From Paracoccaceae bacterium (lineage in GTDB: Bacteria; Pseudomonadota; Alphaproteobacteria; Rhodobacterales; Rhodobacteraceae), in assembly GCA_027489355.1 (NCBI GenBank), contig JAIXZY010000050.1, forward strand, positions 1 to 33,139: 33,139 nucleotides of DNA. Reading direction: 5' to 3'. This document shows, in pieces, positions 1 through 33,139 of the stretch. Position 1 is the first letter of the stretch, and each line of letters opens with the position of its first letter. The position numbers and the translations under genes are program-made. The notes under the pieces were generated by a model. That model was not told the origin of the DNA and made no database searches. It saw nothing but the letters and a program-made list of their open reading frames with translations.

Positions 1-30
1 CTGCAACCCGTCGATTACCGGCTCGACTGA
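1..30 (+). CDS. possible 3' end of an upstream gene (partial)
   Basis: The first thirty bases read in frame 1 as LQPVDYRLD followed by TGA, which could be the C-terminus of a gene entering from the left. Ten codons are too few to identify a family, and the reading may be chance. Confidence 0.2.
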   Translation: MQPVDYRLD

Positions 31-33
31 CCC

Positions 34-60
34 TTGCGCCCGCCCGCACCCCCGCATAAG
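34..60 (+). promoter_or_regulatory. weak candidate promoter for lysC
   Basis: TTGCGC (34-39) and CATAAG (55-60) resemble -35 and -10 boxes, but the 15-base spacer is short. A start near base 67 would leave a leader of about 30 bases before the lysC ATG. The call rests on pattern only. Confidence 0.25.
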
Positions 61-96
61 AAGCGCCCGTCTTGAACGCCAAGGGGGAAGGCGCGG

Positions 97-1353
97 ATGC
101 CGCTTCTGGTGATGAAATTCGGCGGAACTTCCGTGGCGGACCTCGCCCGGATCGAGAACGCCGCCAAGAAGGTCCAGGCCGAGGTCGAGCGTGGCTATGA
201 CGTGATCGTCATCGTCTCGGCCATGTCCGGCAAGACCAACGAGCTTGTGGGCTGGGTCGAAACCACCTCGAAACTCTACGACGCCCGCGAATACGACGCC
301 GTCGTGTCGTCGGGTGAGAACGTGACCGCCGGCCTCATGGCGCTGCGGCTGCAGGAAATGGGCATCCCCGCCCGGTCCTGGCAGGGCTGGCAGGTGCCGA
401 TCAACACCACCTCGGCCCACGGTCAGGCGCGCTTTGTCTCGATCCCGCGTGACAACATCGACGCCAAGTTCGCCGAAGGCTTCAAGGTGATGGTCGTGGC
501 CGGCTTCCAGGGCGTCAGCGCCGAGGGCCGGATCACCACGCTGGGCCGGGGCGGCAGCGACACCACCGCTGTCGCCTTCGCCGCCGCCTTCGGGGCCGAA
601 CGCTGCGACATCTACACCGACGTCGACGGCGTCTACACCACCGACCCCCGCATCAGCCCCAAGGCGCGCAAGCTGGACAAGATCGCCTTCGAGGAGATGC
701 TGGAACTGGCGTCCCTCGGCGCCAAGGTCCTGCAGACCCGGTCCGTCGAACTTGCCATGCGCTACAAGGTCCGCCTGCGGGTGGTGTCGTCTTTTGAGGA
801 GGTCGACGAGACCTCTGGAACCCTGGTCTGCGACGAGGATGAAATCATGGAATCGAAAGTCGTCTCCGGCGTCGCCTACAGCCGCGATGAAGCCAAAATG
901 ACCCTGCTGAAGGTCGAGGACCGGCCCGGCGTCGCCGCCGCGATCTTTGGCTCCTTGGCCGATGCGGGCGTCAACGTGGACATGATCGTCCAGAACATCT
1001 CGGAACAGGACGACCCCACCGACAAGCGCGCCCATACCGACATGACCTTCAGCCTGCCCACCAACCAGGTCGACCGCGCGAAGAAGGCGATCGAGGACGC
1101 CGCCGCCGCCGACAAGTTCGTCTACACCTCGCTGGTGACGGATACCGACGTCGCCAAGGTCTCGGTCGTGGGCATCGGGATGCGGTCCCAGGTCGGCGTT
1201 GCGGCCAAGATGTTCGCGGCCCTTGCGGCGGAAAACGTGAACATCAAGGTCATCACCACCTCCGAGATCAAGATCTCGGTCCTGATCGACCGCAAGTACA
1301 TGGAACTCGCCGTCCAGGCGCTGCACGACACGTTCGAGCTGGACAAGGCCTGA
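97..1353 (+). CDS. lysC: aspartate kinase
   Basis: This gene encodes a 418-residue aspartokinase, which phosphorylates L-aspartate with ATP as the first step towards lysine, threonine, methionine and diaminopimelate. The N-terminus carries the MKFGGTSVAD signature at residues 6-15. The amino-acid-kinase domain fills roughly residues 1-240 and includes TTLGRGGSDTTAVA, the nucleotide and aspartate binding stretch. Two ACT domains occupy about residues 265-340 and 345-415 and in this family mediate feedback inhibition by lysine and/or threonine. Length and domain order are typical of the monofunctional enzyme. The ATG at 97 follows a GGGGGAAGG ribosome-binding site. An in-frame ATG at 112 is less likely. 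The gene converges on the FAD oxidoreductase, with a hairpin between them. It is unrelated in pathway to its neighbours. Confidence 0.97.
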   Translation: MPLLVMKFGGTSVADLARIENAAKKVQAEVERGYDVIVIVSAMSGKTNELVGWVETTSKLYDAREYDAVVSSGENVTAGLMALRLQEMGIPARSWQGWQVPINTTSAHGQARFVSIPRDNIDAKFAEGFKVMVVAGFQGVSAEGRITTLGRGGSDTTAVAFAAAFGAERCDIYTDVDGVYTTDPRISPKARKLDKIAFEEMLELASLGAKVLQTRSVELAMRYKVRLRVVSSFEEVDETSGTLVCDEDEIMESKVVSGVAYSRDEAKMTLLKVEDRPGVAAAIFGSLADAGVNVDMIVQNISEQDDPTDKRAHTDMTFSLPTNQVDRAKKAIEDAAAADKFVYTSLVTDTDVAKVSVVGIGMRSQVGVAAKMFAALAAENVNIKVITTSEIKISVLIDRKYMELAVQALHDTFELDKA

Positions 1354-1370
1354 GGCACCTCGCGGGGGGC

Positions 1371-1398
1371 GTAAGGTGGGCGATACCGCCCACCCTAC
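1371..1398. terminator. hairpin between convergent genes, REP-like
   Basis: GTAAGGTGGGC (1371-1381) pairs with GCCCACCCTAC (1388-1398) with one mismatch around a six-base loop. It sits between the convergent stops of lysC and the oxidoreductase, so it can act for both strands. No clear U-tract follows. The sequence type resembles dispersed GTAGGGTGGGC hairpins found in many bacterial genomes, but only one copy is visible here. Confidence 0.55.
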
Positions 1399-1402
1399 CC
1401 CC

Positions 1403-2302
1403 TCACACCAATATCCCCAGCAGGTCCTGGTGACAGGCCGCACCCGCCCGGTTCCCCGTCGAGGCCGCCTGCGTCGCAGAGGGGAAGGGGCGCGCAAGAT
1501 CGCCCGCCGCGAAGACGCCCCGCACCGTGGTCCTCTGGTGCTCATCCACCCTCAGATGCCGCCCCATCGGCGTCTCCACCACCTCGCAACCAAGCTCCTC
1601 GCCCAGCGACGACGCGGGTTCCTGCCATGTCACCAGATAGAGCGCCCGCATCCCGACCCGCGCGCCGCCCTCCAGTTCCACCGCCTCGATCGCGCCGGCT
1701 GCGTGATGTACCCGGACCACTCGCCCCGCCTGCCGCCGCAGGCCGGGCCGGTCCAGCCGAGCGGCCTCTTCCGCCGTCACCTCGACCCCGTTCTCCAGCA
1801 GGATCAGATCGTCGGTCCAGTCCGACAGATGCACGGAATGGTGCATCGGGATCGCCTCCCAGGCCAAAAGCCCCGTCGTGCGGTCCGCAAGCTCATAGCC
1901 GTGGCAATAGGGACATTGCGCCACCGTCTTGCCCCAGCACTCCTCCAGCCCCGGAATATCGGGCAGCCGGTCGCGCTGGCCATAGGCCAGGATCACACGC
2001 GCCGCGCGCACCTCTTCCGCGCCCTCCAGCACGAAGGCCCCCGCGCGGCCCGTGATCGCCGTCACCCGCCCGTCCACCAGTCGCGCCGTCGGATAGGCCT
2101 GCACCTCGGACAGGCCCTTCGCCCGGATCGCCTCGGGTGCCGCCCCGTCCATCCCCAGAAACCCGTGCGAGGCATGGGCATACCGGTTCCGCGTCTGCCC
2201 CTCGTCCAGGATCACCACCCGCCGCCGCGCGCGGGCCAGCATGATCGCCGCCGACACCCCCGCGAAACTGCCGCCCACCACAGCCACATCCGCCTCGATC
2301 AT
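1403..2302 (-). CDS. thioredoxin-reductase-like NAD(P)/FAD-dependent oxidoreductase
   Basis: This is a 299-residue flavoprotein of the pyridine nucleotide-disulfide oxidoreductase superfamily. The N-terminal FAD-binding motif VVGGSFAGVSAA lies at residues 8-19. A redox-type CPYC pair (C130 and C133) sits where thioredoxin reductases keep their active-site disulfide. The C-terminal FAD motif GVFAAGDLARP is present. I chose the ATG at 2302, preceded by GGCGAGGG, because the FAD motif starts eight residues later. The longer reading from 2428 adds 42 low-complexity residues. Family members of this size include thioredoxin reductases and holomycin/gliotoxin-type dithiol oxidases, and the substrate cannot be told from sequence. 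The gene stands alone on its strand, divergent from ptsP with about 170 bases between starts. Confidence 0.85.
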   Translation of the reverse strand: MIEADVAVVGGSFAGVSAAIMLARARRRVVILDEGQTRNRYAHASHGFLGMDGAAPEAIRAKGLSEVQAYPTARLVDGRVTAITGRAGAFVLEGAEEVRAARVILAYGQRDRLPDIPGLEECWGKTVAQCPYCHGYELADRTTGLLAWEAIPMHHSVHLSDWTDDLILLENGVEVTAEEAARLDRPGLRRQAGRVVRVHHAAGAIEAVELEGGARVGMRALYLVTWQEPASSLGEELGCEVVETPMGRHLRVDEHQRTTVRGVFAAGDLARPFPSATQAASTGNRAGAACHQDLLGILV

Positions 2303-2469
2303 CCGCGCCCTCGCCTGTCTGCACCAGGGTCTCAAGCCCCCGCGCCGCAACCGGTTCCCTGCCCAATCCGCAGGCAGCCCACCCCCGACCAGACGCCCGC
2401 GCTGCGCAATTCCGTTTCCATCCGCCAAGCGCCCCCCTATAGAGAGGGGAAGACCAGAAGGACCCGGCC

Positions 2470-4716
2470 ATGCCCGAACGGACCGAAAGCGAAAGCCGCA
2501 AGCTCCTCCGCCGCCTGCGCGACGTGCTGTCGGTCTCGGGCGAAGGTCAGGACCGCCTGGACCGCATCACCCACCTGATCGCCGACAGCATGGGGACCGA
2601 GGTCTGCTCGATCTACCTCTTCCGCGATCCCGAAACTTTGGAACTGTGTGCGACCGAGGGTCTGAAGAAGGAGGCCGTCCACCAGACACGGATGAAGCTG
2701 GGCGAGGGCCTCGTCGGCCGCGTGGCGCGCACCGGCCAGCCGGTGAATACCGCCGACGCGCCGTCTGAAAAGGGCTTCCGCTACATGCCTGAAACGGGGG
2801 AAGAGCTGTTCTCCTCCTTCCTCGGCGTGCCGATCCAGCGGGTGGGCGAAAAGCTTGGCGTGCTGGTCGTACAGTCCAAGACCGCCCGCCAGTTTTCGGA
2901 AGACGAGATCTACGCGCTGGACGTGGTCGCGATGGTCGTGGCCGAGATGACAGAGCTTGGTGCCTTCACCTCGGGCGAAGGCGCGATGCGGGCGCTGCAC
3001 AAGCAGCCGGTGATGTTCCGCGCCACCTCTGGGCAGGAGGGCGCGGCAGAAGGCCGGGTCTGGCTGCACGAACCCCGTGTCGTCATCACCAACCCCGTGG
3101 CCGACGACCCGCTGACCGAAATCGACCGCATCAAGGCTGCGGTGGGTGAATTGCGCGTCTCGATCGACGACCTGCTCGAGGCCGAGCAGCTGGACAAGGA
3201 ACAGAAGCAGGTCCTGGAAGCCTACCGGATGTTCGCCCATTCCCGCGGCTGGCTGCGGCGGATGGAGGAAGACATCATGCGCGGCCTGTCCGCCGAGGCC
3301 GCGGTTGAAAAGGAACAATCCGCCGCCCGCGCCCGGATGGAACAGGTCCCCGACCAGTACCTGCGCGAACGGCTGCAGGACCTTGACGACCTGTCGAACC
3401 GGCTCCTGCGCATCCTCACCGGCCAGGGCAAGGACACCGGGGCCGAGATGCCGGACAACCCGGTCCTCGTCGCCCGCAACATCGGCCCGGCGGAACTGCT
3501 GGACTATGGCCGCAAGCTGAAGGGCGTCGTGCTGGAAGAAGGCTCGGTCGGCAGCCACGCCGCCATCGTGGCCCGCGCATTGGCGATCCCGCTGGTCATC
3601 AATGCTTCGCGCGTGGTGGCCGAGGCGCTGAACGGCGACCCGATCCTGGTGGACGGCGATCAGGGTGTGGTCCACCTGCGCCCCGAGGAAACCGTCGCGC
3701 GCGCCTTCCGCGACAAGATCGCCATGCAGGCCGAGGCGCAGAAACGCTATGCCAGCCTTCGCGGCCTGCCCGCGACCACGCTCTGCGGCACCACGATCTC
3801 GCTGCACATGAACGCGGGTCTGATGGCCGACCTTCCCAGCCTCGAAGGCTCGGGCGCCGATGGCGTCGGCCTCTTCCGCACCGAACTGCAATTCCTGATC
3901 CGGTCGAAGATGCCGCAGCGCGCAGAACTTGCGCGTCTCTACGCCCGCGTGATGGACGCGGCCAAGGGCAAGCGGGTCGCCTTCCGGACGCTCGACATCG
4001 GGTCGGACAAGGTCCTGCCCTACATGAAGCCGCCCGAGGAACCCAACCCCGCGATGGGCTGGCGCGCGGTGCGCGTGGGCCTCGACAAGCCGGGCGTGTT
4101 GCGGATGCAGGTGCAGGCCCTGATCCGCGCCGCCGCGGGCCGTCCCCTGACGATCATGTTCCCGCTGATCACCGAGATGCGCGAATTTCAGGCCGCCCGC
4201 GCGCATGTCCTTCGCGAGCTCCATCGCGAGAAATCGCTGGGTCACGCGGTCCCGGAACGGATCGAAATCGGCGCGATGATGGAAACGCCCAGCCTGGCCT
4301 ACGCACCGAAAAGCTTTTTCGAGCTGACGGATTTCATCTCGGTCGGGGGCAACGACCTGAAGCAGTTCTTCTTTGCCGCCGACCGCGAGAACGAACTCGT
4401 CCGCCGCCGCTATGACACGCTGAACCTGACCTTCCTTGCCTTCCTGGAGCAGATCATCGCCCGCTGCGCCGAGACCGAGACCCCGCTTTCCTTCTGTGGC
4501 GAGGATGCCGGACGCCCGATCGAGGCGCTGGCTCTGGCCGCCATCGGTTTCCGCTCGCTGTCGATGCGTCCCGCCTCGGTGGGTCCGGTCAAGGCGCTTT
4601 TGCGCAAGGTGGACCTGACCGAGGCCCGCGCCGTGATCGACCGCGCCCGCGACGCAGGCGAGGAAAGCGCGCGATCAATGCTGATGGACTGGCTCGCCAC
4701 CCAGACGACGGCCTGA
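2470..4716 (+). CDS. ptsP: phosphoenolpyruvate-protein phosphotransferase of the nitrogen PTS (EI-Ntr)
   Basis: This 748-residue protein is enzyme I of the nitrogen phosphotransferase system, which passes phosphate from PEP to NPr and then to EIIA-Ntr in the cytoplasm as a regulatory relay for nitrogen and potassium metabolism. An N-terminal GAF domain (about residues 20-165) distinguishes PtsP from sugar-type PtsI. The EI N-terminal domain follows, then the phosphohistidine segment GSHAAIVARA with the acceptor His at residue 363. The PEP-binding barrel spans about residues 430-720 and includes GVGLFRTE, EIGAMMETP and the catalytic-region Cys676 in SFCGEDAGRP. All key residues seem intact and the length is normal. 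No ptsO or ptsN is in the window. An HPr-kinase-fold gene converges on it from downstream, but that protein belongs to another branch of the family. Confidence 0.95.
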   Translation: MPERTESESRKLLRRLRDVLSVSGEGQDRLDRITHLIADSMGTEVCSIYLFRDPETLELCATEGLKKEAVHQTRMKLGEGLVGRVARTGQPVNTADAPSEKGFRYMPETGEELFSSFLGVPIQRVGEKLGVLVVQSKTARQFSEDEIYALDVVAMVVAEMTELGAFTSGEGAMRALHKQPVMFRATSGQEGAAEGRVWLHEPRVVITNPVADDPLTEIDRIKAAVGELRVSIDDLLEAEQLDKEQKQVLEAYRMFAHSRGWLRRMEEDIMRGLSAEAAVEKEQSAARARMEQVPDQYLRERLQDLDDLSNRLLRILTGQGKDTGAEMPDNPVLVARNIGPAELLDYGRKLKGVVLEEGSVGSHAAIVARALAIPLVINASRVVAEALNGDPILVDGDQGVVHLRPEETVARAFRDKIAMQAEAQKRYASLRGLPATTLCGTTISLHMNAGLMADLPSLEGSGADGVGLFRTELQFLIRSKMPQRAELARLYARVMDAAKGKRVAFRTLDIGSDKVLPYMKPPEEPNPAMGWRAVRVGLDKPGVLRMQVQALIRAAAGRPLTIMFPLITEMREFQAARAHVLRELHREKSLGHAVPERIEIGAMMETPSLAYAPKSFFELTDFISVGGNDLKQFFFAADRENELVRRRYDTLNLTFLAFLEQIIARCAETETPLSFCGEDAGRPIEALALAAIGFRSLSMRPASVGPVKALLRKVDLTEARAVIDRARDAGEESARSMLMDWLATQTTA

Positions 4717-4729
4717 CGCGGGACCGGCC

Positions 4730-4749
4730 CCGGCCGGCCGGCCGGCCGG
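4730..4749. repeat. (CCGG)5 tandem tetranucleotide repeat
   Basis: Five uninterrupted CCGG units lie 14 bases after the ptsP stop, flanked by further GGCC-rich sequence. The tract is self-complementary throughout, so it can fold into several alternative hairpins. It may help end ptsP transcription or be a slippage-prone microsatellite. Confidence 0.8.
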
Positions 4750-4802
4750 CGCCCCGACCGCACCGGGTTCGGTCTATCGAAATGCTTGTGCTTGATCCGT
4801 GT

Positions 4803-4821
4803 CCGGAACCGCCCGTTCCGG
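4803..4821. terminator. inverted repeat downstream of ptsP
   Basis: CCGGAAC (4803-4809) and GTTCCGG (4815-4821) form a perfect 7-bp stem with a 5-base loop. It lies in the 240-base convergent gap between ptsP and the kinase gene. No T-run follows, so terminator function is only suggested. The rest of this gap (4822-4935) holds nothing I recognise. Confidence 0.35.
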
Positions 4822-4935
4822 CCCGCGATTGAGGAGCTGATTTCCCAGGTCTAAGGCCCGGCCGAGCCTCGGCAAGTCCTTAAGAGACCCTGAATCTCCG
4901 CATGTAACCACTTGATTTCATGGTTTTGGCGAGAG

Positions 4936-4950
4936 TGTCCACGCTGGACA
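4936..4950. repeat. TGTCCA/TGGACA inverted repeat at the kinase 3' end
   Basis: TGTCCA-CGC-TGGACA is a perfect inverted repeat six bases beyond the minus-strand kinase stop. A near-identical element lies at 29445-29459, just after the DUF1028 stop. The role is unknown. Confidence 0.5.
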
Positions 4951-4956
4951 GCCCCG

Positions 4957-6174
4957 TCACGCCGCGTCCGGCGGCGCGACCAGACCGGCCTCGGACAGCC
5001 GGTCCAATAGCGCGGCAAGGTCGCTGCGGAGCCGCTCTGGTGGGGTGTCGGGGAAGGCCTCCGCCAGCGCCGCCACCAGTTCATCCGGCGTGGCCGGGTC
5101 CTCCAGCATCGCCCAGATCGCCGCGGCCAGCGGGTCCATCCGCTGGATCGCCCGCCCGGCAGGGTCGGCCAGATAGAGCACCTCGCCGATCCACCGCCCC
5201 ACGCTGCCCGCCCGCTGCGAAAGCGGCCCGATCGGAGCCGGGGGCCGGTCGGCGTAGTCCGGCACCCGAAACCGCCGCTCGCTGCCTTTGGCGGCCCCTG
5301 GCAGGGCTGGCCCTGCGGCGAACCCGGCCTGCAGACACCGCACCGCCTCGTCGAGGTCCGAATAGACCAGCCGCCGGATCGGGATCGCGGCCAGCATGGC
5401 CGCGATCACTTCAAGCACGTCGGCCGAATGCCGGTCCCGGGTGAAATTCTGGTGCAGCAAGGCATCCATTGCCGCGTCCAAGGCCACCGGGTCCAGACGC
5501 GCCGGAACAGGCTCGTCACGGCGGTCGAGCAGCACGCAGGCCCCAAGAGGCAGGGTCTCACCATGCGGGGGCAGGTCAGGCAGCGCAAGGTAGTGGTATT
5601 GCCGGTTTCGCGGCCCTGCGTCCATTTCGGACCAGGTGCGGAAGTCGTCGGGCAGGCTTTCGGGCAGCGGCAGTCGCAGACGTGGCGCGATACCCGTGGC
5701 ACGCGCGAGGGGCGGGCCGTCCTGTGGGAAGGTCAGCGGCACCACGTCATCGCTGAACACCCGATGCCCGGCCCTGGCCAGCGCGACGGTCAGCGTGCTT
5801 TTCCCCGCGCGGCGGACGTTCGGGAAGACCACCAGCCGCCCGGCAAACTCTACCCCTGCAGCGTGGAGGCTGATCAGCCGATCGTCCGACTGCGGGAGCG
5901 CCACCGACAGGCTTGCCAAGGCATCACAGACGGCGTTGAGAGCGTCCCAGCTCTGCGCCGGCCTGTCCTCGACATGGCTCTCGCAGCGAAACACCTGCCC
6001 ATTGGGCGTGTCGGAAATCGTGAAGAAGGGCGCGGCATGCCGGGTTGGCAGGACACGGAACGGCCAGCCGGGAACGAGTTCGGGAAGCAGCGAGAGCACG
6101 GCATCCGCACCGTCCAGCCGCAGCGGCGCCGTGACGCCCTTGAAGAAGACATCCCTTGCCACCCGTCGCACCAC
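4957..6174 (-). CDS. HPr-kinase-like protein fused to a C-terminal PqqD-like domain
   Basis: From the GTG at 6174 this encodes 405 residues. Residues about 100-290 look like the HPr kinase/phosphorylase fold: LHAAG with a conserved-type His at 104, a P-loop FPNVRRAGKST (117-127), and an acidic SDD (141-143) where the family has its Mg/ATP-binding Asp. The P-loop lacks the usual first glycine but keeps AGKST. Residues about 321-401 resemble PqqD, a small winged-helix-like fold that binds leader peptides in RiPP pathways, with the pattern Leu-tyr-leu, RMDPLAAAIW and a closing LSEAGLV. GTG at 6174 follows a purine-rich GAGGGGGGAAG. A TTG at 6246 would give 429 residues overlapping the peptide gene but has no visible ribosome site. 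The upstream partner is the Ser/Thr-rich peptide gene. By family analogy it may bind the peptide and phosphorylate it. That role is inferred. Confidence 0.75.
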   Translation of the reverse strand: MVRRVARDVFFKGVTAPLRLDGADAVLSLLPELVPGWPFRVLPTRHAAPFFTISDTPNGQVFRCESHVEDRPAQSWDALNAVCDALASLSVALPQSDDRLISLHAAGVEFAGRLVVFPNVRRAGKSTLTVALARAGHRVFSDDVVPLTFPQDGPPLARATGIAPRLRLPLPESLPDDFRTWSEMDAGPRNRQYHYLALPDLPPHGETLPLGACVLLDRRDEPVPARLDPVALDAAMDALLHQNFTRDRHSADVLEVIAAMLAAIPIRRLVYSDLDEAVRCLQAGFAAGPALPGAAKGSERRFRVPDYADRPPAPIGPLSQRAGSVGRWIGEVLYLADPAGRAIQRMDPLAAAIWAMLEDPATPDELVAALAEAFPDTPPERLRSDLAALLDRLSEAGLVAPPDAA

Positions 6175-6224
6175 CGTCTTCCCCCCTCGGCCCGCTGGCC
6201 GGCCAAAGGGGGATGCTTCCGCTT

Positions 6225-6509
6225 TTATGGGGTGGTCGTGCCGCAACCCGCGTCATCGTCGCCTGGACCCGAGCAGGTGCTCGGACTGGTGGTCCTGGAC
6301 GGCGCTGTCGGTGCGGTGGTCTTGCTTGGCGCCGTCGTCGCACTCGAGTTGCTGGACGAGCTGGACGAACTTGATCCGCTGGAACCGCTGCCTGCCTGCG
6401 CCACGCTGACAGTGGTCATCGCGGGCGCCGCATAGGCCGCCAGAGCAAGCGCGCCAATCCGGCCAAGCGCCATCCGACGGGAGAGAACGCTGTCCTTCGG
6501 GTCTTTCAT
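6225..6509 (-). CDS. small Tat-type exported Ser/Thr-rich peptide, putative substrate of the kinase/PqqD protein
   Basis: This encodes 94 residues with no family I recognise. The N-terminus reads as a twin-arginine signal: SRRMALGR (R11, R12), a hydrophobic stretch to about residue 37, and a likely cleavage after AQA (residue 39). The predicted 55-residue mature part has 18 Ser and 11 Thr, including eight consecutive Ser (46-53), then TTAPS/TTAPT/TTSPS-like repeats, two Cys (79 and 89) around GPGDDDAG, and the end GTTTP. Start ATG 6509 follows AAGGAAA at good spacing. The kinase/PqqD gene begins 50 bases downstream (GTG), or overlaps by 22 bases if TTG 6246 is used, so the two are probably co-transcribed. 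It could be a modified RiPP-like precursor or an unmodified surface peptide. The serine codons vary, so the tract is not a simple triplet expansion. Confidence 0.7.
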   Translation of the reverse strand: MKDPKDSVLSRRMALGRIGALALAAYAAPAMTTVSVAQAGSGSSGSSSSSSSSNSSATTAPSKTTAPTAPSRTTSPSTCSGPGDDDAGCGTTTP

Positions 6510-6549
6510 CGGTCTTTTCCTTCTTGCTTGAGGTGTCCCTCACTGTGCC

Positions 6550-6578
6550 GAACCGCGGGGATTGCGCCCCATCGGTTC
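6550..6578 (-). promoter_or_regulatory. long hairpin in the leader of the peptide gene
   Basis: GAACCG (6550-6555) pairs with CGGTTC (6573-6578), and inside it GGGG pairs with CCCC around a six-base loop. It lies 41-69 bases upstream of the peptide ATG, so it may be an operator or a 5'-UTR structure. GGAACC within it resembles an ECF sigma -35 box, but I find no well-spaced -10. Confidence 0.35.
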
Positions 6579-6594
6579 CACCGGACTGCGGCAG

Positions 6595-6621
6595 GAAAAG
6601 GGCGCTGGCCAGATGCCAGCG
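6595..6621 (-). terminator. rho-independent terminator after the MatB-like gene
   Basis: Read on the minus strand, CGCTGGC and GCCAGCG form a perfect 7-bp stem with loop ATCTG, followed by CCCTTTT. It lies about 65 bases past the acyl-CoA synthetase stop. A second inverted repeat, GGTTTAA/TTAAACC (6621-6643), lies just before it. This would separate the synthetase unit from the peptide/kinase unit. Confidence 0.55.
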
Positions 6622-6686
6622 GTTTAATCCGGGCATTTAAACCCAAGGTATAGGCGAGTTTCCGCAGCCTTCACGCCCAGGGACGA

Positions 6687-8159
6687 TCATTCGGCGGCGA
6701 AGAGGTCGCGGTGGATCCGACGAAGCTCGGCCTTCTGGACCTTTCCCATCGCATTGCGCGGCAGGTCGTCCAGAATCAGCACGCGCTTCGGCAGCTTGAA
6801 GGCGGCAAGCCGGTCGCGCAGCGCCCTGCGGACTCGCTCCTCTTCCAGCGTCGCGCCCGGCGCGGCGACGAGGCAGGCCACCACCGCCTCTCCGAAATCG
6901 GGATGCGGGACGCCGATCACGGCCGAGGCCGCCACGCCCGGCAGATCGTCCAGCGCAGCCTCGACCTCGGCCGGATAGACATTCAGGCCGCCGCTGATGA
7001 CAAGATCCTTGGCGCGACCCAGGATCGAAAGGTAGCCCTGCGTGTCGAACGCCCCCATGTCGCCGGTGACGAACCAACCGTCGTGTAACTCTTCGGCGGT
7101 CTTCTGGGGCAGGCGCCAGTAGCCCTTGAAGACATTCGGCCCCCGCACTTCGATTGAACCCGCCTCTCCTGGTGGAAGGACGGCACCATCGGGGCCGGTG
7201 ATCCGCACCTCGACCCCCGGCAGGGGCATCCCGACGGTCCCTGCCCGACGCGCGCCGTCATGGGGGTTCGAGGTGATCATGTTGGTCTCGGTCATCCCGT
7301 AGCGTTCCAGGATCGCATGGCCGGTACGGGCCTGCCATTCGGCATGGGTCGCGGGCGATAGCGGGGCCGAGCCGGAGATGAAAAGCCGGACATGCGAGGT
7401 CGCCGAAGCGGTCAGGCCGGGATCGGACAAGAGCCGCGTGTAGAAGGTGGGGACCCCCATCATCACCGTGGCCCGCGGCAACGCCTCCAGCACGGCCGCG
7501 GGCTGGAAGGCCCGCTGGAAGATCATCCGCGCTCCGGAATAAAGCACGCAGTTCGTTGCGACGAAAAGTCCGTGGGTGTGAAAGACGGGAAGCGCGTGCA
7601 AAAGGACATCCGTCGCGGTGAAGCGCCAGAGGGACACCAGCGCCTCGGCGTTCGACGCAAGGTTCTCGCGGGTCAGCATGACCCCCTTCGACCGCCCGGT
7701 CGTGCCCGAGGTATAGAGGATTGCCGCCAGATCGTCGGCGCCGTGGTCGGGGTCGGCAAAGTCGCCAGACTGGACAGCGGCCCGGTCCAGCAGCGACGGC
7801 AGGTCGATCACCCGCGCGCCAAGGCCTTGCAGGCCCGCGACCCGGCCGGGATCGCAGACGGCAAGGGCGGGTTCGGCATCCTGCAGGAAGTGTTCGGTCT
7901 CGGCCACGGTGTAGCCGGGGTTCACCGGCAGGAAGATCACTCCGGTCCGCAGGCAGGCCAGGTAGAGCGACAGGACCGCCTCGCACTTGTCGACCTGAAG
8001 CAAGAGACGGTCGCCCTTCTTCAGCCCCAGGAACCGCAGCGTGTTCGCCAGCCGCCCGGTCTCCCCCAGAAGCTCCGCGTAGGTCGCTCCACCGACGATC
8101 CAGACCCGGGCCGGATCCTCGGCCATCCGTTTCAGCCTTGCGATGACGTCGGTGCTCAT
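6687..8159 (-). CDS. matB: malonyl-CoA/methylmalonyl-CoA synthetase-like AMP-forming acid-CoA ligase
   Basis: This 490-residue ANL-superfamily enzyme would activate a carboxylic acid to its CoA thioester through an acyl-adenylate. It carries the P-loop YTSGTTGRSKG (about 149-159), the YGMTETN adenylate motif, the VTGDMG hinge-domain Asp and the C-terminal catalytic Lys region NAMGKVQK. From memory it is closely similar to Rhodopseudomonas palustris MatB across HALPVFHTHGLF, MGVPTFYTRLL, FISGSAPL and RYGMTETN, so malonate or methylmalonate is the best substrate guess. I chose ATG 8159 (MSTDV) because AAGGGAGAG precedes it. An upstream start at 8186 adds nine residues. It follows the EcsC-like and GNAT genes on the same strand. 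No malonyl-CoA decarboxylase (MatA) or transporter is nearby, so the cellular role is unclear. Confidence 0.85.
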   Translation of the reverse strand: MSTDVIARLKRMAEDPARVWIVGGATYAELLGETGRLANTLRFLGLKKGDRLLLQVDKCEAVLSLYLACLRTGVIFLPVNPGYTVAETEHFLQDAEPALAVCDPGRVAGLQGLGARVIDLPSLLDRAAVQSGDFADPDHGADDLAAILYTSGTTGRSKGVMLTRENLASNAEALVSLWRFTATDVLLHALPVFHTHGLFVATNCVLYSGARMIFQRAFQPAAVLEALPRATVMMGVPTFYTRLLSDPGLTASATSHVRLFISGSAPLSPATHAEWQARTGHAILERYGMTETNMITSNPHDGARRAGTVGMPLPGVEVRITGPDGAVLPPGEAGSIEVRGPNVFKGYWRLPQKTAEELHDGWFVTGDMGAFDTQGYLSILGRAKDLVISGGLNVYPAEVEAALDDLPGVAASAVIGVPHPDFGEAVVACLVAAPGATLEEERVRRALRDRLAAFKLPKRVLILDDLPRNAMGKVQKAELRRIHRDLFAAE

Positions 8160-8218
8160 GCCGTCTCTCCCTTGTCTGCGCGGCATTTATCCAGCGCAGG
8201 GGGAGGACCGCAACCGGA

Positions 8219-8965
8219 TCAGGCCCGGATCACCTTTGCAGGCATGGTCGCAAGGCGGAACTCGGCTTCGACGGCCTCGGCTCCGTGGATCTGGCCCAGT
8301 TTCACCAGTTCGAACCGGACGCGGGCGATCTCGCGGTAATAGGAGAGGAAGGCCGCATTCAGCGCCGCGCCCGATACCGCGCCGATCACCGGAACCGCTT
8401 GGGCGGCAAGCTTCTGGCCCACCACTGTCGCAAGGCGGGGGGCAATCGTCGCGATCAGGTTCTTCATCGTGGACCCGGTCAGCGCCAGGCGCGAGCCGAT
8501 GAATGACGTGTTCACCCCGTCGTCCTGTTTCAGCGGGCTGCCCGCGGCGAAGACCTGCAGACATTCCGCCCGCACCCAGTCCTCGTCCGGGTCAAGCCCC
8601 GCGTCCCGCGCCACCCCGCGGATGGTGTTGAGAAACAGCGTGACCGTCACCGGCAACTCGGCAAGGGCGGTCGCAAGCCCCCCTGCCCCGCCCGCAGCAC
8701 CTGCGGCCATCGCGGCCACCATCGGCGTGCGCTGGCCCAGGTCCGGCGCGCGCGAGGCGATTCCGTAGGACGCCTCCAGTGCCTGGGCCGTCAGCCGGTC
8801 GATCTGCGACCGGACGCCTTGCGGCAGGGCGGAAAGCTGCGATTCCAGGGTGCCTCCCAGACGGTTGACCAGCCGGATCACCGGCCCGTTCGCGCGATTG
8901 TAGCGCCCGGCAAGTGCGGCAACCTGGGTGGAAAGGTCGGAAGGCGGGGAAAGGTTCGGGTCCAT
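8219..8965 (-). CDS. EcsC family protein
   Basis: This encodes 248 residues matching the EcsC-like family, named after a protein of the Bacillus EcsAB transporter locus whose biochemical role is not established. Visible features are a Gly/Ala-rich stretch AAMAAGAAGGAGGLATALAELP (about residues 85-106, probably membrane-associating), LFLNTIRGVARDAGLDP, and the family-typical IPVIGA-like segment VPVIGAVSGAALNAAF followed by YYREIARVRF. It lies 59 bases upstream of the MatB-like start and 39 bases after the GNAT stop, all on one strand, so the three may form an operon. The ribosome-binding site is weak (GCAGGA). Confidence 0.8.
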   Translation of the reverse strand: MDPNLSPPSDLSTQVAALAGRYNRANGPVIRLVNRLGGTLESQLSALPQGVRSQIDRLTAQALEASYGIASRAPDLGQRTPMVAAMAAGAAGGAGGLATALAELPVTVTLFLNTIRGVARDAGLDPDEDWVRAECLQVFAAGSPLKQDDGVNTSFIGSRLALTGSTMKNLIATIAPRLATVVGQKLAAQAVPVIGAVSGAALNAAFLSYYREIARVRFELVKLGQIHGAEAVEAEFRLATMPAKVIRA

Positions 8966-9004
8966 GCCGTTGATATGGGTCCTGCTGCCCCGCGCGCAAT
9001 GGCC

Positions 9005-9490
9005 CTACGTCGCTTTGGTGACCGGGCCCTTCACGCCCTCCCAGGCACCGGCCTTCAACTCCAGCCCCAGAACCCGGTCGGGGTTGGTGGGCGGAGGCAT
9101 CTCAACCCCCTCCAGCTTCTTGAACCCGAAGCGGCCGTAATAAGGCGCGTCGCCGACCAGCATGACCCGTTCCCAGCCCAGTCGCCGGGCCTCGGCCAGG
9201 CTTTCGTTGATCAGCAGCGCGCCCAGCCCCTCGCCCTGGTGGGTGGGGTGGACGGCGACGGGGCCGAGGAGCAGCACGTCATGTTCGCCGATCAGGGCGG
9301 GCCAGTAGCGGATCACCGCGGCCAATGCGCCCGCGTCGTCGCGCAGGGTCAGGCACAGCGGGGCAACCGTCGGGACCCCATCGCGCAGCCGGTAGGAAGA
9401 CAGCGCCGTACGGCCGGGGGCGAAGCAGAGGTCGTAAAGCGCCTCGACTTCCCACCAGTCGTCCTCGGTCTCTTCCTCAAGCCGGTACAC
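9005..9490 (-). CDS. GNAT family N-acetyltransferase
   Basis: From the GTG at 9490 this encodes 161 residues, the usual size for a single GNAT domain that transfers acetyl from acetyl-CoA to an amine. The acetyl-CoA-binding motif A is seen as VAVHPTHQGEGLGALL, with the Q-x-E-G-x-G core, followed by LVGDAPYYGRFGF, typical of the YhbS-like subgroup. Its closing segment PPPTNPDRVLGLEL also fits that subgroup. A longer reading from 9667 would add about 59 Arg-rich residues and run into the divergent flavin reductase start, so I prefer the GTG, which follows GGGGAGACC. The substrate cannot be predicted. Confidence 0.82.
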   Translation of the reverse strand: MYRLEEETEDDWWEVEALYDLCFAPGRTALSSYRLRDGVPTVAPLCLTLRDDAGALAAVIRYWPALIGEHDVLLLGPVAVHPTHQGEGLGALLINESLAEARRLGWERVMLVGDAPYYGRFGFKKLEGVEMPPPTNPDRVLGLELKAGAWEGVKGPVTKAT

Positions 9491-9600
9491 TGGTAGCTGG
9501 TCTCCCCAAGGTCTTGCCGAATCCGCTGGAACCGGGCCGTAACATGGCGCAGTGTCACGATCAATTTGCCGGCGGGCAATTTCTGAAACGGACCCTACCC

Positions 9601-10188
9601 ATGTTCTACCGACCTGCCGAGGGCCACGGGCTCCCGCACAGTCCCTTCTCGGCCATCGTCTCGCCACGACCGATCGGGTGGATTTCCACCCGGGCCTCGA
9701 CCGGCGACAACCTGGCCCCCTATTCCTTCTTCAACGCCGTGGGCTACACGCCGCCGCAGGTCATGTTCGCGGGCGACTACCGCGACAGCATGGTCAACGC
9801 GATGGAGACGGGCGTCTTTGCGGTCAACATCGTCGCCGAGGCGGCGCTGGAAGCGATGAACGCGACCTCGGCCCGCTTCCCGCGCGGAACGGACGAGTTC
9901 GCGGCGGCCGGGGTGGCCAAGGCCGAATGCGTCGCCATCGACTGCCCGCGCGTGGCAGATGCGCCCGCGACGCTGGAATGCCGGGTGGTGAAGCTTGTGG
10001 ACCTGATCGGGCCCGAGAAGCTTCTGCTGGGAGAGGTCGTGGGCATCCACCTCCGCGACGACTGTCTGGTGAACGGCCGCCTGGACTACACCCGCTACAA
10101 CCCGGCAGCGCGGCTTGGGTATCACGACTACACCTTCGTCCGCGAGGTGTGCGAGCTGCGCCGCCCGAGGGACCCCGCCAAGGGATGA
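9601..10188 (+). CDS. flavin reductase family protein (FMN-binding split barrel)
   Basis: This encodes 195 residues of the flavin reductase-like/DIM6-NTAB family, which binds FMN and reduces flavin with NAD(P)H, often to feed a monooxygenase. Diagnostic segments are SPRPIGWISTR (residues about 20-30) and NLAPYSFFNAVGYTPPQVMFA, both around the FMN site, and DYTRYNPAARLGYHDY near the C-terminus. The ATG at 9601 begins MFYRP, where family members usually start. The upstream ribosome site is weak. Its TGA overlaps the next gene's ATG by four bases (ATGA), so the two are translationally coupled. The partner oxygenase is not evident here. Confidence 0.88.
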   Translation: MFYRPAEGHGLPHSPFSAIVSPRPIGWISTRASTGDNLAPYSFFNAVGYTPPQVMFAGDYRDSMVNAMETGVFAVNIVAEAALEAMNATSARFPRGTDEFAAAGVAKAECVAIDCPRVADAPATLECRVVKLVDLIGPEKLLLGEVVGIHLRDDCLVNGRLDYTRYNPAARLGYHDYTFVREVCELRRPRDPAKG

Positions 10189-10604
10189 CGCCTGCCCGCC
10201 GCAAGATCGTCTACGCCGTCACGTTCGAGGCGCTGGGAACGCTCGTCGCCTCGGCCTATCTCTGGATCGTTTCTGACGCCAGCGCGGGCTCCTCGTTGGC
10301 GCTGTCGGTGATGACGGCGACCATTGCGCTGTGCTGGAGCTATGCCTTCAACACCCTGTTCGAGGCCTGGGAGACACGGCAAAGCGTGAAGGGCCGCTCG
10401 CTCAAACGCCGCACCGCCCATGCGCTCCTCTTCGAAGGCGGGCTGGTCCTGATCTGCATCCCGGTCATGGCCTGGTGGCTGCAGGTCGGCTACATTGAGG
10501 CGCTGGTCTATGAGGCAGGTCTGATCGCTGTCTTCATCGCCTACACCTACCTGTTCACCTGGGGTTTCGACCGGGTGTTCGGGCTGCCGGCCTCGGCCCG
10601 TTAG
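10185..10604 (+). CDS. PACE-type (AceI-like) multidrug efflux protein
   Basis: This encodes 139 residues with four predicted membrane helices, matching the proteobacterial antimicrobial compound efflux (PACE) family whose founder AceI exports chlorhexidine. Two BTP half-domains are visible: RRKIVYAVTFEAL ... NTLFEAWE and RRTAHALLFEGGLVL ... YTYLFTWGFDRVF. The acidic residue in the first helix (FEAL), essential in AceI, and the HA-FEGG signature of the second domain are both kept. The true native substrates are thought to be short diamines in some members. Coupling to the flavin reductase by an ATGA overlap is odd, and I cannot give a functional reason for it. Confidence 0.85.
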   Translation: MTPARRKIVYAVTFEALGTLVASAYLWIVSDASAGSSLALSVMTATIALCWSYAFNTLFEAWETRQSVKGRSLKRRTAHALLFEGGLVLICIPVMAWWLQVGYIEALVYEAGLIAVFIAYTYLFTWGFDRVFGLPASAR

Positions 10605-10607
10605 CCC

Positions 10608-10635
10608 TTGCACCGACGGTGAACATCTGTATAAG
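10608..10635 (+). promoter_or_regulatory. sigma70-type promoter of the rpsF operon
   Basis: TTGCAC (10608-10613) and TATAAG (10630-10635) are separated by 16 bases, and the -10 is followed by a GC-rich GCCCC discriminator as expected for a growth-rate-controlled ribosomal promoter. It lies just past the PACE gene stop. Confidence 0.65.
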
Positions 10636-10679
10636 GCCCCATCCTTTCCGCTTATCCATGAACCGGCGATGCCTCTCGT

Positions 10680-10710
10680 GGACGGGCTGCGGAAAGGGGT
10701 TTGCCCGTCC
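10680..10710 (+). promoter_or_regulatory. leader hairpin upstream of rpsF
   Basis: GGACGGGC (10680-10687) and GCCCGTCC (10703-10710) form a perfect 8-bp stem with a 15-base loop in the rpsF 5'-UTR, about 32 bases before the ATG. In other bacteria S6:S18 binds its own leader. Whether this hairpin does so is unknown, and I do not see the full published motif. Confidence 0.4.
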
Positions 10711-10742
10711 TATGAAGCCGCCCTGAAACGAAGGAAGTCTGC

Positions 10743-11192
10743 ATGCCCTTGTATGAGCATGTCTTCATCGCGCGCCAGGACCTGTCCAACGCGCAAGCCG
10801 AAGGCCTTATCGAGCACTTCTCCACCGTCCTCGCGGACAACGGCGGCAAGGTCGTTGAGAACGAGTACTGGGGCGTCAAGACGATGGCCTACAAGATCAA
10901 CAAGAACCGCAAGGGCCACTACGCCCTCCTGAAATCGGACGCGCCCGCCGCCGCCGTGCAGGAGATGGAGCGTCTGATGCGCCTGCATGACGACGTGATG
11001 CGCGTGCTGACCATCAAGGTCGACAAGCACGCCGAAGGCCCGTCGGTCCAGATGCAGAAGCGTGACGACCGCGACCGCGATGGCGAGCGTTCGGACCGCG
11101 GTGACCGCGGCGGCTTCAGCGGCGAACGCCGCGAGCGTCCGTCCTTCGGCGACCGGGGTGACCGTCCCTCGTTCGGCGCACCGCGTCGTTGA
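10743..11192 (+). CDS. rpsF: 30S ribosomal protein S6
   Basis: This encodes 149 residues. The first 100 residues are the S6 fold (MPLYEHVFIARQDLS, EYWGVKTMAYKINKNRKGHY, RLHDDVMRVLTIKV), which binds S18 on the platform of the small subunit. The remaining roughly 45 residues are an Arg/Asp/Gly-rich low-complexity tail with repeats of RGDR and RPSFG. Such C-terminal extensions are common in alphaproteobacterial S6. The ATG follows GAAGGAAG. It is first in the rpsF-rpsR-rplI operon. Confidence 0.98.
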   Translation: MPLYEHVFIARQDLSNAQAEGLIEHFSTVLADNGGKVVENEYWGVKTMAYKINKNRKGHYALLKSDAPAAAVQEMERLMRLHDDVMRVLTIKVDKHAEGPSVQMQKRDDRDRDGERSDRGDRGGFSGERRERPSFGDRGDRPSFGAPRR

Positions 11193-11211
11193 TCTGAGAA
11201 AGGAATAGACC

Positions 11212-11439
11212 ATGGCGAACAAGCCGTTTTTCCGCCGCCGCAAGGTATGCCCGTTCTCGGGCGACAACGCTCCGGCGATCGACTACAAGGACACCCGTCT
11301 GCTGCAGCGCTACATCTCCGAGCGCGGCAAGATCGTCCCGTCCCGCATCACCGCAGTCTCGGCGAAGAAGCAGCGTGAACTGGCCCAGGCCATCAAGCGC
11401 GCCCGCTTCCTGGCCCTGCTGCCCTATGCCGTGAAATAA
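11212..11439 (+). CDS. rpsR: 30S ribosomal protein S18
   Basis: This encodes 75 residues, the normal S18 length. The N-terminal basic stretch [10 protein letters not shown], the segment [19 protein letters not shown] and the conserved [19 protein letters not shown] are all present. S18 assembles with S6 on the 30S platform. It follows rpsF by 19 bases with AAAGGA as ribosome site and is followed by rplI after 12 bases. A single Cys (CPFSG) remains of the Zn-type pattern seen in some S18 proteins. Confidence 0.98.
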
Positions 11440-11451
11440 GGAGCGACGCAC

Positions 11452-12021
11452 ATGCAAGTCATCCTTCTGGAACGTGTGGCCAAGCTTGGCCAGATGGGCG
11501 AGGTCGTGAACGTCAAGGACGGTTACGCCCGCAACTTCCTGCTGCCGCAAGGCAAGGCTCTCCGCGCCAACGACGCGAACATCAAGTCGTTCGAGGCGAA
11601 GAAGGCCCAGCTGGAAGCCACCAACCTGGAAACGAAGAAAGAGGCCGAAGCCGTTGCTGCCAAGCTCGACGGTCAGGCCTTCATCGTGATCCGTTCGGCT
11701 TCGGACGCCGGCGCGCTTTACGGCTCGGTCACCCCGCGTGACGCCGCTGACGCCGCGACCGAGGCGGGCTTCACCGTCAACCGGACCCAGGTCGTCCTCG
11801 ACCGTCCGATCAAGGATCTCGGCCTGCACACGGTTTCCGTCCGTCTGCACCCGGAAGTCACGGTGAAGATCAAGCTGAACGTCGCCCGCTCGCCCGAAGA
11901 GGCCGAACTTCAGGCCTCTGGCAAGTCGATCCAGGAACTCGCCGCCGAAGCGGAAGCTCAGGCCGAGTTCGAGATCGCCGAGCTCTTCGACGAAGTCGGC
12001 GCCGCCGCGTCGGAAGAATAA
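11452..12021 (+). CDS. rplI: 50S ribosomal protein L9
   Basis: This encodes 189 residues. The N-terminal rRNA-binding domain is clear: [37 protein letters not shown] long connecting helix rich in Lys/Glu/Ala follows (about residues 40-75), then the C-terminal domain with [13 protein letters not shown] and [15 protein letters not shown] further acidic, Glu/Ala-rich tail (about 150-189) makes it longer than the roughly 150-residue E. coli protein, which is usual in this group. It is the last gene of the operon and is followed by a terminator. Confidence 0.98.
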
Positions 12022-12045
12022 GCCTTTCCCCTCGGGGATTTGCAG

Positions 12046-12080
12046 ACCGCGTCCGGGTGATCCGGGCGCGGTTCTTCTTT
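12046..12080 (+). terminator. rho-independent terminator of the rpsF-rpsR-rplI operon
   Basis: ACCGCGTCCGG and CCGGGCGCGGT pair with one mismatch around a short loop and are followed by TTCTTCTTT. It begins 25 bases after the rplI stop. From here to 12259 I see no convincing gene. A 36-codon reading at 12092-12202 lacks a usable ribosome site. Confidence 0.75.
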
Positions 12081-12259
12081 GTATCGCAGGGATGGACTCA
12101 TTCGCGCGGCCGTGGAACCGCAACCTGTCGGCAATACAGGTGCACAAGCAGATGGCGCTGAAGCGGATGCCCAAGACCGCCGCAAAGCATGGCGCGCGTT
12201 GACACGCTGTTGTCGGCCAACGGCAAGCCCGCCGGCACAGCCCGGCTAGCGTGGCCAGC

Positions 12260-13192
12260 ATGCAGCCGTCAGACACCCGCCGCGGAATCCTTGCCCTTAT
12301 CCTGGGAATCGCGATCTTTTCGGTCCAGGACGTGATCCTGAAGCTTCTGTCGGGGGACTATCCGCTGCATCAGGCGATGGTGATCCGCAGCCTGACCGCC
12401 CTGCCCTTTCACCTTGCCATTGTCTTTTGGTTCGACGGCAGCCTGTCGACCATCACGACGCCCAACTGGTGGAAGATGCTGGCGCGGGGCGTGCTGAACT
12501 TTGTCGCCTACACCGCCTACTACCTTGGACTGGCCTACCTGCCCCTGGCCGACACAATCGCACTTTTCTTCACCAACCCTCTCTTCATCACCCTGACCGC
12601 CGTCCTTGTCCTGCAGGAACGGGTCAGTACCGCGTCGCTGCTGGCGGTGGCGGCGGGCTTTGCGGGGGTTCTGCTGGTGGTCAAACCCGGAGGGTCGGGC
12701 TTCGACCTGGCGGCGCTGCTGCCCGTCCTCGGCGCGCTCGGCTATGCCCTGTCGATGATCGCCGCCGGGCGGCTGGGGCGCTCCGAATCCGCTGCCGCGA
12801 TGGCCTTCTGGGGCAATGTCTGTTTCCTGCTTTGCGCGCTTGCCCTTTCGGCCATCTACGGGACCGGAGGACATGCCGATGCCTCTCACCCCTCGCTGGC
12901 CTTCCTGACGCGCGGCTGGACGATGCCGCAAGCGACCGACCTTCTGCTCATGGCCTCTTGCGGACCGATTGCGGCCATCGGGTTGACCCTGCTGACCTAC
13001 GCCTATCGCGTAGCGCCCTCGGCCAGCGTGGCGCCCTTCGAGTACAGCTTCATGTTCTGGGGCGTGCTGTGGGGTTGGCTGTTCTGGGACAGCATCCCGG
13101 ATCAGGTTGCCTGGATCGGCATTGCCGTCATCATCGCGGCCGGGCTGATCGTGATCCGCAGGGATCAAACCGCGAAGCCGCAGGAAGCCTAG
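12260..13192 (+). CDS. EamA/DMT-family transporter
   Basis: This encodes about 310 residues of the drug/metabolite transporter superfamily, with roughly ten membrane helices arranged as two EamA repeats (about residues 8-140 and 150-300). Typical segments are VQDVILKLLSGDYPLHQAMVIRSL in helix 1-2, LADTIALFFTNPLFITL ending the first repeat, and APFEYSFMFWGVLWGWLFWDSIP in the second. Members export metabolites or amino acids. The substrate here is unknown. ATG 12260 is preferred, and a GTG at 12251 would add three residues. Ribosome-site evidence is weak for both. Its stop overlaps the convergent HxlR gene's stop in the shared CTAG. Confidence 0.88.
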   Translation: MQPSDTRRGILALILGIAIFSVQDVILKLLSGDYPLHQAMVIRSLTALPFHLAIVFWFDGSLSTITTPNWWKMLARGVLNFVAYTAYYLGLAYLPLADTIALFFTNPLFITLTAVLVLQERVSTASLLAVAAGFAGVLLVVKPGGSGFDLAALLPVLGALGYALSMIAAGRLGRSESAAAMAFWGNVCFLLCALALSAIYGTGGHADASHPSLAFLTRGWTMPQATDLLLMASCGPIAAIGLTLLTYAYRVAPSASVAPFEYSFMFWGVLWGWLFWDSIPDQVAWIGIAVIIAAGLIVIRRDQTAKPQEA

Positions 13193-13875
13193 TCCACCCG
13201 CCGCGGGGCCTTGTTCATCGGATGGCTTTCCAGCCAGCGCCCCACCTCGCGTGCAAGAGCGGGGTCGCCGTCGATCTGCACCTCGCGCGCCGCGATCTCT
13301 TGCGACAGCCGGGACAGCCCCATCCAGACCGAGGTCACCGACCGCAAGGACCCGGTGACCAGCAGGTCGATCTCGAAGCCGGGGTCATAGTAGCACAGTT
13401 CCACCTCGCTCTTCTCGACCACCAGCCACCAGTTCCGATCGGCAGGGATCAGGTCGGGGTACAGAAACTGTATCGTCCGCCGCTTTGGCTGCGGGGGTTC
13501 GGGACGGATGCCGCGGCGGATATCCCACATCAGAAGCGAGGGGTCGAGCTTGGACAGGGTGACGTTCTTTTCCACCCAGGCATGACCCCAGAGCATCATT
13601 GCATCGATCATCGGCCGCAGGTCCATTCCGGCCGCGGTGAGGTGATATTCGGGGTTGCCGTCGTGGCGACGTACCTCAACCACGCCCGCTTCCTCCAGTT
13701 CTTTCAATCGCTTGGACAGAAGCGCGGGTGACATCTTCGGCACGCCGCGGCGCAGGTCGTTGAAGCGGCTGCTGCCGCAGAACAGCTCCCTCAGGACCAG
13801 CGGGGTCCAGCGGGTGCAGACAATCTCGGCCGCCATCGAAAGCGGGCAGAACTGGCCGTAGCTGGCGTTGGTCAT
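13189..13875 (-). CDS. HxlR-family winged-helix transcriptional regulator
   Basis: This encodes 228 residues. Residues about 8-105 form the HxlR-type winged helix: CPLSMAAEIVCTRWTPLVLRELFCG, then FNDLRRGVPKMSPALLSKRLKELEEAGVV and a wing HDGNPEYHLTAAG. HxlR proteins often sense aldehydes or oxidants through a Cys near the N-terminus, and the Cys residues near positions 10 and 20 fit. The C-terminal half (about 120-228) resembles an SCP2-like/sterol-carrier fold seen in some members and could bind a lipid-like ligand. ATG 13875 follows GGAGGGTGAG. A longer reading to 13974 is unsupported. It is divergent from the acyl-CoA-dehydrogenase-like gene and probably regulates it. Confidence 0.88.
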   Translation of the reverse strand: MTNASYGQFCPLSMAAEIVCTRWTPLVLRELFCGSSRFNDLRRGVPKMSPALLSKRLKELEEAGVVEVRRHDGNPEYHLTAAGMDLRPMIDAMMLWGHAWVEKNVTLSKLDPSLLMWDIRRGIRPEPPQPKRRTIQFLYPDLIPADRNWWLVVEKSEVELCYYDPGFEIDLLVTGSLRSVTSVWMGLSRLSQEIAAREVQIDGDPALAREVGRWLESHPMNKAPRRVD

Positions 13876-13919
13876 CTCACCCTCCGAAAACGCACGCGAT
13901 TCAGACCGTGAACTGGACC

Positions 13920-13951
13920 GACTCGGCCCTCTGTCCGAGTCTTGGGGACAG
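13920..13951. promoter_or_regulatory. overlapping inverted repeats between HxlR and ACAD genes
   Basis: GACTCGG-N8-CCGAGTC (13920-13941) overlaps CTGTCC-N9-GGACAG (13931-13951). Both are perfect and sit midway in the 110-base divergent gap, the expected place for an HxlR operator. Confidence 0.5.
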
Positions 13952-13985
13952 TCCCGCACAGGGGCCAACAACATAGGAGCACCAA

Positions 13986-15149
13986 ATGACGCTTGCAGAT
14001 AGTATCATTGATCACTTTGCCCGCACCACAACGGAAAGCCTGCCGCAGATGGCGGATCGGCTGGCCCAGGATTTCGCCAGCCGGGCCGCGCAGCATGATG
14101 CAGACGGGTCCTTCGTGGCCGAGAATTTCGCCCGGCTGAAAGAGGCGGGTCTGGTCGAGGCCGGGGTCCCGGTGGAACTGGGCGGCGGCGGGGCCAGCGT
14201 GGCCGAACTGGCCGACGTGCTGCGCCGGCTTGCACATGGCTGCGGGGCAACCGCCCTGGCCTTTGCCATGCACACCCACCAGGTTGCGATCCCGGCCTGG
14301 CGCTGGCAGAACCAGCCTCCGGCCAAGCCCGCGGTCGAGCCCCTTCTGCGCCGCATAGCGACCGAGCGGATCACGCTGATGTCCTCGGGCGGGGCGGACT
14401 GGGTGGGTGGCGCCGGTCGTGCCGAGAAGATCGAGGGCGGCTACCGCATCCATGCCCGCAAGACCTTCGCCTCGGGCGCGCCCCTGGGGGCGGTACTGAT
14501 GACCTCGGCGGTGGCGGACGAGGCTGACGGGCCGACCGTGATCCACTTCGGCGCGCCGCTCAACGCGCCGGGCGTGCGGGTCGACGAAGTCTGGGATGCG
14601 ATGGGGATGCGCGGGACCGGATCGCAGGACGTGGTTTTCGATGGCCTTTTCATCGCCGACGACAAGATCCCGCTGAAGCGCAAGGCCGGGGAGTGGCACC
14701 CGCTGTTCCAGATCATCGGAACCCTAGCCATTCCGCTGATCTATGCCGTCTACCTTGGTCTGGCAGAAGCCGCGCGCGACAAGGTCATGGCGCTGGAGGC
14801 CGCGCGACCCGAAGCACGCCGCACGCCACGCTTGGCCGGAGAGCTTGAGATCCGACTTCACGCGGCGCGCCTCGCCCACCGCGACATGGTGGCGACGATC
14901 GAGACGGGGGCCTCGGCGCAATCGGTGAACCGGGTGATGCAGGGCCGCGCGCTGGTGGTCGAGAGCGCGCTTGCGACGGTGAACCTGGCGATGGAACTGG
15001 CGGGCGGCGAGGGATTCCTGCGCAAGACCGGGCTGGAGCGGATCTTCCGTGACATTCAGGGCGCGCGCTATCACCCGATGCGGGCCGACAAGGCGGCGCT
15101 CTATGCCGGGACGCTGGCCACGGGCGGCGACGTCTCGCGCATCTTCTGA
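13986..15149 (+). CDS. acyl-CoA dehydrogenase-fold flavoprotein
   Basis: This encodes 387 residues of the acyl-CoA dehydrogenase superfamily. The N-terminal helical domain (about 1-120), the central beta domain with SGGADWVGGAGRAEK and KTFASGAPLGAVL (about 130-230), and the C-terminal helical domain with AGGEGFLRKTGLERIFRDIQGARYHP are seen in order. The central-domain GMRGTGSQDVVFDGLFI matches the family's conserved mid-domain motif. The superfamily includes true acyl-CoA dehydrogenases and reduced-flavin monooxygenases of the DszC/SfnC kind, and sequence alone does not separate these here. The start follows ATAGGAG. The divergent HxlR regulator and operator-like repeats suggest inducible expression. 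Confidence 0.85.
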   Translation: MTLADSIIDHFARTTTESLPQMADRLAQDFASRAAQHDADGSFVAENFARLKEAGLVEAGVPVELGGGGASVAELADVLRRLAHGCGATALAFAMHTHQVAIPAWRWQNQPPAKPAVEPLLRRIATERITLMSSGGADWVGGAGRAEKIEGGYRIHARKTFASGAPLGAVLMTSAVADEADGPTVIHFGAPLNAPGVRVDEVWDAMGMRGTGSQDVVFDGLFIADDKIPLKRKAGEWHPLFQIIGTLAIPLIYAVYLGLAEAARDKVMALEAARPEARRTPRLAGELEIRLHAARLAHRDMVATIETGASAQSVNRVMQGRALVVESALATVNLAMELAGGEGFLRKTGLERIFRDIQGARYHPMRADKAALYAGTLATGGDVSRIF

Positions 15150-15157
15150 AACGAAAA

Positions 15158-15180
15158 GGCCGCGCCAACCCGGCGCGGCC
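15158..15180. terminator. bidirectional terminator between ACAD and tig
   Basis: GGCCGCGCC and GGCGCGGCC form a perfect 9-bp stem with a five-base loop. AAAA precedes it and CCTTCCT follows, so it can serve both convergent genes. It starts eight bases after the upstream stop. Confidence 0.75.
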
Positions 15181-15207
15181 CCTTCCTGTCGGAACTGGGT
15201 CCGGTTC

Positions 15208-16542
15208 TTACATCTCGTCCAGCGCCTCGACGGCTTTCTGAAGTTTCTCTTTCGAGATTTCCTTTTCGGTCACGCTTGCCAGCCCGACGAGGTGGTCAAC
15301 GACCTTGTCCTCGAAGACCGGGGCGCGCAGCTGCTGCTGCATCTGAGCGTTCTTCTGAACGAATTCGAAGAACTGACGCTCTTGCCCCGGGTACTGGCGG
15401 GCAGCGGCCAGCACAGCCTGGGTCATCTCGGCGTCAGTCACGGTAACCTCGGCCTTGCGACCGATTTCCGCCAGGAGAAGCCCAAGGCGCACGCGACGCT
15501 CGGCCAGCTTCTTGTGCTCGTCCGTGGTCTCGATATGGCCGTGGTTGTGGCCATGCTCTTCCGGATGCTCTTCGTGCCACAGCTGGTGGGCGATCTGGTT
15601 GGCTTCCGCCTCGACCAGGTTCGCGGGCAGGTCGAACTTGACCATGCCGTCCAGCTGGTCGAGGAGCGACCGCTTCAGCACCGCACGCGCGGCACCTTTG
15701 TATTCGGCCTCCAGACGCTCGGCGATCTGGGCCTTCAGCGCGGCCAGGTCGTCCGCGCCGAACTTCTTGGCCAGTTCGTCGTCGATCTCGGCCGGTTTCG
15801 GTTCCTTCACCGCCTTGACGCTGCAGGCGAAGACCGCGGCCTTGCCGGCCAAATGAGCCGCACCGTAGTTTTCCGGGAAGGACACGTTCACCGACACTTC
15901 GTCGCCGACCTTGGCGCCGACAAGCTGGTCCTCAAACCCCGGGATGAAGGACTTGGAGCCAAGCACCAGCGGATAATCCTCGGCCGAGCCGCCTTCGAAC
16001 AGCTCACCGTCGACTGAGCCCTTGAAGTCGATGACGATCTGGTCGCCGTCCTTGGCCTTAGCGCCCTTCTTGCGGTCGTCGAAGTTCTGGGCCGACTTCG
16101 CCAGGTTTTCAAGCGCCTCGTCGATGGCCTTGTCGTCGGCCTTCACCACCAGCTTTTCCAGCTTCAGCTTCGAGGCATCGACCTCCGGGATCGGGGGCAG
16201 CGCGTCATAGGTCATCTCGACCACGACATCCTGCCCTTCTTTCCAGGTCTCGCCGCCGACCATCTTCACTTCGGGCTGCAGCGCCGGGCGATCGCCGGTC
16301 TTGTCGAAATGGTCGCGCATGGCGCCGTCGATGGCTTCCTGCATCGCATCGCCCAGGATGCGCTGACCGAATTGCTTCTTCAGGATCGCCAGCGGCACCT
16401 TCCCTTTGCGGAAGCCCTTGATCTCGACCTCGGGCTGCGCTTCCAGAAGCTTCTCCTGGACCTTCGCGTCCAGTTCGGCCGCCGTCACCGTGATGGTGTA
16501 GCCGCGCTTGAGGCCTTCGTTCAGGGTCTCGGTGACCTGCAT
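15208..16542 (-). CDS. tig: trigger factor, ribosome-associated chaperone
   Basis: This encodes 444 residues. The ribosome-binding domain (about 1-140) holds [10 protein letters not shown], the conserved loop that docks on L23. The FKBP-type prolyl isomerase domain (about 150-245) includes [15 protein letters not shown] and [17 protein letters not shown]. The C-terminal chaperone domain (about 250-444) carries an unusual His-rich patch, with six His between residues 323 and 336, in the loop between substrate-binding arms. The gene is monocistronic between a bidirectional terminator and its own promoter, and tRNA-Leu lies upstream on the same strand. In many bacteria clpP-clpX follow tig. They do not here. 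Confidence 0.97.
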
Positions 16543-16625
16543 GGGGGGACGTCCTTCCTAAGCTGTCTCGGGCGCTTGCGCGCAATACTCCACAGGCACA
16601 AGGCAGGACCTTGCGCGCGTTGGGC

Positions 16626-16655
16626 GGCCTTCTAGCAAAGCCTTCCGTCCGATGT
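16626..16655 (-). promoter_or_regulatory. candidate promoter of tig
   Basis: On the minus strand TTTGCTAGAAGGCC (16639-16626) looks like a -10 plus discriminator. TTACAT about 16 bases upstream is a weak -35. The same 14-mer precedes tRNA-Leu. Confidence 0.45.
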
Positions 16656-16688
16656 AAGGGGGAATCGCCAGCCTGTCATGGGAGAGGC

Positions 16689-16773
16689 TGGTGCGGGTGA
16701 AGGGACTTGAACCCCCATGCCTTGCGGCGCCGGAACCTAAATCCGGTGCGTCTGCCAGTTCCGCCACACCCGC
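16689..16773 (-). tRNA. tRNA-Leu(UAG)
   Basis: The minus strand folds as a class II tRNA of 85 bases including an encoded CCA (16689-16691). The acceptor GCGGGTG pairs with CACCCGC. The anticodon stem CCGGA/TCCGG encloses the loop TTTAGGT with anticodon TAG. The long variable arm and GGTTCAAGTCC T-arm are present. It reads CUA and other CUN leucine codons. Confidence 0.95.
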
Positions 16774-16785
16774 GCGCCCGGCAGG

Positions 16786-16799
16786 GGCCTTCTAGCAAA
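16786..16799 (-). promoter_or_regulatory. candidate -10 region of tRNA-Leu
   Basis: TTTGCTAGAAGGCC on the minus strand ends 13 bases before the tRNA 5' end and is identical to the element ahead of tig. I find no convincing -35 at the right distance. Confidence 0.4.
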
Positions 16800-16820
16800 C
16801 CCGCAGCCGGGGCGCGAGGG

Positions 16821-16870
16821 GCAAATGTGCCGCCCCATTTGCGCCACATGCCGCCGAAGTCAGGCCACAT
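16821..16870 (+). promoter_or_regulatory. repeat cluster upstream of the Hint gene
   Basis: GCAAAT and ATTTGC form an inverted repeat with a 10-base spacer starting at 16821. GCCACAT occurs at 16843 and again at 16864, 21 bases apart, with similar flanks. This may be a regulator binding region. The evidence is pattern only. Confidence 0.3.
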
Positions 16871-16955
16871 CTGCCCCGAAATGACCGAACTGGCATCGAA
16901 TGCCGACCACAAACGCGCGCGAAAACGGTCGACAAGCAGAAGAAGGATTGCGGGA

Positions 16956-17438
16956 ATGGATTCCGAGGCTCCGTTTTCCAGATCGGCCGGGGGCACAGGG
17001 ATCGACCCCCAGCCCGGGATTCTGGCCGGCACCATGGTGCGGACGCTCGATGGTGTCCTGCCGGTGGAATACCTCACCCCCGGCGACCGGATCGTCACCC
17101 GCAACGGCGCGCGCAGGCTGACCTCACTCTCGGTTCAGGCGCGCAAGATGGTGGACCTGGTGCGCATCCGCGCCTCGACCCTGGGCCACGACCGGCCCGA
17201 ACAGGACCTGCTGGTGTCGCCGGGCCAGGCGATCCTGATCCGCGACTGGCGCGCGAAGGCCATCTTCGGCACCCCCGCCGCCGCCATTCCCGCCGCCCGC
17301 CTTGCGGATGGCGAGTTCGTCTGCCTGGAAACACATCGCCAGGTCCGGCTTTTCACCCTGCGGTTCGACGAGGACGAGGTCATCTATGCCGAGGGGCTGG
17401 AGCTTGCCTGCCCCGCCTTCCTGCCCGAACTCGCCTGA
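16956..17438 (+). CDS. short Hint-domain (Hedgehog/intein-like) protein, probably processing-inactive
   Basis: From ATG 16956 this encodes 160 residues, nearly all one Hint-type fold: GILAGTMVRTLDGVLPVEYLTPGDRIVTRNG (21-51), LLVSPGQAILIRDWRA in the middle, and VRLFTLRFDEDEVIYAEGLELACP near the end. Active Hint domains begin with a Cys nucleophile (CFTxGT) and carry SPxHR. Here those positions read GILAGT and SPGQAI, so both the nucleophile and the His appear lost and self-processing is unlikely. Rhodobacterales carry many Hint-domain proteins attached to secreted or RTX-type proteins. This one stands alone with no signal peptide. AAGGA precedes the start. Upstream in-frame ATGs (for example 16881) lack a ribosome site. 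The function is unknown. Confidence 0.75.
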   Translation: MDSEAPFSRSAGGTGIDPQPGILAGTMVRTLDGVLPVEYLTPGDRIVTRNGARRLTSLSVQARKMVDLVRIRASTLGHDRPEQDLLVSPGQAILIRDWRAKAIFGTPAAAIPAARLADGEFVCLETHRQVRLFTLRFDEDEVIYAEGLELACPAFLPELA

Positions 17439-17485
17439 CGCTGCGTCGCACTAGGCGTTCGGCCGGGATCGGCTAAGCTCGCGCC

Positions 17486-18874
17486 ATGACCCGCGCATCC
17501 GACCTGTTCATCGCCATGAAGGCCGGCAACGATGCCCGCCGCCTGTCCTTCGGCCTGTCCGAACGCCGCGCCGCGCTGGACTGCCTGGCCGACGCGGTGC
17601 GGCGCAACGAATCCGCGCTGGTCCAAGCCCTGCACTCCGACCTTGGCCGGCCCGAGGCCGAAACCATCCTCACCGAATACCTGCCCGTCCTGCAGGAGAT
17701 CGCCCATACCCGCCGCCACCTGCGCCGCTGGATGCGTCCCCGCCGCGCCTGGCCCAGCCTTGCGACCTTCGGCGCCTCCGCCCGGATCGAGCCGCAGCCC
17801 CGCGGCACCTGCCTGATCATCGCGCCCTGGAACTTCCCGTTCCAGCTTGCCCTCGGGCCGCTCGTCTCGGCCCTGGCCGCGGGCAACGCCGCGATCGTGA
17901 AATCCTCCGAGATGGCGCCCGCCACCAGCGCCCTTATCGCGCGCATCCTGTCCGACACCTTCCCGCCCGATCTCGTCGCCGTGGTCGAGGGCGACAAGAC
18001 CGTGGCCGAGGAACTGCTCGCCCTGCCCTTCGACCACATCTTCTTCACCGGCTCGCCCGCCGTGGGCCGCATCGTGATGGCAGCCGCCGCGAAGACCCTC
18101 GCCTCGGTCACGCTGGAGCTTGGCGGCAAGTCCCCCGTGATCGTCGGCCCGGGCGCCGACCTGAAGCAGGCCGCCGACTGGATCACCTTCGGCAAGTTCC
18201 TGAACGCGGGCCAGACCTGCATCGCGCCCGACCACCTGTTTGTCCACGCCTCGATCCGCGACGCCTTCCTGACCACCCTGCGCGCCCGGATCGAACGCGC
18301 CTATGGCACGGGAGAGGCCAGCCGGCACCTCGCGCGGATCGTCACCCCCGCCCATGCCCAGCGCCTTGCGGACCTGATCGCCGACGCCGTGGCCAAGGGG
18401 GCAACGCCACTTCTGCCCGGCGCCCCGCAGGGCCAGAGCCTGCCACCGCAACTGGTCGCGGACACCACGGCGGACATGCGGCTCCGCCAGGAAGAGATCT
18501 TCGGCCCGATCCTGCCGATCCTGACCTATACCGACCTCGACCCGGTGCTGGCGCAGATCAACGCGGGCGACAAGCCGCTGGCCCTTTACATCTTCGACCG
18601 CGACGCGGCACGCATCGATCATATCACCCGCGCCACCACCTCGGGCGGCGTGGGGGTAAACCTGACACTTCTCCAGTTCACGCACCCGAACCTTCCGTTC
18701 GGAGGCGTCAACACCTCGGGGATCGGCGCGGCACATGGTGTCCACGGGTTCCGCGCCTTCAGCCACGACCGCGCCATCCTGCGCAATCGCTTCCTGCTGA
18801 TTCCGCTGCTCTTCCCGCCCTACGGTCCCCGCGTCATGCGGCTGATCGGCCTGCTCAAGCGGGTCCTCGGATGA
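17486..18874 (+). CDS. aldehyde dehydrogenase, coniferyl-aldehyde-dehydrogenase-like
   Basis: This encodes 462 residues of the NAD(P)-dependent aldehyde dehydrogenase superfamily, closest in layout to the ALDH3/coniferyl aldehyde dehydrogenase branch. Seen are PWNFPFQLALGPL in the cofactor fold, FFTGSPAVGR, the general-base Glu211 in LELGGKSP, and the catalytic Cys245 in AGQTCIAPD. NLPFGGVNTSGIGAAHG closes the active site as expected. The C-terminus ends in a basic hydrophobic tail (LLIPLLFPPYG ... LLKRVL) like the membrane-anchoring tails of ALDH3 members. Its stop overlaps the GMC oxidoreductase start by four bases, so the pair would oxidise an alcohol to an acid. The substrate is not determined. 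Confidence 0.9.
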   Translation: MTRASDLFIAMKAGNDARRLSFGLSERRAALDCLADAVRRNESALVQALHSDLGRPEAETILTEYLPVLQEIAHTRRHLRRWMRPRRAWPSLATFGASARIEPQPRGTCLIIAPWNFPFQLALGPLVSALAAGNAAIVKSSEMAPATSALIARILSDTFPPDLVAVVEGDKTVAEELLALPFDHIFFTGSPAVGRIVMAAAAKTLASVTLELGGKSPVIVGPGADLKQAADWITFGKFLNAGQTCIAPDHLFVHASIRDAFLTTLRARIERAYGTGEASRHLARIVTPAHAQRLADLIADAVAKGATPLLPGAPQGQSLPPQLVADTTADMRLRQEEIFGPILPILTYTDLDPVLAQINAGDKPLALYIFDRDAARIDHITRATTSGGVGVNLTLLQFTHPNLPFGGVNTSGIGAAHGVHGFRAFSHDRAILRNRFLLIPLLFPPYGPRVMRLIGLLKRVLG

Positions 18875-20454
18875 CCTACCATTACATCATCGTCGGTGCG
18901 GGCTCGGCCGGCTGCGTTCTCGCAAACCGCCTGTCGGCCGATCCCGCCACGCGCGTCTGCCTGGTCGAGGCCGGCCCGCCCGACCGCAACCCGATGATCC
19001 ACATGCCCTTCGGTCTGGCCGCACTGGCCCACATGCGCTGGCTGAACTGGGGCTATGAGACCGACCCAGAACCGAACCTGAACCACCGCCGCCTTTACTG
19101 GCCGCGCGGCCGCGTGCTGGGCGGGTCGTCGTCGATCAACGCGATGATCTACATGCGCGGCCATCCGCAGGACTACCGCGACTGGGCCGCCGCCGCCGGG
19201 CCGGACTGGGACTGGCCGCAGGTCCGCCGGGTCTTCAAGGATCTCGAGGACAACCAATCCCTTCACGACGACCACCACGGTCGTGGCGGTCCCTTGTCCG
19301 TCAGCGATCTGGATCAGCCAAACCCCCTGAGCCGCGCCTTCCTCCGCGCGGGCGCCGAATGCCAGCTGCCCCAGACCGCCGATTTCAACGGCGCCACGCA
19401 AGAGGGGCTCGGGCTTTACCAGGTCACGCAGCGCCACGGGCGGCGCTTCTCGTCGGCGCGGGCCTTCCTTGCCCCGGCGCTGGATCGGCCGAACCTGACG
19501 CTCCTGTCCGGCGCGCAGGTGCATCGCGTCACCTTCCAGGGCCGCCGCGCCACGGGAGTCCAGCTGCGCGACCAAGCGCTGACCCTGGCCGAGGGCGGAG
19601 AAGTCATCCTTTCCGGCGGCGCGATCAACTCGCCGCAGCTTCTGATGCTGTCGGGAATCGGTCCGGGCGCCCATCTGCGCGACATGGGCCTTCCCGTGCT
19701 GCACAACGCGCCCGAGGTCGGAGCCAACCTCGCCGACCATCTGGATGTCACGGTGCAGGCCGCGCTGAACGACCGCACCGCCATCGGCATCGCGCCCTCG
19801 TTCCTGCCCCGCGCCCTGCGCGCGACCTGGCAGTATCTTCGCCGCGGAAAGGGAGAGTTCACCTCGAACGTGGCCGAGGCCGGGGGTTTCGTCCGCTCGG
19901 ACCCAGGCCGCGACCGGCCGAATCTCCAGTTCCATTTCATCCCGGCCTATCTTCATAACCACGGCCGCCAACCGTCGCTGGGCTACGGGCTGACGCTGCA
20001 CGTCTGCGACCTGCTGCCGAAAAGCCGGGGCCGCATCAGCCTTGCCTCGCCCGACCCCATGGCCGCCGCCCGGATCCAGGCCAACTACCTGTCGCACCCC
20101 GACGACTTGCCGGTCCTGCTGAACGGGTTCAAGCTTGCCCGGCGGCTGATCCAGGCCCCCGCGCTGGCCCGGCATGTCCGCCGCGAAACCCTGCCCGGCC
20201 CGCAGGTCCTCACCGACGCGCAGCTGGAAGCCGACATCCGCGCCCGGGCCGAGACGATCTACCACCCGGTCGGCACCTGCCGCATGGGTCGAGACCCGGC
20301 CTCGGTCACCGACCCACAGGGCCGGGTCCGGGGGGTCGAGGCGCTGCGCGTCGTCGACGCCTCGCTGATGCCGCAGATCATCGCGGGCAACACCAACGCC
20401 CCCACCATGATGATCGCCGAAACCATCGCGCGACAGATGCTGCGCGGCGGCTGA
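18871..20454 (+). CDS. GMC-family FAD-dependent alcohol (choline-type) dehydrogenase
   Basis: This encodes 527 residues of the glucose-methanol-choline oxidoreductase family. The FAD dinucleotide-binding motif VGAGSAGCVLANRL is at the N-terminus (about 7-20), the first GMC signature GRVLGGSSSINAMIYMRG near residue 85, and the second signature SGGAINSPQLLMLSGIG near 250. The catalytic His465 is in YHPVGTCRMG and the pairing Asn is in GNTNAPTM near the C-terminus. Annotation as choline dehydrogenase (BetA) is common for such proteins, but no BetB, BetI or choline transporter is present. The coupled ALDH3-like gene points instead to an alkanol or aromatic alcohol, as with AlkJ. Electrons go to a membrane quinone in related enzymes. 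Confidence 0.92.
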   Translation: MTYHYIIVGAGSAGCVLANRLSADPATRVCLVEAGPPDRNPMIHMPFGLAALAHMRWLNWGYETDPEPNLNHRRLYWPRGRVLGGSSSINAMIYMRGHPQDYRDWAAAAGPDWDWPQVRRVFKDLEDNQSLHDDHHGRGGPLSVSDLDQPNPLSRAFLRAGAECQLPQTADFNGATQEGLGLYQVTQRHGRRFSSARAFLAPALDRPNLTLLSGAQVHRVTFQGRRATGVQLRDQALTLAEGGEVILSGGAINSPQLLMLSGIGPGAHLRDMGLPVLHNAPEVGANLADHLDVTVQAALNDRTAIGIAPSFLPRALRATWQYLRRGKGEFTSNVAEAGGFVRSDPGRDRPNLQFHFIPAYLHNHGRQPSLGYGLTLHVCDLLPKSRGRISLASPDPMAAARIQANYLSHPDDLPVLLNGFKLARRLIQAPALARHVRRETLPGPQVLTDAQLEADIRARAETIYHPVGTCRMGRDPASVTDPQGRVRGVEALRVVDASLMPQIIAGNTNAPTMMIAETIARQMLRGG

Positions 20455-20494
20455 CTGTCATACAGCTTTTACATTCCTGCAATCTAAGCGTCAC
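20455..20494 (+). promoter_or_regulatory. tandem Pho boxes upstream of pstS
   Basis: Four 7-base half-sites recur at an exact 11-base period: CTGTCAT (20455), CTTTTAC (20466), CTGCAAT (20477) and GCGTCAC (20488). The first matches the PhoB consensus perfectly and the others partially. The arrangement mirrors the two overlapping Pho boxes of E. coli pstS. PhoB-dependent induction under phosphate starvation is expected. Confidence 0.7.
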
Positions 20495-20557
20495 GCGCCG
20501 GGACTAGAGCGCTGTCATGCCGCCCCCGACGGGCCGCACGATATCAGGAGTGCACCA

Positions 20558-21607
20558 ATGAAAACTCTCTCGCTCACCGCGTCGATCCTGGCCTTCGCGG
20601 CCGCGATGCCGGCCGCCGCCCGCGACCAGATCCAGGTCACCGGGTCCTCGACCGTGCTGCCCTACGCCACCATCGTCGCCGAAGCCTTCGGCGAAAACTT
20701 CGACTTCCCCTCGCCGGTCGTCGAAGGCGGCGGCTCGGGCGCGGGCCGCAAGAAGCTGTGCGAAGGCGTGGGCGAGAACACCGTCGACATCGCCAACTCC
20801 TCCAGCCGCATCTCGCAGTCGGACATCGACCTGTGCAAGGCGAACGGCGTGGACGAGATCATGGAAGTCCGCATCGGCTATGACGGGATCGTCTTTGCCT
20901 CGGACGTGAACGGCGCCGATTTCGCGCTGACCCCGGCCGACGTCTACAACGCGCTCGCCGCCAAGGTCGTCAAGGACGGCGCTCTGGTCGACAACGCCTC
21001 GGCCCAGTGGGCGGAAGTGAACCCTGCCCTTCCGGCCCAGGACATCCTGGCCTTCATCCCCGGCACCAAGCACGGCACGCGCGAAGTCTTCGACGTGAAG
21101 GTCATCGAAGCCGGCTGCAAGGACACCGGGGCGCTTGACCTGTTCCTGGCGACCGCCGAAGGCGCGGACGACAAGGAAAAGGGCGACAACGCCAAGAAGG
21201 CCTGCCACGAATTGCGCACCGACGGCAAGTCGGTCGACATCGACGGCGACTACACCGAGACGCTGGCCCGCCTCGATGCCGACAAGAATGCGATCGGCGT
21301 GTTCGGCCTGTCCTTCTACGAAAACAACACCGACAAGCTGAAAGTGGCGACAATGTCGGGCGTGGTGCCGTCGACCGAGACCATCGCTAAGGGCGAATAC
21401 CCGGTGTCGCGTCCGCTCTACTTCTACGTCAAGAAGGCCCACATCGGCGTGATCCCCGGGCTGAAGGAATACATCGAGTTCTTCGTGTCCGACGACATGG
21501 CCGGCCCGGAAGGCCCGCTGGCGGAATATGGCCTGGTCTCTGACCCGGAACTGGCCGCGACCCAGGCCGCCGTGGCCGCGGAAACCCCGATGGGTCCGCT
21601 GGAATAA
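20558..21607 (+). CDS. pstS: phosphate ABC transporter, periplasmic phosphate-binding protein
   Basis: This encodes 349 residues. A Sec signal peptide covers about residues 1-21 (ILAFAAAMPAAA, cleavage before RDQ). The mature protein starts with QIQVTGSSTVLPYA, where the TGSST loop binds phosphate, and carries GGGSGAGRKKLCEGVGENTVDIANSSSRI, the second ligand segment. It belongs to the PstS_2/SphX-like branch used in alphaproteobacteria. The start follows AGGAG. Expression is likely PhoB-driven from the tandem boxes about 65-100 bases upstream. A GC-rich hairpin follows the stop, consistent with higher PstS than PstC/PstA output. Confidence 0.95.
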   Translation: MKTLSLTASILAFAAAMPAAARDQIQVTGSSTVLPYATIVAEAFGENFDFPSPVVEGGGSGAGRKKLCEGVGENTVDIANSSSRISQSDIDLCKANGVDEIMEVRIGYDGIVFASDVNGADFALTPADVYNALAAKVVKDGALVDNASAQWAEVNPALPAQDILAFIPGTKHGTREVFDVKVIEAGCKDTGALDLFLATAEGADDKEKGDNAKKACHELRTDGKSVDIDGDYTETLARLDADKNAIGVFGLSFYENNTDKLKVATMSGVVPSTETIAKGEYPVSRPLYFYVKKAHIGVIPGLKEYIEFFVSDDMAGPEGPLAEYGLVSDPELAATQAAVAAETPMGPLE

Positions 21608-21614
21608 GACAACA

Positions 21615-21638
21615 GGGCGGGGCCTTCGGGTCCCGCCC
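21615..21638 (+). terminator. intercistronic hairpin between pstS and pstC
   Basis: GGGCGGG and CCCGCCC form a 7-bp stem with an extra GCC/GGT-type inner pairing, followed by ACTCCTTT. It probably acts as a leaky terminator or mRNA stabiliser that raises pstS expression relative to downstream genes. Confidence 0.6.
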
Positions 21639-21662
21639 ACTCCTTTCGCACCGGAAGCCCGC

Positions 21663-23117
21663 ATGTCCGCCCTGATGCTCCTTGCCGCCGTCCTCGTCCT
21701 GGCCGTCGCCGCCTTCTTCCTGGCCCGGCAGCGCGCACTGGTCTCGGTTCAGGGCAACCCCCGGCTCCTGCACTCGCTGCCCGGCTACTACGGCTGGTTC
21801 GGCGTCACGGCCGTGCTTGTCCCCTCTCTCGCTGCGCTTGTGCTGTGGCTGATCGCCCAGCCCCTCGTCCTCGAGGCCCGCATCTCGTCCGCGCTTCCGG
21901 CCACGTTGACCGCCGACTCGGCCCAGGCCGAACTGACGCTCGCCGACGTCCGCCGCGTCGCCGACGGTCTCGAGATCGCCGTTGCGCAGGGCGTCCTGAC
22001 CGAAACAGAGCTCACGACAATCGATTCGGGCACCCTGCGCGCCACCCTTGGCTCGGTGGGCGTGGCGCTTGCCGAGGATGTCTCCCCCGAGGTCCTTGCC
22101 GCCGCCCGCGACTATCGCAGCCAGTCGCAGTGGGGCGCGGCCGGCCGCGCCGCCCTGGTCCTTGCGGTAGCCGTCCTTGGTGTGTTCTGGGGCGTCCGCC
22201 AGGCGCGGCCGGACTTCCGCGCCCGCACTCAGGTCGAACGCGTGATTCTTGCCCTGCTGATCACGGCATCGTCGATCGCGGTCCTGACCACGGTGGGCAT
22301 CGTCTGGTCGATGGTGTCGGAAACCTTCGACTTCTTTGCCAAATACCCCGCCCGCGACTTCTTCTTCAGCCTGACCTGGTCGCCGAACTTCCGCGGCGGG
22401 TCTGACCTGGGCATCCTCCCGCTGATCTGGGGCACGCTTTACATCACGCTCGTCTCGATGCTTGTCGCGGTCCCGATAGGCCTCTTTGCAGCGATCTACC
22501 TGGCGGAATATGCCTCGAAGCGCTTGCGCAACTGGGTCAAGCCGCTGATCGAGATGATCGCCGGTATCCCCACCGTCGTCTTCGGCATCTTCGCCCTGGT
22601 CACCGTGGGCCCCGCCCTGCGCGACTGGTTTGCCGAACCGCTTGGCCTTGGCAACTCCGGCTCTTCGGTGATGACGGCCGGGATCGTGATCGGCATCCTG
22701 AACATCCCCTTCATCTCCTCGCTGTCGGACGACATCATCAACGCAGTGCCTCAGTCCTTGCGCGATGGCAGCCTCGGGCTTGGCGCGACGAAGTCCGAGA
22801 CAGTGAAACAGGTCGTCCTGCCCGCCGCCCTGCCCGGCATCGTCGGCGCGATCCTGATGGCCGCCAGCCGCGCCATTGGAGAGACGATGATCGTCGTGAT
22901 GGGCGCGGGAGCGGCCGCCAAGCTGTCGCTGAACCCGTTCGAGGCGATGACCACGATGACCGTCAAGATCGTGGGCCAGCTGACCGGCGACACCGACTTT
23001 GCCGCTCCGGAAACGCTGGTCGCCTTCGCGCTTGGCATGACGCTGTTCGTCATCACCCTGGGCCTCAACATCTTCGCCCTCTGGGTCGTGCGGAAATACC
23101 GGGAGCAGTACGAATGA
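21663..23117 (+). CDS. pstC: phosphate ABC transporter permease PstC
   Basis: This encodes 484 residues, longer than E. coli PstC because of an N-terminal extension of about 190 residues with two or three membrane helices and a periplasmic loop, as in other alphaproteobacteria. The conserved permease region includes LPLIWGTLYITLVSMLVAVPIG, the EMIAGIPTVVFGIFAL segment, and the ATP-binding-protein contact loop QSLRDGSLGLGATKSETVKQVVLPAALPGI (EAA-like motif). ATG 21663 begins MSALM. A longer reading from 21528 runs through the end of pstS and the hairpin and is rejected. The ribosome site is poor. The stop overlaps pstA by four bases. PstC would pair with PstA in the inner membrane. Confidence 0.93.
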   Translation: MSALMLLAAVLVLAVAAFFLARQRALVSVQGNPRLLHSLPGYYGWFGVTAVLVPSLAALVLWLIAQPLVLEARISSALPATLTADSAQAELTLADVRRVADGLEIAVAQGVLTETELTTIDSGTLRATLGSVGVALAEDVSPEVLAAARDYRSQSQWGAAGRAALVLAVAVLGVFWGVRQARPDFRARTQVERVILALLITASSIAVLTTVGIVWSMVSETFDFFAKYPARDFFFSLTWSPNFRGGSDLGILPLIWGTLYITLVSMLVAVPIGLFAAIYLAEYASKRLRNWVKPLIEMIAGIPTVVFGIFALVTVGPALRDWFAEPLGLGNSGSSVMTAGIVIGILNIPFISSLSDDIINAVPQSLRDGSLGLGATKSETVKQVVLPAALPGIVGAILMAASRAIGETMIVVMGAGAAAKLSLNPFEAMTTMTVKIVGQLTGDTDFAAPETLVAFALGMTLFVITLGLNIFALWVVRKYREQYE

Positions 23118-24460
23118 CCGACATCTCCACCTCTGGCCTGTCGCGTCCGAAGCAGTCGATCCTGACCGCCAGCGACCGCATGAAGCGCCGCAACGCGGCC
23201 GAGGCGCGGTTCAAGGCCTACGGGCTGGTCGCCATCGCCATTTCGCTGGTGATGCTGGCCGTGATGCTGTTCACCATCCTGCGCGACGGGGTATCTTCTT
23301 TCCACCAGGCCACGCTGACCTTCCCGATCGAGCTCTCGGCCGATGTGCTGGACCCCAAGGGCAATCGCAACCGCGAGGAAATGGCCAAGGTCACCACCGT
23401 CGGCTACCAGAAGGTGCTGTCGCGCGCGCTGCTGACCCATCTGAAGGCCCAGGGCATTTCGCAAGAGGGCGTCACCGACAAGCAGATCGGCGAGCTGATC
23501 TCGAAGGACGCGGCCGGGCAGCTTCGCGCCAAAGTCCTGGCCAGCCCGGGCATGGTCGGCACAACCATCAACACCGCGATTCTGGCAGCGGGCCGAGTCG
23601 ACGGCTTCCTCAAGGGCCGCGTAACCTATGAGACGGCCGAACGCGACAACCAGATTTCGCCCGACCAGCTCCGCCTTGTCGAAAAGCTGCAAGCGGAAGG
23701 GATCGTCGGCTCCTCCTTCAACTGGACCTTCTTCACCAACCCCGACGCCTCCGACCAGCGGCCGGAGGCCGCAGGCCTGGGTGTCGCCCTCCTCGGCTCG
23801 GCCTACATGATGCTGATGGTGCTGGTAATGTGCGTCCCCGTCGGGGTCGCCGCCTCGATCTACCTCGAGGAATTCGCGCCCAAGAACCGTTGGACCGATG
23901 CCATCGAGGTCAACATCTCCAACCTCGCCGCCGTGCCATCTATCGTCTTCGGCATCCTGGGCCTGGCCGTCTTCATCAACTTCGCCGGAATGCCCCAGTC
24001 CTCGTCAGTCGTTGGCGCGCTGGTGATCAGCCTGATGACGCTGCCCACGATCATCATTGCCACCCGTTCCGCGATCCGGGCCGTGCCGCCGTCCATCCGC
24101 GATGCGGCCCTGGGGGTGGGCGCGTCCAGGATGCAGACTGTTGTCCATCACGTCCTGCCGCTGGCGATGCCCGGCATTCTGACCGGCACGATTCTGGGCC
24201 TTGCGACCGCGCTTGGCGAAACCGCGCCACTTCTGCTGATCGGCATGGTCGCCTTCGTCGACAACTATCCCGCCGCCCCGCCGGAAGGCTTCCTCGACCC
24301 GGCGACCGCGCTTCCCGTCCAGGTCTACTCCTGGGCCAGCCGCGCCGACCCCGCCTTCATCGAACGCTCAAATGGCGCGATCATCGTGCTGCTGGTGTTC
24401 CTCGTCGTGATGAACGTCGCCGCAATTCTCCTCCGCCGCCGGTTCGAGCGCCGCTGGTAG
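23114..24460 (+). CDS. pstA: phosphate ABC transporter permease PstA
   Basis: This encodes 448 residues. An N-terminal cytoplasmic stretch of about 30 residues precedes one membrane helix (about 36-60). A large periplasmic domain follows (about 65-210), then the five-helix permease core with EFAPKNRWTDAIEVNISNLAAVPSIVFGILGL and the coupling loop PPSIRDAALGVGASRMQTVVHHVLPLAMPGI. It pairs with PstC to form the channel. The ATGA overlap with pstC shows co-translation. The usual next genes, pstB, phoU and phoB, are absent: four bases after the stop lies the end of an opposite-strand LuxR gene. The ATPase must be encoded elsewhere for transport to work. Confidence 0.93.
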   Translation: MTDISTSGLSRPKQSILTASDRMKRRNAAEARFKAYGLVAIAISLVMLAVMLFTILRDGVSSFHQATLTFPIELSADVLDPKGNRNREEMAKVTTVGYQKVLSRALLTHLKAQGISQEGVTDKQIGELISKDAAGQLRAKVLASPGMVGTTINTAILAAGRVDGFLKGRVTYETAERDNQISPDQLRLVEKLQAEGIVGSSFNWTFFTNPDASDQRPEAAGLGVALLGSAYMMLMVLVMCVPVGVAASIYLEEFAPKNRWTDAIEVNISNLAAVPSIVFGILGLAVFINFAGMPQSSSVVGALVISLMTLPTIIIATRSAIRAVPPSIRDAALGVGASRMQTVVHHVLPLAMPGILTGTILGLATALGETAPLLLIGMVAFVDNYPAAPPEGFLDPATALPVQVYSWASRADPAFIERSNGAIIVLLVFLVVMNVAAILLRRRFERRW

Positions 24461-24464
24461 AGCG

Positions 24465-25241
24465 TCAGAGCAAGGGCAGCATCAGCGCGAACAACTCCGC
24501 CTGTGAGGATATCCCGCAGCGTGCATAAAGCTGCTTGCGGAAGACCTTCACCGTCTGTGGCGACAGGCCCAGGTTCAGCCCGATCGACAGCGTCGAGTGG
24601 CCCTTCAGGATCAGCAGCGCCACCTGCGCCTGCCGGGGTGACAGCGCGATCCCCAACCGCGCCTCCGCCGCCGCCGCCAGTTTCGCAGGCGTATCCTCAA
24701 CCGGCTGAACGGACAACTTCGGCACGGGCCAATGCGCCCGTGCAAGCTCTGCAACGACCGGAGCAATCCGCCGACAGGCCGCGATCTCGGACGCCGAGAA
24801 CACCCTCCCAGACTGCCCGTCCCGCCCCAGAAACAGGTTCAGCGACAGCCCCGCGCCCAGCCAGACCGTGAAGTCCAGCTCGTCGATGATCGTCGTCTGA
24901 CCGAAGTATTCCACATAGAACCGGCTCCGCTGGAACGCGTCCGGCGCGATGTCCCGCAGCCGGTAAAGCCCCTCCTCCGCCCGGCTCAGGTGCAGGCCGT
25001 AGAAGGGGCTCAGCCGGAAGGCCCCCGCCATGTAGGTGCTCTGCAACTTCCCGAAGACCCTGTCGTCCCCCGCCCGCCGAAACAGCTCCAACGCCGGTCC
25101 GCCATCGCTGTAGGCCAGAACGAGCATGTTGTCCGGCCTGACCAGCGCCTCCAGCATCTGCCACAGCGCCACCTCGAACCCCGGCCGCCCAAGGGTCGCA
25201 ATCACCTTGGCCAGTTCCGGCTCGAAACGCGGCTCGCCCAT
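24465..25241 (-). CDS. LuxR-family transcriptional regulator
   Basis: This encodes 258 residues. The C-terminal LuxR-type helix-turn-helix (about 197-255) reads LSPRQAQVALLILKGHSTLSIGLNLGLSPQTVKVFRKQLYARCGISSQAEL, with the usual spacing. The N-terminal 190 residues do not show the conserved autoinducer-binding Trp/Tyr/Asp set, nor a receiver domain, so the input signal is unknown. The start ATG 25241 follows GAGG. A perfect 16-base palindrome lies 13 bases upstream. It is divergent from the nitrilase operon and is the probable regulator of it. It converges on pstA with a four-base gap. Confidence 0.88.
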   Translation of the reverse strand: MGEPRFEPELAKVIATLGRPGFEVALWQMLEALVRPDNMLVLAYSDGGPALELFRRAGDDRVFGKLQSTYMAGAFRLSPFYGLHLSRAEEGLYRLRDIAPDAFQRSRFYVEYFGQTTIIDELDFTVWLGAGLSLNLFLGRDGQSGRVFSASEIAACRRIAPVVAELARAHWPVPKLSVQPVEDTPAKLAAAAEARLGIALSPRQAQVALLILKGHSTLSIGLNLGLSPQTVKVFRKQLYARCGISSQAELFALMLPLL

Positions 25242-25253
25242 CCATACCTCGCT

Positions 25254-25269
25254 GGGGGTATATACCCCC
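25254..25269. promoter_or_regulatory. perfect palindrome, candidate LuxR operator
   Basis: GGGGGTATATACCCCC is a perfect 16-base palindrome between the divergent LuxR and nitrilase genes, directly upstream of the LuxR ribosome site. A half-site GGGGTAT recurs about 50 bases on, near 25309. The position fits autoregulation plus control of the catabolic operon. Confidence 0.6.
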
Positions 25270-25366
25270 CGATGCGAGATAACCTACCACTACACGGAAT
25301 TCCAAGGGGTATGGCCCACGCAGCGGTCCCCGATCACCATGACCGGGCAAGGACAGGAGGGACCCG

Positions 25367-26122
25367 ATGCGTTTGGCACTTTGGCAGGGCACATCCCCCG
25401 CCTCTGACATCGAGGCCGCCTGTACCGAGGCCGAAGCCGCCCTCACCGCCGCCGCCGCACTTAAGGCCGACGTCCTCGTCCTGCCCGAGGTCTGGCTTCC
25501 CGGCTACAACCAGCCCGACATCCCTGCCCAGGCGCTGCCCGCCGACAGCCCGCCCCTTCGCCGCCTCGCCGAAGCCGCGAAACGCCGCGCCACCGCCCTT
25601 GTCCTGGGTTACGCCGAGCGTGACGACAACCGCCTCTACAACTCCGCCGCCTGCTTCGGCTCCGACGGCGCGCTTCTGTGCAACTACCGCAAGGTCCAAC
25701 TCTACGGCCCCCGCGAGTCCGCCCTCTACACCCCCGGAGACACGCTCCCAACCTTCCGCCTTGGCACCGAAACCGCCGCAATCCTGATATGTTACGACAT
25801 TGAGTTCGCACCCCACGTGAAGTCCCTCACCGACCGTGGCGCAACGCTCATCCTCGTCCCCACCGCCAACATGGCCCCCTTCACCCACGTCCCCCGCGCC
25901 ACCGTCCCCGCGATGGCCGCCTGCCACGGCGTGACCATCGCCTACGCCAACTACTGCGGGACCGAGGGCGACCTTACCTACGTCGGCCTTTCCACGATCG
26001 CCGGCCCCCACGGCGAAGTCCTGGCGCAAGCAGGAGAGACCCCCACCCTTCTGGTCACCGACCTGCCGCCGCGCGACCCCGCCCGCCTCTCCACCCAATC
26101 CGCCGACTTCCGGACCCTCTAG
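25367..26122 (+). CDS. carbon-nitrogen hydrolase (nitrilase superfamily amidase)
   Basis: This encodes 251 residues with the complete nitrilase-superfamily catalytic set: Glu41 in LPEVWLPGY, Lys109 in YRKVQLYG, and Cys142 in ILICYDIEF. An additional Glu follows in PRESALYTPG as in active amidases. The cytoplasmic enzyme would hydrolyse an amide, carbamoyl or nitrile C-N bond. The size and motifs are nearer to aliphatic or R-type amidases and N-carbamoyl hydrolases than to true nitrilases. A strong GGAGGG site precedes ATG 25367. Its stop is followed immediately (TAGATG) by the dehydrogenase gene, so they are co-translated. In context it may process an amide formed from, or leading to, the amine substrate of the dehydrogenase. 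Confidence 0.88.
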   Translation: MRLALWQGTSPASDIEAACTEAEAALTAAAALKADVLVLPEVWLPGYNQPDIPAQALPADSPPLRRLAEAAKRRATALVLGYAERDDNRLYNSAACFGSDGALLCNYRKVQLYGPRESALYTPGDTLPTFRLGTETAAILICYDIEFAPHVKSLTDRGATLILVPTANMAPFTHVPRATVPAMAACHGVTIAYANYCGTEGDLTYVGLSTIAGPHGEVLAQAGETPTLLVTDLPPRDPARLSTQSADFRTL

Positions 26123-28201
26123 ATGCGCGATCCCCGCCACGACATCCTCTTCACGCCGCTCCAGATCGGCCCGAAGACGGCCAAGAACCGCTTCTACCAG
26201 GTCCCGCACTGCAACGGCGGCGGCTACCGCGATCCCTCGGCCGTGGTCGAGATGCGCCGGACCAAAGCCGAGGGCGGCTGGGGCGTCATCTTCACCGAGC
26301 AGACGGAAATCCACCCGACCAGCGAAATAACCCCCTTCATCGAACAGCACCTCTGGGACGACCGTGACATTCCGGCGCTCGCCCGTACGGCCGAGGCGAT
26401 GAAATCCCAAGGCGCGCTTGCCGGCATCCAGCTTGCCTACTCCGGCATCAACGGCCCGAACCTCTACAGCCGCGAGGTGCCCCTCGCCGTCACCGGCGGC
26501 CCGATCCTGACCTTCACCTCCGACCCCGTCCAGGCCCGCACCATGGACAAGGAAGATATCCGCGACCTCCGCCGCTGGTTCCGCAACGCCTTCCGCCGCA
26601 GCCAGCAGGCGGGCTTTGACCTCATCTGCCTCTACGGCGCGCACGGCTTCGGCATCCTGCAACACTTCCTCTCCCGCGCCACCAACCACCGCACCGACGA
26701 ATACGGCGGCGACCTCACAAACCGCGCGAGGTTCCTGCGCGAGATCGTTGAAGATGCACGGGAAACCACCAAGGGCGAACTGGCCATCACCCTGCGGATG
26801 AGCCTCCACGAGGCCGGCGCCTACGGCTTCTCCAACGCCGAGCTTCGCGACTTCATCGCCATGCATTCCGAGCTTCCCGACCTCTGGGACCTCGCCAACG
26901 GCACCTGGGAGGCCTGCTCGGGCACCTCCCGTTTCAAGGACGAAGGCGCGCAGGAAGACCTTGTCCGCGGCATCAAGGAGCTGACCCCCAAACCCGTCGT
27001 CGGCGTCGGCCGCTTCACCTCCCCCGACGCGATGGTCCGGCAGATCAAGGCGGGCATCCTCGACTTCATCGGCGCCGCAAGGCCAAGCATCGCCGACCCC
27101 TTCCTGCCGAAGAAGGTCGAAGAAGGCCGCTACGAGGACATCCGCGAATGCATCGGCTGCAACATCTGCGTCAGCGGGGATATGACCCAAGGCATCAGCC
27201 GCTGCACCCAGAACACCGCCTTCATGGAGGAATGGCGCAAGGGCTGGCACCCCGACCGCGCCCGCCCCAAGGGCGCCTCCGAAACCGTCCTGATCGTCGG
27301 CGCAGGCCCGACCGGGCTTGAGGCCGCCCTCCAGGCCGCCAGACGCGGCTACAAGGTCACCTTGGCCGAGGCCACCACCACCCTCGGCGGCCGCGTCACG
27401 CAGGAACGCCAACTCCCCGGCCTCTCCGCCTGGGGCCGCGTCGCCGACTACCGCACCGGGCAACTCGCCCCCCTGCCCAACGTCGAGATCTACCGCGACA
27501 GCCCCCTCACCCCCGGCGACATCCTGGCGATGCAAGCCGACCACGTCGCCATCGCCACCGGGGCCACCTGGCGCCGCGACGCCGTGGCCCGGCTGCACCT
27601 CCACCCGATCCCGACCGACCCGGCGATGCCGCTCTACACGCCCGACGACCTCATGTCGGGCCGCGCCCCCGAAGGCCAGACCGTCGCGCTCTACGACGAC
27701 GACCACTTCTACATGGGCTCCGTCCTCGCCGAACTCCTGGTCCAGAAGGGCAACCGCGTCCACTTCGTCACCCCCGCCGTGAAGGTCGCCGAATGGACCG
27801 ACAACACGCTGGAGCAAGGCGCGATCATGCGCCGCCTCCTTGACCTCGGCGTGGACATCCACCTCAGCAAGGCCCCGGAAGCCATTGGCGCGAAAGAGAT
27901 AACCCTCGCCTGCACCTGGACTGGCCGTGAGACCCTGCTCCCCTGCGACGCGGTGCTCCACGTCACCTCACGCACCCCGAACGACCAGCTCTATCACCAG
28001 ACCAAAGCCCTCGACTGGCAGGCCGCCGGCATCAGGACCCTCAAACTCATCGGCGACGCCGCCGCCCCCGGCCCTATCGCCTGGGCCACCTACGCCGGTC
28101 GCAACTGGGCCGAATCCCTCGACCAACCCGACCAGGGCGATGCCCTCACCTTCCGCCGCGAGATCGCCGCGCTCGACCCCGGCGAAAGCCTCCTGCCATG
28201 A
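26123..28201 (+). CDS. TMADH/DMADH/histamine dehydrogenase family iron-sulfur flavoprotein
   Basis: This encodes 692 residues with the layout of trimethylamine dehydrogenase. An FMN barrel (about 1-330) is followed by four [4Fe-4S] Cys at 343, 346, 349 and 361 (CIGCNIC ... CTQN), then an ADP/FAD-binding domain starting VLIVGAGPTGLEAA near 394. Cys30 in RFYQVPHC is at the exact position that binds FMN covalently as 6-S-cysteinyl-FMN. Catalytic Tyr171 and His174 in LYGAHG are kept. By hand alignment the substrate bowl reads Gln60, Trp262, Asp353 instead of TMADH's Tyr60, Trp264, Trp355, the same set reported for Nocardioides histamine dehydrogenase. The TMADH triad Asp267 appears replaced by Cys265. 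It is therefore an amine dehydrogenase, substrate uncertain. It sits between a nitrilase and RidA. Confidence 0.85.
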   Translation: MRDPRHDILFTPLQIGPKTAKNRFYQVPHCNGGGYRDPSAVVEMRRTKAEGGWGVIFTEQTEIHPTSEITPFIEQHLWDDRDIPALARTAEAMKSQGALAGIQLAYSGINGPNLYSREVPLAVTGGPILTFTSDPVQARTMDKEDIRDLRRWFRNAFRRSQQAGFDLICLYGAHGFGILQHFLSRATNHRTDEYGGDLTNRARFLREIVEDARETTKGELAITLRMSLHEAGAYGFSNAELRDFIAMHSELPDLWDLANGTWEACSGTSRFKDEGAQEDLVRGIKELTPKPVVGVGRFTSPDAMVRQIKAGILDFIGAARPSIADPFLPKKVEEGRYEDIRECIGCNICVSGDMTQGISRCTQNTAFMEEWRKGWHPDRARPKGASETVLIVGAGPTGLEAALQAARRGYKVTLAEATTTLGGRVTQERQLPGLSAWGRVADYRTGQLAPLPNVEIYRDSPLTPGDILAMQADHVAIATGATWRRDAVARLHLHPIPTDPAMPLYTPDDLMSGRAPEGQTVALYDDDHFYMGSVLAELLVQKGNRVHFVTPAVKVAEWTDNTLEQGAIMRRLLDLGVDIHLSKAPEAIGAKEITLACTWTGRETLLPCDAVLHVTSRTPNDQLYHQTKALDWQAAGIRTLKLIGDAAAPGPIAWATYAGRNWAESLDQPDQGDALTFRREIAALDPGESLLP

Positions 28202-28221
28202 CCCGCACCCGGCATTTTCTG

Positions 28222-28245
28222 TCCCCAAATATCCCCGCCGGAGGC
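28222..28245. repeat. possible dispersed Rhodobacterales intergenic element
   Basis: CCCCAAATATCCCCGCCGG followed by AGGCC resembles a short element I recall lying after many genes in Rhodobacterales genomes. Only one copy is visible here, so dispersal cannot be shown from the window. Confidence 0.35.
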
Positions 28246-28255
28246 CCTCCGAGGT

Positions 28256-28278
28256 CCTGCGTGTCCTTCACACGCAGG
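28256..28278 (+). terminator. hairpin between the dehydrogenase and ridA-like genes
   Basis: CCTGCGTGT and ACACGCAGG form a perfect 9-bp stem with loop CCTTC. No U-tract follows (GCCGAGACAAAAGG), so it may be a processing or attenuation site inside the operon. The gap of 144 bases also leaves room for a separate promoter for the RidA-DUF1028 pair. Confidence 0.45.
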
Positions 28279-28345
28279 GCCGAGACAAAAGGCTCGCGCG
28301 GAACGCGCTCAATTTGACAACCGCCCGTCACAAGGACCCCGGACA

Positions 28346-28768
28346 ATGACCCACTTCCGCCACCGCAAGTTCAACACCCGCGACACCTACCCCGAACAGA
28401 AGCTCGATAATGACCTCTGCCAGGCGGTCGTCGCCAAGGGCCGGATCGTCTTTCTCCGCGGCCAGTGCCCGCAGGACCTCGACACCGCCAAGGACATCGG
28501 CAGCCATGACCCGGTCGAGCAGACCCACAAGGTCATGCAGAACATCCGGCAACTGCTGGAGGAAGTCGGCGGGAAGATGGAGCATCTCTGCAAGGTCGTC
28601 GTCTACCTGACCGACGTCCGCCACCGCGAGGCGGTCTACCGGACGATGGGCGAATACATCAAGGGCGTGCATCCGGTCTCGACCGGGGTGGTCGTCACCG
28701 CGCTGGCCCGGCCGTCCTGGCTGGTCGAGATCGACGGGACCGCGGTCATCCCGGACGACGCCGAATGA
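28346..28768 (+). CDS. RidA family (YjgF/YER057c/UK114) protein
   Basis: This encodes 140 residues. RidA proteins hydrolyse reactive enamines and imines, releasing ammonia. The active-site Arg is kept as Arg122 in ALARPSWLVEIDGTAV, with Glu128 following as in the archetype, so imine deaminase activity is plausible. Other family segments are FLRGQCPQDLD, DPVEQTHKVMQNIRQLLEEVGG and KVVVYLTDVRHREAV. The protein should form trimers. It overlaps the DUF1028 gene by four bases. In this operon its likely task is to clear imine intermediates from the flavin amine dehydrogenase. Start ATG 28346 has only a modest ribosome site (AAGGA at 12 bases). Confidence 0.92.
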   Translation: MTHFRHRKFNTRDTYPEQKLDNDLCQAVVAKGRIVFLRGQCPQDLDTAKDIGSHDPVEQTHKVMQNIRQLLEEVGGKMEHLCKVVVYLTDVRHREAVYRTMGEYIKGVHPVSTGVVVTALARPSWLVEIDGTAVIPDDAE

Positions 28769-29436
28769 CCTTCTCCATCGTTGCCCGCTGCGCGAGGACG
28801 GGGCAGTTCGGTATGGCCATCTCCTCCTCCTCCCCCGCCGTTGCCGCCCGCTGCGCCCATGTCCGGGCGGGGGTGGGCGCGGTGGCCAGCCAGAACATCA
28901 CCGATCCGGCCATCGGCCCGCTGGTGCTAGACCGGCTGGAGGCGGGTTTGTCAGCCACGGAGGCGCTGCAGGCCGTGACCACGGGCCGCGCTCACATCGA
29001 TTACCGGCAGCTTCTGGTCGTCGACCGCGCAGGGCGGGCGGCCATCCATTCAGGGCGGCAGGTCCTGGGCGTCTGGGGAGAGGCGCGGGCTACGGACTGC
29101 GCAGCAGGGGGGAACCTGCTGGCCGGGGAGCTGGTGCCGATGGCGATGGTCGAGGCTTTCAGCGGGTCAAAGGGGCATCTGGGGGACCGACTGATGCTGG
29201 CCCTGGAGGCCGGACTGAAGGCCGGGGGGGAGGCCGGGCCGGTTCACTCGGCGGGGCTGAAGGTCGCCGACCGGCTGTCCTGGCCCCTGGTTGACCTGCG
29301 GATCGACTGGGCGGAGGACCCGATCGGGATGCTGCGGGCCGCATGGGACGTCTATGCGCCGCAGATGGGGGCCTATGTCCAGCGCGCCGAGGATCCCACC
29401 CAGGCGCCGTCCTACGGGGTCCCGGGGGATGAGTGA
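28765..29436 (+). CDS. DUF1028 family Ntn-hydrolase-like protein
   Basis: This encodes 223 residues of the DUF1028 family, predicted to have the Ntn-hydrolase fold but without an established reaction. The conserved N-terminus TFSIVARCARTGQFGMAISSSSPAVAARC is complete, with Ser3 available near the N-terminus. VASQNITDPAIGPLVLDRL, QLLVVDRAG and the central ATDCAAGGNLLAG also fit the family. It is translationally coupled to the RidA-like gene, an association known in other genomes with amine or amino-acid catabolism. It is the last gene of the cassette. An inverted repeat begins eight bases after the stop. Confidence 0.9.
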   Translation: MTFSIVARCARTGQFGMAISSSSPAVAARCAHVRAGVGAVASQNITDPAIGPLVLDRLEAGLSATEALQAVTTGRAHIDYRQLLVVDRAGRAAIHSGRQVLGVWGEARATDCAAGGNLLAGELVPMAMVEAFSGSKGHLGDRLMLALEAGLKAGGEAGPVHSAGLKVADRLSWPLVDLRIDWAEDPIGMLRAAWDVYAPQMGAYVQRAEDPTQAPSYGVPGDE

Positions 29437-29444
29437 CACCAGCC

Positions 29445-29459
29445 TGTCCACGGTGGACA
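29445..29459. repeat. TGTCCAC/GTGGACA inverted repeat after DUF1028
   Basis: TGTCCAC-G-GTGGACA is a perfect inverted repeat shortly after the DUF1028 stop and differs by one base from the element at 4936-4950. No U-run follows, so it may be a protein site rather than a terminator. Confidence 0.5.
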
Positions 29460-29478
29460 AATCCACAAATCGCAATGC

Positions 29479-29516
29479 AATCAATGACTTGATTTTTTCC
29501 GTTAAGAGAAAATCAA
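29479..29516. promoter_or_regulatory. nested TTGATT inverted repeats upstream of the monooxygenase gene
   Basis: AATCAA (29479) and TTGATT (29489) form one inverted repeat with a 4-base spacer. The latter, as TTGATTTT, pairs again with AAAATCAA (29509-29516) over a 12-base spacer. The tract is strikingly AT-rich for this chromosome and ends 22 bases before the next start, so operator and promoter functions are likely. Confidence 0.5.
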
Positions 29517-29538
29517 CTTCTGGAAAAGGGTCTTAGCG

Positions 29539-30774
29539 ATGACCGATAGCATACACACCCTTGTCATCGGCGGCGGCCAGGCCGGGGTTGCCACCTCGGC
29601 CCATCTCCAGAAACTGGGCGTCCCGCACCTTGTCCTGGAACGCGACCGCATCGCCGAACGCTGGCGCAGCTGGCGCTGGGACAGTCTGGTCGCCAACGGT
29701 CCCGCCTGGCACGACCGCTTCCCCGACGCCGAGTTCGAGGGCCTCGACCCCGATGCCTTCGCGGGCAAGGAGGCCGTCGCCGACTATTTTGCCCGCTTCG
29801 CCAGCGACCGGAACCTGCCCATCCGCGAAGGTGTCGAGGTCACGCGGCTGGAACGCCAGGGCGACCGTTTCCGAGCCACCACCTCTGATGGGACCATCAA
29901 GGCACAGAGCGTCGTCGTCGCCACCGGACCTTTCCAGAAGCCGGTGATCCCCACGGTGATTACCGATCCCGGGATCACCCAGATCCATTCCAACGGCTAC
30001 CGCAATCCCGGCGCCCTTCCGCAAGGCGCGGTGTTGGTCGTGGGGGCCGGATCGTCCGGCGCGCAGATCGCCGAGGAACTGGTGCGGTCGGGTCGCCGCG
30101 TGTATCTCTCGCTCGGCCCGCACGACAGGCCGCCGCGCCGCTACCGGGGGAAGGACTTCGTCTGGTGGCTGGGCAAGCTTGGCAAGTGGGACATGAAGGC
30201 CCCTACGCCGGGGACCGAACACGTCACCATCGCCGTCAGCGGGGCCTATGGCGGCCACACGATGGACTTTCGCCGGCTTGCGGGCCTGGGCGTCACGCTT
30301 CTGGGCCGCGCCGGAGACTACAGGGACGGCGTCCTGCAGTTCGCCGACGACCTTGCCACCAACATCGCCAACGGGGATCGGAACTACCTGTCAGTCCTGG
30401 ACGAGGCCGATGCCTATGCCGCCGCGCAGGGCCTTGACCTGCCGGAAGAGCCGGAGGCGCGTGCCCTGCTTCCGCTGCCGGATTGCGTGACCAGCCCGAC
30501 GCTTGCGCTGGACCTGAAGGCCGCCGGGATCTCGACCGTGATCTGGGCCACCGGGTTCCGGCTGGACTTCGGCTGGATCGACCTGGACATCTTCCGCGAG
30601 GACGGCCGCCCGCGCCACCAGGACGGCGTGACCGAGGTGCCCGGGCTTTACTTCGTGGGCCTGCCCTGGTTGTCTTGCCGGGGATCGGCCTTCATCTGGG
30701 GCGCCTGGAAGGATGCCGAGCGGCTGGCCGGGGTGATCGCCGCGCGCCAAGGGCGCACGCAGGCCCATTCTTAG
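29539..30774 (+). CDS. flavin-dependent monooxygenase-like NAD(P)/FAD oxidoreductase
   Basis: This encodes 411 residues with two dinucleotide-binding motifs: FAD at VIGGGQAGVATS (about 9-20) and NAD(P) at VVGAGSSGAQIAEEL (about 168-182). ATGF is followed by RLDFGWID near residue 336, a motif common to flavin monooxygenases and YUCCA/CzcO-like proteins. The N-terminal ERWRSWRWDSLVANGP stretch is typical of CzcO-like members (annotated as potassium transporter or monooxygenase). The full FMO fingerprint FxGxxxHxxx(Y/F) is not seen, so the reaction is uncertain. The gene has its own AT-rich upstream region with nested inverted repeats. It is followed by a small ORF and valS. Confidence 0.85.
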   Translation: MTDSIHTLVIGGGQAGVATSAHLQKLGVPHLVLERDRIAERWRSWRWDSLVANGPAWHDRFPDAEFEGLDPDAFAGKEAVADYFARFASDRNLPIREGVEVTRLERQGDRFRATTSDGTIKAQSVVVATGPFQKPVIPTVITDPGITQIHSNGYRNPGALPQGAVLVVGAGSSGAQIAEELVRSGRRVYLSLGPHDRPPRRYRGKDFVWWLGKLGKWDMKAPTPGTEHVTIAVSGAYGGHTMDFRRLAGLGVTLLGRAGDYRDGVLQFADDLATNIANGDRNYLSVLDEADAYAAAQGLDLPEEPEARALLPLPDCVTSPTLALDLKAAGISTVIWATGFRLDFGWIDLDIFREDGRPRHQDGVTEVPGLYFVGLPWLSCRGSAFIWGAWKDAERLAGVIAARQGRTQAHS

Positions 30775-30785
30775 CGACGCAGTCC

Positions 30786-30911
30786 ATGCCTGTCGTGCCT
30801 TTGGCCGGGCTGACCGGTGGCCGGCGGGCTGTCCGGGCCACGACGGCGGGCTGCATCGGGCTGGTTCTCTGCTGCTTTGCCCCTGCGGCTCTGGGCCAAC
30901 CGACCTTCTGA
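30786..30911 (+). CDS. possible 41-residue signal-peptide-like ORF
   Basis: An ATG at 30786 opens 41 codons: a basic N-terminus (GGRRAVRATTAG), a hydrophobic stretch with three Cys (CIGLVLCCFAPAALG) and then only QPTF before TGA. It reads like a signal peptide with almost no cargo. The ribosome site is poor (no AGG at proper distance), and the stretch also contains a GTGGCC/GGCCAC hairpin that may simply end the upstream transcript. It could be a tiny membrane or secreted protein, the stub of a lost exported gene, or chance. Confidence 0.25.
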   Translation: MPVVPLAGLTGGRRAVRATTAGCIGLVLCCFAPAALGQPTF

Positions 30912-30929
30912 CGCTTCCCCTTCCGCGCA

Positions 30930-30945
30930 GGGTTCGCTAGAACCC
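30930..30945 (+). promoter_or_regulatory. inverted repeat with -10-like GCTAGA upstream of valS
   Basis: GGGTTC-GCTA-GAACCC is an inverted repeat that also contains GCTAGA, the core found ahead of tig and tRNA-Leu. It lies 22 bases before the valS ATG. It may be the valS promoter -10 or a small hairpin. A -35 is not clear. Confidence 0.35.
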
Positions 30946-30967
30946 GCGCGGACAAGGGGAAACGCGC

Positions 30968-33139
30968 ATGCCGATGGAAAAGACCTTCAACGCCGCCGAG
31001 GCCGAAGCCCGCATCTCGAAGACCTGGCTTGACGCCAAGGCGTTCCGCGCCGGGGCCAATGCCAAGCCGGGTCGGCCCGCGTTTTCGGTGATGATCCCCC
31101 CGCCGAACGTCACCGGGTCCCTGCACATGGGGCACGCGTTCAACAACACGCTGCAGGACATCCTGACGCGCTGGCACCGGATGCAGGGCGACGACACGCT
31201 CTGGCAGCCCGGGACGGACCACGCCGGGATCGCAACCCAGATGGTGACGGAACGCGAGATGGCGCTGCATCAGGAGCCAGATCGCCGCACCATGGGGCGC
31301 GAGAAGTTCCTGGGCCGCGTCTGGCAGCAGAAACAGAAGTCGCGGGGCACCATCATCGGCCAGTTGCAGCGGCTGGGGGCGTCGTGTGACTGGGACCGCG
31401 AGGCCTTTACCATGTCGGGCGCGCCGGGCGCACCTGAAGGAGAGGAAGGCAACTTCCACGACGCGGTGATCAAGGTCTTCGTCGACATGTACCGGAAGGG
31501 CCTGATCTACCGCGGCAAGCGGCTGGTGAACTGGGACCCGCATTTCGAGACCGCGATCTCGGACCTGGAGGTCGAGAATACTGAGGTGCCAGGGCATATG
31601 TGGCACTTCAAATACCCGCTCGCGGGCGGGGAGACCTACGAGTACGTGGAGAAGGACGCCGACGGCAACGTGACCTTCCGCGAGGTGCGCGACTATATCA
31701 GCATCGCCACCACCCGGCCCGAGACGATGCTGGGCGACGGGGCCGTCGCAGTTCATCCATCGGATGAACGGTATGCGCCAATCGTCGGGAAGCTTTGCGA
31801 AATCCCGGTGGGGCCGAAGGAACACCGCCGCCTGATCCCGATCATCACCGACGAATACCCCGACCCCATCTTCGGCTCCGGTGCCGTGAAGATCACTGGC
31901 GCGCATGACTTCAACGACTACGGCGTCGCCAAACGCGCGGGCATCCCCTGCTACCGCCTGATGGACACCCGCGCCCAGATGCGCGCGGACGGCGCACCCT
32001 ATGCCGAGGCCGCCGCCGTGGCCCAACGCATGTCCCGCGCCTGGCTGGTCGCCAAGGGCTACGCCACCCCCGGCATCGCCGAGCAGCCCTTCACCCTGTC
32101 GGAATCCGAGATCGACGCGCTGAACCTCGTCCCCGACGAGCTGCGCGGGCTGGACCGGTATGAGGCCCGCAAGCGCGTGGTCGAGGCGATCACGGCCGAG
32201 GGGCTGGCGGTCACGGTTCTCAAGAAATCCGTCGACAAGGAAACCGGGGCCGAGCACCTGGAACGGGTGCCGTATGTCGAAGCAAAGCCGATCATGCAGC
32301 CCTTCGGCGACCGCTCGAAAGTGGTGATCGAGCCGATGTTGACCGACCAGTGGTTCGTCGATACCGCCAAGATCGTCGAACCCGCGCTGGATGCGGTGCG
32401 GACCGGCCGTACGAAGATCATCCCGCCCTCGGGCGAGAAGACCTATTACCACTGGCTGGAAAACATCGAGCCCTGGTGCATCAGCCGCCAGCTTTGGTGG
32501 GGGCATCAGATTCCGGTTTGGACGGCGATGGTGCCAAGCCTCAAGGGAGAAGTAGGGACATGGAGCGCCCGCGTCGGAGCAGATGTTCCGCTTGAACGCG
32601 CAATGCAGTTTCTGCGTGACAACTCCCCTGATGAGAAGGCCCTGGGTGGGGAACTCACCAGTGCCGGTCTGCTCACTATGCAGTTTTGTGCCGCTTCAGC
32701 GGAAGAAGCGAAGAAGCAAATCGCGAAAGTGTGGATGGATCGTACGGGCTCCCTTCCACCCTACAAGCTTGTCGAAGTGGATGAAGAGCCAAGTGAGTGG
32801 CCCCAGTTCATGTACGACACCGTCAACAAGGGTTACGACATTCCCCTATGGCGCGACCCCGACGTCCTCGACACCTGGTTCTCCTCCGGCCTCTGGCCGA
32901 TCGGCACGCTCGGCTGGCCGAACTGGACCGCAGACGAACAGAAATACTTCCCCACCTCGGTCCTCGTGACCGGGCAGGATATCCTGTTCTTCTGGGTCGC
33001 CCGGATGATGATGATGCAGCTTGCCGTGGTGAACGACATTCCGTTCCACACCGTCTACCTGCACGGCCTCGTCCGCGACGCCAAGGGCAAGAAGATGTCG
33101 AAATCGCTCGGCAACGTCATTGACCCGTTGGAGATCATC
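30968..33139 (+). CDS. valS: valine-tRNA ligase, 5' part (runs off the window)
   Basis: This gives 724 residues of class I valyl-tRNA synthetase, cut by the window edge. The HIGH motif is His53-Met-Gly-His56 in [15 protein letters not shown], and KMSKS is intact at 709-713. The editing domain (about 200-350) includes [17 protein letters not shown] and [24 protein letters not shown] and [22 protein letters not shown] bracket an unusually long segment: 106 residues between Trp518 and Ile625, against about 26 in E. coli ValRS. That segment has lower G+C (about 57% by hand count over 32521-32820) and a more Lys/Glu-rich composition than its flanks, but stays in frame. AAGGGG precedes the ATG. The shorter ATG-Pro-ATG alternative (Met3) is possible. 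Confidence 0.95.

Follow-up and report, generated by a model that had tools for sequence, protein, structure and literature searches.

A kinase–RRE fusion beside a serine-rich peptide with a Tat signal: a candidate two-gene system for peptide phosphorylation and export in Proteobacteria

The linear polyphosphorylated peptides (LPPs; Popov et al. 2026, PMC13381572) and the phosphorylated lasso peptides (paeninodin, PadeK/ThcoK/SyanK; pseudomycoidin, PsmK; PMC9266682) are the closest described counterparts of the locus analysed here; what is cited from these and the further papers below follows the accessible parts of their texts. LPPs, described as restricted to Bacillota, depend on an HprK-like kinase and a discrete RRE of the lasso type. 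The discrete RREs of lasso and LPP pathways bind the motif [Y/W]xxPx[hydrophobic] in the leader, and in LppB the residue D70 hydrogen-bonds the leader Tyr (PMC13381572). The LPP core is variable and linear, no macrolactam cyclase takes part, and the kinase LppK places several phosphates on one serine, S3, near the core N-terminus; the leaders are cut by a SpI-like peptidase, and the core genes include an NTP transferase and an MsbA-like exporter (PMC13381572). The kinases of the likewise RRE-bearing lasso pathways share a His-Lys-Asp-Asp set, shown by mutation to be essential, and act on the C-terminal Ser (PMC9266682). HprK-related kinases and PqqD-like proteins are also combined, to judge by the model names, in the HPr-rel-A/SynChlorMet cassettes (TIGR04352, TIGR04353, TIGR04248, TIGR04249), on which no paper was found among the matches listed in the open-licence literature. 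For bufferins and other MNIO RiPPs the export signal, there a Sec signal, is suggested to be shielded or recognised, prior to export, by a partner that bears an RRE, and modification proceeds with an iron enzyme and mostly Cys chemistry (PMC12452194). Tat chaperones of the DmsD/TorD type bind the hydrophobic part, the H-region, of Tat signals before export and provide a parallel for an export signal masked by a maturation factor (PMC3316669).

The window, i.e. the whole 33,139-nucleotide stretch of a Paracoccaceae genome that was analysed, contains two adjoining genes on the minus strand, to which all positions below refer. The upstream one (6225..6509, ATG start) translates into a putative precursor peptide of 94 residues. 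As the earlier note had read from the letters, the peptide carries a twin-arginine signal (residues 1–39, MKDPKDSVLSRRMALGRIGALALAAYAAPAMTTVSVAQA, 6393..6509), with the arginines at R11-R12 (6474..6479) and Ala-Gln-Ala at residues 37–39, and its count of 29 Ser/Thr in the 55 residues of the predicted mature core (residues 40–94, 6228..6392) proved accurate, being composed of 18 Ser and 11 Thr. The signal contains YAAPAM (Y26 to M31, 6417..6434), which conforms to YxxPx[hydrophobic] and is the presumed RRE-binding motif, and the C-terminal CSGPGDDDAGC (C79–C89, 6243..6275) resembles motifs such as CSGPTDDDAGC which close the cores of the Tabrizicola group. The peptide stop is followed by a gap of 50 nt with a Shine-Dalgarno-like AGGGGGGAAG (6175..6224) and the GTG start of the second gene (4957..6174). 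Its product of 405 residues unites an HprK-like kinase part, including the P-loop, and a C-terminal PqqD/RRE domain (residues 337–399, 4978..5166; PF05402, E=1.6e-13), an arrangement that the note had likewise recognised. Starting from a possible TTG at 6246, the frame would span 4957–6246 and overlap the peptide gene by 22 nt; the GTG start at 6174 is favoured because the homologue alignment begins near it and the Shine-Dalgarno-like element lies upstream. No sigma-70-like promoter was found in 4700–6900.

Twin-arginine signal, hydrophobic region and Ala-x-Ala site are the features of a Tat substrate, and TatC is encoded in the same genome. At E≤1 the Tat model TIGR01409 (NCBIfam) matches 10 of 37 leaders and PF10518 one of 37, the leader of the window being found in neither group. 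A chance ORF or an antisense artefact was ruled out as identity of the peptide, since the evolution of the leader is rich in synonymous changes: 14 loci of the genus, summed over pairs, show 1029 synonymous versus 260 non-synonymous single-base differences in the leader codons, and 1410 versus 235 in the P-loop region of the kinase.

The HprK fold of the kinase part is tentatively assigned from sequence profiles. A profile of 59 homologues leads to the solved HPr kinases 3tqf (9e-4), 1ko7 (1.7e-3) and 1jb1 (6e-3), and the conserved residues follow one another in the same order as in 3tqf. In the window protein, the N-terminal portion matches no Pfam kinase model at E≤0.001, and one of the 59 members gives a weak match. 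TIGR04352 is matched by 58 of the 59 at E≤0.001 (best E=1.5e-16), the window protein scoring 50.6 bits and thus below the family cut-off of 200. Invariant in all 59 rows are the presumably catalytic His104 (5863..5865), Gly124-Lys125-Ser126 of the P-loop PNVRRAGKS (residues 118–126, 5797..5823), Asp142-Asp143 (5746..5751), Arg165, Arg167, Tyr193 and Arg218; in the clade of the window the first Gly of the P-loop has been substituted, with Asn or Ser at this position in the window protein itself and in many relatives. The His-Lys-Asp-Asp set of the lasso-tailoring kinases is hence kept in 59/59 members. An ordinary PTS HPr kinase was rejected as identity; the fused kinase is probably not a PTS kinase because a separate HPr-kinase-family gene exists in the same genome (contig C68).

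The PqqD part is, by profile comparison, closest to RREs of the lasso/LPP type. The family profile finds TbiB1 at 1.2e-9, LppB (9x8z) at 1.4e-7, TfuB1 at 1.6e-5 and PbaB1 at 1.9e-5, compared with 0.068 (5sxy) and 0.13 (3g2b) for PqqD chains of the PQQ pathway. While the general PqqD model of Pfam is matched by all 59 members, the NCBIfam models for lasso PqqD are matched by 23 and 6, that for PQQ PqqD by 6 and that for HPr-rel-A PqqD by 5. In the alignment, Asp385 of the window protein corresponds to D70 of LppB and is kept in 58/59 members, and Asp347 corresponds to N33 and is Asn or Asp in 59/59. Other PqqD-like proteins, too, frequently have an Asp at the position of D70; the conservation of Asp385 therefore agrees with leader binding without proving it.

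The relation between peptide and kinase was followed over homologues gathered by the kinase alone. Kinase fragments were dropped if their E exceeded 1e-10 or if they did not cover profile positions 110–150 (which cost one locus, G211, with the kinase in two frames and the peptide present), and loci that agreed in all of the first 150 aligned residues of the kinase were counted once. This left 92 distinct loci: the RRE is fused to the kinase in 60, split from it in 20, and no PqqD was seen in 12. Leaders were searched as ORFs that match RR.{6,26}Y..P and terminate close to the start of the kinase, two fused and two split loci with less than 600 nt upstream being set aside. Immediately upstream of the kinase, a leader peptide of the form RR...YxxPx[LMFVI] was found in 58/58 fused loci for which 600 nt or more of upstream sequence exist, in 9/18 split loci and in 6/12 loci with no PqqD seen. 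A fused gene with no Ser/Thr-rich neighbour, which the earlier note had named as evidence against its reading, was not encountered among these 58, and every readable core at fused loci contains at least 7 Ser. Re-reading of the scripted misses revealed the peptide upstream in L025 and a leader protein downstream in L024 and in the set-aside L147. As control, 17 of 1606 windows of flanking DNA at named loci hold any RR..YxxP ORF, one of the 17 being a genuine family member. Among the other misses, L070 belongs to the split group and L027–L030 are distant; in L027 an RR-bearing Gly/Ser-rich protein without YxxP is present.

In a tree of 88 kinase domains a fully supported branch has 73 members on one side, of which 72 are accompanied by a leader protein and one lies at a contig edge (the label "with" was set manually for L024, L025 and L147, of which L025 and L147 are among the 72). 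Across the branch lie 15 kinases, of which 14 are split and one shows no PqqD; four of the 15 have a leader, for nine none was found and two are of unknown status, so that the kinase fold alone does not guarantee a peptide. Among 295 genomes of the family, 23 carry the kinase and 25 match the leader profile, including all 23; since the rows of this profile derive partly from tested genomes, the hits are partly so by construction, whereas the near absence from the 272 others is not. The two matches without kinase are G283, whose contig ends 476 nt past the leader match, and G351, with a weak partial match over 17 positions and no YxxP leader on reading.

Within the genus, the leader is found in exactly those 10 of 21 genomes which carry the kinase. 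A survey of the site next to the neighbouring acyl-CoA synthetase gene, covering kinase and ptsP in the 27 genomes matched by the synthetase, showed the kinase directly downstream in 10, a ptsP match within 76–398 nt and no kinase in six, and neither of them in the stretch read in 11. In four of the six kinase-empty genomes (G001, G002, G014, G020) no leader was found anywhere; a fifth (G007) has a divergent pair elsewhere in the genome, and the sixth (G023) was left out of the leader search. These observations make it most likely that the pair is gained and lost together. Among the 34 named loci in GTDB genomes, labels of Tabrizicola, Rhodobacter or other Rhodobacteraceae prevail, and Tabrizicola is the most probable genus of the window itself; the association spans several families plus MAGs labelled Alpha-, Beta- and Gammaproteobacteria. 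These genome comparisons identify peptide and fused kinase as partners in a conserved unit of two genes. The minimal two-gene set postulated in the note applies to the window and its genus but not to other lineages, which add PepSY or subtilase genes.

The Tat signals of the family share more than their twin arginines. According to a scripted reading, Tyr is located 15 positions past the first Arg in 71 of 73 upstream leaders, with L052 (read from the second RR and showing a spacing of 15 from its first) and L058 (spacing of 18) as outliers. YxxP itself was the search pattern for leaders; the residue at Y+5 is hydrophobic (L/M/F/V/I) in 73/73. Ala occupies both Y+11 and Y+13 in 62/73, which corresponds to the Ala-x-Ala of a signal peptidase site. 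YxxP was not found in the signal region of 30 control Tat signals, which were taken from related genomes and include several mutual orthologues. These data suggest that the Tat signal of the peptide probably doubles as an RRE leader, in line with the surmise of the earlier note that the PqqD part might bind it.

The cores behind these leaders vary in sequence and are united by serine, which occurs in all 72 readable cores, Thr being absent from 15. The repeats take various forms (SEP, SAA, SRP, TRP, YSRP), and Cys residues close many cores. Across the family, Ser/Thr residues recur with a period of three (715 pairs at lag 3 versus 339 in shuffles, z 29). The eight cores poorest in serine, with 1 to 6 Ser, are all found next to kinases that are split from PqqD or for which no PqqD was seen. 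The first Ser is positioned at Y+14 to Y+21 in 69/72 cores; simple arithmetic on the LPP precursor places its S3 18 positions after the leader Tyr (PMC13381572). The assumption of the earlier note that the entire Ser/Thr tract is the kinase target is weaker in view of the 15 cores lacking Thr, the eight Ser-poor cores and the LppK precedent; its interpretation as a whole is partly supported by the sequence comparisons.

On this basis we propose a scenario in which a leader-guided Ser-kinase modifies the peptide in the cytoplasm prior to Tat export, and we give this two-gene pathway, from recognition to export, a probability of about two in three. The motif YxxPx[LMFVI], 15 residues after the first Arg, would dock onto the PqqD/RRE domain that the kinase carries, as motif and RRE type suggest, and the HprK-like domain would then phosphorylate exposed core serines of the still cytoplasmic peptide, most likely the first ones at Y+14 to Y+21 and possibly the whole Ser-x-x tract. 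While covered by the RRE, the signal would be invisible to the Tat translocase; release after modification would permit Tat export, followed by signal peptidase cleavage after Ala-x-Ala. The product is expected to be a linear, polyanionic and disordered phosphopeptide in the periplasm or outside the cell. Points that speak against the scenario are the substituted first Gly of the P-loop, the eight Ser-poor cores, the match of Tat models to a part of the leaders that excludes the one of the window, the general PqqD model matched by all 59 members, and the split kinases, half of which have no leader upstream in the scripted search.

A narrower version of this scenario, whose odds overlap with it, confines the kinase to one defined Ser, which would receive a short phosphate chain in the manner of LppK, and leaves the Ser/Gly/Pro repeats as a spacer or matrix segment. 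The restriction of the LppK phosphates to S3 (PMC13381572), the near-constant distance from Tyr to the first Ser and the very Ser-poor cores beside split kinases are in line with it; yet the period of three persists across lineages with different filler, which suggests that the repeats matter, although duplication alone could yield such a period. We regard this restriction to one Ser as conceivable, with the odds leaning against it. Phosphorylation might also be an intermediate, the phospho-Ser being subsequently glycosylated, nucleotidylated, or eliminated to dehydroalanine with Cys addition. PsmN puts hexoses on the phospho-Ser of pseudomycoidin (PMC9266682), and the Cys residues at the end of many cores would suit the last of these reactions. 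However, inspection by eye recognised no NTP transferase, lyase or cyclase among the gene clusters common to at least 3 of 28 loci in a survey of the flanks only (ca. 9–10 kb), which was based on crude ORF calls that missed the kinase itself in 6/28. A transferase may still be encoded at another place in the genome, but such a further step appears unlikely to us.

Alternatively, the fused protein could mainly act as a Tat proofreading chaperone, the RRE holding the signal and the ATPase timing its release without any phosphate transfer. DmsD/TorD-type chaperones bind the H-region (PMC3316669), i.e. the same region that contains the YxxP motif, and the low-complexity cores offer no single conserved acceptor. 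Against this stand the four catalytic residues of the lasso-tailoring kinases, which are invariant here, the Ser in every one of the 72 readable cores and the Ser phosphorylation described for related RRE/HprK-like systems (PMC13381572, PMC9266682); we assign it a low probability, similar to that of the intermediate. A last objection, an ordinary Tat-exported low-complexity protein which was by coincidence inherited along with an unrelated kinase, could invoke the identical neighbours within the genus. It is already contradicted by the association across several families and MAGs of three proteobacterial classes, by an RR–Y spacing that stayed fixed while the cores diverged and by the joint presence or absence of leader and kinase, so that next to no weight is left for it. 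The phosphorylation of core serines before Tat export thus remains our preferred reading.

Compared to the LPPs, the proposed pathway shares the HprK-like kinase, the lasso-type RRE, the YxxPx[hydrophobic] leader and a variable linear core, but differs in that the RRE is fused to the kinase (60/92 loci; 20 split) instead of discrete, in that a Tat signal serves as leader instead of one cut by a SpI-like peptidase, and in that the unit in the window has two genes (PMC13381572). Neither a SpI-like peptidase nor an NTP transferase nor an MsbA-like transporter was recognised by eye beside the window pair or in the clusters common to at least 3 of the 28 loci (crude ORF calls). With the lasso pathways it shares the His-Lys-Asp-Asp kinase, whereas the lasso kinases are directed to the C-terminal Ser (PMC9266682); B2 peptidase, asparagine-synthetase-like cyclase and ABC exporter were not recognised by eye beside the window pair, nor were the former two common to the 28 loci, again on crude ORF calls. 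The HPr-rel-A/SynChlorMet cassettes differ from the window in its fused protein, the adjoining Tat peptide and the TIGR04352 score below threshold. DmsD/TorD-type chaperones are not known to have an RRE fold or to carry a kinase on the same polypeptide. A resemblance of bufferins and further MNIO RiPPs to the present case lies in the proposed handling of the export signal by an RRE-bearing partner, with Tat signal and kinase here in place of Sec signal and iron enzyme (PMC12452194).

The component parts are of known kinds, and their combination looks new. Neither a fused RRE–HprK kinase nor an RRE-read Tat leader is described among the matches listed in the open-licence literature (titles and abstract openings), and the word "kinase" is absent from the texts of RRE-Finder and of a 2025 RRE paper. 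If correct, the scenario would join RRE-guided peptide modification with Tat proofreading; recognition and modification would reside in one enzyme and export would be left to the Tat system of the cell, so that no more than two genes would be needed. Genes whose annotation stops at "PqqD family protein", and the serine-rich Tat peptides adjoining them, would gain a meaning as well. Two further readings of the locus were rejected: a phage origin, with no match in a phage collection and none in viral contigs (in a search reaching close relatives only), and an anti-phage system, since PADLOC gave nothing for the kinase and matched the low-complexity peptide to PD-T4-6 at E=0.006 only.

The same leader is also borne by larger proteins. 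In several Rhodobacteraceae loci PepSY-like proteins with this leader are encoded just downstream of the pair, and both of the two tested match PF03413. Ten loci were read by pattern, with an adjacent response regulator in nine and a sensor kinase in eight; the tenth locus of this reading, L206, has no PepSY protein. S8 subtilases with the same leader occur either next to the pair or at other sites of the genome; one was tested (PF00082, E=3.8e-30), the remaining ones being assigned by eye or annotation. We therefore tentatively consider, at somewhat less than even odds, a widespread proteobacterial pathway in which the fused RRE-kinase would read YxxP as a barcode in Tat signals, phosphorylate Ser-rich segments in the cytoplasm and thereby license Tat export. 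Any barcoded protein, including the PepSY proteins beside two-component systems and the subtilases beside ECF sigma factors, would then become an exported phosphoprotein with envelope functions. Since PepSY proteins and subtilases bear the barcode too, the idea that an export signal can convey instructions for modification is readily testable. The subtilase could in addition be a maturation protease. On Paracoccus and Shinella plasmids the genes are arranged in the order ECF sigma factor, probable anti-sigma factor (assigned by eye), leader-bearing subtilase, peptide and kinase, the latter being annotated there merely as "PqqD family protein".

The leader of the Tat peptide, with its twin arginine and YxxP motif (RR-YxxP), is also carried by second Tat proteins encoded downstream of the kinase at the homologue loci L037, L039-L042, L050, L135, L140, L141, L143, L145 and L147. 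In these proteins a linker rich in Ser or Gly joins the leader to a PepSY-like domain, which matched PF03413 in both of the two examples tested by Pfam; a response regulator and a sensor kinase often come next. The same leader heads S8 subtilases in L193 (1090-2533), L195 (1992-3333; at the equivalent position in L204), L219 (3207-4472) and L220 (3073-4410). On Paracoccus and Shinella plasmids the leader-bearing subtilase has an ECF sigma factor, together with its probable anti-sigma factor, as neighbour; in genome G057 (L193) subtilase and kinase are found on separate contigs.

Divergent kinase-PqqD loci are present in some genomes of the window's genus. In G007 the usual place after the acyl-CoA synthetase gene is empty and the divergent pair is located at another site (L020, L240), and G022 contains two copies, the usual one (L008) and a second, 34%-identical one (C3:693387-694613).

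At the loci grouped as split pairs, with HprK-like kinase and PqqD as separate genes (L026, L070-L073, L075, L077, L079, L082-L084), the Tat peptide was not found, L073 and L083 being devoid of upstream sequence; in L070 the kinase is present and PqqD was not seen. Those read closely are neighboured by RegBA-like two-component genes, a glycosyltransferase, or an HlyD-like or NTP-transferase-like protein, as recognised by eye.

Two loci exhibit irregular reading frames. In Paracoccus marcusii pCP157_02 (L219, about 4540-4900) the leader peptide is unannotated, with leader and core in different frames, which may reflect a broken peptide or a sequencing error. In G211 (L054/L055) the kinase-PqqD gene runs over two frames, yet the leader peptide is present 5' of it.
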